Positions 1-64,000 of a DNA stretch of 64,000 nt are shown here, in pieces. Positions within the stretch are counted from its first letter, which is position 1, and every line of letters starts with the position of its first letter. Both the position numbers and the translations under genes were made by a program. Below the pieces are notes generated by a model, which made no database searches, was not told the DNA's origin, and worked only from the letters and a program-made list of their open reading frames with translations. The stretch comes from Bacteroidales bacterium. Lineage in GTDB: Bacteria; Bacteroidota; Bacteroidia; Bacteroidales; P3. Location: positions 62,001 to 126,000 of the forward strand of contig JAGCVI010000009.1 in the NCBI GenBank assembly GCA_017962445.1, written 5' to 3'.

Positions 1-1
1 C

Positions 2-82
2 GACATGCAGGCTCTGGCCACTGAAACGGTGCTGAAGCAGGCTGAATTGATAGCACAAGAACTAACAGAAAAAAACAAATAG
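2..82 (+). CDS. C-terminal end of an unidentified protein (cut by window edge)
   Basis: An open frame runs from the first bases to a TAG at 80-82 and encodes 26 residues ending in QELTEKNK. It looks like a charged amphipathic C-terminal helix. It lies 4 bases before the acyl-CoA transferase start, so the two are probably co-transcribed. Too little is present to identify the family. Confidence 0.5.
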   Translation, partial: DMQALATETVLKQAELIAQELTEKNK

Positions 83-86
83 CAAT

Positions 87-1376
87 ATGAACTACATTTC
101 TGCCGATGAAGCTGTGATGATGGTGCGGGCGGGCGACCACTTGCACTGGCCTTGTGTCAGCGGGGCTCCAGAGAATTTGATTGAAGCTTTGGTGCGTCGA
201 GCCGACAGAGAGAAGGGAAAGGAGAACGGAGAAGAGAGCCTGCACGACATAAAAATAAGCCACTTCTACACCGAAGGATATGCCGACTATACATTGCCAC
301 AGTATAATGAGATTTTCCAACTCGATTCCTTTTTTGTCGGCGGCAATGTGCGTGAAGCCACACAGTCCGGACGTGCAGACTATATTCCATGCTCGCTGAG
401 CGAGACGCCTCGCATGATTACCTCGGGTGCGGTCGGCTGCGACGTCGTTTTTCTTATGGTCAGCGAACCAGACAATGACGGTTTCGTTTCGCTCGGCACA
501 TCGGTGGACTACATGCCCGAGGCCATTGCCAAGGCTCGTTGCGTCATTGCACAAGTCAACAGCCATGTGCCATACACATATGGTGACGCACGCATACATG
601 TGTCCAAAATAAACGCTTTTGTAAAGTATGATGTTCCTCTAAAGCCAGCCGCGCCTTCGCCGCTCAGCGATATAGACATTGCCATTGGTCGCCATTGTGC
701 AGACCTTATTCCCGACGGTGCAACATTACAAATAGGGATTGGAAACATTCCAACCGCTGTACTCGCTCAGCTTGGAAGCCACAAAGACCTTGGCGTACAT
801 TCCGAAATGTTCTCCGACAGCGTGATTCCGCTTGTAAAGAAAGGTATTATCAATGGACGTTGCAAGAAGACCGACCACGGCAAACTGACCGCGATGTTCC
901 TTAAAGGGTCACAAGACCTTTATGACTTCGTAGACCTAAACCCCGCTGTATTGATGAAAGACGTTGGCTACACTAACAATCCAGCCATAATTGCCTCGAA
1001 TCCAAGAGTTGTCGCTCTCAACTCAGCAATACAAATCGATCTATCCGGTCAGGTATGCTCCGATTCACTTGGAACTAAAATATTCTCCGGCAGTGGCGGA
1101 CAGCTTGACTTTATCCTGGGTGCCACTTACAGCGACGGAGGCGTGCCAATCATCGCCATGCCATCCATAACGCCCAAAGGCATAAGCAAAATAGTCCCAA
1201 CCCTCACAACAGGTGCAGGAGTGGTCACACCGAGAACACTGACGCAATGGGTTGTAACCGAGTGGGGCGCAGTCAACCTCTACGGTCTCAGCTTGCGCCA
1301 GCGAGCCGAAGCCCTGATAAGCATTGCACACCCTTCTGTAAGGGACAGTCTAAAATATGAATTCAACAAAAAATGA
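87..1376 (+). CDS. Acetyl-CoA hydrolase / 4-hydroxybutyrate CoA-transferase family protein
   Basis: A 429-residue class I CoA-transferase, cytosolic, expected to move CoA between an acyl-CoA and a carboxylate such as acetate, butyrate or 4-hydroxybutyrate. Visible family marks are GIGNIPTAVLAQL in the middle, HSEMFSD with Glu240 in the position of the catalytic glutamate that forms the glutamyl-CoA thioester, and SGSGGQLDF near the C-terminus. Length matches AbfT/Cat-type enzymes. The substrate cannot be read from sequence; succinyl-CoA:acetate and butyryl-CoA:acetate transferases are equally possible. No strong Shine-Dalgarno is seen, as is usual in Bacteroidota. It is followed after 3 bases by the HD phosphohydrolase, suggesting one transcript. 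Confidence 0.85.
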   Translation: MNYISADEAVMMVRAGDHLHWPCVSGAPENLIEALVRRADREKGKENGEESLHDIKISHFYTEGYADYTLPQYNEIFQLDSFFVGGNVREATQSGRADYIPCSLSETPRMITSGAVGCDVVFLMVSEPDNDGFVSLGTSVDYMPEAIAKARCVIAQVNSHVPYTYGDARIHVSKINAFVKYDVPLKPAAPSPLSDIDIAIGRHCADLIPDGATLQIGIGNIPTAVLAQLGSHKDLGVHSEMFSDSVIPLVKKGIINGRCKKTDHGKLTAMFLKGSQDLYDFVDLNPAVLMKDVGYTNNPAIIASNPRVVALNSAIQIDLSGQVCSDSLGTKIFSGSGGQLDFILGATYSDGGVPIIAMPSITPKGISKIVPTLTTGAGVVTPRTLTQWVVTEWGAVNLYGLSLRQRAEALISIAHPSVRDSLKYEFNKK

Positions 1377-1379
1377 AAT

Positions 1380-2636
1380 ATGACAGCCAAGCATAAAATC
1401 ATCAACGATCCTGTGTATGACGGGTTCATGACCATAGATGACCCCGTGATTCTTGAAGTAATCGAACATCCTTATTTTCAACGTCTGAGACGCATCAAGC
1501 AATTAGGAATGGCTGATTTAGTATATCCTGGTGCGGTGCATACCCGCTTCAGCCACTGCCTCGGAGCATTAAACCTGATGTGCCGCACCTTAAACATACT
1601 AAAAAGCAAAGGTGTGGAAATCACCGATGAGGAATGCCGTGGTGCAAAACTGGCAATCCTACTGCACGATATCGGACATGCACCAGGCTCACACGTATTG
1701 GAGCATACCTTTGTAAAGGACACCCACGAAGTCGTGACAGAGGCTTTCATGGAGCATCTCAACCGCCAAACCAATGGTGAACTAGACTTGGCAATAGCAA
1801 TATTCAAGAACAAGTATCACAAGCATTTCCTTCATCAACTGGTGTCAAGCCAACTGGATATGGACCGCCTTGACTATTTGGGCCGCGACAGCTATTTCAC
1901 CGGTGTACGTGAGGGCATTGTAGGCACAGACCGCATTATTTCTATGCTCAACGTTCACGACGATGAACTTGTGGTCGATGAAAAGGGCATCTATAGCGTG
2001 GAGAAATTCATCATCTCCAGACGCTTGATGTACTGGCAGGTGTATATGCACAAAACAGTCGTTGCAGCCGACCTAATGCTGCAAATATTCTTCCAACGTG
2101 CGATAGATATGGGTAAATCGTTCAGTACCAAGACGAATATTGAATACTTCCTTAATAGTCGTATTCCGATAACCGGCTCACATATGAAGGAACATCAACA
2201 TATTTGTAATGAATTTGCGCGTCTTGATGATTCAGACCTTTATTTCTGCATGAAAGAAAACCATAATTCAGACTGGGTATTGTCATGGTTCAGTAAAAGG
2301 TTATTGCAGCGCAACCTTGTGGCCGTCCGTTTCAGCGACAAACCTTTCCCTGCCGAAGATATTGAGGCTTTGCGTCAACGAGTTCCTCAGGATGTCTTAC
2401 ATTTGGATCCAACAATAAAATATGAAGGATGGAAAGACTGGATGACCAATTATTTTGTCGGCACCGGCGAACTACACAACCGTTCCTACGACTTCAACGA
2501 CCAGGAGATAAAAGTATTGTATAAAGACGGACGCTGCGTCCCCATCAGTGAGGCTAGCGACCAGCTTGACCGTCATTTCCTTGAAAAGCAAGTTACAAAA
2601 TACTACCTATATTATCCTAAAGAATTGGATTTGTAA
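1380..2636 (+). CDS. HD-domain phosphohydrolase (dGTPase-like superfamily)
   Basis: 418 residues. The N-terminal half carries an HD metal-binding core: RFSHCLG with His59, then LLHDIGHAPGSH with His96-Asp97, and a later LDMDRLDYLGRDS segment supplying the distal Asp, as in the dNTPase/YdhJ-like branch of HD proteins. The C-terminal third has no motif I recognise. Likely a cytosolic metal-dependent nucleotide or phosphate-ester hydrolase; substrate unknown. It begins 3 bases after the CoA-transferase stop. The 69 bases after its stop hold no clear terminator. Confidence 0.8.
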   Translation: MTAKHKIINDPVYDGFMTIDDPVILEVIEHPYFQRLRRIKQLGMADLVYPGAVHTRFSHCLGALNLMCRTLNILKSKGVEITDEECRGAKLAILLHDIGHAPGSHVLEHTFVKDTHEVVTEAFMEHLNRQTNGELDLAIAIFKNKYHKHFLHQLVSSQLDMDRLDYLGRDSYFTGVREGIVGTDRIISMLNVHDDELVVDEKGIYSVEKFIISRRLMYWQVYMHKTVVAADLMLQIFFQRAIDMGKSFSTKTNIEYFLNSRIPITGSHMKEHQHICNEFARLDDSDLYFCMKENHNSDWVLSWFSKRLLQRNLVAVRFSDKPFPAEDIEALRQRVPQDVLHLDPTIKYEGWKDWMTNYFVGTGELHNRSYDFNDQEIKVLYKDGRCVPISEASDQLDRHFLEKQVTKYYLYYPKELDL

Positions 2637-2705
2637 ATAAAAAAACGTTACATCGCAATTTGTCACATCATTGTGCGTTATTGACCAATAAAGAAATAAA
2701 CAGAA

Positions 2706-3533
2706 ATGGAAGATACATCTTTGAATGGACAGCAAAAGCATAACAATCACGCACGTATGCTTGAAGAGATTGACCGTGAGCAGAGGCTAATGGAAGAACA
2801 GACAGGCAGCAACGAAGGTCAGGACACTTTTTCGGCCTCGATAGTTGAGGCCCTGAACACACAGTCGAACCCGCCCGAGACCCCATTGATGTCGCAGGAG
2901 GAGCTTGAAGACGAAGACCCACCGCGTGTCAACTGGACAGCCGTGATATGTACATTGATTGTAGTTGTCAGTGCAATGATAATGCTATGCGTGGCTAAGC
3001 CTTGGAAAAACAAGAATGATAAAGACAATGCTCCCGTTGTAGCAGCAGAGAATACCGTTTCCGACAACAACAACCCACAGGACAACAAGGTTGCTAATAC
3101 CAAGCAAAACGCAAGTCCTGAAGAGACACCAAAAGCCAAGGAAGAAAAAACAAAGCCCACAGAGACCAAGACGGAAGCCGAGAAACCTGCAAAACAGACA
3201 TCCTCCACCCTACCCGTGATGACTGTTACAAAAACCGGCACCGATAACCCCTACAATAACATACGTCTTATCGACGCCTCTTCCCGCAAGCTGACCTCAG
3301 CCGAGGTTCAACAGATGACAACAGAGGAGCTGGGACTGTCGCGCAACGCTATCTATGCACGCCATGGATACCAGTTCAACCACAAGCAACTTGGCGAGTT
3401 TTTCTCAAAACAGTCATGGTTCAAGCCAACAGAAATTGACCGTAACAGTATACCTTTTACAGATATAGAGGTGGCTAATATCAACCTGATACAGAAACGT
3501 GAAAGAGAACTGCAGTTAGGCAGCGGTAAGTGA
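2706..3533 (+). CDS. Single-pass membrane protein with C-terminal YARHG domain
   Basis: 275 residues with no signal peptide: an acidic cytosolic region of about 75 residues, one transmembrane helix near 77-97, a low-complexity Lys/Glu/Thr/Pro linker near 100-165, and a YARHG domain near 205-245 containing the name motif at 217-221 followed by an aromatic FF..QSWF stretch. The topology implies the YARHG domain lies outside the inner membrane. YARHG domains are common extracellular modules in gut bacteria with unknown binding partner. The stop codon overlaps the start of the next gene by one base (TGATG), which implies translational coupling with a methyltransferase, an unexpected partner. Confidence 0.8.
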   Translation: MEDTSLNGQQKHNNHARMLEEIDREQRLMEEQTGSNEGQDTFSASIVEALNTQSNPPETPLMSQEELEDEDPPRVNWTAVICTLIVVVSAMIMLCVAKPWKNKNDKDNAPVVAAENTVSDNNNPQDNKVANTKQNASPEETPKAKEEKTKPTETKTEAEKPAKQTSSTLPVMTVTKTGTDNPYNNIRLIDASSRKLTSAEVQQMTTEELGLSRNAIYARHGYQFNHKQLGEFFSKQSWFKPTEIDRNSIPFTDIEVANINLIQKRERELQLGSGK

Positions 3534-4240
3534 TGGCCCGACTGATACTTTTCCCCGTCCCGATAGGTGCTGACGACGTAAACATGTCGTTGCCACTATA
3601 CAATATGCAACTGCTCAACGGATGCCATACATTCATTGTCGAGGAATTGCGAACGGCACGCCGTTTTCTAAAACATGTGGGGTATATACACGCCATCGAC
3701 GACACCACATTCCACATTCTAAACGAACACACTTCTCCAGAAGAGATGACACACTACCTGGATGCCATCGTACGAGGCGAGGATATTGGACTGTTTAGCG
3801 AGGCTGGCCTGCCTTGCATTGCCGATCCTGGAGCCATGGTGACACGTATGGCTCAGCAACGCGGCATTGAAGTCGTGCCACTTGTTGGTCCGTCATCGTT
3901 AATGCTCGCATTAATGGCTTCAGGACTGAACGGTCAGCAGTTTGCATTCAATGGCTATTTGCCAGTCGACAAACACCAGCGTATCAATGCTGTACGACAG
4001 CTTGAAACCACTGCGTTGCGAACAGGACAGACTCAAATATTCATTGAGGCGCCGTACCGCAACAACCAAATGCTGCAATGCCTATCCGAAAGCTGCCATC
4101 TCGAAACAATGATATGCGTGGCCTGCGACCTTACATTACCAAGCCAGACTATTGTAACAATGTCTGCCGGGCGTTGGCGTAAACACCGAGAAACCATAGA
4201 TCTACACAAACGAAACACAGTGTTTCTCATTGGACGCTGA
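3533..4240 (+). CDS. SAM-dependent methyltransferase of the tetrapyrrole methylase / RsmI-like family
   Basis: 235 residues. Motifs of the family are visible: GLFSEAGLPCIADPG (the SAM-binding loop, equivalent to SDAGTPxISDPG of RsmI), then VVPLVGPSSLMLALMASGLN and FNGYLP. RsmI methylates C1402 of 16S rRNA on the ribose 2'-O; this protein is a shorter relative, so rRNA methylation is a reasonable guess and not demonstrated. I start at the ATG at 3533, which shares its A with the TGA of the YARHG gene; a GTG one codon earlier is in frame but less likely. A weak 6-bp hairpin follows at 4263-4282. Confidence 0.75.
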   Translation: MARLILFPVPIGADDVNMSLPLYNMQLLNGCHTFIVEELRTARRFLKHVGYIHAIDDTTFHILNEHTSPEEMTHYLDAIVRGEDIGLFSEAGLPCIADPGAMVTRMAQQRGIEVVPLVGPSSLMLALMASGLNGQQFAFNGYLPVDKHQRINAVRQLETTALRTGQTQIFIEAPYRNNQMLQCLSESCHLETMICVACDLTLPSQTIVTMSAGRWRKHRETIDLHKRNTVFLIGR

Positions 4241-4262
4241 AAAAATGCTCCATATCGCAATA

Positions 4263-4282
4263 AAACGCTGAGTGTGGCGTTT
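4263..4282 (+). terminator. Weak hairpin before the S41 protease gene
   Basis: AAACGC and GCGTTT form a 6-bp stem with an 8-base loop, followed after some ten bases by a T-rich stretch. It could be a weak terminator or chance; the short stem keeps confidence low. Confidence 0.25.
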
Positions 4283-4306
4283 CTGTGATATATTTCTTTT
4301 TTATAT

Positions 4307-5974
4307 ATGGTATACAATAGAATTAAAATAGCTGTTGCTCTTATGCTGGCAGCCTTAGTGGCTCCACTGCATGCACAAACACCGGTTTCTTCCGACCGGA
4401 GTTTTGAACTTACTAAAAATCTCGAAATCTTCAGCAAACTTTACCAGACGCTCTATGTCATCTATGTGGACGACGTGGACCCTGGCGCAACGATGAAGAA
4501 AGCCATCGACGCAATGCTTGCTTCGCTCGATCCCTATACGGTTTATTATCCGGAGTCGGACATGGAGGATGTCAAGCTGCAGTTGCTTGGACAATATGGC
4601 GGTATCGGAGCCCTGATACATCAGCAGAACGACAAGATATATATTTCCGAGCCTTACAAGGACCTTCCTGCCGACAAGGCTGGTCTGCGAGCGGGCGACC
4701 GAATCCTTGCCGTTAACGGCGAATCAACTGAAGGCAAGTCGAATAATGATGTCAGTGCAGCAATGAGAGGACAGGCTGGTACAACGGTGAACCTAAAACT
4801 GGAACGCGACGGAAAAACATTCGAACGCGCCATTGTACGTGCCGAAATCAAGCTACCCAATGTTCCATACAGCGGAATGCTCAAAGGCAATATCGGTTAT
4901 GTGAAGCTTGACGAATTCACACAAGATGCCGCAAAGAATGTACGCGATGCCTTCGTGCGCCTAAAACGCGAAAATCCAGACATGAAGGGTTTTATTCTCG
5001 ACCTTCGTAACAACGGCGGTGGATTGATGAACGAGGCCGTCGACCTTGTCAATATCTTTGTAAAGAAGGGCAAACTGATTGTCGAGACCAAAGGAAAAGT
5101 GTCTACTAAAAACATGATGAGTTATACAAAACTGAATCCTGAAGACACTGAAATACCTGTGGCCGTGCTTATTAATGAGTATAGTGCTTCAGCATCGGAA
5201 ATCACCGCCGGTAGCCTGCAGGATCTTGACCGTGCTGTCATAATAGGTTCACGTTCATATGGCAAAGGCCTGGTACAAAATGTGCTACCTCTCGTATACA
5301 ACACCCAGATGAAGGTCACTGTATCGAAATACTACATTCCCAGCGGTCGTTGCATTCAGGCTCTCGACTATAGCCACAAAGACGAGAATGGTCGTGCCAC
5401 CAAGATACCCGACTCGCTCAAAACTGCATTCAAAACCGCCAACGGACGCATTGTCTATGACGGTTTTGGCATTGAGCCTGACATTGAGACCAAAACTGAA
5501 TACATGTCGTCTTTGTCGACGGTTTTGGTTTCGAAATTCCACATATTCAACTATGTGAATGAATTCGTAAAAACACATCCATCTATAGCGGCACCATCGG
5601 AATTTGAAATCACCGACGAGATATACAATGATTTCTCAAAATACCTTGCCGACAAAGATTGCAGTTATACCACTGAGACCGAGCACCTGCTCAAAGAGCT
5701 CCGCGAAGCCGCCAAGAATGACAAATATTACGATGCACTCGCCAGCAAAATAGAGGACCTGGAAACCCAACTAAAGAAGGACAAAGCCGACGATTTGACA
5801 AAATATCGCAAGGAAATCAGCTCATTGCTCAAGTCTGAAATCCTTGTGCGCTACTACTATGCCCCAGGCAGACTCGAAGGCTCTCTGGCCGACGATCCCG
5901 ATGTATTAAAAGCCATCGAGATTTTGAACGATTCCAAGCTCTATAACAGTATTTTAAAGAACACTAAAAAATAA
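4307..5974 (+). CDS. S41-family carboxy-terminal processing protease
   Basis: 555 residues. A signal peptide covers about 1-23 (ending LHA), so it acts in the periplasm. A PDZ domain follows (ADKAGLRAGDRILAVNGE), then the S41 catalytic domain with SASASE at 293-298 and SYGKGLVQ; Ser295 and Lys320 are 25 residues apart as in the Ser/Lys dyads of CtpA/Prc. The C-terminal extension of about 150 residues is helical and charged, as in Bacteroidales members. Expected role is trimming or degrading envelope proteins from the C-terminus. The substrate is unknown. About 50 bases separate it from the O-antigen ligase-like gene. Confidence 0.9.
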   Translation: MVYNRIKIAVALMLAALVAPLHAQTPVSSDRSFELTKNLEIFSKLYQTLYVIYVDDVDPGATMKKAIDAMLASLDPYTVYYPESDMEDVKLQLLGQYGGIGALIHQQNDKIYISEPYKDLPADKAGLRAGDRILAVNGESTEGKSNNDVSAAMRGQAGTTVNLKLERDGKTFERAIVRAEIKLPNVPYSGMLKGNIGYVKLDEFTQDAAKNVRDAFVRLKRENPDMKGFILDLRNNGGGLMNEAVDLVNIFVKKGKLIVETKGKVSTKNMMSYTKLNPEDTEIPVAVLINEYSASASEITAGSLQDLDRAVIIGSRSYGKGLVQNVLPLVYNTQMKVTVSKYYIPSGRCIQALDYSHKDENGRATKIPDSLKTAFKTANGRIVYDGFGIEPDIETKTEYMSSLSTVLVSKFHIFNYVNEFVKTHPSIAAPSEFEITDEIYNDFSKYLADKDCSYTTETEHLLKELREAAKNDKYYDALASKIEDLETQLKKDKADDLTKYRKEISSLLKSEILVRYYYAPGRLEGSLADDPDVLKAIEILNDSKLYNSILKNTKK

Positions 5975-6024
5975 AAACACATATATTCTATTACACATTT
6001 TAACTCCTAAACATCTAAAGCAAA

Positions 6025-7764
6025 GTGCTGAGAAGTATCATACAGGATTTTTTCCCTGCTGTACGCAATGACGTAGGCAGCGTGTCGGTACGTCTCACCA
6101 TACACCATTCCATCTACTTTATTCTTCTGGTTTTGCTTGCAGGCTCACAATCATTGAGCAACTGGATGATGAGCGGCATGGAGATTCTATTGGCGGTAAA
6201 CTGGGCTCTTGAATGCGATTTTCGACGTAAGTACCAGACTGCCCGCCACAGCCCATTATTGGCAGCATTTCTCGTGTTAGCCATGGTGCATGTAATCTGG
6301 CTAATACCTTCACACAACACCAGTTACGGTCTATACGACATTTTCTGCAAACTGCCGTTGATTGCCATACCACTGATTCTGCTCTCCTCGCGTCCGCTCA
6401 ATAAAAAACAGTTGTCTTTCCTGGCTTTTTTCTATGTTGGAGCCGTCTTTGTAGTCACAATAATCGGCAGGGTGCGCTATGCGACAATGCCGGACTTGCC
6501 TTACCGTGAGATAATACCTTACATTTCCCATATCCGCTTTGCGCTAAACGTCTGCTTATCTATCATCTTACTTCTTTGGTTCTGCCACGCCAATCTCGGT
6601 AGCCACCGGAAAGACAAAAGATGGAAGACCCTCACCATTGTTTCCGTCAGTCTTGCTGCGGCAGCATCATTGGTACAGTTCCTCTTCATTATCCAGTCAT
6701 ACACAGGCCTCGTCATTCTAATCTTGACTACAATCATAGTGCTGATTGTATTCCGGCCCAAAGGCAGACTTCTTAACAAAACAAGGAACAACAAGTACTC
6801 CGAAGAGAAATCCATTGAATATAAAAACAAAATAGCGAACGAAGAACCGGGTATAAATAAAACAATACGTGCATTTCTATTTTCCTTCGCAGCATTAATA
6901 CTTGTATTCACAGCACTTGTAGGAAAATACATTTTTGATTACTACCGGCCTGTTCCGCTTATGAAACAGCCCCTTGCCGAGTTTACAGCCAACGGAAATC
7001 CATACCAACATAAACAGGACGGGCTTATCGAAAACGGCAACGCAGTGAACAACTACATATCATGCAAGGAATTGGAGAAAGAATGGGTAAAACGCAGCAA
7101 CGTGCCAATGTACAGCGTGACCGAAAACAGCTACACCGTCTACCCTACTCTGCTTCGTTATCTCAACGCACTCGGGACCACAAAGGACAGCATTGGCATG
7201 CAACTCCTCAGCGACAAAGACATCGCATTGATTGAAAAGGGTGTTGCCAATCCTGTGTATTCCGACGGTTCCAAGCTACGCCAGATGGTATATGTAATGC
7301 TCTACGAATACGAAAGTTCACGTAGTCTCGGTGTGGTGTGCAATTTCACCATGTTGCAGCGCATTGAGTTGTGGCGTAATGCTTGGCGCGTGTTTCTCAA
7401 GCATCCCGTCTTCGGCACAGGCACAGGAGACGTGGCTGACGAGTGCAAAGCCCAACTTGCCGCCGACCATTCACCGATGGCCTCACAACGTCCTCGTAAC
7501 ATTCACAACCAGTACCTAGCACTGCTTGTCACCTTCGGATTAGTGGGATTTCTGATTGTCTTTGCAGCATTTATCTGGGCAATACACAAAGAACGGCTGT
7601 ACAAAAGCCCCATTGTTGTAGCCTATCTATGTATAGTTCTTATCTCATTCATCACAGAAAACACCCTGTCCACTCTGGCTGGCTGCGTTTTCTCCTCATT
7701 ATTCCTCTGTATCTGCAGCAGCAATCGTGAAGTGATGAATGATCAAATACAAACAAAACCATAA
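6025..7764 (+). CDS. O-antigen ligase / Wzy-type polymerase family membrane protein
   Basis: 579 residues with about ten hydrophobic segments and a large hydrophilic loop between roughly 310 and 490. The C-terminal part has the Wzy_C signature GTGTGD followed by RNIHNQYLALLVTFGLVGF. Family members join or polymerise undecaprenyl-linked glycans on the outer face of the inner membrane. The start is a GTG at 6025; an in-frame TAA at 6016 leaves no upstream ATG and the first internal ATG would delete the first transmembrane helix. No other polysaccharide genes are adjacent, so whether it is the ligase or a polymerase is open. Confidence 0.75.
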   Translation: MLRSIIQDFFPAVRNDVGSVSVRLTIHHSIYFILLVLLAGSQSLSNWMMSGMEILLAVNWALECDFRRKYQTARHSPLLAAFLVLAMVHVIWLIPSHNTSYGLYDIFCKLPLIAIPLILLSSRPLNKKQLSFLAFFYVGAVFVVTIIGRVRYATMPDLPYREIIPYISHIRFALNVCLSIILLLWFCHANLGSHRKDKRWKTLTIVSVSLAAAASLVQFLFIIQSYTGLVILILTTIIVLIVFRPKGRLLNKTRNNKYSEEKSIEYKNKIANEEPGINKTIRAFLFSFAALILVFTALVGKYIFDYYRPVPLMKQPLAEFTANGNPYQHKQDGLIENGNAVNNYISCKELEKEWVKRSNVPMYSVTENSYTVYPTLLRYLNALGTTKDSIGMQLLSDKDIALIEKGVANPVYSDGSKLRQMVYVMLYEYESSRSLGVVCNFTMLQRIELWRNAWRVFLKHPVFGTGTGDVADECKAQLAADHSPMASQRPRNIHNQYLALLVTFGLVGFLIVFAAFIWAIHKERLYKSPIVVAYLCIVLISFITENTLSTLAGCVFSSLFLCICSSNREVMNDQIQTKP

Positions 7765-7778
7765 AAACGCACATCCCA

Positions 7779-8996
7779 TTGTATCAATATCATACACTTA
7801 ATAACGGTATACGGATCATTTTCCGACAGAACAACTCCCCTGTAACCCATTCCGGAGTATATATCAACATTGGCTCACGCGACGAGAAGCCTCAGTTATT
7901 TGGAATAGCTCATTTTATTGAGCACTCCATCTTCAAAGGAACCACACACCGCCGCTCATACCATATTCTCAACCGTATCGACGGTGTTGGTGGAGAACTC
8001 AACGCATTCACCACTAAAGAGGAAACATGCGTATACGCCTCGTCACTTACCATTCACTTAGAGCGTTGTTTGGAGCTGTTTGCCGACATTCTGTTTCATT
8101 CCACATTTCCTGCTCGTGAAATTGAAAAAGAAAAAGACGTAGTACTTGAGGAAATCAACTCCTATAAAGACACACCATCCGAATTAATATACGACGACTT
8201 CGAGGAGTATGTATTCGACAGTCATCCGCTTGCACACAACATATTGGGAACCAAAAAGAATGTCCGTCGCTTCACTTCTGAAGAGCTGCACTCTTTCATG
8301 GCTGACAACTACACCACCGACCGAATGGTCATTTCCATCGTCGGCAATGCCGATTTCAACAAGGTGAAATACTATTGCGAGAAATACTTCGGCGACTATC
8401 CTCAACGCACATCGAAAGCTGACCGTAGCGAGGTTCCAATATGCAAACATTTCGATTTGACCGTCAATAGGCACACTCACCAGATGCACGCTATGGTAGG
8501 TTGTCAGGCGCCATCAACCTACAACCAAGACAAGATAGCTTTCTCTCTTATAAACAACATTATAGGTGGTCCTGCAATGAATTCCAGACTAAACGTTGCG
8601 ATTCGCGAGAAATTCGGTTTCTGCTACACCGTCGAATCGCAGTACACACCATTCTCAGACACAGGATTGTTCTATATCTATGCAGGAATTGACGCAGACG
8701 CACGCGAGCATTTCGTAGACCTTGTGCATCGTGAAATAGGCCGACTCTGCACTACTGCACTCAGCACCACACAACTCCATCAGGCACAGCAACAATTCAT
8801 TGGACAAATGGCAATTAGCAACGAACTGGCTCTTAACGAGATGCAGTCAATCGGCAAGAGTTGCCTAGCATACAGCCACGTAGACACCCTTGAAGAGATG
8901 CAGCGCGACATAATAAATGTAACATCCTCAAACATACTCGACATAGCCAACAGACTTTTCACACCTGAGAATATGTCGTATTTGTTTTATAAATAG
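7779..8996 (+). CDS. M16-family zinc metallopeptidase (processing-peptidase-like)
   Basis: 405 residues. The inverted zinc motif HFIEH is at 45-49 and the third ligand lies in the EKDVVLEEI segment. The N-terminal NNGIRIIF and the C-terminal M16 half (GGPAMNSRLNVAIREKFGFCYTVES) match single-chain PqqL/YmxG-type members. It lacks a signal peptide, so it is probably cytosolic. The start is a TTG at 7779, 14 bases after the previous stop; no ATG is available before conserved sequence. It is followed after 5 bases by the DUF2130 gene. Confidence 0.88.
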   Translation: MYQYHTLNNGIRIIFRQNNSPVTHSGVYINIGSRDEKPQLFGIAHFIEHSIFKGTTHRRSYHILNRIDGVGGELNAFTTKEETCVYASSLTIHLERCLELFADILFHSTFPAREIEKEKDVVLEEINSYKDTPSELIYDDFEEYVFDSHPLAHNILGTKKNVRRFTSEELHSFMADNYTTDRMVISIVGNADFNKVKYYCEKYFGDYPQRTSKADRSEVPICKHFDLTVNRHTHQMHAMVGCQAPSTYNQDKIAFSLINNIIGGPAMNSRLNVAIREKFGFCYTVESQYTPFSDTGLFYIYAGIDADAREHFVDLVHREIGRLCTTALSTTQLHQAQQQFIGQMAISNELALNEMQSIGKSCLAYSHVDTLEEMQRDIINVTSSNILDIANRLFTPENMSYLFYK

Positions 8997-9001
8997 TCAA
9001 T

Positions 9002-10342
9002 ATGAAAGAGATTAAATGCCCCCATTGCGGAACTTCGTTCACAGTTAACGATTCTGACTATGAAGCAATAGTCAGCCAAATCAGGACCAAGGAGTTCAAC
9101 CAATCGCTCGAAGAGCGTCTGCATGAACAACATCAGATGGATTCCAAGAACATGAAACTGTACCATGAAAAAATCATGGCAGAAAAGGACAAGGAATATC
9201 AGTCATCGCTGAACGAGAAAAACCTTGCACTGAATCAACTGAAATCTGAAATTGAAACACTTAAACAACGAGAAGAAGAGGCACGGAGGCTGGCTCTACA
9301 AAACAGCGAATTGAAACACAGGGATGAAATAGACAAGTTAAAAACTGTTTTAGCGGCAAAAGAGAACGAAATAGAGAGAATGCGCAGCAATGTGGAAAAC
9401 GGCAAGAAGGATGTTGAATTTGCACGACTTGAGGAACAGAAAAAAGCTCAAGAAGAACTGAACCAGAAAAGCCTTGAAATAAGCAGTCTTACCAACCGCT
9501 TAGTATCTGAAAAGGAAAACTATGAGATGCGTCTGAAGGAATCGAACGAGATGATTGACAGGTTGAAAGACATGAAGACTCGTCTATCGACCAAGATGGT
9601 CGGCGAGACCCTTGAGCAGCACTGCAGCATACAGTTCGACACTACGATAAGAACCCTACTGCCCTACGCTACCTTCGAGAAAGACAACGAAGTGATTGAA
9701 GGCACAAAAGGTGATTTCATCTTCCGAGACTACGACAATGGACAGGAATACATCTCCATCATGTTCGAGATGAAAAACGAAAACGACGAAACCGCCTCCA
9801 AGCACAAGAACGAGGACTTTCTCGACAAGCTGGACAAAGACCGAAAAAAGAAAAAATGTGAATATGCCGTGTTAGTATCCATGCTTGAAATAGACAATGA
9901 GTTGTACAACAACGGAATAGTAGACAAATCGCATCGCTATGAGAAGATGTATGTCATTCGACCTCAGTTTTTCATCCCACTGATAACCTTATTGGTGCAG
10001 ACATCACGCAAGAGCATAGAACTGCAGCGACAGCTCGTGCTGGCAAAAAGCCAATCTGTTGATGTAAACAACTTCGAGAAAGAGCTCAACGACTTCAAGG
10101 ATGCTTTTGGTCGCAACTATCGACTTGCAAGCGACAAATTCAACACTGCCATAGAACAAATAGACAAAACCATAGAGCAACTAAACAAAATAAAGGAAAA
10201 CCTAAGAGGTTCGCAGAATCAACTGCGCTTGGCCAATGACAAAGCTGAAGCTGTAAGCGTAAAGAAACTTACTAAAAACAGTCCTTCGATGGCTGCCGCC
10301 ATTGCCGCTGCAAGTGCCTCAAAAGACAAAAATGACGAATAA
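9002..10342 (+). CDS. DUF2130 protein with long coiled coil and nuclease-like core
   Basis: 446 residues. It opens with a zinc-ribbon-like CPHCGTSF pair of cysteines, then a coiled coil rich in Glu/Lys from about 25 to 200, then the DUF2130 core. In the core, GDFIF near 237 and FEMKN near 255 give the Asp...Glu-x-Lys spacing of PD-(D/E)XK nuclease folds. A second helical stretch follows and an Ala-rich tail. The function of DUF2130 proteins is not established; a nucleic-acid enzyme related in layout to RmuC is my inference. Convergent with a minus-strand lipoprotein gene, 1 base apart. Confidence 0.7.
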   Translation: MKEIKCPHCGTSFTVNDSDYEAIVSQIRTKEFNQSLEERLHEQHQMDSKNMKLYHEKIMAEKDKEYQSSLNEKNLALNQLKSEIETLKQREEEARRLALQNSELKHRDEIDKLKTVLAAKENEIERMRSNVENGKKDVEFARLEEQKKAQEELNQKSLEISSLTNRLVSEKENYEMRLKESNEMIDRLKDMKTRLSTKMVGETLEQHCSIQFDTTIRTLLPYATFEKDNEVIEGTKGDFIFRDYDNGQEYISIMFEMKNENDETASKHKNEDFLDKLDKDRKKKKCEYAVLVSMLEIDNELYNNGIVDKSHRYEKMYVIRPQFFIPLITLLVQTSRKSIELQRQLVLAKSQSVDVNNFEKELNDFKDAFGRNYRLASDKFNTAIEQIDKTIEQLNKIKENLRGSQNQLRLANDKAEAVSVKKLTKNSPSMAAAIAAASASKDKNDE

Positions 10343-10343
10343 A

Positions 10344-10739
10344 CTACATCTCATTGTCTACAGCGTCGTTGCTAATAACGACATCAAAGACATCGTCTGA
10401 GTTTTTCATTTTAATATGATAACGAACACCCATACCAGCGGTTTTAATTCTGGTTTTAAATTGTTTGTTATCATCTAGAGTCCATGAGCCCTTTATAATC
10501 TGACTTATACGATCCTTCTGCTCATCAACACTCAAATCCTCATCATAGTAATAGCTGTCGTCTACAACAACCTGATAAACAACTTCATCGTTGGTAAGAA
10601 AAAGCGAATCCGCAACAATACCATTTCCAATCTGTTTAGGAAGCAGCTCGTTAGCAGCAGCTACTTCCTGCTTGAGTTCAGTATTGTGCGAGCAAGAAAA
10701 AAGAAAAATTAGCGGTAAAAAAAATATTAGCTTTCTCAA
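10344..10739 (-). CDS. Small lipoprotein of unknown function
   Basis: 131 residues beginning with a lipoprotein signal peptide whose lipobox LFSC puts the acylated cysteine at 16. The rest is acidic with short alternating beta-like segments; I recognise no domain. It is the last gene of a likely minus-strand operon after pyrE and the SRPBCC gene, 6 bases downstream of the latter. The close packing suggests co-expression; a functional link to pyrimidine synthesis is not implied by the sequence. Confidence 0.7.
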   Translation of the reverse strand: MRKLIFFLPLIFLFSCSHNTELKQEVAAANELLPKQIGNGIVADSLFLTNDEVVYQVVVDDSYYYDEDLSVDEQKDRISQIIKGSWTLDDNKQFKTRIKTAGMGVRYHIKMKNSDDVFDVVISNDAVDNEM

Positions 10740-10745
10740 TGTATA

Positions 10746-11159
10746 TCAAATTCCAGCGGAAAAATATTGAATCTGTTCTGCAATCTTGTCAAGAGCCGGA
10801 CGCAGTTTCGGTTTCAGCATCATAGTCATCATCGGATTGCCACCCTCAATCTCGGCACTAACCACAACATCGCATGAATTATCGTCAATCTCGCCTATGT
10901 TCATAAGAAAACGGAACGGTATTGGAGCACCGCTGTCCGAGGCCGGCGACACTGCAACGGTTTTGTATGGAACACGTTCGGCATACTGCAACGTAAGCTG
11001 GATAAAACCACCAACCTTGAACGAGCAGGTCACCCCATCGGTCTGGAAATCCTCGACCTGAGGAGGAAGCAGGCGTTGGAAATTACGGAAATCACAGGCA
11101 AAATTATATAGTCTCTCGGCACTGCACTGGGCGGTTACTTTTTTTGACTCTGCATTCAT
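10746..11159 (-). CDS. SRPBCC (START-like) family small protein
   Basis: 137 residues, no signal peptide. The pattern SAERLYNFACDFRNFQRLLP at the N-terminus, alternating beta strands and a C-terminal helix (PKLRPALDKIAEQIQYF) fit the helix-grip fold of the SRPBCC superfamily, which binds hydrophobic ligands. The partner or ligand is unknown. It sits between pyrE and a small lipoprotein on the minus strand; a 90-base AT-rich gap separates it from pyrE, so it may be read from the pyrE promoter. Confidence 0.7.
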   Translation of the reverse strand: MNAESKKVTAQCSAERLYNFACDFRNFQRLLPPQVEDFQTDGVTCSFKVGGFIQLTLQYAERVPYKTVAVSPASDSGAPIPFRFLMNIGEIDDNSCDVVVSAEIEGGNPMMTMMLKPKLRPALDKIAEQIQYFSAGI

Positions 11160-11249
11160 ACTAAAAGGAAATGTAATTATATAATAAAAGCTAAATTTAA
11201 ATAATTAAGAGATACTCATTTAAACTTAAGCTTTAGATTCAAACAGATA

Positions 11250-11903
11250 CTATTTCATGTGTTGTTCAGACCACAACTCGGGATTTTGGCGCCATGTTCT
11301 GAGCGATTCGAGGTCCTTGTCGAGAACATATTCCTGTTCGCAGGCTACCTTGATAAGAGAGTCGTAATTAGTCAAAGTATGAAGTTCGACCTTGGCATCC
11401 TCAAAATTCTTGGCAGCAACGTCAAGACCATATGTGAAGATGGCAACCATACCTTTGACAATACAACCTTTATCACGGAGAGCGTGAACTGCTATCAGAG
11501 AGCTTTTGCCTGTCGAAACGAGGTCCTCCACGACAACAACAGTCTGTCCGCTATGTATCTCGCCTTCAATCTGGTTGGTAAGACCATGTTTTTTCTCTTC
11601 GGAACGTACATATACAAATGGTTTGCCGAGTTCTTGGGCCACAAGCGCACCCTGAGCAATACCGCCAGTAGCAACACCGGCAATGACATCGACATCACCA
11701 AAATTTTCAATTATTGACTCAACAAAACGCTGACGAATATAAGTTCTAATCTCAGGGTATGAGAGAGTTATACGATTGTCGCAATAAATAGGCGATTTCC
11801 GACCAGAAGCCCAAGTAAAAGGATTCTCATTGTTCAGTTTTACGGCTTTCACCTGAAGAAGGAAAGAGCTTGTTTGTTCGGCAGTTTCGTTCATTTTATT
11901 CAT
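11250..11903 (-). CDS. pyrE: Orotate phosphoribosyltransferase
   Basis: 217 residues. PyrE joins orotate and PRPP to give orotidine 5'-phosphate in de novo pyrimidine synthesis. The PRPP-binding signature VVVVEDLVSTGKSS is complete, and the flexible catalytic loop VRSEEKKHGLTNQIEG is present. Two further in-frame ATGs lie within the first 5 codons (MNKMNE); I keep the first, which sits 23 bases after a strong -7 motif. It heads a minus-strand cluster with the SRPBCC protein and a lipoprotein. Confidence 0.95.
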   Translation of the reverse strand: MNKMNETAEQTSSFLLQVKAVKLNNENPFTWASGRKSPIYCDNRITLSYPEIRTYIRQRFVESIIENFGDVDVIAGVATGGIAQGALVAQELGKPFVYVRSEEKKHGLTNQIEGEIHSGQTVVVVEDLVSTGKSSLIAVHALRDKGCIVKGMVAIFTYGLDVAAKNFEDAKVELHTLTNYDSLIKVACEQEYVLDKDLESLRTWRQNPELWSEQHMK

Positions 11904-11926
11904 CTTTATTCATGTATTTCAAAACG

Positions 11927-11934
11927 CAAAGATA
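11927..11934 (-). promoter_or_regulatory. Bacteroidota-type -7 motif for pyrE
   Basis: Read on the minus strand the bases are TATCTTTG, an exact match to the TAnnTTTG consensus of the Bacteroidota primary sigma factor, 23 bases before the pyrE start. Confidence 0.7.
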
Positions 11935-11977
11935 CATATTTTTTTTAAGAACATTGTCGATAAACAACATAAAGTTT

Positions 11978-12601
11978 TCAACCATTTAACATAATACGCC
12001 TATTATCAGCAACATGTCTAGCAATGAGTCGCATCGTTGCATAACTGTCATTCAAACGTCGGCACCACTCATCGGCACCAAGCCACAAGCATTCGGTTAT
12101 GCCCTCTTCAGTTTGAGGAATAAAAGCCTGGTTGCCATGAAGACGCATCTCATACCACGTCGTTTGTTTGAAATGCCATCCACCATAGAGATCATATATA
12201 TGATAGGTTTTCAACAACATCCGTCCGAGTTCAATATGACACAAACCAGTTTCTTCGCACGTCTCACGTAAAGCCGCCTGCGACAATGTTTCACCATCCT
12301 CCACCTTGCCCTTTGGTAGATCGGCACGCTCATTACGAATCATGAGAAGTCTTTGACCATCGTCATTTTCCACCACACCTCCAGCCGCCTTCACCATGAT
12401 ATAGTTCGATTTCAGGTATACGAGCAGTCGCTTCAAATATCCGTCAGCACACAATACATCAATATTGTTTCCTCCAACGACAAGAGAAGAAAAACACAAA
12501 TGCAGATTTTTATCATCCAAATATTTATCTGCGTTAAATTGAAGTTTTTCTTCAATACTATGAAAAAGCATTGACCAACGCTGAAAATTAACAATTACCA
12601 T
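11978..12601 (-). CDS. Nudix hydrolase
   Basis: 207 residues. A perfect Nudix box is present: G-x5-E-x7-REUxEExGU read as GKVEDGE...RETCEETGL. Family members hydrolyse nucleoside diphosphates linked to another moiety; the substrate here is unknown. The roughly 70 residues before the Nudix domain are an extra N-terminal region. A longer reading starting at 12676 is possible, but it would run through both divergent promoter motifs, so I place the start at the ATG at 12601 (MVIVNFQRW), 15 bases after TAATTTTG. Confidence 0.85.
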   Translation of the reverse strand: MVIVNFQRWSMLFHSIEEKLQFNADKYLDDKNLHLCFSSLVVGGNNIDVLCADGYLKRLLVYLKSNYIMVKAAGGVVENDDGQRLLMIRNERADLPKGKVEDGETLSQAALRETCEETGLCHIELGRMLLKTYHIYDLYGGWHFKQTTWYEMRLHGNQAFIPQTEEGITECLWLGADEWCRRLNDSYATMRLIARHVADNRRIMLNG

Positions 12602-12616
12602 ATGTTTATTTTTTTG

Positions 12617-12624
12617 CAAAATTA
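12617..12624 (-). promoter_or_regulatory. -7 motif for the Nudix gene
   Basis: On the minus strand TAATTTTG matches TAnnTTTG, 15 bases upstream of the chosen Nudix start. It is back to back with the dprA promoter. Confidence 0.6.
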
Positions 12625-12653
12625 CATTTTTTCCAGGATAAAAAAGTTTTTCG

Positions 12654-12661
12654 TATTTTTG
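12654..12661 (+). promoter_or_regulatory. -7 motif for dprA
   Basis: TATTTTTG matches TAnnTTTG, 57 bases before the dprA ATG. The two divergent -7 boxes are about 30 bases apart, so the promoters must share upstream DNA. Confidence 0.6.
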
Positions 12662-12718
12662 CAATCGTAATTTCATGAGGGAGTCCTACCTCCTTTTCCT
12701 GAACATAAAACATAAGGG

Positions 12719-13822
12719 ATGAGAGACCATACATACGAAATAGCACTGACCATGCTGCCAGGGGTCGGCTGCAGTTCAGCCAGGCAACTGCTAGACATTG
12801 TCGAATCAGCAGAAGCTTTGTTCAACATGAACCGTTCGGAGTTGAAGAACCTCTTCGGCAACCACGAAGAAATCGTGTCAGTGATTTTGAACAAATCAAT
12901 GTTCAAGGATGTCGAAAACGAACTGAAGTTCATCGAAAAGAACAAAATCAAGGTTCTGTACTTCACCGAGCCTGAATTTCCACAACGACTGAATCGTTCG
13001 GAATGCACAGATGCGCCTATTCTGCTTTATGCACTCGGCAATTCCGACATGAATCCAGAGAGGTCGGTCAGCATTGTGGGAACACGAAAAGCCACGGATA
13101 GAGGACGCGACATAACCAGGCATCTTGTCGACGGATTACGAGGAGAAGGTATTACCGTTGTTAGTGGTTTGGCCCTTGGAATCGACTCAGAATCACACGA
13201 AGGAGCGTTGTCGAACAGCCTGCAGACAATAGGTGTACTCGCCCATGGACTGGACAGGATATACCCTGCCTCAAACCGCAACCTTGCGAAGCGCATGCTT
13301 GCCTCTGAAGGTGCCCTGGTCACAGAAATGAGAAGCGGCACAGCTATTACGCCAGGCCTGTTCCCCGCCCGAAACCGCATCATTGCCGCACTCAGCGATG
13401 CAACAATTGTAGTGGAAGCATCGAAAAAAGGAGGTGCATTGATTACGGCTAATATTGCAAGTGGATACCATCGCGACTTGTTTGCCTTCCCGGGACGTGT
13501 TGACGACAAATACTCAGAAGGTTGCAATGGAATAATAGCCGCATGCAAAGCAATACTTATTCGTGATGCTGACGACATATTTCTAAACATGGGCTGGGAA
13601 CGAAAAACAAAGAAGATAGGCAAACAGACAACGCTGTTTCCGAAAATTGAAGGCGACGAGGCTGTCATATACAACGTTCTGAAGGAACATCCCGAAATTT
13701 CAATGGAGGAAATCCGTGACTTTTGCAGTCTCTCACTGCCAAAAATAGCAACAGGACTACTCAGCCTAGAACTCAAAAATCTGTGCAGATGTCTTCCCGG
13801 CAAGATTTATAAACCACTATAA
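12719..13822 (+). CDS. dprA: DNA-processing protein A
   Basis: 367 residues. DprA binds single-stranded DNA and loads RecA during natural transformation. Seen here are an N-terminal helix-hairpin-helix-like segment (TMLPGVGCSSARQLLDI), the Rossmann core starting SIVGTRKATDRGRD with VVSGLALGIDSESHEGAL and VTEMRSGT...FPARNRIIAALSD, and a C-terminal winged helix (VYNVLKEHPEISMEEI region). AAGGG lies two bases before the ATG. It is transcribed divergently from the Nudix gene and is followed by a 110-base gap carrying the atpD promoter. Confidence 0.93.
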   Translation: MRDHTYEIALTMLPGVGCSSARQLLDIVESAEALFNMNRSELKNLFGNHEEIVSVILNKSMFKDVENELKFIEKNKIKVLYFTEPEFPQRLNRSECTDAPILLYALGNSDMNPERSVSIVGTRKATDRGRDITRHLVDGLRGEGITVVSGLALGIDSESHEGALSNSLQTIGVLAHGLDRIYPASNRNLAKRMLASEGALVTEMRSGTAITPGLFPARNRIIAALSDATIVVEASKKGGALITANIASGYHRDLFAFPGRVDDKYSEGCNGIIAACKAILIRDADDIFLNMGWERKTKKIGKQTTLFPKIEGDEAVIYNVLKEHPEISMEEIRDFCSLSLPKIATGLLSLELKNLCRCLPGKIYKPL

Positions 13823-13848
13823 ATCAAGAAACATCTTGGAATAGTTAA

Positions 13849-15441
<1,593 letters not shown>

Positions 15442-15495
15442 CAAAGAAACATCAAATCCCTGTTTTTAATAGTCCTGAACTCTTAACTCTCCTAC

Positions 15496-15729
15496 ATGAC
15501 CGTTAAAATAATAAAACCCGACACCACGATATACGAAGGACCTGCCACACTGATTCAGCTGCCAGGATCCAATGGTCTGTTTGAAATCCTCGAAAACCAT
15601 GCTCCAATCATCTCCAGTCTGTCGGCTGGGAAAATCAGACTGCAGGCAGAAGAAGAAGAAAAGGTAATTGAAATCAAAGCAGGAGTAGTGAAAGGACAAA
15701 AAAACGAAATACTTATTTTAGTGCAATAA
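15496..15729 (+). CDS. atpC: F1Fo ATP synthase subunit epsilon, short form
   Basis: 77 residues matching only the N-terminal beta-sandwich of epsilon (IYEGPATLIQLPGSNGLFEILENHAPIIS). The C-terminal helical hairpin of about 50 residues found in E. coli epsilon, which restrains ATP hydrolysis, is missing. Short epsilon subunits are known in Bacteroidota. It couples the central stalk to the rotor ring. The gene ends before a hairpin at 15739-15762. Confidence 0.93.
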   Translation: MTVKIIKPDTTIYEGPATLIQLPGSNGLFEILENHAPIISSLSAGKIRLQAEEEEKVIEIKAGVVKGQKNEILILVQ

Positions 15730-15738
15730 AAGGATAAG

Positions 15739-15762
15739 AAGGCTCCGAGGTTTCGGGGCCTT
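15739..15762 (+). terminator. Hairpin between atpC and the pyrophosphatase gene
   Basis: AAGGCTCCG pairs with CGGGGCCTT (one G-T pair) around a 6-base loop, 9 bases after the atpC stop. No T tract follows, so it may be a weak terminator or an mRNA-stabilising structure. Confidence 0.5.
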
Positions 15763-15811
15763 ATCAATCTATGTACGAGAACAATAAAATTATAAATTAA
15801 ACAATAAAAAC

Positions 15812-18220
15812 ATGAAGAAATTATTTGCTACACTGGCTGCATTGGCCTTGCCTGTACTGAGTTTTGCAGGTGAAGCCGATTTAAAAATGCCCGATGGCTT
15901 CAGCACCAATCCCGACACAAAAATTCTCTATTGGGGATTTTTCATCGTGGCTTTGGGCTTGCTGTTCGGTTTCTGGCAATTCAACAAAGTCCGCAAACTG
16001 AAAGCACACAAGTCGATGATTGAAATCGGCAACGTAATTTTCAAGACCTGCTCGACATATCTTAAACAGCAGGGCAAGTTTCTTATTATTCTTTTCCTAT
16101 TCATTGGAGCTGCAATTGCACTCTATTTCGGTGTGCTGAGCGACATGGACGCCAAAGGTGTTATTCTGGTGCTTGCATGGACGGTGATAGGTATTTTAGG
16201 TAGCTATGGCGTTGCATGGTTCGGTGTAAGAATGAACACGCTCGCCAATGCCCGCATGGCTTTTGCATCGCTGCGCCGCAAACCGCTCGACCTGCTAAAT
16301 ATTCCTCTGCGTGCTGGTATGAGCATCGGCATCGTGCTTATATGCATCGAGTTGGTTCTCATGCTCGTCATTTTGCTCTGCATGCCCGGTCATCTGGCTG
16401 GTGCCTGCTTTATGGGCTTTGCCATCGGTGAGTCGCTTGGTGCTTCCGCACTGCGTATCGCCGGCGGTATCTTCACTAAAATCGCCGACATCGGAAGTGA
16501 CCTTATGAAGGTGGTCTTCAAAATCGGTGAGGACGACCCGCGCAATCCCGGTGTCATCGCTGACTGCACCGGTGACAACGCCGGTGACAGCATCGGACCC
16601 ACCGCCGACGGTTTTGAGACCTACGGTGTTACAGGTGTAGCGCTCGTCTCCTTCATCCTTCTTGCTGTTCCTGACCCCAGCATCCAAGTAAAACTGCTGG
16701 TCTGGATATTCGTAATGCGAATTCTCGGTATTGTCGCATCTGTCCTTGCCTACTACATCAATGGCGCCATCGCCAAAGCCAAATACAGCGATGCTGACGA
16801 TATCAACTTTGAGAAACCGCTGACTTCTTTGGTATGGATCACCTCTATCCTATCCATCTGCGGAACATTCCTGGCAAGCTATTTCATCCTCAAGGACATC
16901 AAGATTGTCGACAACCTATGGCTGGCACTCTCCATAATCATCAGCTGTGGCACACTCGGTGCCGCTCTTATTCCTGAGTTCACCAAAATATTCACCTCCC
17001 CCACTTCAAAGCATGTTAACGAAGTTGTCAAGGCTTCTGAGCAGGGCGGTGCCTCACTGAACATCCTCAGCGGTCTCGTGGCAGGCAATATGGGTGCATT
17101 CTGGACTGGCATGGTATTCTTTGTTCTTATGCTTATTGCATACATGGCTGCAACCGGTTTCGGCATTGGACCTGTTTTCGGACCATTCTTCACAATCTTT
17201 GCCTTCGGCCTTGTGGCTTTTGGTATGCTCGGCATGGGTCCTGTAACCATCGCAGTCGACAGCTACGGTCCTGTCACCGACAATGCCCAGTCGGTATATG
17301 AGCTCTCTCTGATTGAGGACGACATCGAAAAGACCACCAAGGAAGTTGAAAGCGAATTCGGTTTCAAACCCGATTTTGAGAAAGCAAAATACTACCTTGA
17401 AGCCAACGACGGCGCAGGTAACACCTTCAAGGCAACTGCAAAGCCTGTACTTATCGGTACAGCTGTTGTAGGTGCAACAACCATGATATTCTCACTGATT
17501 CTGATGATTCAGAAAGCATTGAACATCGATCCCGCATCTATTCTCAACCTGCTTAACCCCTACTCAATCCTCGGATTCATACTTGGCGGCTGCGTCATTT
17601 TCTGGTTTACCGGTGCTTCGATGCAGGCTGTCACCACTGGTGCCAACCGTGCTGTTGAATTCATCAAAAACAATATCAAACTCGACCCCAATGCTCCCAA
17701 GAAAGCCGACATTGAGAAATCACAGGAAGTTGTGAAGATTTGCACCAACTATGCCCAGAAAGGCATGATCAACATCTTTATCGCCATTTTCTGCTTCGCA
17801 CTTGGTTTCGCCTGCATCAGTTCACCAGCTAGCATCGGCGGTGAGAATGCCGTATGTCTCTTCGTAAGCTACCTTATCTCCATTGCTGTCTTCGGCCTGT
17901 TCCAAGCCGTATTCATGGCCAATGCCGGCGGTGCATGGGACAATGCCAAGAAGGTTGTCGAAGTCGACATGAAAGCCAAAGGCACCCCGCTGCACGACGC
18001 AAGTGTTGTCGGCGACACCGTGGGCGACCCATTCAAGGACACTAGTTCTGTGGCTCTGAACCCCATCATCAAGTTTACCACTCTGTTCGGTGTTCTTGCC
18101 ATGGAAATTGCAATTGCACCCACATTCAAGGCTACAGCACCTTGGGTAGGCATTATCTTTATACTCATCGCTTTGTTCTTTGTTTACCGCTCGTTTTTCA
18201 AAATGCGCATAAAGAATTAA
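15812..18220 (+). CDS. hppA: Membrane-bound ion-pumping pyrophosphatase (divergent H+-PPase type)
   Basis: 802 residues with about 16 hydrophobic helices. It hydrolyses pyrophosphate to pump H+ or Na+. Substrate-site motifs are EDDPRNPGVIAD, DCTGDNAGDSIGP, TADGFETYGVT, VDSYGPVTDNAQ and GDTVGDPFKDTSS. At the A/K site the sequence is GNTFKAT with Lys540, the residue associated with K+ independence. Changes such as DCTGDNAGD for the usual DNVGDNVGD and the long chain fit the divergent Na+-regulated H+-PPase group described from Chlorobium limicola and Cellulomonas; this placement is inferred. An N-terminal signal-like stretch ends near 20. A strong terminator follows. Confidence 0.9.
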   Translation: MKKLFATLAALALPVLSFAGEADLKMPDGFSTNPDTKILYWGFFIVALGLLFGFWQFNKVRKLKAHKSMIEIGNVIFKTCSTYLKQQGKFLIILFLFIGAAIALYFGVLSDMDAKGVILVLAWTVIGILGSYGVAWFGVRMNTLANARMAFASLRRKPLDLLNIPLRAGMSIGIVLICIELVLMLVILLCMPGHLAGACFMGFAIGESLGASALRIAGGIFTKIADIGSDLMKVVFKIGEDDPRNPGVIADCTGDNAGDSIGPTADGFETYGVTGVALVSFILLAVPDPSIQVKLLVWIFVMRILGIVASVLAYYINGAIAKAKYSDADDINFEKPLTSLVWITSILSICGTFLASYFILKDIKIVDNLWLALSIIISCGTLGAALIPEFTKIFTSPTSKHVNEVVKASEQGGASLNILSGLVAGNMGAFWTGMVFFVLMLIAYMAATGFGIGPVFGPFFTIFAFGLVAFGMLGMGPVTIAVDSYGPVTDNAQSVYELSLIEDDIEKTTKEVESEFGFKPDFEKAKYYLEANDGAGNTFKATAKPVLIGTAVVGATTMIFSLILMIQKALNIDPASILNLLNPYSILGFILGGCVIFWFTGASMQAVTTGANRAVEFIKNNIKLDPNAPKKADIEKSQEVVKICTNYAQKGMINIFIAIFCFALGFACISSPASIGGENAVCLFVSYLISIAVFGLFQAVFMANAGGAWDNAKKVVEVDMKAKGTPLHDASVVGDTVGDPFKDTSSVALNPIIKFTTLFGVLAMEIAIAPTFKATAPWVGIIFILIALFFVYRSFFKMRIKN

Positions 18221-18241
18221 GCAAAAAAAAAAAGAATTATA

Positions 18242-18279
18242 AGCAGGGCCGCACATCTGTGCGGCCCTGCTGTTTTTTT
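18242..18279 (+). terminator. Rho-independent terminator after the pyrophosphatase gene
   Basis: A perfect 14-bp GC-rich stem (AGCAGGGCCGCACA with its complement) closes a 2-base loop and is followed by G and seven Ts. Confidence 0.92.
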
Positions 18280-18335
18280 ATCAATAACAATATTTTCAGA
18301 ACAAATGCGTTTCATGTATAAAATAATTGAAAGAA

Positions 18336-19367
18336 ATGAAAATAGCAGTTGTCGGAGCCACTGGACTTGTAGGTGGCGTAATGTTGGAAGTATTGAAAGA
18401 ACGCGGATTTGCAGACAATGAAATCATTGCCGCAGCGTCGCCCAAGTCGGTGGGCAAAAAGATAGAATTTGCCGGAAGGACACTCACGGTTGTATCGGTT
18501 GAGGATGCTATCGAGATGAAGCCCAAGTTTGCCATCTTTTCAGCCGGAGCGGCAGCCTCGCGCCAGTACGCACCGATGTTTGCTGCTGTAGGGACGACAG
18601 TCATAGACAACTCATCTGCGTGGCGCAAGGATGTTGACAAGCCTCTGGTTGTTCCTGAAATCAACATCGACGCTGTGAAACCAGAGGACCGTATCATCGC
18701 CAACCCCAATTGCAGCACAATCCAGATGGTACTGGCTGTGTCACAGCTGCATAAAAGATACAAAATCAAACGTCTCGTAATCAGTACATACCAATCTATT
18801 ACAGGTACAGGCATAAAGGCTGTACGACAACTGCAGGAGGAAGAGGCCTGGCATGCTGAGCAAGTGCGTAATGCCGGTCACGAGATGCCGACACAGCTTG
18901 ACAACATGGGTGAACACAGCCAGGCATATCCTTATCAGATTTTCCGCAATTTGTTCCCGCACGGCGGTGACTTCCAAAATGACGGCTACACCACCGAGGA
19001 GCAAAAGCTTGTCGACGAGACACGCAAGATACTACGTGCGCCCGACATAGCCGTCACTGCCACTGTGGCCCGCGTGCCTGTGGTGGGTGGCCACAGTGAG
19101 GCTGTGAATGTAGAGTTCTATAACGAGTTCGATATCGAAGAGGCTCGCAAAATTATCGCATCAACACCAGGCGTGGTACTATACGACAATCCGAGCGAAA
19201 ACAAATACCCCATGCCAGTGATCAGCGAACGCCGCGACGAGGTGTTCGTAGGACGTGTGCGCCGCGACCTGTCACAGCCCAAGACGCTAAATCTGTGGGT
19301 AGTTGCCGACAACCTTCGCAAAGGAGCAGCCACAAACGCCATTCAAATAATGGAAAGACTGATATAA
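18336..19367 (+). CDS. asd: Aspartate-semialdehyde dehydrogenase
   Basis: 343 residues. It reduces aspartyl phosphate to aspartate semialdehyde with NADPH, feeding lysine/diaminopimelate, methionine and threonine synthesis. The NADP loop VVGATGLVGG is at the N-terminus, the active-site cysteine is in NPNCSTIQ, and the substrate-binding RVPVVGGHSEAV is present. I begin at the ATG at 18336, giving MKIAVVGATG; a TTG 9 bases upstream is in frame but adds nothing conserved. It is isolated from other amino-acid genes here. Confidence 0.95.
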   Translation: MKIAVVGATGLVGGVMLEVLKERGFADNEIIAAASPKSVGKKIEFAGRTLTVVSVEDAIEMKPKFAIFSAGAAASRQYAPMFAAVGTTVIDNSSAWRKDVDKPLVVPEINIDAVKPEDRIIANPNCSTIQMVLAVSQLHKRYKIKRLVISTYQSITGTGIKAVRQLQEEEAWHAEQVRNAGHEMPTQLDNMGEHSQAYPYQIFRNLFPHGGDFQNDGYTTEEQKLVDETRKILRAPDIAVTATVARVPVVGGHSEAVNVEFYNEFDIEEARKIIASTPGVVLYDNPSENKYPMPVISERRDEVFVGRVRRDLSQPKTLNLWVVADNLRKGAATNAIQIMERLI

Positions 19368-19469
19368 CTCAAACTTTGACTCCGTATTATCCTTGTCTGG
19401 TTACCACGACCATTATCAACCATTCAAAAAGAAAACTCCAGAACCCTAATTAAATTCCAAGCAACCCTG

Positions 19470-20012
19470 ATGAAAAAAACATTACTATTCATAGCAACCC
19501 TAGCCCTTCTGGCGACAGCCTGCAACAACAAAAAGGAGGGAAAAAGCAACGTTGTATTTGACGAGAACCACATGATTAGCAACGAATGCTGGATGAAGCT
19601 AAAGCCAAGTGTTGTGGCCGAGAATGAGAATTTCGGCGAAGAGGCCTTTAACAACGAGGTCTTCAAGTTCAACATCGATGACAAAGACGCCTTTTACAGC
19701 ATCAGCGTCACACTTTGCTATGATACATCGCTATACAGGGAGAAATCGTTCCCCCTTGTCGTAAAATTCTTCAATGAAGAGAATGAACGCCACGGAATCA
19801 ACCCGACAATACGACTAATCGAGAACAACGGCACACGCAGAGGACAGACCGTAGGAAAATACTGTACAATAACAGAGGTTATAGACAGCTATAGGCAATA
19901 CAACACAGCAGGAACCTACACATACTACCTTCGCCAAGGGACATCAAATTACGAACTCCACGGTATATCAAGCGTTGGGCTGAAGGTCGAGAAGGTTAAC
20001 CAAGTCAAATGA
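19470..20012 (+). CDS. GldH-like lipoprotein
   Basis: 180 residues with a lipoprotein signal peptide (lipobox ATAC, Cys18). The body is beta-rich, with YSISVTLCYDTSLY in the middle and a C-terminal ELHGISSVGLKVEK that resembles the ending of gliding-motility lipoprotein GldH proteins, which are widespread in non-gliding Bacteroidales. The GldH match is from memory and moderate. Its stop overlaps the uvrC start (ATGA), so the two genes are translationally coupled. Confidence 0.55.
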   Translation: MKKTLLFIATLALLATACNNKKEGKSNVVFDENHMISNECWMKLKPSVVAENENFGEEAFNNEVFKFNIDDKDAFYSISVTLCYDTSLYREKSFPLVVKFFNEENERHGINPTIRLIENNGTRRGQTVGKYCTITEVIDSYRQYNTAGTYTYYLRQGTSNYELHGISSVGLKVEKVNQVK

Positions 20013-21859
20013 TTGACAAGAGCATAAACAAGAACATCGACAGCATCAAACTAAAGCTGAAGACGATACCTGAAACGCCTGGAGTATACCAATACCTAGA
20101 CCAATCTGGCAATGTCATTTATGTTGGTAAGGCAAGAAATCTACAACGGCGAGTCAGTTCATATTTCAACCGATACGATGACCACAGCTCTAAAATAAAG
20201 ATGCTGGTGCGCCATATCCACGACCTGCGGACCACCGTTGTAGCAACAGAAGTAGACGCTCTGCTACTGGAAAACAACCTGATAAAACAGTATCAGCCGC
20301 GCTACAACAGCATGCTGAAAGACGACAAGAGCTATCCCTACTTATGCATTACCGACGAAGACTATCCACAGCTACTTTTCACGCGAGACCGTACACGCAT
20401 CAAAGGCCAGTTCTTTGGTCCATACCCCAACCAACGCATACTCAGAGAACTGCAAGATATCATAAGGAAGCTGTTCAGCTACCGCAACTGCAAAAAGAGA
20501 CTACGCTGGGATGCCAAGAAGCAAATCGTCGTTGGCGGAGACCGTCCATGCATAAATCATCAGATAGGACTATGCAATGCACCCTGTGTTGGATTGGAAA
20601 GCCATGAGGAATACCTCGAGACATTCCAACGAATAAAGAAGATACTGCGCGGCGACTTTGGAGAGATCCTCGATTCAATGAAGAAAGAGATGCTTGCCCT
20701 TGCCGACAACCTGCTTTTCGAAGAAGCCGAGATGATGCGCCGCAAGATCAGACTGTTAGAAGAATACCAATACAAGTCGACCGTGGTCAACACCAATGTA
20801 AGAGATGTCGACGTGTACTCCATCCGGTCCGACTCCAAATACGCATATGTCAATATGATGCGCATCAAAAACGGGAGTATAATTTACTCATTCTCAACCG
20901 AGATAAAGAAACAACTGGATGAAAGCGACAATGATATTCTTGCAACGGTCATCCCTGCCCTGCACGAACAAACCGAAAGCACTGCAACAGAAGCCATTGT
21001 ACCATTCAAAGTAGAAGATATTCCCGACGACTATCTAAAACAAACCGTACCCACTCGCGGAGACCGTAAGCAATTGCTTGAACTCAGCGAACGCAACGTC
21101 CACGCCTACCAGCACCAATGCATGCACCAGAGGCTGCTAGTCAACCCCGACGACGGACGTGTCCAGCTAATGGAACGGCTGCAAAAAGAATTGCATCTGA
21201 AAAAGAGGCCGGTACACATAGAATGCTTCGACAACTCCAATATACAGGGAGCGTATCCTGTCGCAGCCATGGTACGCTTCACCGATGGCAAGCCGAACCG
21301 TAACGAATACAGGAAATTCAACATCAAAAGCGTCGAGGGGCCGGACGATTATGCGTCGATGACCGAAGTCATAACACGTCGTTACAAAAGGCTCAAGGAA
21401 GAAGGCAAAGAGCTGCCCGACCTCCTGATTGTTGATGGCGGTGCCGGCCAGATGGAGATTGCACGACGAGTGATAGAAGAAGATCTCAAACTCGAGATAC
21501 CCATAGCGGGACTTGCCAAGGACGACCGCCACCGGACCAACGAGCTGCTGTGCTACGACGACAGAGGCAACATTCGTGTGGTGGGCATGAAACCGACCGA
21601 TGAGTTATTCCACCTGATGGAGAAAATACAGAACGAAGTCCATCGCTTCGCCATCACATTCCACCGTGAAAAGCGGAGCAAAGGCACAATCCGGACACAG
21701 TTGACCGACATACCAGGCATTGGAGAGAAGACCGCGCGCGACCTGTTGTTAAGATTCGGTTCAGTGAAAGAGATCAAGCTACAGACCCTGGACGACTTAG
21801 CCAAAGCCATTGGACCCGCTAAAGCGAAAACCGTATTCGAATTTTTCAAAAGAAAATAG
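20009..21859 (+). CDS. uvrC: Excinuclease ABC subunit C
   Basis: 616 residues. UvrC makes both incisions around a lesion in nucleotide excision repair. The N-terminal GIY-YIG nuclease (GVYQYLDQSGNVIYVGKA) is followed by a cysteine-containing CINHQIGLCNAPC region, a UVR motif (MLALADNLLFEEAEMMRRKI), the RNase-H-like UvrC domain (VHIECFDNSNIQG, LLIVDGGAGQ) and a C-terminal helix-hairpin-helix (LTDIPGIGEKTARDLL). Full length. It starts within the last codon of the preceding lipoprotein gene by a 4-base overlap. Confidence 0.97.
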   Translation: MIDKSINKNIDSIKLKLKTIPETPGVYQYLDQSGNVIYVGKARNLQRRVSSYFNRYDDHSSKIKMLVRHIHDLRTTVVATEVDALLLENNLIKQYQPRYNSMLKDDKSYPYLCITDEDYPQLLFTRDRTRIKGQFFGPYPNQRILRELQDIIRKLFSYRNCKKRLRWDAKKQIVVGGDRPCINHQIGLCNAPCVGLESHEEYLETFQRIKKILRGDFGEILDSMKKEMLALADNLLFEEAEMMRRKIRLLEEYQYKSTVVNTNVRDVDVYSIRSDSKYAYVNMMRIKNGSIIYSFSTEIKKQLDESDNDILATVIPALHEQTESTATEAIVPFKVEDIPDDYLKQTVPTRGDRKQLLELSERNVHAYQHQCMHQRLLVNPDDGRVQLMERLQKELHLKKRPVHIECFDNSNIQGAYPVAAMVRFTDGKPNRNEYRKFNIKSVEGPDDYASMTEVITRRYKRLKEEGKELPDLLIVDGGAGQMEIARRVIEEDLKLEIPIAGLAKDDRHRTNELLCYDDRGNIRVVGMKPTDELFHLMEKIQNEVHRFAITFHREKRSKGTIRTQLTDIPGIGEKTARDLLLRFGSVKEIKLQTLDDLAKAIGPAKAKTVFEFFKRK

Positions 21860-21866
21860 CGGAATC

Positions 21867-22301
21867 ATGAAGATACATTTTTTAAAAATTAAAAATTGGA
21901 TTCTTGCATGTGTGGCTGGGGTGATATGGGGCAGCTTTTCAATTTGTTTCACGTCATGCAGGATGGCATACGGTACACCGGAGGCGGACTACAAAGTCAA
22001 GGGGACGGTTAGAGACCCGCAAGGTAATCCGATAGAAGGGATTGAGGTGTCGATGGCCTATCGGAGCAGCGTGACCGACGATGAAGGGAAGTATTCAATC
22101 ACAGTAAGGTACGATGCATGGAGCAGTCATTTGACAGTACGATTCAGCGACATTGACAGCACCGAAAATGGCCTATACGCCGACACGACCGTAGTTGTGG
22201 ATTATTCCAACGCGAATTTCACCGGAGGCCACGGAGAATGGTATGAAGGGACAGCCACAAGGGAAGTCGACATGACTATGCGGCCTATAATTGACAAATA
22301 A
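21867..22301 (+). CDS. Small lipoprotein resembling the radical-SAM-associated lipoprotein family
   Basis: 144 residues. A basic N-terminus, a hydrophobic stretch and a late lipobox FTSC (Cys31) precede AYGTPEADYKVKGTVRDPQG, after which one carboxypeptidase-regulatory-like beta domain runs to the end (PIEGIEVSMAY, TDDEGKYSI). The YGTP.ADYKVKG segment and the FSDIDSTENGLY stretch recall the Bacteroidales family annotated as radical-SAM-associated putative lipoprotein. Its usual radical SAM partner is not within this window. I start at the ATG at 21867; an earlier in-frame ATG at 21810 lies inside uvrC. RBS is not obvious. Confidence 0.65.
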   Translation: MKIHFLKIKNWILACVAGVIWGSFSICFTSCRMAYGTPEADYKVKGTVRDPQGNPIEGIEVSMAYRSSVTDDEGKYSITVRYDAWSSHLTVRFSDIDSTENGLYADTTVVVDYSNANFTGGHGEWYEGTATREVDMTMRPIIDK

Positions 22302-22365
22302 GAACAATGAAAGAGCAAGGCTGCGGAGCTCTACCCTTACGATAAAACTAGAAAAACCATCAAAA

Positions 22366-22974
22366 CTACACTATTGCCAGCAACTCGACTGTGAAAATCA
22401 AAGCGGCATAAGGCGGAATCGAAGCGCCGGCGCCATGCTCGCCATAACCCAACTGATAGGGGATGTAGAATTTATACTTGGCACCCACCTTCATCATCTG
22501 CACGCCCTCGGTCCAACCGGCTATGACCTGACGCAGGCCAAACTCGGCAGGCTGGTTGCGGCGGTAGCTGCTGTCGAATACGGTGCCATCGATGAGGGAG
22601 CCCTCGTAATGGCAGCGGACAGTGTCGGAAGCCAATGGACGCTGACCTGTGCCCTCGCGGAGGATTTCGTACTGCAAGCCGCTGCGGGTTGAAAATACGC
22701 CTTCACGTTTGGCATTCTCGGCAAGGAAAGCCTCGCCTTCGCTTTTGGCGGCCTTGCCTTTCTGGGCAGCCTGAGCCTGCTGCAACTGTTCCATTTCAGA
22801 GAAGAATCGGTCGAGAATGCTATGCGCCTCGTCGGGCGATAGTTTAGGATCGTTGCCTGCAAAGAGATCGCGGATAGCAGAGGCAAAATCGTCGACGTTA
22901 AGACTTGTCTCGAGACCCATATCCAAAAGCTGACGGCCAATATTATGGCCCAATGCGTAACTAAGTTTATCCAT
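22366..22974 (-). CDS. FKBP-type peptidyl-prolyl cis-trans isomerase
   Basis: 202 residues. An N-terminal helical dimerisation domain (MDKLSYALGHNIGRQLLDMG, as in FkpA/Mip) precedes the FKBP domain: VRCHYEGSLIDGTVFDSSY, then VIAGWTEGVQMMKVGAKYKFYIP, YGEHGAG and ALIFTVELL. It catalyses proline isomerisation and chaperones folding. No signal peptide is visible from the chosen start at 22974, so it may be cytosolic; a longer frame to 23064 exists but its extra residues are not family-like. Alone on the minus strand. Confidence 0.9.
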   Translation of the reverse strand: MDKLSYALGHNIGRQLLDMGLETSLNVDDFASAIRDLFAGNDPKLSPDEAHSILDRFFSEMEQLQQAQAAQKGKAAKSEGEAFLAENAKREGVFSTRSGLQYEILREGTGQRPLASDTVRCHYEGSLIDGTVFDSSYRRNQPAEFGLRQVIAGWTEGVQMMKVGAKYKFYIPYQLGYGEHGAGASIPPYAALIFTVELLAIV

Positions 22975-23079
22975 AGTGAAAAGAGATTTTGACAACATTA
23001 ACGCTACCAATCGTATTTTATTTTGCGAAGTATTCACCCACAAGGCAAAATATTTTTTTTCCATGTTGTAGAATTATTG

Positions 23080-23087
23080 TATTTTTG
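23080..23087 (+). promoter_or_regulatory. -7 motif for the 23125 lipoprotein gene
   Basis: TATTTTTG matches TAnnTTTG, 38 bases before the ATG at 23125; an AGAGGA ribosome-binding-like sequence lies between. Confidence 0.55.
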
Positions 23088-23124
23088 CATTTCGAATGGT
23101 AATATTGAAAAAAGAGGAAAAAAC

Positions 23125-24012
23125 ATGAAGAAAAGACTGAAATTGATTGCAATTGTTTATGCTGTTGCAGTAACGATGGGCATAGCCTCGTGTTCGTCTA
23201 GCAGACAAGGTGTTCATTCCGATATTAAGCGTCCCGAGCCAGGACAAATCCAGGCAGCGCTTGACAGCATCTGCTCCGAAGGCTACAACCTTTACATCGC
23301 CGAGCGCGTCAATTGGGTTGCGACCGACATGGTATTGGAACATTACAGCGAAGGTGACTTTGGCGGCAATGTAATATGGCAACCGACCGACAGCACATGG
23401 AGAGCCGTGTTTTTTGACAAGGAGGGAAAGAACAGCGTTTTTGAGCTTGACTACAACAGCCGCAGTGGAGAGAGCAGCTGGACATATGAGACCCGTCCCG
23501 TGACAAACGAAGAGCAATCACAATGGGAGTTGAAGAGCGTCATGTTTGACAATGTCTACGAGCAATACAGGGACAGCATACGCTACAGGAGCGACTACGG
23601 CCGGTTGAATTTCGACCTGGTACGCATCGATGCCAACACTATGAGACTGTATATACTGCAAGGCGTAGAGAGGCCAGGCGTGATCCCGTTCGGCAATGAT
23701 TTCAGCATTGATTTCGACAATGAGGGGAAAACAATGGCGTTCCGACGGTACCACAAATCGTTTATACCGATGCTAACGGTGGACGAAGAGGGTAACAAGA
23801 CAACGGCCACATACCATTCACACCTCAGGGACAACCCATACATCACCCCGACAGACATCTGCAACTTCCTGCTGTACCGTAACGACGAGATGAAGCAGAC
23901 GTATATTGTCAGCACAGCACTCAACGGAGAGATTATCTACAACGCAGAAAGCAACAGTGCGGTGTTCATTCCCCGCGAGGTAATGGAGAAAATCGGCAAA
24001 AAGGGGAAATAA
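23125..24012 (+). CDS. Lipoprotein of unknown function
   Basis: 295 residues. A lipoprotein signal peptide ends in IASC (Cys23) followed by a Ser-rich stretch. The rest alternates beta-like and charged segments with many Tyr and Trp and no motif I recognise. The ATG at 23125 has an upstream GAGGA at about 9 bases and is preferred over the longer frame that begins at 23023 and would bury the signal peptide. It stands between the FKBP gene and leuS with its own promoter motif. Confidence 0.75.
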   Translation: MKKRLKLIAIVYAVAVTMGIASCSSSRQGVHSDIKRPEPGQIQAALDSICSEGYNLYIAERVNWVATDMVLEHYSEGDFGGNVIWQPTDSTWRAVFFDKEGKNSVFELDYNSRSGESSWTYETRPVTNEEQSQWELKSVMFDNVYEQYRDSIRYRSDYGRLNFDLVRIDANTMRLYILQGVERPGVIPFGNDFSIDFDNEGKTMAFRRYHKSFIPMLTVDEEGNKTTATYHSHLRDNPYITPTDICNFLLYRNDEMKQTYIVSTALNGEIIYNAESNSAVFIPREVMEKIGKKGK

Positions 24013-24027
24013 TTCACTTTTTCTTAT

Positions 24028-24035
24028 TATATTTG
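24028..24035 (+). promoter_or_regulatory. -7 motif for leuS
   Basis: TATATTTG matches TAnnTTTG and lies 106 bases before the leuS start, implying a leader of about 100 bases with no structure that I could recognise. Confidence 0.5.
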
Positions 24036-24140
24036 CAGTTTGATTTTTGGATTTGTCGTTATTTATATTTCTACAATTCAATTCTTTGAACAAGGAGTAT
24101 AAATAGTAATGAATCCAAAACATGTATAAATTATAATAAG

Positions 24141-27005
24141 ATGGACTATAATTTCAACGAAATCGAGCCCAAATGGCAGCAGTACTGGCGAGACCAGAAG
24201 ACCTACCATGTGGAAAATAATTCCGAGAAACCACACTACTATGTTCTGGATATGTTCCCCTACCCATCGGGAGCCGGTTTGCATGTAGGTCACCCTCTAG
24301 GATACATAGCAAGCGACATTTATGCACGCTACAAACGTCTGCAGGGATTCAACGTGCTTCACCCAATGGGTTACGATGCCTACGGTCTGCCGGCGGAACA
24401 GTATGCCATCCAGACTGGACAGCATCCCGCAAAGACAACCGAGCAGAACATACGCCGCTACCGCGAGCAGCTCGACAAGATAGGTTTTAGCTTTGACTGG
24501 GACCGCGAGGTCCGCACGTGCGACCCTGAATACTACAAGTGGACCCAATGGACGTTTCTGCAGCTCTACAACCACTACTATGACAACGAACAGGGGAAGG
24601 CACGTCCCATCAGCGAGCTTGTAGCCAAACTGGAGAAGGGAGAACAGAGGACGGAGAGCGGAAAAAGCTGGGGCGAGATGACGGAGAAGGAGCAGCAGGA
24701 CTACCTGATGAACTACAGACTGGCATACCTGGCGGACATACCCGTCAACTGGTGTGCAGAACTGGGCACGGTGCTTGCCAACGACGAGGTGGTGAACGGT
24801 CTCTCTGTCCGCGGCGGCTACCCTGTGGAGCGCAAGCTCATGCGCCAATGGAGTCTCCGCATCACGGCCTACGCCCAACGACTCGTCGACGGGCTGGAGG
24901 AGGTGGACTGGAGCGAGAGCCTGAAGGAGATACAACGCAACTGGATAGGCCGCAGCGAAGGTGCCGCCGTTTGGTTCCCATTGGATGTCAAGAGCAACGA
25001 GAATGTACTTCCCGGAGCCCAAGCATACATGCAGCAGGTCAACCCGCAGCCGGTACCGAGTTTCGAGATTTTCACAACACGTCCCGACACAATATTCGGC
25101 GTCACCTTCATGGTGCTCTGTCCCGAACATGAACTCATCGACCAGATTACCACTCCGGAGCAGAAAGCCGAGGTAGAAGCATACGTAACGTGGGCGAAGA
25201 ACCGTTCGGAACGCGAACGTCAAGCAGAGGTAAAGAAGGTCAGCGGAGTCTTTACGGGCGCTTACGCCATCAACCCCCTCACGGAAGAGAAAATCCCCAT
25301 CTGGGTTTCGGAATATGTCCTCGCAGGGTATGGAACAGGAGCCATCATGGCTGTGCCCGCACACGACAGCCGCGACTTCGCCTTTGCTCGCCACTTCAAT
25401 CTGCCTATTCGTCAAGTGGTCAGTGCCGAGAAGGACGTGGTGAGCGACCCCGCCACCTGGACCGAGAGCCTGGATGCCAAAAGCGGTTGGAGCGTCAACA
25501 GCGGCTTTGTGACTGGCATGAAGGTGAAAGAGGCAATGGCCGCCGTCATCGATAAGATAGAAAAAATGGGAATCGGTCACCGCACAGTCAACTACCGCCT
25601 GCGTGACGCTATTTTCAGCCGCCAGCGCTACTGGGGCGAACCGTTCCCAATCTACTACAAGGATGGCATCGCCACTCCGATACCCGAAGAGAGCCTGCCG
25701 CTGCTGCTGCCCGAAATCAGCGAATATAAACCGACAGCCACGGGCGAACCCCCGCTAGGCCACGCCGACAACTGGGCCTGGGACGAAGAAAAATGCCAAG
25801 TGGTGAACAAGAGCCTCATCGACGGAAAGAAAGTGTTCCCTCTGGAACTTAGCACTATGCCTGGATTTGCAGGCAGTAGCGGATACTACCTGCGATACAT
25901 GGACCCGCACAACGACAAGGAATATTTCTCCAAGGAGGCTGTGGGCTACTGGCGCAACGTGGACCTTTACGTCGGAGGAGCAGAGCATGCATCCGGTCAC
26001 CTTATCTACGCCAGATTCTGGAACAAATTCCTCCACGACATCGGTCTCTCAGTAGTCGAGGAGCCATTCCAGAAGCTTGTGAACCAAGGCATGATACAAG
26101 GTCGCACGAGTTTTGTCTTCCGCTCAAAGGAAGACAAGAACCTCTTCATATCAAAAAATCTCATCAAGAATCCAGATGATGTCAGCCCTATCCGCGTAGA
26201 CATCAATATCGTCGACAACGACATACTCGACACAGAGCGTTTCAGACAATGGCGCCCGGAATTCGCCGATGCCCGTTTCGAACTAGAGGATGGTAAATAT
26301 GTTTGCGGCTGGGAAATTGAGAAGATGTCCAAGACATACTACAACGTGCAGAACCCTGACGACCTGGTGGCCCGCTACGGAGCCGACACGCTGAGGATGT
26401 ACGAGATGTTCCTAGGTCCCGTCGAGCAGTCTAAGCCATGGGACACCAAGGGCATAGAAGGCGTGTTTAGATTCTTCAAGAAATTCTGGCGACTGTTCCA
26501 CGACAGCGACAACACCCTATGTGTCAGCGATGAGGCACCAAGCAATGCAGAGCTGAAGGTATTGCACCAGACCATAAAGAAAGTCACGGAAGACATAGAG
26601 CGATTCTCGTTCAACACATCGGTCAGCACCTTCATGATCTGCACCAACGAGCTGGCGACATTGAAATGCAACAAACGCACAGTGCTCGAGCCGTTGACAA
26701 TACTCATTGCTCCCTTTGCGCCGCATATTGCCGAAGAATTGTGGCACCTGCTTGGCAACGGAGAGACGGTGTGCAACGCTCAATGGCCCAAATTCAACGA
26801 AAAATTCCTTGTCGAGGAAAGTTTCAAGTATCCAGTCTCGTTCAACGGGAAGATGCGCTTCACAATGGAGCTGCCGGTCGACTGCACACAAGAGGATGCA
26901 GTGGCCGCCGTAAAGGCATCGCCCGAAGCCCAGAAATGGATGGCAGGCAAGGAACCTAAAAAAATAATCTTTGTACCCAAACGAATCATCAACATAGTAT
27001 GCTAA
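24141..27005 (+). CDS. leuS: Leucyl-tRNA synthetase
   Basis: 954 residues. A class I synthetase charging tRNA-Leu. The HIGH-type signature appears as [15 protein letters not shown] near 40-54, the CP1 editing domain includes [13 protein letters not shown] and VPAHDSRD, and the KMSKS loop is KMSKT. Roughly 90 residues longer than the E. coli enzyme, with an insertion after the HIGH region ([18 protein letters not shown]) and one around [12 protein letters not shown], as in other Bacteroidales. nusB starts 7 bases before the leuS stop, so the two are coupled. Confidence 0.97.
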
Positions 27006-27994
27006 GCAGACATTTTTTACGCGCAAAAGCACTCCAGTCGGTCTATGCAGCCGTGACTTCAAACAGCGAAGATGCCAACGATGTCGCAAAGCTGTTCGAC
27101 CACAACGTCACACGCCTCAACGACCTCGGAATATTGCAGCTGAGCACCCTGACACAGCTTGCATTTACCGCTGAACGCGTGAACGAGATGGCCATGCAGA
27201 AATTCATGCCGTCGGAAAACGAGAAAAACCCGCCGAAGCGTTTCGCAGAGAACACATTCATCCAACGGCTTGGCGACACGTTCGAATTCCGTCAGCACAC
27301 AAACCGCATGAAGATTGACTGGTCCGACAACTTCGACGTGTTCCGCAAAATACTGAACACACTCAAGGCAACACAGCAGTACCAAGACTATATAGAGCTG
27401 CCTGAATGTAGTTTCGATGACGACAGAGCCTTTGCACTCATAGCTTTCAAATGCCTGATGAACGACGACAATCTGCGCGACATCATCTTTGACAGAGACC
27501 TTCTCTGGGAGGACGATTTCGACCAAATAGCCCAATACAACTTCATGATGATGAAAGAGATTGCAGAAAGCGACATGAACGAGGCCATGCATTGCCCTGT
27601 TGTCTACGACGAGCTGAACAACAAAGACACCGCTGCATACAACTTCGCTCGCCAGCTGGCAATTGACACATTCGCACATATAGACGACACCGAGCCCCTG
27701 ATCAAGAAACATCTGCAAAACTGGGAGTTTGACCGCGTGGCCCTGATGGACATCCTACTTATCAACATGGCTGTAACCGAATTCACACGCTGCCCGTCCA
27801 TTCCTGAAAGAGTCACTGTGGACGAATACATAGAGCTGTCCAAGGAATTCTCAACCGAGAAGAGCAAACTGTTCATCAACGGCATACTCGACAAAATATT
27901 AATTGAACTGCGTGTGGCAGGCAAGATTGAGAAAAACAGCCGGGGCCTTTACGATCCTGAGATCGACGGCGAACTGCCACCAGAAGAAGAATAA
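26999..27994 (+). CDS. nusB: Transcription antitermination factor NusB, extended form
   Basis: 331 residues, more than twice the E. coli length. The C-terminal half holds the NusB fold: [25 protein letters not shown], then [29 protein letters not shown]. The N-terminal half ([16 protein letters not shown] onward) is the phylum-typical extension with a degenerate NusB start. NusB with NusE binds boxA RNA for rRNA antitermination. Overlaps the leuS end by 7 bases; the DUF1573 gene follows after 6 bases. Confidence 0.92.
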
Positions 27995-28000
27995 CCGACA

Positions 28001-28474
28001 ATGAAGACAACCATGAAAAGAATAATAACACTCGCCATTGCAGTACTTATCCTGGCCGGTTGCGGTGAACAAGGAAGAAATGGAAACAGAGACACCGTGA
28101 AAACCACCGCAAAGAACACGATAAAGAACCCCAACACCGCCAATGGGTACGACGAAAGCGTGAAAATGCCGAAAATCACTTTTGAAAATGACATGCACGA
28201 CTTCGGAACCGTTATGGCAGGTGAGACAATATCGTACAGCTTTAAATTCACCAACACTGGCGATGACGACCTTGTGATCAGCCAATGCGACCCCTCATGC
28301 GGTTGCACTGTAGCCAACTACCCGCGCGAACGCATAGCTCCCGGCGAGTCAGGATTCATAACAGTGACGTTCCGTTCGGCTGGAATGTCTGGTATGCAAA
28401 TGAAAACCGTAACAGTGGCCTCAAACGCACAACCTGCACTCAAAAAACTGACAATAAAAGCAACTGTACGGTAA
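28001..28474 (+). CDS. DUF1573 lipoprotein
   Basis: 157 residues. A lipoprotein signal peptide ends LAGC (Cys21). The mature part has the DUF1573 pattern: FENDMHDFGTVMAGETISYSFKFTNTG, then CDPSCGCTVANYPRERIAPGESG and a final beta strand set; an Ig-like ASH/MSP-type fold. The CGCT motif is typical. Function is not established; these proteins are probably envelope-located. A start at the second ATG (28013) would shorten it by four residues. Between nusB and yajC. Confidence 0.85.
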   Translation: MKTTMKRIITLAIAVLILAGCGEQGRNGNRDTVKTTAKNTIKNPNTANGYDESVKMPKITFENDMHDFGTVMAGETISYSFKFTNTGDDDLVISQCDPSCGCTVANYPRERIAPGESGFITVTFRSAGMSGMQMKTVTVASNAQPALKKLTIKATVR

Positions 28475-28544
28475 AACGGAGAACGACAACCCTACTATCC
28501 AATTTTTATAAGCAATCAAAAAAATAAACTAATAAAGACAAACA

Positions 28545-28868
28545 ATGAACATCCTAACAATTTTATTAGACGGAGCACAAGGTGCACCACAAGGTGGCGG
28601 AATGAGTGGACTATTAATGATTATTTTGCTTTTTGCCTTCATGTGGCTACTGATGATACGTCCCCAGCGTAAAAAAGCAAAAGAAGAAGCCAAAATGCGC
28701 AACGAGCTTAAAAAAGGCGACCGCGTGGTCTTCTCAGGCGGCATCTATGGCAAAATCCATTCCGTTGCAGAGACTACCGTCGAGGTTGAAATCTCCAACA
28801 ACGTGATTGTCACCGTAGAGAAGAGCTTTATCCAAACCATTGTTCCAAGCGACGGACAACAACAATAA
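28545..28868 (+). CDS. yajC: Preprotein translocase subunit YajC
   Basis: 107 residues. One transmembrane helix (GLLMIILLFAFMWLLMI) is followed by RPQRKKAKE and the cytosolic domain LKKGDRVVFSGGIYGKIHSV. YajC associates with SecDF and the Sec channel. The N-terminus is Gly-rich (GAPQGGG). Placed 12 bases upstream of the YbbR-like gene. Confidence 0.93.
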   Translation: MNILTILLDGAQGAPQGGGMSGLLMIILLFAFMWLLMIRPQRKKAKEEAKMRNELKKGDRVVFSGGIYGKIHSVAETTVEVEISNNVIVTVEKSFIQTIVPSDGQQQ

Positions 28869-28880
28869 CAGTGACAAGCC

Positions 28881-29852
28881 ATGGGACATGTTTCGGAGCC
28901 CCTGCGATCAAAGCTGAAGCAGTCACGAGCCTTCATATTTGCTCTTATTGCCATATTCTTTGTATGGCTGGTTACCAACATGTCTGAAGAAAAAGTGTTC
29001 CGCGAGCAGTACCAAGTCCAATATCTCGGAATAGACACTGCTCGCTATGTTGTCACACAATGCGACACAGTCATTACACTCGACATCACAAGTAATGGCT
29101 TCTATGCATTCCGTCGTGGCATCGGCAAGAACCATAAGATAACCCTCGATGTTGAAAAATACATTGCACGGAAACGAAATGGCGACATAAAAATAACGCT
29201 TAACACTGACGAAATAATCTATCAAATACGCAATCAGATAGACATGCGCGGTGTAAGCAAGCTTCAACCTGTGAGCAACAATATCGCCATTGATTTGGGC
29301 ATACGCGAAAGCAAGGCGTTCGTACCGAATATCGACGACGTGGAATTTGTGTTCGACAACTCACACGGACTATATGGCCAACCGCTGATTTCACCCGACA
29401 CCGTCTGGCTATACGGCACAAAGGAGTCGCTCGACAAGATAGACGGACTCTATGCATCCAAGCAAAAATTGGACAATATCTCTGCCAGTGGTAACTATAT
29501 TGTCAAGCTGAATCCTGTATGGGAAAAATACCCCGACCTGAAAGTGTCTACATCCAATATAGATGTATATCTTCCCGTAGAGACATTTGTCGAAAAAGCA
29601 ATTGAGGTCCCTGTTAATGTAAAAATTGACGAAAGTGTTCGCGAAATCAAACTATATCCGCCCACCGTCACCGTAAATGTAATGGTCTCGAGCAAGGACT
29701 ACACGAACACCGACGCCAAAGACTTCAAAGTCACATCAACAATCAACTCTGACACTAGTACAACACTGCGTTGCATAGTAAGCGAATTTCCTGCATATGT
29801 CCACATCAAGTCAATAGAACCTCCAACAGTACAATATGTAGTGATAAAATGA
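28881..29852 (+). CDS. YbbR-like domain protein (CdaR family)
   Basis: 323 residues. One N-terminal transmembrane helix (FIFALIAIFFVWLVTNM) anchors an extracytoplasmic region of YbbR-type beta repeats, recognisable by VWLYGTKESLDKIDGLY, VEVPVNV-like IEVPVNVKI and KLYPPTVTVNVMV. In Firmicutes CdaR regulates the di-AMP cyclase CdaA; whether that holds here is unknown, and no cdaA is adjacent. The stop overlaps the coaE start (ATGA). Confidence 0.8.
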   Translation: MGHVSEPLRSKLKQSRAFIFALIAIFFVWLVTNMSEEKVFREQYQVQYLGIDTARYVVTQCDTVITLDITSNGFYAFRRGIGKNHKITLDVEKYIARKRNGDIKITLNTDEIIYQIRNQIDMRGVSKLQPVSNNIAIDLGIRESKAFVPNIDDVEFVFDNSHGLYGQPLISPDTVWLYGTKESLDKIDGLYASKQKLDNISASGNYIVKLNPVWEKYPDLKVSTSNIDVYLPVETFVEKAIEVPVNVKIDESVREIKLYPPTVTVNVMVSSKDYTNTDAKDFKVTSTINSDTSTTLRCIVSEFPAYVHIKSIEPPTVQYVVIK

Positions 29853-30442
29853 AACTGGTTGGCTTGACAGGAGGCATTGGCTGCGGAAAAACCACAGTGC
29901 TCGAAGAGTTTAAAAGACTTGGTGTTCCCTGCTTTGTTGCTGACCAGCATGCTTCAGACTATTACCAGGAACCTGACTTTCTGACAGAGATACGCAAATT
30001 ATTTGGGTTGACAGTATTTCTCGACAGCAGCAGTGTCGACAAAAAAAAGATTGCATCAATCGTCTTTTCCGACAAGGAAAAACTACTGCAACTTAACGCA
30101 TTGATCCATCCCCGCGTGATGAACGACTTCAGAACGTGGGCCTATAATCAGAATCCCAAAGACGGATATGTAATTATCGAATCCGCCATATTATATGAAT
30201 ATAACCTTGACAAACAATTAGATAAAATAATTGCAGTATATCTTGAAAAAGAAGAGCGGATGCGCCGGCTACAACTTCGTGACCACACAAGCCGAGAGGC
30301 ACTGGAAGCTAGAATGAACAACCAGCTGTCGGCCGAAGAGAAAATGGATAGAGCCGACTATGTGGTGCTGAACCACGAGGGGAATCCACGTGCACGCCAG
30401 GTCGCCACAATCCACAAAAGAATAACAGACAGCATTATATAA
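29849..30442 (+). CDS. coaE: Dephospho-CoA kinase
   Basis: 197 residues. Performs the last step of coenzyme A synthesis by phosphorylating the 3'-hydroxyl of dephospho-CoA. The P-loop GGIGCGKTT is at the N-terminus, DQHASDYY follows, and VIIESAILYEYN and the LRDH segment of the lid are seen. I start at MKLVGLTGG (29849), inside the ybbR stop, in preference to a longer frame from 29771 that lies in ybbR sequence. 23 bases later the NfnAB-like gene begins. Confidence 0.95.
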   Translation: MKLVGLTGGIGCGKTTVLEEFKRLGVPCFVADQHASDYYQEPDFLTEIRKLFGLTVFLDSSSVDKKKIASIVFSDKEKLLQLNALIHPRVMNDFRTWAYNQNPKDGYVIIESAILYEYNLDKQLDKIIAVYLEKEERMRRLQLRDHTSREALEARMNNQLSAEEKMDRADYVVLNHEGNPRARQVATIHKRITDSII

Positions 30443-30465
30443 GAAACAATTAATCTCTCCAAACC

Positions 30466-32733
30466 ATGTACAAGATTATCAACAGAGAACAGCTTACCGA
30501 CAGCATTGTCCTTATGGACATCGAAGCCCCTTGGATTGCCTGCAGTGGACAACCAGGACAATTTGTCATCGTGATTCCACATGAACGTGGCGAACGTGTA
30601 CCGCTAACTATCTGCGACATAAACAAAAGCAAAAAATCTGTAACCATTGTATATCAAGTGGTCGGAGAGTCGACAAAACGACTGGCTGAGATGAAGGCAG
30701 GAGACAGTGTCTTCACAATAGTCGGCCCACTCGGCAAACCAGCAGAAGTCATAGACATGTACGCCGAGAAAGACAACGAAAAGAAAGGTTCCATTCTTTT
30801 CGTGGCTGGCGGTGTAGGTACCGCTCCAGTATACCCTCAAGCGAAATGGGTTCATGCACAAGGTATTGCCTGCGATGTAATAATTGGAGCACGTAACAAA
30901 GAGCTACTGTTCTTCGAAGACAAAATGCGTAAAGAGTGCGATAATCTATATGTAATGACTGACGACGGCAGCTATGGAGAGAAAGGCCTTGTCACCGAGA
31001 AAATCAAACAACTTGTAGAAAGCGGCCATCACTATGACTGCTGTGTAGCTATAGGACCACTGCCCATGATGAAATTTGTGTCGCTTCTGACCAAACAATA
31101 TGGATTGAAGACTGTTGTATCGATGAACTGCATGATGGTTGACGGCACAGGTATGTGCGGTGCCTGCCGCGTCAGTGTCGGTAACAAGGTGCTTTTCACC
31201 TGTGTGGATGGCCCCGAATTCGATGGTCACATGGTCAATTTCGATGAGGCTATGAGCCGCCTTGCTCGCCCAGACGCAAAAAAATACCACATAGCCACAA
31301 GCGAGAATGGCCACACCTGTAATCTTACCGATGCTGTAGAAAAACAAATCGATACAGATGCCAAGAAAAGACAAAAGCCTGAGGAACAAGCACCGGATGC
31401 ACGCATCCACAATTTTGACGAAGTATCAAAAGGATTCACCAAAGAGCAAGCCATTGCAGAAGCAAGCCGCTGCCTGAATTGCAAACGTCCGATGTGCGTT
31501 GGACAATGTCCTGTAAGCATTCGCATTCCTGACTTCATCTACGCAGTAAAAGAAGGCGACTTTGCCAAAGCCGGATGCATAATTTCAGAAGACTCGGCAC
31601 TACCAGCAGTATGCGGACGTGTATGCCCACAGGAAACACAATGCGAAGGTGCATGTGTCCTTGGGAAAAAAGGAGAGCCAATCGCAATTGGAGCTCTTGA
31701 ACGTTTCGTGGCTGACTGGAACCGCGAGAATGGGACTAAAACGTCGGAAGCCAAAAATACAAACGGGAAGAAAGTGGCCATCATCGGTAGCGGCCCTTCC
31801 GGCCTCACCTGTGCCGGCGACCTGGCAAAACAAGGATTCAAAGTCACAATTTTCGAAGCTCTGCATCATGCCGGTGGTGTGTTGGTATATGGCATACCGG
31901 AATTCCGACTGCCGAAGCAGAAAGTTGTTGCTCCCGAAATAGAGAACCTTAAGAAACTAGGTGTCGAAATCGTTACCAATGTCATTGTCGGAAAATCCGT
32001 CACTATAGACGAACTTTTTGACAAACATGGTTATGAAGCTGTTTATATTGCTTCTGGTGCAGGTCTGCCCAAATTCATGAACATCCCTGGAGAAAACCTT
32101 GTCGGTGTAATTTCTGCCAACGAACTTCTTACACGAACAAACCTAATGCACGGCTACGATGAACAATACGACACACCTATTGTCCTTGGAAAGAAGGTTG
32201 CCATCGTAGGAGGAGGCAATGTCGCTATGGATGCAGCACGCACAGCACGCCGTTTAGGCTGTGAAGTTACTGTTATCTATCGCCGTGGCGAAGAGGACAT
32301 GCCCGCTCGAAAAGAAGAGGTGCACCATGCAAAGGAAGAAGGCATAGTATTCGCCTTCCAGACCAACCCCATCGAAGTACTGAACGACGGCAAAGGAAAC
32401 GTGGCAGGTGTTAAGCTGATACGTATGCAAATGGGCGAACCTGATGCCAGTGGCCGCCGTCGTTTCTCAGAAATAGAAGGCAGCGAGTTCATGCTTGAAC
32501 TTGACAACCTTGTCATTGCCCTCGGCACAAGTCCTAATCCACTCATCAAGAACACCACTCCCGGCCTTGACACCGAACGTTGGGGCGGCATCATTGCCAC
32601 TCCCGAAGGACAAACAACACGCCCGAATGTATATGCTGGCGGCGATGCCGTTAGCGGTGCTGCAACGGTAATACTTGCCATGGGAGCAGGCCGTCAGGCA
32701 GCAAAAGCAATTGCAGAACAATTAACCAAATAA
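30466..32733 (+). CDS. Fused NfnA-NfnB-type flavin/iron-sulfur oxidoreductase
   Basis: 755 residues. Residues 1 to about 275 form a ferredoxin-NADP-reductase-like unit as in NfnA or PyrK, with [2Fe-2S] cysteines at 222, 231, 234 and 246. From about 310 the chain is NfnB/glutamate-synthase-small-subunit-like: CLNCKRPMCVGQCPV and CGRVCPQETQCEGAC bind [4Fe-4S] clusters, followed by the FAD motif VAIIGSGPSGLTCAGDL and the NADPH motif VAIVGGGNVAMDAARTA. Separate NfnAB enzymes bifurcate electrons between ferredoxin, NAD and NADP. The fused form is common in Bacteroidota, often annotated as a dihydroorotate dehydrogenase/glutamate synthase bifunctional protein. No pyrD or gltB is nearby, which favours the Nfn reading. 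Confidence 0.88.
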   Translation: MYKIINREQLTDSIVLMDIEAPWIACSGQPGQFVIVIPHERGERVPLTICDINKSKKSVTIVYQVVGESTKRLAEMKAGDSVFTIVGPLGKPAEVIDMYAEKDNEKKGSILFVAGGVGTAPVYPQAKWVHAQGIACDVIIGARNKELLFFEDKMRKECDNLYVMTDDGSYGEKGLVTEKIKQLVESGHHYDCCVAIGPLPMMKFVSLLTKQYGLKTVVSMNCMMVDGTGMCGACRVSVGNKVLFTCVDGPEFDGHMVNFDEAMSRLARPDAKKYHIATSENGHTCNLTDAVEKQIDTDAKKRQKPEEQAPDARIHNFDEVSKGFTKEQAIAEASRCLNCKRPMCVGQCPVSIRIPDFIYAVKEGDFAKAGCIISEDSALPAVCGRVCPQETQCEGACVLGKKGEPIAIGALERFVADWNRENGTKTSEAKNTNGKKVAIIGSGPSGLTCAGDLAKQGFKVTIFEALHHAGGVLVYGIPEFRLPKQKVVAPEIENLKKLGVEIVTNVIVGKSVTIDELFDKHGYEAVYIASGAGLPKFMNIPGENLVGVISANELLTRTNLMHGYDEQYDTPIVLGKKVAIVGGGNVAMDAARTARRLGCEVTVIYRRGEEDMPARKEEVHHAKEEGIVFAFQTNPIEVLNDGKGNVAGVKLIRMQMGEPDASGRRRFSEIEGSEFMLELDNLVIALGTSPNPLIKNTTPGLDTERWGGIIATPEGQTTRPNVYAGGDAVSGAATVILAMGAGRQAAKAIAEQLTK

Positions 32734-32745
32734 AAACATTTTCAT

Positions 32746-33429
32746 ATGAAAACAAAACGTTTCTTCCAGATTGCAGCCATAGTTTCATTGGCTTCCGTAT
32801 TGTTGTTATCATCTGCCTGCAAAGGTAATGACAAAAAAAGAAGTAAAAAATCAAAGAAAGACAGCGTTGAGACAGAAATACAGCTTGCAGAATACCCAAG
32901 TCTGGCTCCTCAAGAAATAGATTGTCCTGAATGTACAGTTCACGAACGCAACATCTACATGATAAGGATAAACCGAAACGGCCAGATACTTGTCAACGGC
33001 CAGTTTACAAACATCAACGAAATAAAAGGGCAAGTCAAGGAATTCTTACAGAACCCACAAAACCTGCTTAATCTGCCTGAAAAGAGAACCATGTCATTTG
33101 CGCATCTTGGCAATTTTGACGTTTCAAAAGGAATGGTACTCATTCAGAAAGATGATGCAGACGTGGCTTCGAGGACATGCATGCGTATTGTTTACGAGAT
33201 AAACAACGCCATATGCGAGATGTACGATGAATTGTCGTTGGCAAAATTCGGAAAAAGTTACCCGGAACTTGATGAAGAGTTACGTAAAGAGATTGAACAA
33301 GCCATTCCTAACCCCATGTACTCGTACAATGAGGTAATTGAATCAGAGCCTCTCCCGGAAGAACCGGAACCTGTAGAATTGACAATCGTCGATGACGACG
33401 AAGAGATAATGTCCGAATTGATGTTTTAA
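32746..33429 (+). CDS. Lipoprotein carrying an ExbD-like periplasmic domain
   Basis: 227 residues. A signal peptide ends in SSAC (Cys25), then a Lys/Ser-rich linker, CPEC at 60-63, and from Arg68 to about 191 a domain that aligns without gaps at its start with the ExbD encoded at 60497: RNI-Y-x-I-R-I...ILVNG...KEFL against RNI-F-x-I-K-I...ILFNG...KEFL, then HLGN-FDVSKG against HLGN-IKVSKG, and KFGKSYPELD against RFSKSFDDLD with AIP after it. The ExbD transmembrane helix with its channel aspartate is absent. Function unknown; an acidic tail follows. It ends 5 bases before the convergent lepB. Confidence 0.8.
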   Translation: MKTKRFFQIAAIVSLASVLLLSSACKGNDKKRSKKSKKDSVETEIQLAEYPSLAPQEIDCPECTVHERNIYMIRINRNGQILVNGQFTNINEIKGQVKEFLQNPQNLLNLPEKRTMSFAHLGNFDVSKGMVLIQKDDADVASRTCMRIVYEINNAICEMYDELSLAKFGKSYPELDEELRKEIEQAIPNPMYSYNEVIESEPLPEEPEPVELTIVDDDEEIMSELMF

Positions 33430-33434
33430 CAGAA

Positions 33435-35252
33435 TCAGAGTTTTGTCCTGAAAATTCTGTTCCAGCGGATTTTGCCGCTATCTTTATCTTTCGAGAAAAC
33501 AATCATATTGGCTCGACCGACGACATGGTCTTCGGGTACGAATCCCCAATAGCGGCTGTCGGCACTGTTATGACGGTTATCACCCATCATCCAATAGTAG
33601 TCCATCTTGAAAGTATACTGCGTCGTGGCCTTGCCATTAATGAAAATCTGGCCGTCATGCACCTCTAGTTTGTTGTCTTCAAAAACCTCAATAGCACGAC
33701 GATATATTGGCAGATTGTTCATAGTAAGGTCTACCGTCCAGCCCTTGGCAGGAATGGTGACAGGACCGAAGTTGTCAACAGTCCAGTTATATCCATCGGC
33801 ATGGGGGAAAAGGTCTCGTCCCGAATAACCTTTCTGGGCTGACAGCGGAATCACCTCTGCAACCATATTGTTGCCCTGTAACTTCTTGGCCATTGCCGAT
33901 GTCAAAGGAAGTGTGTAGTATTGCTCGCACATCTCGAAATCAGGATCGCTCAGACCTTCCTCCGAAAGCATCTGTTTTAACTTCAGCTTTTCGGAATCTA
34001 TTTTCTTGAGCTGTTCATTCTCATTAACCAAAAGGTTTCCATGAGGCATGACGCGCACCAATGTCAGGCTGTCGTGACGGTAGGCCATCGGCTCGACAGT
34101 AAGATACTCGAAAACCGACTTGCCACCACAACCTGCAACTTTGGACAACTGTCTATCGTTAAGAAACAGATACAAATATCCTTGCGATTGTTCACAATCC
34201 TCAACCGAGACGCCCTGTGACACAAAGAACTTCATGTCCTTTTTTATTTTATTATCCACCGAGCCCATACCATTCGTATTGGCCATATAATCTGAATAGC
34301 TTTCTGCCATACGTATAGCATATGTGAATTGTAATTCGGTAGGATTATCTATTGCGTCGCCGTCGATATACACGCGCTGGTCTTTAATCTCCAACGTCTC
34401 ACCGGGAAGACCGATGCAACGCTTTATAAAATTCTCGCGCTTATCAACAGGACGGACAATTATCTTTCCAAACACTTTTTTGTTCTTGGGATCCAAAACC
34501 TTGTCACGACCATACTCACGCACCAAATCGTGATACGAACGGTTACTCTGAAAAGCTCCACACACAGTGTCGCCATCTGGGAAGTTGAACACCGTGGCAT
34601 CGTAGCGCTGCACACTGCGAAGACCTGGATAGCGATGATATGGCAACTCAATCCATTTCAAGTATGATTCTACTTTACCCCCCGTTAAGGGCAACACATT
34701 GTGCACCAATGGGAAAGAAAGCGGTGTCATAGCAACTCGGGGGCCATACGACAGCTTGCTTACCATGACGTAGTCGCCCACCATCAGTGATTTCTCCATC
34801 GATGACGACGGAATATTATAGAGCTCAAAAACGTTTCCTCTAATGATGACAGCAGCAACCAAGGCAAATATAAGAGCATCAACCCACTCGCGCCATTGCG
34901 AGCTTTTCACCTTCGGCAGCTTGGCAGGGTCATTGTATTCCAACTTGCTAAGACCAAGATATGGCATATAAGCAAATGGGAACAGAACAGCAAGTGTCTG
35001 TTCACCAAGACCATACCGTTTGAACAACTTGGCTGTTTCTACAACAAGAAGCAGGAATGTGAAGATATTGATGGCCGGAATAAGGAAATATATATACCAT
35101 TTCCAGTTTTTGCCACAAACCTTTAACCATACTATTAGATTATACACCGGCACGGCGGCTTTCCACGACGCAACGCCTGCTTTCTTGAAAATAAACCACA
35201 AACCGACAAATGGGCCTATAATGTATATTAAAGCAAAAAGGTTGTATAGCAT
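33435..35252 (-). CDS. lepB: Signal peptidase I, extended form
   Basis: 605 residues, about twice the E. coli size. The first 105 residues are a multi-helix membrane region (YIIGPFVGLWFIF, AAVPVYNLIVWLKV, FPFAYMPYLG) of DUF5684 type. A transmembrane helix near 123-138 leads into the S26 domain: IPSSSM with catalytic Ser151, FIKRCIGLPGE with Lys277, and MMGDNRHNSADSRYWGFV near the C-terminus. Some 280 residues lie between the Lys box and the last box, much longer than usual. It cleaves signal peptides at the outer face of the inner membrane. Convergent with the ExbD-like lipoprotein gene. Confidence 0.92.
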   Translation of the reverse strand: MLYNLFALIYIIGPFVGLWFIFKKAGVASWKAAVPVYNLIVWLKVCGKNWKWYIYFLIPAINIFTFLLLVVETAKLFKRYGLGEQTLAVLFPFAYMPYLGLSKLEYNDPAKLPKVKSSQWREWVDALIFALVAAVIIRGNVFELYNIPSSSMEKSLMVGDYVMVSKLSYGPRVAMTPLSFPLVHNVLPLTGGKVESYLKWIELPYHRYPGLRSVQRYDATVFNFPDGDTVCGAFQSNRSYHDLVREYGRDKVLDPKNKKVFGKIIVRPVDKRENFIKRCIGLPGETLEIKDQRVYIDGDAIDNPTELQFTYAIRMAESYSDYMANTNGMGSVDNKIKKDMKFFVSQGVSVEDCEQSQGYLYLFLNDRQLSKVAGCGGKSVFEYLTVEPMAYRHDSLTLVRVMPHGNLLVNENEQLKKIDSEKLKLKQMLSEEGLSDPDFEMCEQYYTLPLTSAMAKKLQGNNMVAEVIPLSAQKGYSGRDLFPHADGYNWTVDNFGPVTIPAKGWTVDLTMNNLPIYRRAIEVFEDNKLEVHDGQIFINGKATTQYTFKMDYYWMMGDNRHNSADSRYWGFVPEDHVVGRANMIVFSKDKDSGKIRWNRIFRTKL

Positions 35253-35307
35253 ACTTTTCTGTTATAAATGTAAATTGATATTCTTAAATAATTATATAAA
35301 AACGACA

Positions 35308-36486
35308 CTACCGATGGAAAATTGTGTCGACAGAATTCAAAAGAACTTTTTTATCGTTTTCCCACGACAAATCCTTAGCGGCCTTGTCGAAACGGTTTTT
35401 CTTCTCGACCTCCGGCATCGACTGCCAAAAAACCAAAGTATCTGTTATCGTTTTTGCAAGTAGTTTTGGATCAGGGGGTTCAGATTGTAATCTTTCAATA
35501 TCAAAAACCACCGGCGGAACAAGTGTGCCTATTCCATAACCTTCGACAACACGTCTGATTTCCGGGAAGTCTGTCGCCAATACCGGAACACCTGCTTGAA
35601 CGAAATCAGCCAATCGATTAGGCAGCGAATAGTAGTAGTTCAAACCACGGTTCTCTAACAGCGACATTCCAAGCGACGCATGCTTCGTCAGACTGTGCAA
35701 TTTTTCTGGAGCCACACGTCCAAGAAACGTGACCTTGTCACGCAAATCCTCACATTCAGCACGCTGCTTCAAAAGGTTGTACTCATCCCCCGCCCCGGCT
35801 ACAACAAAATGACAGTCATCAAGATAAGGCATGGCATCCATAATCCATTCTATGCCACGGCCAATATTTACAGCTCCCTGATAAAGCAAAATGTGTTTGC
35901 CTTGGGGGAGCTTGTCCAATAAGCCATCTGTCATATCGTCATGGGACTCGGCATAAAACATTGGCACGTTACGGACAACAGCCATATTCAACCCATAGCG
36001 TTCACGATAAATATCTGCAATCGACTGGCATACAGTCACTGCCGCACGGCCTTTGCGGTTAATACGAGGAAAGATTCTGTCCTCGATCCGCATCCAGAAA
36101 CGTTTTACTCGAGGACGGCCCACAAGTTCCGGCACCTCGGGAAACATCTCATGAGCGTCAAAGAAAAGAGGCATACGACGTATAAGGGCGGCATAATAGC
36201 ATGCCGGGAGTGTATCAGTATCGTTGGCATAGTAAGCGTCGGCACATGAGAAAAGCAGCCTGAAGAAAAGACGAATGTTGTATTCCGCATAAAAGACAGC
36301 CTTTTTATTGAACAGCAGCCGCATCCTGACAGTACGATAAACCCTTTCCACCGGTCCGCTGTCGCGCAACTTGCGACCCACGAGGGTCACATCGTAGCCC
36401 GCATCGTACAGCGCCGAGCATGAACGGTGCACACGCTGGTCAGTCACCAGGTCATTGGTCACAGAGACAATGATTCTTCTTCTCAT
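35308..36486 (-). CDS. Family-4-like glycosyltransferase
   Basis: 392 residues from the ATG at 36486. A GT-B layout: N-terminal IIVSVTNDLVTDQRVHRSC and GYDVTLVGRKL, then C-terminal PQGKHILLYQGAVNIGRGIEW, VTFLGRVAPEKLHSLTKHASLGMSLLENRG and a final NRLADFVQAGVPVLATDFPE that contains the nucleotide-sugar site. The acceptor is unknown. Earlier in-frame ATGs reach back to 36606, but those codons overlap the topA promoter and lack conservation, so I use the shorter form. Divergent from topA. Confidence 0.8.
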   Translation of the reverse strand: MRRRIIVSVTNDLVTDQRVHRSCSALYDAGYDVTLVGRKLRDSGPVERVYRTVRMRLLFNKKAVFYAEYNIRLFFRLLFSCADAYYANDTDTLPACYYAALIRRMPLFFDAHEMFPEVPELVGRPRVKRFWMRIEDRIFPRINRKGRAAVTVCQSIADIYRERYGLNMAVVRNVPMFYAESHDDMTDGLLDKLPQGKHILLYQGAVNIGRGIEWIMDAMPYLDDCHFVVAGAGDEYNLLKQRAECEDLRDKVTFLGRVAPEKLHSLTKHASLGMSLLENRGLNYYYSLPNRLADFVQAGVPVLATDFPEIRRVVEGYGIGTLVPPVVFDIERLQSEPPDPKLLAKTITDTLVFWQSMPEVEKKNRFDKAAKDLSWENDKKVLLNSVDTIFHR

Positions 36487-36532
36487 TTCAGTGTCAAAAC
36501 GCATGGCTTTTTTTTTTATTGTGTCCATTTTT

Positions 36533-36563
36533 TTTGTCATTTTAAGAAAAGTTACTATTTTTG
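36533..36563 (+). promoter_or_regulatory. Promoter for topA (-33 TTTG, -7 TATTTTTG)
   Basis: TTTG at 36533-36536 and TATTTTTG at 36556-36563 are 19 bases apart, the Bacteroidota primary promoter spacing, and 69 bases before the topA ATG. Confidence 0.7.
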
Positions 36564-36632
36564 CATTTCCGTGAAGAAACAAATACATGCTTTTGCATGC
36601 TGTCAATTAAATAAATATATATATAATAATAT

Positions 36633-38963
36633 ATGAAGAATTTAGTAATAGTTGAGTCTCCAGCCAAAGCAAAAACCATCGAGAAGTTCCTTGGCAATGA
36701 TTACGAGGTCATGTCCAGCTACGGACATATCCGCGACCTCGCGAAGAAAGAGATGAGCATTGATGTGGATAATAATTACGAACCAGAGTATCAGATTGCC
36801 GAAGACAAAACCAAACTTGTAGTAGATTTGAAAAAAGCCGCCAAAAACGCCGACATGGTGTGGTTGGCATCCGATGAGGACCGTGAAGGAGAAGCCATTG
36901 CATGGCACCTGCGCGAAACGCTGGGTCTGAAGCCTAACAAGACCAAACGTATAGTTTTCAATGAAATTACTAAGAACGCAATCCTTTACGCTATAGACCA
37001 TCCTCGCGACATCGACATGAACCTTGTCGACGCCCAGCAGGCCCGCCGTGTCCTCGACCGTTTGGTAGGATATGAAATAAGCCCCATCCTTTGGGCTAAA
37101 ATCAAGCCTGCCCTCAGTGCTGGACGCGTTCAAAGCGTAGCTGTACGACTCATAGTTGAACGAGAACAGGAAATACGCGATTTCAAATCTCAGAGTTATT
37201 TTCGTCTCACCGCCACCTTCTTAAGCAGCGACAAGCGCAAACTAATTGCTGAGCTCAGCCGCCGTTTCGAAACATGCGAAGAGGCCGAATCTTTCCTCAA
37301 GACTCTGTCTGACTGCAAATACAAGATTCACAACGTCGAGACAAAGCCTGCTCGCCGCAGTCCTGCCCCACCGTTTACCACCTCAACCTTGCAGCAGGAA
37401 GCCAGCCGCAAACTCGGCTACTCCGTGGCACGCACCATGCAGATAGCACAGCAGCTCTACGAATCGGGATACATAACCTATATGCGTACCGACTCGACCA
37501 ACCTCAGCGAGATGGCTCTCGAGATGGCAAAAAAACAAATTGCCGAAATGTACGGTGAAAAGTATGTAAAAACACGTCGCTACCATACCAAAATTAAAGG
37601 TGCACAAGAGGCACACGAGGCAATACGTCCAACCGACATGCAACAAACCGAAATCAATGTCGACGTGGCTCAACGCCGCCTTTATGAGCTAATATGGAAA
37701 CGTGCCATTGCATCGCAGATGGCTGATGCAGAACTTGAAAAGACTGTCATCGACATTGATATCGACAAACACGTCGAGAAATTCTCATGCTCGGGTGAAC
37801 AGGTTCTTTTCGACGGATTCTTGAAAGTGTACTTTGAGTCGACCGACGATGAAGAGGAGGAAAGCCCGAACCGTCAATTGCCGCCTGTAAAGAAAGACTC
37901 CACACTCACACTGGAAGTCGCAGAGGCCACACAGCACTACACCCAACATCCGCCACGCTACACAGAGGCCAGCCTCGTCAAGAAGCTTGAGGATCTCGGC
38001 ATCGGCCGCCCGTCGACCTACGCACCCACCATCTCTACAATTCTCAAACGCGAATATGTAATCAAAGAAGATCGCGACCCGCAGGATTTCAACGTGATAA
38101 CGCTCACGCTAGAACCTGGCCACGACATTGTCCGCAACGAAAAAGTCGAACACCTCGGTGCTGAGAAAGGCAAGCTCTTCCCCACTGATATCGGAGCAAT
38201 TGTCAACCAATTCCTCATGGAGCACTTCAACGAAATCATGGACTACAACTTCACCGCCAAGGTTGAAAAAGACTTTGACGATGTCGCTAACGGCACCCAG
38301 GAATGGCGAAAAGTAATCGACCAGTTCTACACTCCGTTCCATCGTAACGTGAAACAAACCCAGAGCCATTCCAAACGCACCAGCGGCGAACGTCTGCTCG
38401 GCAAGGACCCTGTCAGTGGTAAAAACGTATACGCAAAGATTGGCCGCTACGGCACCCTCATCCAGATAGGCGACACCAACGCCGAAGAGAAGCCCCGCTT
38501 CGCTTCGATGAAGAAAGGTCAAAGCATCGAGAACATAACTCTCGAAGAAGCACTTGAACTTTTCTCGCTACCACGCACAATCGGTGAACTCGAAGGATCC
38601 GATGTTGTAGTAAGCATAGGACGTTTCGGACCTTATGTTCGTCACGACGGCAAATTCTACTCTCTCTCCAAAAGCGATGATCCTTACACAATAACCATCG
38701 AACGTGCCATAGAAATCATCAAGCTTAAACGTTCTCAAGCTGTTGAACGCGAAAAGCTGAAACTTATATATCCGCATGTCATTGGAGAATACGAAGGCGA
38801 GCCCGTGTCCACGAACATAGGAAGATACGGTCCCTATCTGATTCACAAAGGAGAGAACTACCGTATGCCAAAGAACGAATTCGATCCCCTGACTATTTCG
38901 CTCGTCGACGCAGTGAGCATCATCCGCGAAATGCAGGAAAAGAAAAAGAAGAAAAAGAAATAA
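36633..38963 (+). CDS. topA: DNA topoisomerase I
   Basis: 776 residues. Type IA enzyme that relaxes negative supercoils. The Toprim start is VIVESPAKAKTIEKFLG, with SDEDREGEAIAWHL later; the active-site tyrosine is Tyr283 in TYMRTDS. SAGRVQSVAVRLIVERE and GIGRPSTYAPTI are typical. In place of zinc fingers, the C-terminus has Gly-Arg-[FY]-Gly repeats (IGRYGTLIQIG, IGRFGPYVR, IGRYGPYLI) and a lysine tail. It is followed by a strong terminator shared with the convergent ABC gene. Confidence 0.96.
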   Translation: MKNLVIVESPAKAKTIEKFLGNDYEVMSSYGHIRDLAKKEMSIDVDNNYEPEYQIAEDKTKLVVDLKKAAKNADMVWLASDEDREGEAIAWHLRETLGLKPNKTKRIVFNEITKNAILYAIDHPRDIDMNLVDAQQARRVLDRLVGYEISPILWAKIKPALSAGRVQSVAVRLIVEREQEIRDFKSQSYFRLTATFLSSDKRKLIAELSRRFETCEEAESFLKTLSDCKYKIHNVETKPARRSPAPPFTTSTLQQEASRKLGYSVARTMQIAQQLYESGYITYMRTDSTNLSEMALEMAKKQIAEMYGEKYVKTRRYHTKIKGAQEAHEAIRPTDMQQTEINVDVAQRRLYELIWKRAIASQMADAELEKTVIDIDIDKHVEKFSCSGEQVLFDGFLKVYFESTDDEEEESPNRQLPPVKKDSTLTLEVAEATQHYTQHPPRYTEASLVKKLEDLGIGRPSTYAPTISTILKREYVIKEDRDPQDFNVITLTLEPGHDIVRNEKVEHLGAEKGKLFPTDIGAIVNQFLMEHFNEIMDYNFTAKVEKDFDDVANGTQEWRKVIDQFYTPFHRNVKQTQSHSKRTSGERLLGKDPVSGKNVYAKIGRYGTLIQIGDTNAEEKPRFASMKKGQSIENITLEEALELFSLPRTIGELEGSDVVVSIGRFGPYVRHDGKFYSLSKSDDPYTITIERAIEIIKLKRSQAVEREKLKLIYPHVIGEYEGEPVSTNIGRYGPYLIHKGENYRMPKNEFDPLTISLVDAVSIIREMQEKKKKKKK

Positions 38964-38980
38964 TCAACAATGGTTACAAA

Positions 38981-39014
38981 AAGAACAGGCACAACAATGT
39001 GCCTGTTCTTTTTT
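38981..39014 (+). terminator. Bidirectional terminator between topA and the ABC exporter gene
   Basis: A perfect 13-bp stem (AAGAACAGGCACA with its complement) and an ACAA loop, with A-rich sequence before and a T run after, so it can act in both directions. It abuts the stop codon of the minus-strand ABC gene at 39013. Confidence 0.92.
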
Positions 39015-40656
39015 ACTCTTCTTCGTGTCGGACAAGAATAATCAGATGCGATGGTTTCAACTCCTCTAAGGCCATAAAAAAGTTGGAACGGGCCTTGACA
39101 TCCATCCATGCTGTTGGTTCGTCAAAAACCAAAATAGGTGCATTTGAATACAACTGCCGTGCGAGCGCAATACGCTGCCACTGCCCCATACTCAGCTCTT
39201 CACCATTTTCAAACTGACGGCCAAGCACGGTGTCAAGTCCGCCACTGAGAGTGTCAACTACAGGTCCTGCGTCTGCAAGGCGTAACGCATCAGAAATACG
39301 CTTGGCATCCTCTGGAGTATCAATATCACCAAAAAGGATGTTTTCCCGGGCGGTAAAATGAAACTGCACGTAATCCTGAAATATCGCACTGATATTATGG
39401 CGCAGCTCAAAAACATCAAAACGTCTTATATCTATACCGTTGACACACACTGCACCCTCTTGCGGGTCATATAATCGCAACAGCAATTTAAGCAAAGTTG
39501 TCTTGCCAAAACCATTTTCACCCTCTATACGGGTAATTTCTCCGAAACGTGCATCAAGCGAATAATGAGACAGGACAGCATGCTTCATACCCGGATACGC
39601 AAATGTAACGTCACTGAAACTTATTGATTCGACTTTTTCAGGAAATGGCTCTGGCCTGTCGGGTGACAGAATGGACGGCTTTAAACTAAGGAATTCAAAT
39701 AGGTTATTGATAAAAAGTTTATGCTCATATAGTCCGCTCACACCTCCAACCAGACCATTCAGATATCCCTGCCCGCGACGGAAGGCTTCAAACAGCATCA
39801 CAAACGTACCTATTGTAAGTCCACCGCCAACGACGGGACGCACAAGGATAAGCAGAACAGCGGCAAGCGACAAGGCTTCGATGACAGCTGTTAAGGAGTC
39901 TAGTAAAGCCATACGACGCGAGATGTGAAGCAGTTGGTCAACCAAACGTCGCCGAATGTCCACATAGCACTTACGAAAATGGTTGGCCAGACCAAACGAG
40001 CGCACCTCCTTGGCATACATACTGCTAGAGAGTAATGAACCATAATAGTTGCTGCGACGCGCCATCTGGGTCGTCTCGCGACGGAAACGATAGATGCGAC
40101 GCGATTTGTAGAGACGCACACAGAATGTCGGGACCACAGCGACAACCATAACCGCTATGACCTTCCATGAAGCAGCGAAAAGCATCACGGCCACTCCAGC
40201 AAGCGAAATCAGAGACCCGAACACCTGGACAATGTTTTCCAATATCCTTATGGGACGGAATGCTGCCTCTTGCTGTGCTCTGTGGAATGTGTCATGAAAA
40301 TCAGGATTGTCATAGTAGGCCATATCAAGCTGAACCGACTGGATCTGTATCAAGCCATTAATATAGTCGACTATCTCCTGAGTCAAAACATCGCTGTTGA
40401 CACTGTTCAAAACACTTATCCAACGGTTAAGCAATGTAATGCCGCAAAAAGCCGCCATACTTGCTACAAGAATTGTCGGCAGGCCGAAAGTCTCGGGCCC
40501 CGCATTCCCGACTATAGCAGAGGTTGCGCCATCAACGATGTTCTTGATCATCACAAGACTAACCAATGGCAGCAAGCTTCCACACAAAGTATAGAAAAGC
40601 TTCAGCAAAAATCGCCTGCTGTCACAATGCCAGAATATACGGATAACCTTATACAA
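39013..40656 (-). CDS. ABC exporter, fused permease and ATPase, short C-terminus
   Basis: 547 residues. A type IV half-exporter: about six transmembrane helices in 1-300, then the nucleotide-binding domain with Walker A GENGFGKTT (379-387), Q-loop Gln427, a variant signature LSMGQ (488-492), Walker B ILVFDEP (Asp512, Glu513) and the switch His544. The chain stops at RHEEE, three residues after the switch histidine, whereas most relatives continue for 30-60 residues. It should work as a dimer; cargo unknown. Separated by 11 bases from the NfeD gene upstream of it. Confidence 0.85.
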   Translation of the reverse strand: MYKVIRIFWHCDSRRFLLKLFYTLCGSLLPLVSLVMIKNIVDGATSAIVGNAGPETFGLPTILVASMAAFCGITLLNRWISVLNSVNSDVLTQEIVDYINGLIQIQSVQLDMAYYDNPDFHDTFHRAQQEAAFRPIRILENIVQVFGSLISLAGVAVMLFAASWKVIAVMVVAVVPTFCVRLYKSRRIYRFRRETTQMARRSNYYGSLLSSSMYAKEVRSFGLANHFRKCYVDIRRRLVDQLLHISRRMALLDSLTAVIEALSLAAVLLILVRPVVGGGLTIGTFVMLFEAFRRGQGYLNGLVGGVSGLYEHKLFINNLFEFLSLKPSILSPDRPEPFPEKVESISFSDVTFAYPGMKHAVLSHYSLDARFGEITRIEGENGFGKTTLLKLLLRLYDPQEGAVCVNGIDIRRFDVFELRHNISAIFQDYVQFHFTARENILFGDIDTPEDAKRISDALRLADAGPVVDTLSGGLDTVLGRQFENGEELSMGQWQRIALARQLYSNAPILVFDEPTAWMDVKARSNFFMALEELKPSHLIILVRHEEE

Positions 40657-40667
40657 TTCTTTCGATT

Positions 40668-42062
40668 TTATTGATTACTCATATTATTATCCAATTTTTT
40701 AACCACAAGGCTACCATTGACATAGTCCACAACCTTGACATCTTGTCCCTTTTCTATATATCCAACTTGTGCCACAGCATCATAAAGTCTTCCGTCTATG
40801 CTGATTTTGCCGGCAGGACGAAGGATTGTGGCTGCAACAGCAGAAGAGCCGACAAACGACATCTCCTTGTCGGCGGCAACAGTAAAACCCTCTTTCGTGT
40901 CCTCGACTGTCTTCAAGGCAAGTCCACCGAAAGCGTTGCCTTCAAACAGTTTCTTCCCTATAAACATACTAAGCGGCAATGCTATTGCCAATGCAACTAG
41001 CACTACCATGGTTCGGTTGGCAACAAGGCCTGATGGGACATGCGAGAAATCAAATCCCACATTTCCTACCATACTGAACACCAATCCGCAAACAAGACAT
41101 ATAATACCAAGCACTCCCGAAACGCCGAAACCGGGGAAGACAAATATTTCTAGAATCATCAGCACAATACCCGCAATGAAAATGAGTATTTCCCAATACG
41201 CGGCAAGGCCTTCCAAATACAGTGGAGCAAAATAAAGTGCTGCTGCTGACAGTGCGAGAATGAGCGGGAAACCGATTCCCGGCTGTTGCAATTCAAAATA
41301 AATGCCACCGATAATAAGCATAATCAGAATGCCTGACACTACAGGACTTACAAGGAAACCGACAAGCTTATCTATAAAACTATAGCGTTGTTCATGGATG
41401 GTGTATTTGTGCACTCCTGCATGTTCAAGGAGCTGCTCGACACTCTCGACTTCTGCATCACAGAAACCGTGCTCGATGGCTTCCTTAGTAGTAAATGTCA
41501 ACACCTTGCCACTGTCAGACACACCCGCGACATAAATATCAGGGTCTACCATAGCTTGTGCAATGTCTGGGTTGCGATGGCGTTTTTCAGCAGTGGCTCG
41601 CATAAGCGACCTCATGTAGCTCTGATACTTGTCGGGCTGTACCTCTCCGGTTTGGTCTACCACCGTGGCAGCGCCTATCGACGAGCCGCTATGCATATAT
41701 ATCTTCTCACAAGCAATGGATATCAATGCACCTGCCGATGCTGCATTGTTGTCGATATAGGCCCATACGGGTATCGGAGATTCCAAGAAAGCGGTGCGAA
41801 TTTTGTCCGCGTCGTCGAGCGTGCCGCCATAAGTGTTGATATGCACTACGATAATATCGGCTTTAATCGACTCGGCCTCCTTGAGTGCCTTTTCAACACG
41901 CAGCGATGCTGGCGGCGCTATATCCTCGTCAATCGAAAAAAGGTATACCTTCTTGTCATTGCTTTCCTGTGCATTGCAAAATGTGCATTGAAACACAAGA
42001 GCCAGCATGGCAACAACGCCCATTAACATTCTTGAAAATCTGCCACAAATCATATATTTCAT
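40668..42062 (-). CDS. NfeD family membrane serine protease
   Basis: 464 residues. A signal peptide (to about residue 31, CNAQ) precedes a ClpP/crotonase-like protease domain: VVHINTYGGTLDDADKI supplies the oxyanion loop, NNAASAGALISIAC the catalytic serine, and GSSIGAATVV the lysine-bearing region. Transmembrane helices from about 235 to 365 lead to an NfeD OB-fold domain (GKISIDGRLYDAVAQVGYIEKG). Relatives in archaea cleave stomatins; no stomatin gene is adjacent. Its start overlaps the end of the inositol-monophosphatase-family gene by 4 bases. Confidence 0.9.
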   Translation of the reverse strand: MKYMICGRFSRMLMGVVAMLALVFQCTFCNAQESNDKKVYLFSIDEDIAPPASLRVEKALKEAESIKADIIVVHINTYGGTLDDADKIRTAFLESPIPVWAYIDNNAASAGALISIACEKIYMHSGSSIGAATVVDQTGEVQPDKYQSYMRSLMRATAEKRHRNPDIAQAMVDPDIYVAGVSDSGKVLTFTTKEAIEHGFCDAEVESVEQLLEHAGVHKYTIHEQRYSFIDKLVGFLVSPVVSGILIMLIIGGIYFELQQPGIGFPLILALSAAALYFAPLYLEGLAAYWEILIFIAGIVLMILEIFVFPGFGVSGVLGIICLVCGLVFSMVGNVGFDFSHVPSGLVANRTMVVLVALAIALPLSMFIGKKLFEGNAFGGLALKTVEDTKEGFTVAADKEMSFVGSSAVAATILRPAGKISIDGRLYDAVAQVGYIEKGQDVKVVDYVNGSLVVKKLDNNMSNQ

Positions 42063-42895
42063 TTTTTTTCTGCCATTCCAAAAAAGTTCAGTTGTTCAAC
42101 CAACTCATCGAAAATCAATCTGTTGCCAGCGACCATCTCACCACCGTGCAACCAATTGGGACCACCACGGAAATCACCCACACGCCCGCCTGCCTTTTCG
42201 ACAATGTAGGCACCTGCCGCTACATCATACGGTTTCAATCCATATTCATAGAAAGCATCGGTGCGGCCACAGGCAGTATACACCAAATCGGCAGCCGCAG
42301 AGCCAAGCCGCCTGACACCATGAGTGTTGCGCATTGTCCATTCAAGAAAACGCATATATTCGGGCATCAATGAGAAATTGACATACGGAAAACCTGTGGC
42401 AACCAGAGAGTCAGAAAGAGCAGGTGTCGACGAGACAGCTATATTGGCATCGTTGAGGAACGCCCCCTCAATACCATCGCAAGCCCAAAAACATTCATTT
42501 GCCCATATTTCATGTACGACACCTACAGTCATGACAGAAGCATGATGCTCAGCAGATAACATATTGTCCTGCAAGCCAATCGAAACGCATGTGGGAGCAA
42601 GGCCATGTATGTAGTTGGTTGTGCCGTCGAGGGGGTCGACAATCCACGTAAACCTCTCTCGTCCCGAAGCACCAGCCGTTCCCTCTTCGGCAATGAAGCC
42701 GCTGTCAGGCAACAGCATACGCAATCTCTCCACGATTCTGCGTTCGGATTCCTTGTCAAAACATGTCACATAATCGTGAATACCCTTCGACTGCGAATCC
42801 ACCACACCATGCAGCTTGCGTCGTTCGCCCACAAGGAAGTCTCCAACCTCACGGGCCAGTTCGCACACTTCATGACACAACTGTTTTGTATCCAT
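42059..42895 (-). CDS. Inositol monophosphatase family protein
   Basis: 278 residues. Metal-dependent phosphatase fold with EE at 70-71, WIVDPLDGTTNYIHG (DPLDGT at 87-92) and GLKPYDVAAGAYIVEKAGG. Family members act on inositol phosphates, fructose bisphosphate or 3'-phosphoadenosine phosphate; the substrate is not assigned. I start at the ATG at 42895; an in-frame extension to 43000 would overlap the divergent GNAT gene. Coupled by 4-base overlap to the NfeD gene. Confidence 0.9.
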   Translation of the reverse strand: MDTKQLCHEVCELAREVGDFLVGERRKLHGVVDSQSKGIHDYVTCFDKESERRIVERLRMLLPDSGFIAEEGTAGASGRERFTWIVDPLDGTTNYIHGLAPTCVSIGLQDNMLSAEHHASVMTVGVVHEIWANECFWACDGIEGAFLNDANIAVSSTPALSDSLVATGFPYVNFSLMPEYMRFLEWTMRNTHGVRRLGSAAADLVYTACGRTDAFYEYGLKPYDVAAGAYIVEKAGGRVGDFRGGPNWLHGGEMVAGNRLIFDELVEQLNFFGMAEKK

Positions 42896-42981
42896 ATTCA
42901 CATTTTTTTCGATAAACGACACGGTGGCATATTTATTATATATTGACACAATAAAAAATAGAAAGCATCGTTTGGCAAAAC

Positions 42982-43503
42982 ATGGAAGAAAACAACCCAT
43001 CCGTCCACCTGCGGGCCATGGAGCCAGAGGACATCGACGCCATCTATCAATGGGAAAACGACCCTTCGATATGGGTCTACGGCACAGCGCACCAGCCCTT
43101 CTCGAAAGCCGCTCTGCAACGATTCATCGACAACGACAGCGGCAACGACATCCATACTTCCCGTCAAATCAGACTGATGGCAGACACTGATGGCATAGGT
43201 GCCATCGGATGTATAGACCTTTACGATTTCGATCCCTATAACCGGCGTGCTGCTGTCGGGATTCTCACCGACAGCCGTCTGCGCAACCAAGGTTATGGGA
43301 GCGCCATGCTTAAAGCGGTTGAGCTGTTCGCCGCCGAACACCTTAACATCCACCAGCTATACTGCGACATAGCCTCCAACAATACCATTTCTATACATCT
43401 TTTCAAGAGACAGGGTTACACATTGTGTGGCACACTAAAAGAATGGATTTGGGACAACGACAAATGGATTGATGCACTGTCATTCCAGAAAATAATCAAA
43501 TAG
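42982..43503 (+). CDS. GNAT-family N-acetyltransferase
   Basis: 173 residues. HLRAMEPEDIDAIYQWENDP opens the fold, AIGCIDLYDFDPYNRRAAVGIL is the central strand pair, and SRLRNQGYGSAMLKAVELFA is the acetyl-CoA-binding loop. It resembles RimJ/SpeG-type acetyltransferases; acetyl acceptor unknown. Divergent from the inositol-monophosphatase-family gene with 86 bases between starts and no consensus -7 motif visible. mltG follows after 8 bases. Confidence 0.9.
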   Translation: MEENNPSVHLRAMEPEDIDAIYQWENDPSIWVYGTAHQPFSKAALQRFIDNDSGNDIHTSRQIRLMADTDGIGAIGCIDLYDFDPYNRRAAVGILTDSRLRNQGYGSAMLKAVELFAAEHLNIHQLYCDIASNNTISIHLFKRQGYTLCGTLKEWIWDNDKWIDALSFQKIIK

Positions 43504-43511
43504 CCCTCACC

Positions 43512-44555
43512 ATGACCAAAAAGAAGAAAAAAATAACAATAACCGCATACATCATTCTCGCCGCTGTCGTAGTATTGATAGGCATTACAGCGATTAGTCT
43601 GTTGAACCTCAAGAAACAAAAGCTTGTCAACAAAGAAGCCGTGACACTATTCTTGCCCGACGGCATAACCTACGAGGCTGTTGTAGATTCACTGAATGCA
43701 CATGGTTGTATTGGCAACCAGAAGGCATTCAACCGATTGGCAAAAATACGCAAATACAAGAACAATGTCAAAGGCGGATGCTACAAACTGACACCCGGAA
43801 TGGATGTGTGGTCGGCTCTGACCAAGCTCTACTACGGCAACCAAGACCCCGTCAGGATAACCATCAACAAACATCGCACAAAAGAGACATTGTGCGAACT
43901 CATGGCCAAAAAACTGGATTTCAAAGCTGGAGAACTGCTTGCACTGCTCAACGACAGCAACGTATGCGCAAAATATGGACACACAACACAGACCATCATC
44001 GGCATGTTTCCGCAAAACACATACGATATCTATTGGAACACTACACCTGAAAAACTGCTCGACCGCATGAAAAAGGAATCAGGTCAGTTCTGGAACAAGG
44101 AACGCACCGACAAGTGCAAAGCTCTCAATCTCAGCAAAGACGAAGTCATCACTCTCGCATCTATAGTCGAAGAGGAAAGCAACAAGAACGACGAAAAGCC
44201 CACCATCGCCAGCGTCTACCTAAACCGCATCCGCAAAGGCATGATGCTACAGGCCGACCCAACACTGAAATACGCTATCGGAGACTTCTCACTACAACGT
44301 GTGCTCGACAAGCACAAGGAAGTCGACAGCCCCTACAACACCTACAAGCATACCGGACTTCCCCCAGGACCAATATGCATACCAAGCACAGCCTCTATCG
44401 ACGCTGTCCTGCAAAACAAGCAAACCGACTACATATACTTCTGCGCCAAGTCTGATTTCTCTGGCTACCACGCTTTCGCCACCAACCTTAGCCAGCACAA
44501 CGCCAACGCCAAAGCATTCCACGATGAGCTGAACCGTCGGAAAATATACAAATAG
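43512..44555 (+). CDS. mltG: Endolytic murein transglycosylase
   Basis: 347 residues. A lysine-rich cytosolic start, one transmembrane helix (AYIILAAVVVLIGITAISLL), a LysM-like region and the YceG catalytic domain: LASIVEEES with Glu220 matching the catalytic glutamate of E. coli MltG, ASVYLNRIRKGMMLQADPT and YNTYKHTGLPPGPICIPS. It cleaves nascent glycan strands near the inner membrane to set their length. Followed by the SRP RNA gene. Confidence 0.95.
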   Translation: MTKKKKKITITAYIILAAVVVLIGITAISLLNLKKQKLVNKEAVTLFLPDGITYEAVVDSLNAHGCIGNQKAFNRLAKIRKYKNNVKGGCYKLTPGMDVWSALTKLYYGNQDPVRITINKHRTKETLCELMAKKLDFKAGELLALLNDSNVCAKYGHTTQTIIGMFPQNTYDIYWNTTPEKLLDRMKKESGQFWNKERTDKCKALNLSKDEVITLASIVEEESNKNDEKPTIASVYLNRIRKGMMLQADPTLKYAIGDFSLQRVLDKHKEVDSPYNTYKHTGLPPGPICIPSTASIDAVLQNKQTDYIYFCAKSDFSGYHAFATNLSQHNANAKAFHDELNRRKIYK

Positions 44556-44653
44556 CTGTTTTTTTTTACGGCGTAACCATCATGCGACATCATATGCCTT
44601 GCACAGATAAAAAACTGAAACTTTATAGTTTACAACGGCAATTCAAAAAAAAA

Positions 44654-44684
44654 TTTGTCAGTATCGTAAAAAGTAGTACTTTTG
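44654..44684 (+). promoter_or_regulatory. Promoter for the SRP RNA (-33 TTTG, -7 TACTTTTG)
   Basis: TTTG at 44654-44657 and TACTTTTG at 44677-44684 are separated by exactly 19 bases, and the predicted RNA begins 6 bases after the -7 box. This is the clearest Bacteroidota promoter in the window. Confidence 0.8.
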
Positions 44685-44689
44685 CAATC

Positions 44690-44792
44690 GGGTAAGTCTT
44701 ATACGGCCAGCTCCCATTGAATCCCCCAGGGTAGGAATACAGCAAGGGTGTTTGGTTGTAGCGGCGCGATATAAACAGCTTACCCTTTTTTT
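44690..44792 (+). ncRNA. ffs: Signal recognition particle RNA, small bacterial type
   Basis: The 96-base core 44690-44785 starts GGGTAAG and ends CTTACCC, which pair to close the molecule, followed by seven Ts as terminator. The apical part reads GTA-GGAA-TAC, a GNRA tetraloop on a 3-bp stem, flanked by CAGG on the 5' side and AGCA on the 3' side, which is the Ffh-binding asymmetric loop region of 4.5S RNA. It binds Ffh and guides ribosomes translating membrane proteins to FtsY. The rest of the 300-base gap between mltG and the next gene holds its promoter and no ORF. Confidence 0.9.
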
Positions 44793-44858
44793 ATTTCCCC
44801 CGTCACGGCATCGCTATTGAGTGTCCGGAATCATACGGAAAAATACCAATCAAAAGAA

Positions 44859-46766
44859 ATGACCCTGTCCATCGTCATAGTAAACTACAACGTCAAGTAC
44901 TTCCTAGAGCAATGTCTGCGCTCCGTCAACGAAGCCGCACAGGGCATTGACACCGAGGTGTGGGTGGTGGACAACAATTCGGTGGACGGCTCGGTGGAGA
45001 TGGTGCGCGACAAATTCCCCCAGGTTCATCTGATAGCCAACAGCGACAACACCGGATTCGCCAAAGCCAACAATCAGGCCATTCGCGAATGCAAAGGCGA
45101 TTACATACTGCTTCTGAACCCTGACACACTTGTACAGAATGACACTTTTAGCACCTGCCTCGACTTCTTTCGAGAGCATCCCGACTGCGGAGCTCTGTCG
45201 GTCAAGATGGTCAACGGCGAAGGCGTGTTTCTGAAGGAGAGCAAACGCGGTTTCCCCTCCCCCGCCACATCGTTCTACAAAATCAGCGGACTGATCCACA
45301 TCTTCCCCCACAACCGAAAAATCAGCGCATACTACATGGGGTACCTCGACGACAACAACGTGAACGAAGTCGACGTACTTCCCGGCGCTTTCCTTATGGC
45401 ACGCCGCGAGGCCATAGACAAGGCTGGCATGCTTGATGAGACTTACTTTATGTACGGTGAGGACATCGATTTCTCATGGCGCATCCACCTGGCAGGATAC
45501 AAGAACTATTACCTGCCTACAACGCGCATCCTGCACTATAAAGGTGAAAGCACCAAGAAGGGCAGCATGAACTATGTATACACCTTCTACAACGCCATGT
45601 CGATATTCACGAAGAAGTATTTCAGCGGCAGCGGAGCCAAACTGTACGCCCTTCTTATCCAATGCGCCATTTGGCTGCGTGCCTCGCTCGACTTCGCAAA
45701 ACGCATCGTTAAACATTTGGTTGTTCCGTTTCTCGACTTCGTTGCTTCGTTCGCAGGATTCCTTGTTATTCAGCACATATGGGCCTCCTACTGGGCCGAA
45801 AACATAAACTACTATCCATCTTTCTACAAATGGACAATCCTGCCTCTATACATTCTGATAATGTTGCTTACCTCTTGGCTTGCAGGTGGCTATGACAAGC
45901 CTGTCCGTACAGGCCGCATAGTACAGGGCATGGCTATTGGCGCACTATTGCTGCTAGCCTTCTATTCGCTGCTGGACGAGAATCTGCGTTTTTCACGCGC
46001 CATCATATTGCTAGGTTCGCTATGGAGCATACTGGCCGTGCTGTCAATCAGAGGATTACTCAGTCTTTTCAACGTCAAAGGATACCAGTTGCACCCTGAC
46101 AGCAGACGCGACTATATGATTATCGGAAGTGACGCTGAACGGCAACGCGTAGCGACACTATTTGACACACTCGGCATCGAGCCAAAGTCTGTGCAGGGCA
46201 GCGATACTGTTCCATTGCAACACAACAGCATGCCGAAAGTTGACGAAGTCATACTATGCAGCCGCGACATCCCCGTCAGCACAATCCTCGACACACTACA
46301 GGAATATCGTGGCAGCGGCATTGTTTTTCGCATTGCCCCACACACCATGGATGTCATTATCGGCAGCAACTACACCAGCAGTACTGAAGAACTATATACA
46401 CCAGACTTCGGTAACATCAACAACGCTACAAACCGTAGAATTAAACGGGTGTTCGATATCTTAAGTGCTTCATTGCTGATTTTGTTGTCGCCTCTGCTCT
46501 TTTGGTTCCAAAAACGCAAACGTCGTTACTTCACCGACTGCTTCGCGGTTCTTTTTGGACGAAAAAGCTGGGTAGGCTACAGCAACATGACAGCTCATCC
46601 CGACGACACTCCGCTACCAAGCATCCGCCGAGGCGTGTTCTCAACCCGTGACCGTATGCCCCGTGTAAAGAACCCCGACAAGAAACGCCTCGACAGCAGC
46701 TACGCCACAGACTATCATATCGGTACAGATATCACCATACTGTTTATCAACCTCTTCAAAATATAA
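44859..46766 (+). CDS. Family 2 glycosyltransferase with membrane and sugar-transferase-like C-terminus
   Basis: 635 residues. The first 270 form a GT2 domain: TLSIVIVNYNVKYFLEQCL, VWVVDNNSVDGSVEM, ANNQAI and LLNPDTLV (metal site), with GEDIDFSWR as the catalytic stretch. Several transmembrane helices follow to about 410, then a soluble part (VDEVILCSRDIP) and RRIKRVFDILSASLLILLSP, which is the membrane-anchor signature of initiating sugar transferases such as WcaJ. The catalytic residues of that second domain are not clear to me, so it may be degenerate. I start at the ATG at 44859, not the TTG at 44817 that lies next to the SRP RNA terminator. Confidence 0.8.
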   Translation: MTLSIVIVNYNVKYFLEQCLRSVNEAAQGIDTEVWVVDNNSVDGSVEMVRDKFPQVHLIANSDNTGFAKANNQAIRECKGDYILLLNPDTLVQNDTFSTCLDFFREHPDCGALSVKMVNGEGVFLKESKRGFPSPATSFYKISGLIHIFPHNRKISAYYMGYLDDNNVNEVDVLPGAFLMARREAIDKAGMLDETYFMYGEDIDFSWRIHLAGYKNYYLPTTRILHYKGESTKKGSMNYVYTFYNAMSIFTKKYFSGSGAKLYALLIQCAIWLRASLDFAKRIVKHLVVPFLDFVASFAGFLVIQHIWASYWAENINYYPSFYKWTILPLYILIMLLTSWLAGGYDKPVRTGRIVQGMAIGALLLLAFYSLLDENLRFSRAIILLGSLWSILAVLSIRGLLSLFNVKGYQLHPDSRRDYMIIGSDAERQRVATLFDTLGIEPKSVQGSDTVPLQHNSMPKVDEVILCSRDIPVSTILDTLQEYRGSGIVFRIAPHTMDVIIGSNYTSSTEELYTPDFGNINNATNRRIKRVFDILSASLLILLSPLLFWFQKRKRRYFTDCFAVLFGRKSWVGYSNMTAHPDDTPLPSIRRGVFSTRDRMPRVKNPDKKRLDSSYATDYHIGTDITILFINLFKI

Positions 46767-46790
46767 ATAGAATTTAAGCCGCCATATAAA

Positions 46791-47900
46791 ATGACCATCC
46801 CTGAAACCATAAAAGACCTCGACCAACGCAAGGAAACACTCAAGAGATTCCTCGACATTGACAGGCTCAACGCTGTCATTGCAGAAGAAGAGAAAAAGAC
46901 CGAAGCCGCAGACTTTTGGAACGACCCAAAGGAGGCTAAGAAAGTCATGCTCGAAATTAAGAGCAAAAAGACTTGGACAACAGCCTTCAAGAGTGTCAGC
47001 GACAGTTGCGACGATATGCACGTGATGTATGAGTTTTTCGAAGCCGGTGACGCCACAGAGGAGGAGATGACGAATCAGCTTAACGCCACCACAAAATTGG
47101 TTGAAGAACTGGAATTCAAGAATATGCTTCGCAACGAGAGCGACCGCTTTGATGCAGTGCTCAGCATCAACGCAGGTGCAGGCGGAGTGGAGGCCCAGGA
47201 CTGGGCCGAGATGCTCATGCGAATGTACATCCGCTACGCCGAGCGCAACAACTACAAGGTGGCCATCAGCAACTCGCTCGACGGTGAAGGCGCAGGCATT
47301 AAGAGCGTCACGATGCAGATTGAAGGTGAGTTCGCATACGGCTACCTCAAAAGCGAAACAGGTGTGCACCGCCTTGTACGCGTTAGCCCATTCAACGCCC
47401 AGGGCAAACGCATGACCAGCTTTGCATCGGTCAGTGTCACACCTTTAGTAGACGACACCATAGAGGTTGTTGTCGACAACTCACGCCTTAGTTGGGACAC
47501 CTTCCGCAGCGGTGGCGCGGGAGGACAGAACGTGAACAAGGTGGAGAGCGGCGTTCGTCTAAGATACCAATACAAAGACCCCTACACCGGCGAAGAAGAG
47601 GAAATACTGATAGAAAACACCGAGACTCGCGACCAACCCAAAAACAAAGAAAATGCCCTTCGCCTGCTGCGTTCACAACTGTACGACCGCGAAATGAAGC
47701 ACCGTATGGAAGAGCAGGCTAAAATCAAGGCCTCACAGAAAAAAATTGAATGGGGAAGCCAGATTCGCAGCTATGTCTTTGACGACCGCCGTGTAAAAGA
47801 TCACCGCACAAACTATCAGACTGGCGACGTCACGGGCGTGATGGACGGAAAAATCGATGAGTTCATAAAAGCATATTTGATGCAATTTGGAGCAGAATAA
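46791..47900 (+). CDS. prfB: Peptide chain release factor 2 (no frameshift site)
   Basis: 369 residues. Terminates translation at UGA and UAA. The class-specific SPF motif is at 199-201 and GGQ at 244-246. Many bacterial prfB genes have an in-frame TGA around codon 25 that requires a +1 shift (CTT TGA C). Here the equivalent position is TTC CTC GAC within KRFLDID and the reading frame is continuous from the ATG, so autoregulation by frameshifting is absent. A long inverted repeat follows between prfB and the convergent aqpZ. Confidence 0.95.
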   Translation: MTIPETIKDLDQRKETLKRFLDIDRLNAVIAEEEKKTEAADFWNDPKEAKKVMLEIKSKKTWTTAFKSVSDSCDDMHVMYEFFEAGDATEEEMTNQLNATTKLVEELEFKNMLRNESDRFDAVLSINAGAGGVEAQDWAEMLMRMYIRYAERNNYKVAISNSLDGEGAGIKSVTMQIEGEFAYGYLKSETGVHRLVRVSPFNAQGKRMTSFASVSVTPLVDDTIEVVVDNSRLSWDTFRSGGAGGQNVNKVESGVRLRYQYKDPYTGEEEEILIENTETRDQPKNKENALRLLRSQLYDREMKHRMEEQAKIKASQKKIEWGSQIRSYVFDDRRVKDHRTNYQTGDVTGVMDGKIDEFIKAYLMQFGAE

Positions 47901-47914
47901 AACTCTCATTCAGA

Positions 47915-47960
47915 ATAATAAACAAGCGCGGCGAAGAATACCACCGCGCTTGTTTATTAT
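47915..47960. terminator. Bidirectional terminator between prfB and aqpZ
   Basis: A perfect 17-bp stem (ATAATAAACAAGCGCGG with its complement) with a 12-base loop lies between the convergent stops. The AT-rich stem ends serve as tracts in either direction. Confidence 0.85.
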
Positions 47961-47975
47961 ATATGAACCAATCGT

Positions 47976-48686
47976 TTATTTTTCCTTCGGAGCAACAAGT
48001 TTGTAGAAAACGCCTGCAACAGCCGCACCTACAAGAGGAGCAATGATAAATAACCACACTTGGCTGCATGCACTCCAATTTCCGACTTTATCCGAAAACA
48101 GAGCCTGGCTGATACTGCGTGCAGGGTTGACACTGGTGTTGGTAAGAGGAATGCTGACAAGGTGTATCAGTGTGAGTGTTAAACCGATAGCCAGTCCAGC
48201 CGCTTTGGTATTGCTACGCTCATCAGTAGCACCAAGAATAACCATCAAGAAAACAAAGGTCAATACAGCTTCGACAGCAAATGCTCCTATCCAACCTATA
48301 TTTTGATAACCGGGTCCAGCAGCTTCCTGGAAATCCTGACCATATCCATTAGCAGCAAAAACACCCGTATTACCGAGTTCGGCAGACTTATAAATACCAT
48401 AAAGAACTGCACCTGCTATAATGGCTCCAACAACCTGGGCTGCCCAGTAGCAAAGCATGTCTTTGAAACTCATACGACCGTTGACAAAAACGCCAAACGA
48501 AACAGCAGGGTTGAGATGTGCGCCACTGACATGTCCAATGCAATATGCCATCGCAATCACAGTAAGACCAAAGGCAATGGCCACTCCTAAAAACCCTACG
48601 TGTCCAAACAGCGCAGTTCCACAACCGCCCAGGACTAGTACGAAGGTTCCGAAACCTTCAGCAAGCATTTTGTTAATAATCTTCAT
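47976..48686 (-). CDS. aqpZ: Aquaporin Z-like water channel
   Basis: 236 residues with six membrane helices. Both NPA motifs are present: HLNPAVSFG at 58-66 and SVNPARS near 185. The segment HLVSIPLTNTSVNPARS carries the histidine and arginine of the narrow water-selective filter as in E. coli AqpZ, so water is the expected substrate rather than glycerol. The 196-base upstream region to proS is AT-rich and I see no consensus -7 box in it. Confidence 0.92.
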   Translation of the reverse strand: MKIINKMLAEGFGTFVLVLGGCGTALFGHVGFLGVAIAFGLTVIAMAYCIGHVSGAHLNPAVSFGVFVNGRMSFKDMLCYWAAQVVGAIIAGAVLYGIYKSAELGNTGVFAANGYGQDFQEAAGPGYQNIGWIGAFAVEAVLTFVFLMVILGATDERSNTKAAGLAIGLTLTLIHLVSIPLTNTSVNPARSISQALFSDKVGNWSACSQVWLFIIAPLVGAAVAGVFYKLVAPKEK

Positions 48687-48850
48687 AATAAATTAGTTTT
48701 AAAGGTTAACAATTGTTCTTTTAACGAAATATTAACTTAAATATTGTTCAACTATGTTTTTTTTTATGCAATATAAAAAATGAAGTAAATAAATACGTGG
48801 TTCAACAAAATCAAAAATAAAGTATTACATCAACTCACCACCTCTCTCAC

Positions 48851-48880
48851 AAAAAAAGAGCCCGAAATTCGGGCTCTTTT
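48851..48880 (-). terminator. Terminator for proS
   Basis: AAAAGAGCCCG pairs with CGGGCTCTTTT around AAATT. Read on the minus strand it directly follows the proS stop and is continued by a T run. Confidence 0.9.
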
Positions 48881-48882
48881 TA

Positions 48883-50355
48883 TCAGTAGCTTCTTGCAAA
48901 TATCACTCTGCGATGACTTGGCTTTCCACTATATATACACTTGCCTTCTTCTTCGATGGCATCGTATGGTATGCATCGTATCGTCGCCTTTGTCTCAGCC
49001 TTGATTTTCTCTTCTGTTTCTGTAGTGCCGTCCCAATGGCATAGCAAGAATCCATTCTTCTCAATTTCAACCTTGAAGTCCTCCCATGTGTCAACCTTGC
49101 GAGTGTTAGCCATTCTGAAATCAAGAGCTTTCTGGAAAATGTTTTTCTGAATGGTATCCATAAGCTGCTCTACATGATCGGCTATTCCCTCTATAGGCAT
49201 TGTTATCTTCTCTAGCGTATCACGACGACAGACCTCGCAAGTGCCGTTTTCCAAGTCTCGTGGTCCCACGGCAAGACGCACTGGAACGCCCTTGAACTCG
49301 TATTCGGTGAACTTCCAACCTGGTTTGTATTCCGGACGGTTGTCATACTTGACACTGATACCCTTGGCGCGTAGAGCGTCGATAATCGGCTGCACCTTGG
49401 AGTCGATTTCTTTCATCTGTTCGTCGCTCTTGCAAATAGGAACTATGGCAACCTGTATCGGTGCCAGCTTGGGTGGCAGGACAAGACCATTGTCGTCGCT
49501 ATGAGTCATTATGAGAGCACCCATTAATCGAGTAGAGACACCCCACGAAGTGGCCCACACATACTCCAACTTGTTCTCCTTATTGAGGAACTGCACTTCG
49601 AAAGCCTTGGCAAAATTCTGACCTAAAAAATGCGATGTTCCTGCCTGCAACGCCTTGCCATCCTGCATCATTGCTTCAATGCAGTAGGTATCAAGGGCTC
49701 CTGCGAAACGCTCGTTGGGCGACTTCACACCTTTAACCACAGGAACAGCCATCCAATTGTTCGCGAAATCAGCATAGACATCGAGCATTTTGCGAGCCTC
49801 AGCCTCAGCCTCGTCACGAGTTGCATGTGCCGTATGGCCTTCCTGCCACAGGAATTCAGCAGTGCGCAGGAACATACGGGTACGCATCTCCCAACGTACA
49901 ACATTAGCCCATTGGTTGCATAGAATCGGCAAATCACGGTAAGACTTAATCCAGTTCTTGTATGTACTCCAAATGATGGTCTCCGATGTAGGACGGACTA
50001 TGAGTTCTTCCTCAAGTCGTGCTTCAGGGTCTACAACAACACCAGTTCCTTCATCGTTGGTTTTCAAACGGTAATGGGTAACGACAGCACATTCCTTGGC
50101 GAAACCTTTAACATGGTCGGCTTCGCGACTCAGGAACGATTTAGGAATAAATATCGGGAAATAAGCATTCTGGTGACCTGTGTCCTTGAACATCTTGTCC
50201 AGGGCATCGTGCATCTTCTCCCAGATTGCATAGCCATAAGGCTTAATAACCATACACCCACGTACAGCCGAATTTTCGGCCAAATCGGCTCGCACAACCA
50301 ATTCATTGTACCACTCTGAAAAATTTTCAGAACGTTTCACAAAATCTTTTGCCAT
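48883..50355 (-). CDS. proS: Prolyl-tRNA synthetase, archaeal/eukaryal type
   Basis: 490 residues. A class II synthetase of the short type without the editing insertion of E. coli ProRS. Seen are [20 protein letters not shown], the motif 2 region [21 protein letters not shown], the motif 3 region [19 protein letters not shown], the anticodon-binding PIQVAIVPI, and a C-terminal zinc-like domain ending FARSY. Such ProRS forms are normal in Bacteroidales. It has its own terminator and lies alone on the minus strand. Confidence 0.96.
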
Positions 50356-50413
50356 TTACGTCTACTGTTTATAATTTTTTTATAAAGTTTACGTTATATT
50401 TTAGAAAAATGCG

Positions 50414-50421
50414 TATTTTTG
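50414..50421 (+). promoter_or_regulatory. -7 motif for the low-complexity secreted protein gene
   Basis: TATTTTTG matches TAnnTTTG, 83 bases before the ATG at 50504. The -33 region is not clear. Confidence 0.55.
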
Positions 50422-50503
50422 CACGCAAGATTTCGGTTTGCAAAAATACTAAATAATTAGGAATTTGGAATATATTAACATAACCAACTTTAAACAAACG
50501 AAG

Positions 50504-51721
50504 ATGAAAACATTTAGAAACAGCATTTTATGTGCGTTATTTTTGTTCTCAACTTTCAGTGGAATGCTTTATGCCCAATCGTCAGTGGAGACGGAAAATT
50601 ACTATTCCAACCCCGGAAAAGGAATAAAAGCCACGCCACCGAAGCCCTATTACGACACCTCCGTCACCAGCAAGAGCGACGATATCACGGTTGAACTTGT
50701 AGGTGGTGTACCCGATACTTCGTTCGCCATCGACACTGTGAAACGATACTTCCGTAACGACGACAATGCAATCGGAAACCGCTTTAGAGGCCAGGATTGC
50801 TTCGACAACTATTACACCACAGTATACCTGCATACCCATCATCCCTACTATTGCAGCTGGGGTTACCATTATTATACGTGGGATCCATGGTATAACCCAT
50901 ACTGGAATGGATGGTACTACTATGGTTGGGGCGGCAGCTACTGGCATTCATACTACAGCCCATACTGGTCTTTCGGCTATGGCTGGGGCCATCCTTGGTA
51001 TTGGGATCCCTTCTATTATCCTGGATACTACAACTATTATGGTTACTACGGCTACTATGGCTGGGGCGGAGCATATGCATGGAACAGCTATGGCTCGAAC
51101 GGTCGTTTCGGTCACCGCTACTTAGGCAACGGCCGAATCTCGACCCAACGCCTGTCGCGCAATACCGGTACCACCCCCACCCCGTCGCCTGCAGGACGCG
51201 GCACCGTACGCCGCGGAGGTGTAGACCTCAACAACGGAGGTCGTGCCAGCTACGGCAATGTCAGCGGCACCGGCTCGACACGCACAGCACCGGCGACCAA
51301 TGCACGTACATCCAGCACAAACACTCGTTACGCCAAGCCTGAGAGCCTAGCCAGCACACGCAGCCCGCAGGCATTGACCCGCAGCGGCAGCAATGGTTCT
51401 CGCAACAATAGCAGCAGCTACAATCGCAACGTTCGCACCCCCGACCGTTCCTCTACATCGGGTCGCGACAGCTACAACAACCGCACAACGAGTTCTCGCA
51501 GCAGCTATAACAACAATCGCTCGACAAGTACCCGCAGCAGCTACAATAACAATTCACGCACCACCACTTCGCCATCGCGAAGCAGTAGCAGCAGCCGTAG
51601 CAGCTATGGTGGAAGCTCTTCGTCACGCAGCAGTGGTGGCGGTTACAGTGGCGGAAGCCGCAGCAGCGGTGGTGGCGGACACAGCGGCGGAAGCCATAGC
51701 GGGAGCAGTGGCAGAAGATAA
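50504..51721 (+). CDS. Secreted low-complexity protein rich in Tyr/Trp/Gly and Ser/Arg/Asn
   Basis: 405 residues. A signal peptide ends at 24 (MLYAQ). Residues 25-99 are ordinary sequence (TVELVGGVPDTSFAIDTVK, with CF at 99-100). From 100 to about 205 Tyr, Trp, Gly, His and Pro dominate (HHPYYCSWGYHYYTWDPWY, YYGYYGWGGAY). From 215 to 370 it is Ser/Arg/Asn/Thr-rich with repeats of SSYNNN, and from 370 to the end Gly/Ser-rich ending SSGRR. No catalytic domain is recognised. Composition resembles disordered, adhesive or condensate-forming proteins; surface or periplasmic location is inferred from the signal peptide. I start at the ATG at 50504, whose neighbours encode the signal peptide. Confidence 0.75.
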   Translation: MKTFRNSILCALFLFSTFSGMLYAQSSVETENYYSNPGKGIKATPPKPYYDTSVTSKSDDITVELVGGVPDTSFAIDTVKRYFRNDDNAIGNRFRGQDCFDNYYTTVYLHTHHPYYCSWGYHYYTWDPWYNPYWNGWYYYGWGGSYWHSYYSPYWSFGYGWGHPWYWDPFYYPGYYNYYGYYGYYGWGGAYAWNSYGSNGRFGHRYLGNGRISTQRLSRNTGTTPTPSPAGRGTVRRGGVDLNNGGRASYGNVSGTGSTRTAPATNARTSSTNTRYAKPESLASTRSPQALTRSGSNGSRNNSSSYNRNVRTPDRSSTSGRDSYNNRTTSSRSSYNNNRSTSTRSSYNNNSRTTTSPSRSSSSSRSSYGGSSSSRSSGGGYSGGSRSSGGGGHSGGSHSGSSGRR

Positions 51722-51771
51722 TCTTTAAACTCTTATAAACTCAAGTTTTTTTTCAACTCACAACGCATACA

Positions 51772-52959
51772 ATGAAAAAATCATTTGTTACACTTGCACT
51801 TTCAGCCTTGATGTTTTTCCCAGCAGTGGGACAGGAGACCAAAAAAAGTGATATTTCCGCAAGATTAGACCAAATAAAACAGAGCGAAAATAAAGGCATT
51901 TGGCTTGATGTCAAAAAAAACGATGCAACAAACAGCAAAAAAGCAAAAAATGTCATAATAATAATAGGAGATGGAATGGGCCCGGCACAGGTTTACGCCT
52001 CGTTGGTTGCACAGAGAGGCAATTCTAACTTCCTGCGTTTTCCCTACTCAGGTTTTTCAAGTACATATTCCCACAATAAATACACCACCGATAGCGGTGC
52101 TGGTGGGACCGCAATCGTGACAGGTCACAAGACCGACAATATGCACATTGGCGTACTACCCGACGGGACTCCTATATACTCTTTTCTCTCATTGCTTCAC
52201 GAACAAGGGCTTGCTACAGGATTTGTCGTCACGAGCAGTGTTCTAGACGCCACACCTGCCAGCACCTATGCCCACGTCCCTTCACGCAAGATGTACGATA
52301 CAATCAGCCTGCATATGTCGCAGTGCGGTTTCGATGTCATGATCGGCGGAGGCCTAAGTAATTTCCGTCCCGAGAACCGAAAAGATGGACTCAACCCCCT
52401 CGACACACTGCGGCAACGCGGCTACGACATCACTTACAGCATTGAGGAAATGAAAAAATCGCGAAGCAATAAACTTGTCACTTTCTTTTGCGAAAACTAC
52501 TACGGACCCGTGGCTCCCGGACGTGATCCTATTTTAACAGAAGGCGTAAAGAAGGCTCTTGGAATTCTCACCAAAGACCCCGACGGATTTGCCATGATGA
52601 TTGAAGGCTCGCAAATTGACTGGGCATGCCACAACAACGACGCCGCTTATATGGAGGCTGAATTGGCCGACTTTGAAAAAATGCTCGGCATTGTTCTTGA
52701 CTTCGCCGAAAAAGACGGCAACACCTTGGTTGTCGTTACCGCCGACCACGAAACCGGCGGCCTTGTCCTGGTCAGTGGCGACATAGAGAGGGGCAAGAAC
52801 GAATGCAAATACATCACCGATGGTCACTCAGGTGTGATGGTGCCCGTCTTCGCCTACGGACCTGGTGCCGAAGTATTCTCGGGCATACAAAACAATATTG
52901 ACCTTATGCCCAAAGCACTCAACGCCATGGGACGTAAAAACCTGATAAAAAAACAATAA
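51772..52959 (+). CDS. Alkaline phosphatase
   Basis: 395 residues. A signal peptide ends at about 20 (AVGQ), placing it in the periplasm. Metal ligands and nucleophile appear in IIIGDGMGP and TDSGAGGTA (Asp107, Ser108 as the phosphorylated serine), HVPSRK, GSQIDWACHNND and VVTADHETGG, and the last histidine in DGHSGVMVPVFA. The arginine that binds phosphate in E. coli PhoA is not in the usual place, so it may be one of the compact monomeric PhoA-like enzymes. 15 bases separate it from the following gene. Confidence 0.9.
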   Translation: MKKSFVTLALSALMFFPAVGQETKKSDISARLDQIKQSENKGIWLDVKKNDATNSKKAKNVIIIIGDGMGPAQVYASLVAQRGNSNFLRFPYSGFSSTYSHNKYTTDSGAGGTAIVTGHKTDNMHIGVLPDGTPIYSFLSLLHEQGLATGFVVTSSVLDATPASTYAHVPSRKMYDTISLHMSQCGFDVMIGGGLSNFRPENRKDGLNPLDTLRQRGYDITYSIEEMKKSRSNKLVTFFCENYYGPVAPGRDPILTEGVKKALGILTKDPDGFAMMIEGSQIDWACHNNDAAYMEAELADFEKMLGIVLDFAEKDGNTLVVVTADHETGGLVLVSGDIERGKNECKYITDGHSGVMVPVFAYGPGAEVFSGIQNNIDLMPKALNAMGRKNLIKKQ

Positions 52960-52973
52960 ATCAGCCCGGCTAA

Positions 52974-53783
52974 ATGAAAACCCGCAAAGCATTCGCATTG
53001 TTTCTGCTCCTGGCAGCCTCGCTCAGCAGTGCACAAGCACAGTTGAAGATAGGGCAAGATACTCTCGCCACCCCGATTATTGGATTCAATTTTGGAACAC
53101 TGTTCCCCTCAGACAACCTGTCGACCGAGAACGGAATGCACGACCTATACAAATCGCCGTTCCTGAACTTCGGAATCGAAGGATTCTATAAATTCAAATC
53201 GAACTGGCTTGTGTCTATTGAAGGCGACCTTATAATAGGATCAGACAACCTGAGGGACAAGACCGTCCGCATGCCGTCGGTCTATTCGCACGACTATTCT
53301 CCTATAGTTATCGGCACCAATGGCACTGACGCCAACGCCACATGCTACAATAGGGCATTGGCTTTGCGCATAGGCGGCGGCCACATATTCAGGATCAACA
53401 GCAACAACCCGAATTCAGGCATCGTCGGAAGGCTCTCCGGAGGCATTATTCAACAAAAAACAATATTCATGCTCAACGATGTCAACGCTCCACAACTACA
53501 GGACGATTATACTCGGCTATACGATCACAAACGACGCGGGGTTTCTTTGACTGAAAGCATCGGCTATTGGTTCATGAGCAATCATTCTAACCTTATCAAC
53601 CTATACGTGGCTTTCGAAATAACCCAATGCTGGAACCATTCGGTACGTGGATATGTAATTGACGATATCATGGGTCTAAGGGGGCCTGACAACACGAAAT
53701 ATTTCGACCTTATATACGGGATAAAACTATGTTGGATGTTCCCACTCAAAGGCAAGACTGCCTACGACTACTACTTCTATTAA
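52974..53783 (+). CDS. Probable outer-membrane beta-barrel protein of unknown function
   Basis: 269 residues. A signal peptide ends AQAQ near 23. The rest alternates amphipathic beta segments with Gly and aromatic residues (LNFGIEGFYKFKSNWLVSIEGDL, ALALRIGGGHIF, GIKLCWMFPL) and finishes in YDYYFY with a terminal aromatic residue, a hallmark of outer-membrane barrels. No family is recognised. It lies between alkaline phosphatase and waaA, 21 bases upstream of the latter. Confidence 0.6.
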   Translation: MKTRKAFALFLLLAASLSSAQAQLKIGQDTLATPIIGFNFGTLFPSDNLSTENGMHDLYKSPFLNFGIEGFYKFKSNWLVSIEGDLIIGSDNLRDKTVRMPSVYSHDYSPIVIGTNGTDANATCYNRALALRIGGGHIFRINSNNPNSGIVGRLSGGIIQQKTIFMLNDVNAPQLQDDYTRLYDHKRRGVSLTESIGYWFMSNHSNLINLYVAFEITQCWNHSVRGYVIDDIMGLRGPDNTKYFDLIYGIKLCWMFPLKGKTAYDYYFY

Positions 53784-53804
53784 GCAATCTAACATCATAC
53801 TTCA

Positions 53805-55082
53805 ATGCGACTACTATACTCTCTGGCCATCTCATCATACGCAATTGCCGTACGACTCGCCTCACCGTTCAACACCAAGGCCTCTCTGCTTCGTGACGGC
53901 TGGTGTCGATGGAAAGACAAAATTCCCATCGACAAACTCGCAAAGGAGCGTGTAGCATGGTTCCACGTGGCTTCTCTCGGCGAGTTTGAACAGGCCAGAC
54001 CTGTCATGGAGTCTTTCCGCAAGCTTCACCCCGACTATAAAATATGCCTGTCATTTTTCTCTCCTTCTGGATACGAGGTTCGCAAAGACTATAACGGTGC
54101 CGACGTAGTAATGTATCTTCCGCCCGACACCAGACACAACGCCAAGGCGCTGGTTGAAACAATTCATCCCGACATCGCATTTTTCGTAAAATATGAGTTC
54201 TGGTTCAACTATTTGCATGAACTTCAGAGCAGAAACGTCCCAACATATATATTTTCCGCTATCTTTAGGAAGAACCAATATTTTTTCCGTTGGTACGGCC
54301 GCTGGTTTTCTCGTCAACTGCAGTGCTATAAGCACATGTTTGTTCAGAACGAGGAATCAATGGACTTACTGAAAAGCATCGGTATAACTCATTGCTCCAT
54401 AGCTGGAGACACACGTTTCGACCGCGTGAATGACATAGCCGCACAAGCAAAACGTTTTCCCGAGATAGAACGCTTCATAGCCAACGGAGGCGATTATGTA
54501 AACGGAACAACTAAAACCTTAATGGTCGGCAGCTCATGGGAGCCTGATGAAGCCAACATAGAGCATTTCATCACCAACTATACATCCCCAATCAAAATCA
54601 TCGTAGCCCCACACATGATCGACGAAAGACATCTGAAAAAAATCGAAAGTCTTTTCGGTCATAACAACTGTGTACGCTACTCACGACTTAAAACGGAGAA
54701 TGAAGCCTCCGAATACTACCGTTGCAAAATACTGATAATAGACAATATCGGAATGCTTTCGTCACTCTACCGCTATGCAACAGTATCATACATCGGCGGC
54801 GGATTCGGCAAAGGCATACATAATATTCTCGAAGCTGCCGTATTCAACTGTCCCGTCTGTTTCGGCCCCAACCACAAGAAGTTCGACGAAGCCGTCAAAC
54901 TCCTGCAACAAGGAGGTGCACAGACTTACGATACTCCCGACCAACTGGCAAAGATTCTTACCGAATGGTTCGACAACAAAGAGTTGTATAACAAGGCTTC
55001 GACATCGTGCCGAGATTTCATGCAGCAGAACCTCGGCGCCACAGCTACCATAATCAACAAAGTAGAGTCCGACCATGAATAG
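53805..55082 (+). CDS. waaA: 3-deoxy-D-manno-octulosonic acid transferase
   Basis: 425 residues. Adds Kdo from CMP-Kdo to lipid A precursor at the inner leaflet of the inner membrane. The N-terminal half contains WFHVASLGEFEQARPV, FLKYEFWFN-like FFVKYEFWFNYL and the C-terminal nucleotide site VSYIGGGFGKGIHNILEAAVFNCPVCFGPNH. It overlaps the tamL start by 8 bases, so the two genes are coupled. Confidence 0.95.
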   Translation: MRLLYSLAISSYAIAVRLASPFNTKASLLRDGWCRWKDKIPIDKLAKERVAWFHVASLGEFEQARPVMESFRKLHPDYKICLSFFSPSGYEVRKDYNGADVVMYLPPDTRHNAKALVETIHPDIAFFVKYEFWFNYLHELQSRNVPTYIFSAIFRKNQYFFRWYGRWFSRQLQCYKHMFVQNEESMDLLKSIGITHCSIAGDTRFDRVNDIAAQAKRFPEIERFIANGGDYVNGTTKTLMVGSSWEPDEANIEHFITNYTSPIKIIVAPHMIDERHLKKIESLFGHNNCVRYSRLKTENEASEYYRCKILIIDNIGMLSSLYRYATVSYIGGGFGKGIHNILEAAVFNCPVCFGPNHKKFDEAVKLLQQGGAQTYDTPDQLAKILTEWFDNKELYNKASTSCRDFMQQNLGATATIINKVESDHE

Positions 55083-57504
55083 ACAGCGTCCAAGTTCATT
55101 TCACAAGTCCACATTGTTGCTGCTGTGCGCAACGCTGACAGCAATGCTTTTCGGAGCCTGTCATGGCGTGAAGGACTTTGTAAAGGACGACGAAAGGGTG
55201 CTGAACCGAAACCAATTCGTAATTGAGATGCCCGACGGTTCAAAGCCTCCAAAAGAAATAAAAGATGCTCTGTCGAACATGCGAAAATATACCCTGCAAC
55301 AGCCCAACTCACATGTTCTAGGCTTCGGGCCACGATTAAAGATGAATCTGTATTGCCTGTCGTCTCCAACTGACTCGAACTGGGTGAACCGCTATCTCCG
55401 TCGACAGGGGCAAGCCCCAGTGATTTATGCCGAAGACGATGCCGTGCAGACAGCAATACAAATCAACAACCTGCTAAGCTCAAAAGGATGCTTCCGTTCT
55501 GAGGTGACTTTTGACACCGTTCACAAAGGCAAATACGATGTTAACGTGACATACCGCATCCACCCTGCTCAAAGGTATATGATAGATGATGTCACTTTCC
55601 ATGCAGAAACTCCAGAAGTCAACAAATTATTGAAACAATGGCAGGACGAAAGCCTTATACATAAAGACGACTACTATGACCAAGATGTGCTCGACAACGA
55701 ACGTACACGTCTGGTTGAACGACTTCGCAATGAGGGTTACTTTCTTGCTTCGCCAGATCTGGTTTCATTCTTGGTTGACTCGGCATTCGAAAACCACATT
55801 TTGACAATCGATGTCAACATCCGCAACCCTCGTATAATCGACTCTAACAACAACTATGTCTCCAGACCGCTACAGGTATACCGACTAGACGATATATTCA
55901 TATATCCTAACAGCTCTGCGTCAAACAGCGGCCTAACGGCATCGTTCGACACAATAGTCGAAGCATACGATTTCCGTAATCGTACCACCTATTACAAATA
56001 CCTCTTTAACCAACCAATGACAATCCGTCCGACAGTGATCGACCGCTCACTATTCCTATTTCACGGACAGACATTTAGACCACACAATATCGACCGTACA
56101 TACAGCTCACTGTTGAGCCTGCGTAATTTCAAATACATCAACATTGAACTATCTGAATCACCAAATAGCTGCGACACGGCGCGCCTGCTGAATGCCAAAG
56201 TACGACTGCTCACGGCAAAAAAACAAAGACTATCTGCTTCAATAGAAATAAACAACTCTTCACCATTCGGCGAGAAAAGCGAAGGATTCACGAGTGGTAA
56301 CTTCGGACTGGAAACAAAACTAAGTTACCTGAACAAAAACCTCTTCGGCGGTGCTGAGCTCTTCAAAGCCGAGTTTTCTCTTCTAGTCGAACTTCCAAAG
56401 CTCATCTTCCGCAACAACGAAGACAACACTCTACGTGACAAAGTTAGCAGTTTTGAGAACGGAATCGACCTCTCGCTTGACCTTCCGACTTTCCTGTTTC
56501 CGTTCACAAGCAACATTCTCTGGCAAAGAATGCGGCCCCATACAATAATCTCACTTGGCGGTAACTATCAGTACCGTAGCTACTTCGAGCGACTTTTATT
56601 CAATACTGGCTTTGGTTACAATTGGCACCGTCGACAGCACACCCACCTACTGCTGCCAATCGAAATGACATACGTCCGATTCTTCAATATTGACAGTGCC
56701 TTCCAAGCACGTATGCAGAGCATTAGTGATGCACGTGTAAAGTATCAATACAGTGACCACTTCATAATGGATGCCCGCTACGACTACATCTACAACACCC
56801 AGCAATACAACACCCGTAACAATTTCAACTACATACACCTGTCTATTGAAAGTGCTGGCAACCTGCTGAATGTCATCAGCCACATTGTCGACGGTCCAAA
56901 AGACGAAAACGGAATTCGACAGCTTCTCGGAGTGCCATTCTCACAATATATAAGATTTAATGCCGAATACAAACGATACTTCTACATAGGCGAGAAAAGC
57001 ACATTCGTGGCGAGATGCATGGCAGGAATAGGACTCCCCTACTCTAACAGTTCGGTAATGCCCTATGAGAAAAGCTTCTACGGAGGTGGTCCGACCACCA
57101 TGCGTGCATGGCATCTACGCCAGTTGGGGCCCGGTAATTTCTTGAACGACAACGACAACGTCCTAGAGCGTGTCGGCGACATGCAATTAGTCATAAACCT
57201 TGAATACCGCTTCCCTATTTTTTCAATTTTCGAAGGCGCAGTATTTACAGACATCGGTAACGTGTGGCTCGTAAATAGCTCGCAGGAATTTCCCGGAGGC
57301 CAGCTATCATTCAAGAATTTTCCTCAAAGCATAGCCACTGGTATCGGACTCGGCTTACGCGCAAATATTTCCATTCTCACCTTGCGCTGCGATCTCGCCA
57401 TACCACTCTACGACCCTGGTTACGAAAGCAATCTCCGCTGGCGGCCACCACACTGGCGTTTCAGCCAAATAACAGCCAACTTCGGAATCGATTACCCATT
57501 CTAA
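55075..57504 (+). CDS. tamL: TamA-like outer-membrane lipoprotein of the BamA superfamily
   Basis: 809 residues. The signal peptide ends with lipobox FGAC (Cys29), the hallmark of the Bacteroidota TamL form. Three or so POTRA-type segments follow in 90-330 (INNLLSSKGCFRSEVTFD, ERLRNEGYFLASPDLVSF) and a 16-strand-type barrel runs to the C-terminus, ending YPF. The lid element FYGGGPTTMRAWHLRQLGPG is typical of the BamA superfamily. It should assemble or insert outer-membrane components with TamB. The start lies in the waaA end. Confidence 0.88.
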   Translation: MNRQRPSSFHKSTLLLLCATLTAMLFGACHGVKDFVKDDERVLNRNQFVIEMPDGSKPPKEIKDALSNMRKYTLQQPNSHVLGFGPRLKMNLYCLSSPTDSNWVNRYLRRQGQAPVIYAEDDAVQTAIQINNLLSSKGCFRSEVTFDTVHKGKYDVNVTYRIHPAQRYMIDDVTFHAETPEVNKLLKQWQDESLIHKDDYYDQDVLDNERTRLVERLRNEGYFLASPDLVSFLVDSAFENHILTIDVNIRNPRIIDSNNNYVSRPLQVYRLDDIFIYPNSSASNSGLTASFDTIVEAYDFRNRTTYYKYLFNQPMTIRPTVIDRSLFLFHGQTFRPHNIDRTYSSLLSLRNFKYINIELSESPNSCDTARLLNAKVRLLTAKKQRLSASIEINNSSPFGEKSEGFTSGNFGLETKLSYLNKNLFGGAELFKAEFSLLVELPKLIFRNNEDNTLRDKVSSFENGIDLSLDLPTFLFPFTSNILWQRMRPHTIISLGGNYQYRSYFERLLFNTGFGYNWHRRQHTHLLLPIEMTYVRFFNIDSAFQARMQSISDARVKYQYSDHFIMDARYDYIYNTQQYNTRNNFNYIHLSIESAGNLLNVISHIVDGPKDENGIRQLLGVPFSQYIRFNAEYKRYFYIGEKSTFVARCMAGIGLPYSNSSVMPYEKSFYGGGPTTMRAWHLRQLGPGNFLNDNDNVLERVGDMQLVINLEYRFPIFSIFEGAVFTDIGNVWLVNSSQEFPGGQLSFKNFPQSIATGIGLGLRANISILTLRCDLAIPLYDPGYESNLRWRPPHWRFSQITANFGIDYPF

Positions 57505-57584
57505 AATCCCTAAAACCAATAAGATATTTTCAATCCTGAAGCACTTGTAAGTCTTAATTTATACTTTAATTCATAGTCAACATC

Positions 57585-58559
57585 ATGTGTTCATATAAAC
57601 AGTTGCTTGAAAAAGTCCAGACACTTTTTGCATCAGAAAACTTCATGGGCAATCCTGCTCAACTTTACGAACCAATAAAATACACACTCTCGCTTGGGGG
57701 CAAGCGTATTCGACCCGTGTTATTGCTCGCCGCAACCGACCTTTTCGGAGGTGACATCGAGGCCGCATGTCCTGCAGCAATCGGCATAGAGACTTTCCAC
57801 AACTTCACTCTTCTGCACGACGACCTGATGGACAAGTCTCCCATCCGTCGTGGTCAACCAACAGTGTACCGGAAATGGAACGAAAACATTGCCATCCTGT
57901 CTGGCGATGCAATGAATATACTTGCGTGGCGATATTTTCTCAAACAGCCTCACAAGAATTTACACCAGATTCTCTCCACTTTTGAGAAGACAAGCATGGA
58001 AATCTGCGAAGGACAACAATATGACATGAACTTCGAGACACGCGATGATGTTACTAAAAATGAGTACATGGAGATGATCCGTCTCAAAACCGCCGTGCTA
58101 CTCGCTGGTGCACTGAAGATTGGGGCACTATATGCAGACGCACCGGACGACGACATAGAACAGATATACAATTTTGGAATATTTATAGGCCTTGCCTTCC
58201 AACTGCGCGACGACCTACTTGATGCATACGGCGATGTATCAACATTTGGCAAACAGACCGGCACAGATATCAAAGACAATAAGAAAACATTCCTTCTTCT
58301 TCACGCCATCGAGAAATGTGACAAAAACCAACAAGAAGAACTTAGAAGACTTTTCTCTTATACCCCCGCCGATCCATCACATAAAATTGAACGTGTTCTT
58401 GAAATATACGACAGCCTTGACATACGCACTGATGTTGAAAACGAAATAGGCAAACTACACAGCCAGGCATCCACATGCCTTGACGCCATTCATCGCAGCA
58501 ATAACGACAAACAACCACTAAGAGAACTCGCCGAGTCACTTCTTGAAAGAAATGTGTAG
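57585..58559 (+). CDS. Polyprenyl synthetase (trans-prenyltransferase)
   Basis: 324 residues. First aspartate-rich motif DDLMD at 79-83 and second DDLLD near 207, with GGKRIRPVLLL upstream; the E-isoprenyl diphosphate synthase family. It elongates allylic diphosphates by adding isopentenyl diphosphate; product length (geranylgeranyl, farnesyl or octaprenyl) cannot be settled here. Residues before the first DDxxD are FHNFTLLH, which suggests a short product type but is not decisive. Follows tamL after 80 bases, consistent with an envelope and quinone-precursor gene set. Confidence 0.92.
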   Translation: MCSYKQLLEKVQTLFASENFMGNPAQLYEPIKYTLSLGGKRIRPVLLLAATDLFGGDIEAACPAAIGIETFHNFTLLHDDLMDKSPIRRGQPTVYRKWNENIAILSGDAMNILAWRYFLKQPHKNLHQILSTFEKTSMEICEGQQYDMNFETRDDVTKNEYMEMIRLKTAVLLAGALKIGALYADAPDDDIEQIYNFGIFIGLAFQLRDDLLDAYGDVSTFGKQTGTDIKDNKKTFLLLHAIEKCDKNQQEELRRLFSYTPADPSHKIERVLEIYDSLDIRTDVENEIGKLHSQASTCLDAIHRSNNDKQPLRELAESLLERNV

Positions 58560-58652
58560 CAAACCTCAATAACAACCACACTGTATATCAACCTATTACA
58601 GCAATCACAACAATTAAAAGAATGCCTCGTTCAAAAAAAAGTCGAAAAAAAC

Positions 58653-58683
58653 TTTCTCAGTTATAAATATATTACTAAATTTG
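58653..58683 (+). promoter_or_regulatory. Promoter for the exbB operon
   Basis: TAAATTTG at 58676-58683 matches TAnnTTTG, and TTTC at 58653-58656 lies 19 bases upstream in the -33 position. It is 64 bases before the exbB start. Confidence 0.65.
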
Positions 58684-58747
58684 CAAACATATTGTAACAA
58701 TATAGAATCAAATTAACAAATTAATAATTAATACATTAGAAAAAACC

Positions 58748-59683
58748 ATGAAAAAAGTAATTGCTTTAATGTCGATATTTGGAATATTGACATTCGCCAA
58801 TCTCAACAGTGTTATGGCATCTTCTTCACAGCAGGAGCCTAAAAAGGATGCCAAAACCGAACAAGTGAAAAAAGATGCCAAGGCTGACCAGGCAAAGAAA
58901 GACGCAAAGGCCAACCAGGCAAAAAAGGATGCAAAGGTTGATCCTACAAAAGAAGAACCGACTTCTACCCCAAATGCCGGAAACGAAGAAAACAAGAATC
59001 CTGAGCCGGAGAATGTTGAGGAAAATAATAATGCACAGGATTCCGTTGCAAGCAAATCATTCCACGAAGTTCTTAAAGAAAAATACATCCAAGGTGGTGC
59101 TGGCTGGATGACCCCAGTGCTTATCTGCCTTGTGCTCGGTATGGCTCTCGTCATTGAGCGTATTATTTATCTGAACATGGCTACCTCCAACGTCAACAAA
59201 CTGCTCGCCGACATTGAAGGCAACGTCCAGAAGGGCGACTATGCAGCCGCAAAGGAAGTCTGCCGCAACACCCGTGGCCCTGTTGCCAGCATCTTCTACC
59301 AAGGTCTCGACCGTATTGACGAGGGTCTTGAGAACGTTGAAAAAGCCATCACCTCCTATGGTGGCGTACAGATGGCTCGCCTCGAGAGCAACCTCACTTG
59401 GATTGCACTGTTCATTGCCCTGGCTCCTTCATTCGGATTCCTCGGTACTGTGGTCGGTATGGTCCAGGCTTTTGACGATATTGAGACAGCCGGTGATATA
59501 AGCCCGCAGGTTGTCGCCCACGGTATGAAGATGGCTCTTTTGACCACTATCTTCGGTCTTATCGTTGCTATCATCCTTCAGATTTTCTACAACTATATCC
59601 TCACCAAAATCGAAGGTCTCGTTTCCCAAATGGAAGACGGTTCCATCACCTTCATGGATATCCTCATCAAGAACAAGAGATAA
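58748..59683 (+). CDS. exbB: MotA/TolQ/ExbB proton channel protein with Lys/Ala repeat linker
   Basis: 311 residues. A signal-like hydrophobic segment (4-24) precedes a low-complexity region with four 9-residue repeats beginning KKDAK (32-67) and a Glu/Asn-rich stretch. Three transmembrane helices of the ExbB core follow: VLICLVLGMALVIERII, IALFIALAPSFGFLGTVVGMV and ALLTTIFGLIVAIILQIFYN. GTVVGM and the TTIFGL segment are family hallmarks. With ExbD it forms a proton-driven motor for TonB-type transport. It is the first gene of the operon. Confidence 0.9.
   Translation: MKKVIALMSIFGILTFANLNSVMASSSQQEPKKDAKTEQVKKDAKADQAKKDAKANQAKKDAKVDPTKEEPTSTPNAGNEENKNPEPENVEENNNAQDSVASKSFHEVLKEKYIQGGAGWMTPVLICLVLGMALVIERIIYLNMATSNVNKLLADIEGNVQKGDYAAAKEVCRNTRGPVASIFYQGLDRIDEGLENVEKAITSYGGVQMARLESNLTWIALFIALAPSFGFLGTVVGMVQAFDDIETAGDISPQVVAHGMKMALLTTIFGLIVAIILQIFYNYILTKIEGLVSQMEDGSITFMDILIKNKR
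58841..58948 (+). repeat. Four 27-bp tandem coding repeats in exbB
   Basis: Four consecutive 9-codon units encode KKDAK followed by TEQV, ADQA, ANQA and VDPT. The DNA units share most bases but are not identical. Repeat number could vary between strains. Confidence 0.8.
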
Positions 59684-59734
59684 TAGTCTAAGGATATAGA
59701 AAATATTTATTAACCTTTTTATTCCTTAACTGTT

Positions 59735-60490
59735 ATGAAAGAAAAGACAAGAAAATTAATATTACTCTGTAGTCTGGGTGTTGGGTTATTGATTACAATA
59801 ATCGCCATTCTATTTGCAGCAAGCCCAGATTGGTTGTATGGAATCTCTTGTAGCGAGGAAGACCAACAAGAAATTCAAAAGAAAAGTGAAGTAATAAAGA
59901 ATATTGACAATGACGACTATGCTCAACAGCTGTTTGATAAAATTGCCGAGCAACAAGATAAAGATGCTGCTAAAGAATACATTAACAATATAAAAGAGCT
60001 CAGAGAGAAAAAGGATAAGATAGAAGCACTTGACAAAGCTACAGTTGCCGACTACCTAAATGAAAAGAACAAAGACAATTCCAGCTGGTCTAAACTATCT
60101 GAGGAAAAAGTAACATTGGAATATCAGATAGAATATGCAAATGATATGCATGAATCTAAAAGAAATGTATCATTCACTATCTTTTTCTTCGCCATAGTTG
60201 TGATTGCCTGCGCATGCCTTATCCTTTGGCTTGTATTTGGCGTTATCAAGGTCGTCAAGAACCCCAAGAAACCTCTTATCGCCACCGGCATTATTGTTGT
60301 CGTACTCTTGGTTGCATTCTTGGTTGCCAAGATGGACAAGCCTTTGGATCCGGAGTTCCTGCAAAAGAATGAGTCTACCGACGGTGTCGCCAACCTCATT
60401 GCTATTGCCACATACGTCACCTACTTCACCGTATTCGGAGCATTGGCTATGCTGATTTATAGCGAGATTAACAAAGCATTAAAAAAATAA
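59735..60490 (+). CDS. Membrane protein of unknown function inside the exbB-exbD operon
   Basis: 251 residues. Four hydrophobic segments are visible: about 8-29, 146-170, 181-199 and 219-243. Between the first two lies a charged, coiled-coil-prone region of 110 residues (EIQKKSEVIKNIDN, LREKKDKIEALDKA). No family motif is recognised. Its position between exbB and the two exbD genes, 52 and 6 bases from its neighbours, suggests a part of the same membrane complex. Similar unnamed proteins occur in this position in other Bacteroidales. Confidence 0.75.
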   Translation: MKEKTRKLILLCSLGVGLLITIIAILFAASPDWLYGISCSEEDQQEIQKKSEVIKNIDNDDYAQQLFDKIAEQQDKDAAKEYINNIKELREKKDKIEALDKATVADYLNEKNKDNSSWSKLSEEKVTLEYQIEYANDMHESKRNVSFTIFFFAIVVIACACLILWLVFGVIKVVKNPKKPLIATGIIVVVLLVAFLVAKMDKPLDPEFLQKNESTDGVANLIAIATYVTYFTVFGALAMLIYSEINKALKK

Positions 60491-60496
60491 TCAATT

Positions 60497-61078
60497 ATGG
60501 CTAAAAGATCAACACCAGGTTTAAATACAAGTTCGATGGCTGACATATCGTTCTTGTTGCTCGCCTTCTTCCTGATGGTGTCCAGCATCAACAACGATAA
60601 GGGTATCCATCGTACCCTGCCTCAGCCGATGCCTGACAATGTTGAAAAGCCAGAAGTTCGTCAACGTAACATATTCCAGATAAAGATAAGCAGCAAAAAC
60701 AAGATTCTCTTTAATGGCGAAATCGGTGACCTTGCTGCCCTTAAGGAAAAAGCTAAAGAGTTCCTCAGAGTTAATACAAGCGACGATCCAAGATTCCCAG
60801 AAACCAAAGATCTCTATGTTAATCATCTTGGAAACATCAAAGTATCCAAAGGTGTGATTTCTCTGCAGAACGACCGTGGTACCTCTTATGAGAAATACTT
60901 CCAGGTACAGAACGAACTTACTGCCGCTATCAACGAAATGCGTGACGAGATGGCAATGACGAGATTCAGCAAATCGTTTGACGATTTGGACACAGCATAC
61001 CAGAATGCTATCAAAAAAGCAATCCCTGTTGCCATTTCCGAAGCTGAGCCTGTAGACAAAACCAAAAAAGCTAACTAA
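60497..61078 (+). CDS. exbD: ExbD/TolR biopolymer transport protein (first copy)
   Basis: 193 residues. A short cytosolic start, then one transmembrane helix with the proton-path aspartate Asp16 (SMADISFLLLAFFLMVSS), then a periplasmic domain that is long for the family, with RNIFQIKI at 57-64, ILFNG, HLGNIKVSKG and RFSKSFDDLD. It is this periplasmic part that the lipoprotein encoded at 32746 resembles. Followed after 18 bases by the second exbD, with GGAGG in the gap. Confidence 0.92.
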   Translation: MAKRSTPGLNTSSMADISFLLLAFFLMVSSINNDKGIHRTLPQPMPDNVEKPEVRQRNIFQIKISSKNKILFNGEIGDLAALKEKAKEFLRVNTSDDPRFPETKDLYVNHLGNIKVSKGVISLQNDRGTSYEKYFQVQNELTAAINEMRDEMAMTRFSKSFDDLDTAYQNAIKKAIPVAISEAEPVDKTKKAN

Positions 61079-61096
61079 TATAAGGAGGAGAAAAAC

Positions 61097-61570
61097 ATGG
61101 CACGTTTTAAACAAAAAAATGACAAGGGTACGCCCGGTCTGAACATGGGTTCCATGTCCGACATCATCTTCATGCTTCTCTTCTTCTTCATGGTTATCAC
61201 AACCATGCGTGAAAGCACACTTTTCGTGAAGATTACCGCACCTAAAGGCTCACAGGTAGTCAAGCTCGAAAAGAAAAGTTTGGTGAGCTACATCAACGTC
61301 GGTGTGCCGAGTGGCGCAGAGTATCAGGCCAAATATGGTACTCAACCGCGTATTCAGTTGAACGACCAGATTTCGGATGTCGAAGACATCCGTCAATTTG
61401 TCGAAACTGAAAAGAACGCTCGCAATGGAGTAGACCGTGACCAACTCACGTTTGCCATCAAGGCCGACAAGGACGTAACAATGGGTATCATCAGCGATAT
61501 CAAGCATGAACTTAGATACGCATACGCACTCAAGATCTTCTACAACGCATCAAAAGACATCAAGATGTAA
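61097..61570 (+). CDS. exbD: ExbD/TolR biopolymer transport protein (second copy)
   Basis: 157 residues. Transmembrane helix with Asp22 (SMSDIIFMLLFFFMVITTM), then a periplasmic domain (LVSYINVGVPSGAEY, DQLTFAIKADKDVTMGIISDIKHEL). It differs from the first copy, so the two may form a mixed dimer in the motor or serve different partners. GGAGG lies 11 bases before the ATG, one of the best Shine-Dalgarno matches in the window. A terminator closes the operon. Confidence 0.93.
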   Translation: MARFKQKNDKGTPGLNMGSMSDIIFMLLFFFMVITTMRESTLFVKITAPKGSQVVKLEKKSLVSYINVGVPSGAEYQAKYGTQPRIQLNDQISDVEDIRQFVETEKNARNGVDRDQLTFAIKADKDVTMGIISDIKHELRYAYALKIFYNASKDIKM

Positions 61571-61592
61571 CTCTACTTTAATCTAATATTAG

Positions 61593-61629
61593 AAAAAGCT
61601 GCTGCACGAACGTACAGCAGCTTTTTTTT
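61593..61629 (+). terminator. Terminator after the exb operon
   Basis: AAAAAGCTGCTG pairs with CAGCAGCTTTTT across a 10-base loop and continues into a run of Ts. Confidence 0.9.
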
Positions 61630-61641
61630 AAAAAGAATGAC

Positions 61642-62352
61642 ATGTTTCATTTCAAACAATTCTCTATCGAAGACATCGGTGCGACAATGAAAGTCGGCAC
61701 CGATGCCGTCTTGCTTGGTGTCTTGGCCGAACCCATGGCGACTCCGCAAAGAATACTCGACGTCGGCACCGGCTGTGGGATTCTTTCCTTAATGATGGCA
61801 CAGAGGTTTCCAAATGCTATAATAGATGCTCTCGACATCGATGAAAAGACTGTCGAGGTAGCTGCAGAAAACTTCGCCAACTCGAAATGGAGCGACAGAC
61901 TACATGCATACAACTCGTCGATTCAAAATTACACGCCAATAAATGACGAAGTATACGATCTTGTGATTTCCAATCCACCTTACTTCTCAAATTCCTTAAA
62001 AAACAACAATGCTCGCAAAACCTTGGCTCGTCATGACGTTCGACTACCAATTGAATCAATGCTACATCACGCATTGAGGCTCATGTCTCCTCACGCCACT
62101 ATATCATTGGTAATGCCAAGCATCGAGGCTGAGAAGGCATTAAACGAGGCCGCATTTCATGGCCTGACATGTATACAACGAACCGATATCTGCAACAAAC
62201 CAGGCGACCAAGCCAAACTATCCATATTCAATCTTTCACGCAACGACGCAAGACCAATGCCAACACAAACATACGCCATGCGCAACAGCGACAACAGTTT
62301 CAGTACATGGTATCGCGACATCACTCGCGATTTCTACCTATGGTCAAAATGA
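61642..62352 (+). CDS. trmN6: tRNA1(Val) A37 N6-methyltransferase
   Basis: 236 residues. Rossmann SAM-binding motif ILDVGTGCGILSLMMAQR and the N6-adenine motif VISNPPYF are present, with QFSIEDIGATMKVGTDAVLLG at the N-terminus as in YfiC. Methylates A37 of tRNA1-Val. The start lies 13 bases after the terminator T run, so the promoter is either within the exb terminator region or transcription reads through. Convergent with clpB. Confidence 0.9.
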   Translation: MFHFKQFSIEDIGATMKVGTDAVLLGVLAEPMATPQRILDVGTGCGILSLMMAQRFPNAIIDALDIDEKTVEVAAENFANSKWSDRLHAYNSSIQNYTPINDEVYDLVISNPPYFSNSLKNNNARKTLARHDVRLPIESMLHHALRLMSPHATISLVMPSIEAEKALNEAAFHGLTCIQRTDICNKPGDQAKLSIFNLSRNDARPMPTQTYAMRNSDNSFSTWYRDITRDFYLWSK

Positions 62353-62359
62353 AACAAAA

Positions 62360-62381
62360 GCCCGCAGCGTTTGCTGCGGGC
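62360..62381. terminator. Hairpin between trmN6 and clpB
   Basis: GCCCGCAGC pairs perfectly with GCTGCGGGC around GTTT. On the minus strand it is followed by CTTTTGTTTC, so it probably ends clpB; on the plus strand there is no T run. Confidence 0.8.
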
Positions 62382-62408
62382 AAAATAAATGTACAAATCA
62401 TTGTTCTA

Positions 62409-64000
62409 TTAATCGGTCTTCATCGATGAGTTGTAGAACACAAACTGGTCGTCAATAACGTCAATGATTATGTTCTCGCCTGTGTGAACCTTCTCTTCCA
62501 GAATTTGACGAGACAGCTCATTGAGAATCTGGCGCTGAATAACACGTTTCACGGGACGTGCACCCATTGCGGGGTCAAACCCTATGTCGGCTAGCAGATT
62601 GATAGCATCGTCGGTAGCACTGATCAGAATCTCGTTCTTCTCAAGCATCTTAGCCACATGGTCAAGCTGGATACGGACCACATTGCGTATCTGTGCCTTG
62701 CTCAACGGCCTGAACATAATGATTTCGTCAATACGGTTCAAGAACTCGGGACGCATGTTCTGTTTTAGAAGTTCAAGCACATCCTCTTTCGTTTTCTCAA
62801 TGGTGTAGTCGTTGATATTCATCACATCGCTCATACGCTCATGGATGATATTGCTACCAATATTGGAAGTCATTATAATTATTGTGTTCTTAAAATCGGC
62901 TACACGGCCTTTGTTGTCGGTCAGACGGCCATCCTCAAGCACTTGCAGAAGGATGTTAAACACATCAGGATGGGCCTTCTCAATCTCGTCAAACAACACT
63001 ATACTGTACGGTTTGCGACGCACGGCTTCGGTCAACTGGCCGCTCTCGTCATAGCCCACATATCCCGGAGGCGCTCCAATCAGACGGCTGACGCTGTGAC
63101 GTTCCTGATACTCCGACATATCAATACGCACCATCATATTCTCGTCATCAAAAAGGACCTCAGCCAAAGCCTTTGCCAATTCAGTCTTGCCAACACCCGT
63201 GGTGCCAAGGAAAATGAAACTGCCTATCGGTCGCTTGCCGTCGCTCAAACCTGTACGGCTTCGACGTATGGCGTTGGAGATTGTTTCAATTGCCTCATCC
63301 TGTCCAACCACACGCTTGTGCAGCTGTTCCTCGAGATGTAACAGTTTCTCACGTTCGCTCTGCATCATCCTTGTCACAGGTATGCCAGTCCACTTGCTGA
63401 CCACTTCGGCAATCTGTTCGCTGTCAACTTCTTCGTTTATCATGGCGTTGTCAGCCTGCATGGTGCGGAGTTGCAACTTCAACTCATCGACATGCTTTTC
63501 AGCCTCTTTTATACGTCCATAACGCAATTCAGCTACTTTTCCGTAATCACCTTGACGCTCGGCCTGCTCAGCTTCAAACTTATAGCTTTCAATGTTCTTT
63601 ACCTCTGTCTGGATAGACTCGACAAGACTCTTCTCGTTCTGCCAACGTGCCTTCATTTGGTCGCGTTGCTCAGTGAGTTCACCAATCTCATGGCCGATTC
63701 GATTCAATTTGTCGCTATTGGACTGGAGAGATTCTTTGTCGAGCGAGTCGCTATGCTCATTCTCACGGCTAATAGCCTCACGTTCAATTTCAAGTTGTCG
63801 GATTTTGCGTTCAATTTCATCAAGCTCCTCTGGCACAGAGTCAATCTCCATACGCAACTTAGCGGCTGCTTCATCAATAAGGTCGATGGCCTTGTCGGGC
63901 AGAAAACGGTCACTGATATAACGGTTGCTGAGTTCAGCTGCGGCAATAATAGCCTCATCCTTGATACGAACTTTGTGGTGTACCTCATAACGTTCCTTAA
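62409..64000 (-). CDS. clpB: ATP-dependent chaperone ClpB, C-terminal part
   Basis: About 530 C-terminal residues; the N-terminal part lies beyond the window end, where the frame is still open. The upstream edge reads RYISDRFLPDKA, the usual end of the first ATPase domain. The long coiled-coil middle domain follows, then the second ATPase domain with Walker A GTTGVGKTELAKAL, YVGYDESGQLTEAVRRKPYS (pore loop GYVG) and LFDEIEKAHPDVF. ClpB with DnaK rescues aggregated proteins. The middle domain distinguishes it from ClpC/ClpA. Confidence 0.95.
   Translation of the reverse strand, partial: KERYEVHHKVRIKDEAIIAAAELSNRYISDRFLPDKAIDLIDEAAAKLRMEIDSVPEELDEIERKIRQLEIEREAISRENEHSDSLDKESLQSNSDKLNRIGHEIGELTEQRDQMKARWQNEKSLVESIQTEVKNIESYKFEAEQAERQGDYGKVAELRYGRIKEAEKHVDELKLQLRTMQADNAMINEEVDSEQIAEVVSKWTGIPVTRMMQSEREKLLHLEEQLHKRVVGQDEAIETISNAIRRSRTGLSDGKRPIGSFIFLGTTGVGKTELAKALAEVLFDDENMMVRIDMSEYQERHSVSRLIGAPPGYVGYDESGQLTEAVRRKPYSIVLFDEIEKAHPDVFNILLQVLEDGRLTDNKGRVADFKNTIIIMTSNIGSNIIHERMSDVMNINDYTIEKTKEDVLELLKQNMRPEFLNRIDEIIMFRPLSKAQIRNVVRIQLDHVAKMLEKNEILISATDDAINLLADIGFDPAMGARPVKRVIQRQILNELSRQILEEKVHTGENIIIDVIDDQFVFYNSSMKTD

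Follow-up and report, generated by a model that had tools for sequence, protein, structure and literature searches.

P0001, a 227-residue protein encoded in the genome of a gut bacterium of the Bacteroidales, is a predicted lipoprotein with an ExbD-like periplasmic domain and no channel helix; this observation, made in the original prediction, is confirmed here. The periplasmic domain of ExbD is generally seen as part of a motor subunit, acting together with that protein's own proton-carrying helix; as read from sequence, P0001 is one of several apparently motor-less ExbD-domain proteins. There is very little doubt about its predicted anatomy, in which a lipobox-type signal peptide takes the place of the channel helix, the ExbD1 domain is kept, and a TonB-like block lies at the C-terminus. 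The earlier interpretation stood as to homology, helix loss, lipobox, unlinked position and the existence of relatives, while the TonB-like tail had been missed. The role that we infer as most likely for P0001 is that of a passive decoy, clutch or adaptor of the Ton system. Features are numbered within the window, the whole 64,000-nucleotide stretch of DNA that was analysed.

30466..32733, + strand: gltA-like gene upstream of P0001, 755 aa, the synteny anchor; named by eye
32746..33429, + strand: gene for P0001, ExbD-domain lipoprotein, 227 aa; from ORF reading
32746..32817, + strand: predicted signal peptide, residues 1-24 (MKTKR, a hydrophobic stretch, LSSA); sequence and pattern match
32818..32820, + strand: Cys25, predicted to be lipidated; lipobox pattern
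32821..32862, + strand: strongly basic stretch, residues 26-39 (KGNDKKRSKKSKKD); sequence
32926..32937, + strand: CPEC, residues 61-64, Cys ahead of the ExbD-type domain; sequence comparison
32926..33312, + strand: ExbD1-type periplasmic domain, residues 61-189; BLASTP, Pfam and HMM
33340..33375, + strand: Pro/Glu-rich linker, residues 199-210 (ESEPLPEEPEPV); sequence, compared with TonB linkers
33376..33420, + strand: TonB-linker block, residues 211-225 (ELTIVDDDEEIMSEL); matrix scores
33435..35252, − strand: lepB (signal peptidase I-like), convergent neighbour of P0001; by eye
58748..59683, + strand: ExbB, motor pentamer subunit; sequence
60497..61078, + strand: canonical ExbD1 with Asp-bearing transmembrane (TM) helix, the closest window paralogue of P0001; sequence and BLASTP
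61097..61570, + strand: ExbD2; sequence and Pfam

Anatomy of P0001

The N-terminus passes the signal-peptide II lipobox pattern, with Cys25 and a Ser at position −3, as the claim of a signal peptide with Cys25 had it; none of the 109 canonical ExbD1s match this pattern. The TM helix with its proton-carrying Asp is absent and there is no Asp in the hydrophobic stretch, in line with the earlier view that the Asp-bearing segment had been replaced by a lipid anchor. Judging by these residues, P0001 probably leaves the cytoplasm, receives a lipid and is held at a membrane with its domain in the periplasm.

The alignment with the ExbD encoded at 60497 holds; a BLASTP comparison with the ExbD1 of the window shows 35% identity over 139 aa at E 5e-26, and an HMM that draws on nothing but 59 canonical ExbD1 domains of Bacteroidales, the kind of search that the original prediction had proposed, finds P0001 at E 5e-34 (best of 1000 shuffles, 0.99). 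Together these two values rule out chance similarity. The general Pfam ExbD model (PF02472) reaches E 0.0035, below its cut-off, and an NCBIfam match of MerP type (E 0.0018; 18 of 110 bits) lay under the threshold and was dismissed. A PDB sequence search with P0001 gave no match, a profile of P0001 and 40 ExbD1s retrieved no ExbD from the same database (best E 0.18), and the single-sequence AlphaFold model was set aside for its low pLDDT of 40.7.

Two motifs of canonical ExbD1s, DRGTSY (98/109) and ISEAEP (103/109), are altered both in P0001 and in type B, an ExbD-like lipoprotein encoded behind nfo in related genomes; their change in P0001 makes plain ExbD mimicry doubtful. DRGTSY aligns by eye with the E. 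coli loop between strand 3 and helix 2, given in excerpts of PMC10907165 as a site of ExbD dimer contacts. The CPEC pair noted earlier ahead of the domain is found at residues 61-64; a linker Cys is invariant at about the same place in all nine intact type-B proteins and present in 1/109 canonical ExbD1s, where the count covered positions 18-55 beyond the Asp. That single canonical protein is the second ExbD1 of L141; this locus encodes two Asp-helix ExbD1s at one 5.6-kb contig end (L141:1804-2481 and 4931-5575), of which the second alone was kept among the 109 and also in the tree and HMM set, one row being taken per locus. The ExbD1 row of L023, which contains X, was left out of the tree and HMM set.

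The final 29 residues of P0001 (ESEPLPEEPEPVELTIVDDDEEIMSELMF) resemble a TonB linker, and the block within them is identical at 9-10 of 15 positions to each of the five genus TonB blocks compared. On a matrix from eight distinct congeneric TonB blocks, residues 211-225 score 29.4 bits; a motif filter took nine of the 23 TonB ORFs recognised in 30 loci into this matrix (eight distinct), the rest being scored only. Nearly all genus TonB ORFs lie at 22.8-44.4 bits on the same matrix, with one tonB-like ORF (L259 662-1351) at 15.9; besides P0001, the best non-TonB among 3351 ORFs of all loci reaches 17.9 bits (L041), and the next ORF of the window 12.8 (279 ORFs). None of 20000 shuffles of the tail attain 29.4 bits, the maximum being 25.2.

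A second matrix drew exclusively on TonBs from other families of the Bacteroidales (a filtered ORF came from 12 of 14 regions, and the block was put in register by eye in nine); on it P0001 scores 19.8 and the next non-TonB ORF 17.6; 11 TonB-type ORFs lie above P0001 (up to 24.6) and the remaining ones below. The 109 canonical ExbD1s reach at most 14.3 on this matrix, and the nine type-B proteins at most 4.6. TonBs from the other families likewise carry the block behind a Pro-rich stretch, as in VIDIVDDDVEIEDEL; it was seen by eye in 9/12 of those read, diverged in several. Pfam reports no TonB_C domain for P0001, even with E allowed up to 1. The block is absent from type B and from two further lipoproteins, P0006 and P0007, so that P0001 alone carries one; a candidate block at the C-terminus of P0007 was rejected (9.0 bits against a window background of up to 12.8).

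Within the tail, PVELTIVD fits the pattern of the E. coli TonB D-box, an alternation of hydrophobic and polar residues after Pro. Excerpts of PMC10907165 and PMC12215075 describe the D-box peptide as binding the groove of the ExbD dimer; because the E. coli D-box precedes the Pro-rich part and the Bacteroidales block follows it, their equivalence, and binding of the P0001 tail to ExbD, are put forward as what we infer. As an ExbD1 domain and a TonB-linker block stand in one chain, P0001 joins pieces of both motor partners, and the TonB-like tail, absent from the earlier reading, gives a more definite form to the idea of a docking or decoy role.

Locus, relatives and origin

The start codon of P0001 lies 12 nt past the stop of the gltA-like gene. 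P0001 was described as an unlinked paralogue, and this is borne out; the locus, between the gltA-like gene and lepB, has no exbB partner and is 27 kb from exbD1. Synonymous codon usage (−1.056) is like that of 25 other window genes (mean −1.051, sd 0.053); GC content is low, at 40.6% against a window-gene mean of 46.7% (z −2.2), with codon usage normal. The exb operon of the window encodes a 251-aa membrane protein between exbB and exbD1 (59735-60490), for which the relatives read have counterparts of 147-182 aa, and there is no tonB directly after exbD2. A coiled-coil match at 9002-10342 was examined and rejected.

P0001 is known from one genome, 80% complete, and the 119 other genus genomes searched contain no full-length match. 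Partial matches in the genus cover parts of residues 40-195 and fall in exbD1-like or type-B frames; 17/120 genus genomes, many of them incomplete, yield no match at all, and a contig scan of genomes with P0001 alone as query found no relative. A contig profile scan returned at least 446 relatives; the best 80 of these are all canonical ExbD1s (79 by motif, L227 by eye) and come, by title, mostly from rumen and gut Bacteroidales MAGs. Synteny was followed at 29 other gltA loci fetched; a pattern search found an ExbD-like ORF behind gltA in 0/27 loci with at least 800 nt there. In seven relatives lepB ends close behind gltA, at 15-90 nt in five and at about 200 and 237 nt in two, gaps that are too short for the 684-nt P0001 gene and therefore represent an empty site. 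The gltA synteny count omits L105 and L108, with 290 and 190 nt behind gltA, and L109, where lepB follows gltA across an N run.

The survey of other Bacteroidales for lipidated ExbD-like proteins, suggested in the original prediction, yielded type B, P0006, P0007, P0008 and P0010. Type B is encoded in 10/120 genus genomes and in none of 70 other genomes of the family; nine of the ten copies are intact, and all nine overlap the nfo end by 4 nt. Lipobox conservation among homologues is seen here, as the signal peptide of all nine intact proteins ends at a Cys and 8/9 pass the lipobox pattern; the only residues invariant in 9/9 are the lipobox Cys and the Cys just ahead of the domain. A dN/dS of 0.17-0.43 over 36 pairs points to purifying selection. 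The rearranged copy in G009, left out of dN/dS, is joined behind another ORF whose signal peptide has no lipobox Cys, and in G047 there is a 29-residue remnant. P0006 (Pfam ExbD E 1.2e-13), which has no linker Cys, and P0007 are encoded in one genome, G107. P0008 and P0010, from two genomes of another genus, are lipoproteins with an ExbD-like domain followed by TonB_C (Pfam E ~5e-18); one of these two genomes also encodes P0009, composed of a zinc ribbon, a TM segment and an ExbD-like domain, beside a Ser/Thr-kinase-like ORF (L098:1126-2121). P0014, from an order survey of 109 genomes, is a secreted form of the ExbD domain without a lipobox. The ExbD1-only HMM matches P0004 and P0005 (both type B), P0006-P0010 and P0014 at E ~9e-13 or better. 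Six of the nine intact type-B proteins entered the tree and two the HMM test; orphan counts omit the contig-edge fragments G064 and G129 and the 89-aa frame of G130.

Other membrane proteins end in tandem ExbD domains. Three proteins of ~690 aa match Pfam Peptidase_M56 (E 5.5e-12 to 5.5e-11) and, sub-threshold, Pfam ExbD (2.3e-5 to 1.2e-4), and have an extra C-terminal ExbD1-like domain by the ExbD1-only HMM (E 4e-12, 3e-10 and 2e-7); a BlaI-like ORF, named by eye, lies just upstream in the three loci with a visible flank (L142, L143, L144). When the tandem region was compared with 295 genomes of the order, 16 matched: eight with frames of 661-709 aa that appear by eye to be the same M56-ExbD protein, four with 405-495-aa frames that have several hydrophobic stretches (by eye) and the same tandem, one of them being a shorter ORF when read from the first start codon, and four with exbD-size frames of 157-202 aa. 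The window's own genome has no match to the tandem at E 1e-12.

L097:1102-2154; L095:1138-2307: lipoprotein, ExbD-like domain then TonB_C
L142, L143, L144, L228-L235: M56 (BlaR1-type) proteins with a C-terminal ExbD tandem
L236, L237, L238, L239: proteins with several TM segments (by eye) and an ExbD-like tandem at the end

Detached pieces occur on the TonB side as well. The window's genome has six places with TonB_C, one of them (L241) a TonB; at three of the six (L240, L244 and L245) the protein starts like a signal peptide or has WG-like repeats, as judged by eye, and shows no evident TonB anchor, so that these are detached TonB pieces too. In G130 an 89-aa piece of ExbD1 (L096:1462-1731) stands ahead of a complete ExbD2, perhaps in a decaying second exb locus.

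In a tree of 72 domains, P0001, on a branch 1.83 long, falls in a group with the TonB fusions, P0009 and type B (91/92, unstarred, with long branches), and P0006 joins the ExbD1s from G117 and from its own genome (94/71). By the AU test, one origin for all 13 orphan rows is disfavoured and not rejected (p 0.079), one origin for 11 rows, without L100 and L140, is not rejected (p 0.376), and neither is P0001 forced with its own ExbD1, L015 and L030 (p 0.097). Recent duplication of the window's own exbD1 is thus not taken as established, and the tree places P0001 with other orphans.

Proposed role and its alternatives

Gut Bacteroidales depend heavily on TonB-dependent transport. The preferred reading, given only a little under an even chance, is that P0001 is an ExbD1 paralogue turned lipoprotein which acts as a passive clutch, decoy or tether on the Ton motor; without a path for protons, it cannot do a motor's work itself. 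The ExbD-like domain would dimerize, perhaps locked by the Cys61/Cys64 pair, and the TonB-like tail would dock as a β-strand, either in the groove of P0001 itself or in that of ExbD1/ExbD2 within the ExbBD motor. P0001 would then be a passive clutch or decoy competing with TonB for the motor; alternatively, it would tether the motor to the membrane in which it is anchored. The docking or decoy step taken by itself is tentative and is put slightly lower. Excerpts of PMC10771500 describe an ExbD linker strand that closes the dimer and is replaced in the open groove by the TonB peptide; there, an engineered linker Cys, V47C, locks the dimer by a disulfide, and the locked ExbD does not support growth via the Has system, which counts against the model for P0001. 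The distribution of the linker Cys (P0001 and 9/9 intact type-B proteins, against 1/109 canonical ExbD1s) makes a covalent dimer plausible. P0008 and P0010, in which a lipoprotein combines an ExbD-like domain with TonB_C, speak for the model; the altered DRGTSY and ISEAEP motifs, the occurrence of P0001 in a single incomplete genome and the lack of an ExbD among the PDB sequences retrieved speak against it. The TonB block is found in P0001 only and P0006 has no linker Cys, so the model does not span the whole group.

A broader proposal, possible and on the unlikely side, is that Bacteroidales use detached ExbD domains as a general Ton 'receiver' module, found in lipoproteins, TonB_C fusions, polytopic proteins and BlaR1-type proteases, with P0001 as a lipid-anchored ExbD-TonB hybrid clutch or decoy on the ExbBD motor. 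Helix-less ExbD domains, together with the TonB segment of P0001, suggest that passive proteins can sense, clutch or compete with the Ton motor; if true, this bears on how gut Bacteroidales ration motor power among many transporters.

The alternative that survives best, itself rather improbable, is that the domain has diverged towards a different partner in the envelope (peptidoglycan, a protein of the outer membrane or the plug of a transporter), with no Ton role left and a tail that complements its own domain. The altered DRGTSY and ISEAEP motifs are consistent with such a drift, as are the positions of type B, at the nfo end, and of P0001, between gltA and lepB, neither being in an exb operon; anionic polymers are possible ligands of the basic residues that follow Cys25, and the title of PMC10771500, which names a role of ExbD with peptidoglycan, was counted on this side too. 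The TonB-linker block of P0001, however, points to the Ton machinery.

Less probable by far is that P0001 informs another protein of how the Ton system stands (free TonB or an idle motor), as M56-ExbD proteins may. Such a role would suit the tandem ExbD domains of M56 proteins in 8/295 order genomes (Pfam was run on three), the BlaI-like ORF upstream at three M56 loci and the ExbD-like domain of P0009 beside its kinase-like ORF; however, P0001 has no signalling domain, its neighbours look housekeeping, and its own genome gave no match to the M56-ExbD tandem at the cut-off used.

It is similarly improbable that P0001 is a drifting duplicate without function, as its occurrence in a single genome, the long branch and the lack of a full-length match in 119 genus genomes, along with the rearranged and remnant type-B copies of G009 and G047, might suggest. 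The 227-codon frame is intact with normal codon usage, the TonB block has been kept or gained, and the related type-B genes are under purifying selection, all of which argue against it. A degenerate motor subunit, with an uncleaved N-terminal TM anchor still entering the ExbB ring, is highly improbable: a hydrophobic stretch does lie at the position of the ExbD TM helix, but it contains no Asp, it ends in a lipobox and Cys25, and KKRSKKSKK rather than an ExbD linker follows directly.

Comparison with known systems

Among the matches listed in a literature search, mostly open-access, there was no lipidated ExbD protein, ExbD-domain M56 protein or Bacteroidales TonB-linker block. The ExbD1 subtype of Bacteroidales ExbD/TolR proteins (PF02472) can be aligned with P0001 over residues 61-189; P0001 differs in lacking the Asp TM helix, in its lipobox-type N-terminus, in its place outside an exb operon, in the altered DRGTSY and ISEAEP motifs and in the extra Pro/Glu-rich and TonB-like tail. 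With Bacteroidales TonB (L241) it shares the conserved linker block and the Pro/Glu-rich stretch ahead of it, but has neither the TonB TM helix nor the TonB_C domain. Set beside the E. coli complex of the TonB D-box with the ExbD dimer, as excerpted from PMC10907165, P-VELTIVD of P0001 fits the pattern and differs in its position relative to the Pro-rich region.

Type B shares with P0001 a signal peptide ending at a Cys, the linker Cys and an ExbD1-like domain; it differs in a Pro-rich insertion inside the domain, in the lack of a TonB block and in its locus. P0008 and P0010 share with P0001 the lipobox, the ExbD1-like domain and a TonB piece in the same chain, this piece being the C-terminal domain in their case and the linker block in P0001. 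The nearest idea met is that of the vWA proteins described in parts of PMC12204202, which have a TolR/ExbD-like helix but no ExbD domain; they represent the reverse swap, in which a retained motor helix stands beside a substitute for the periplasmic domain.
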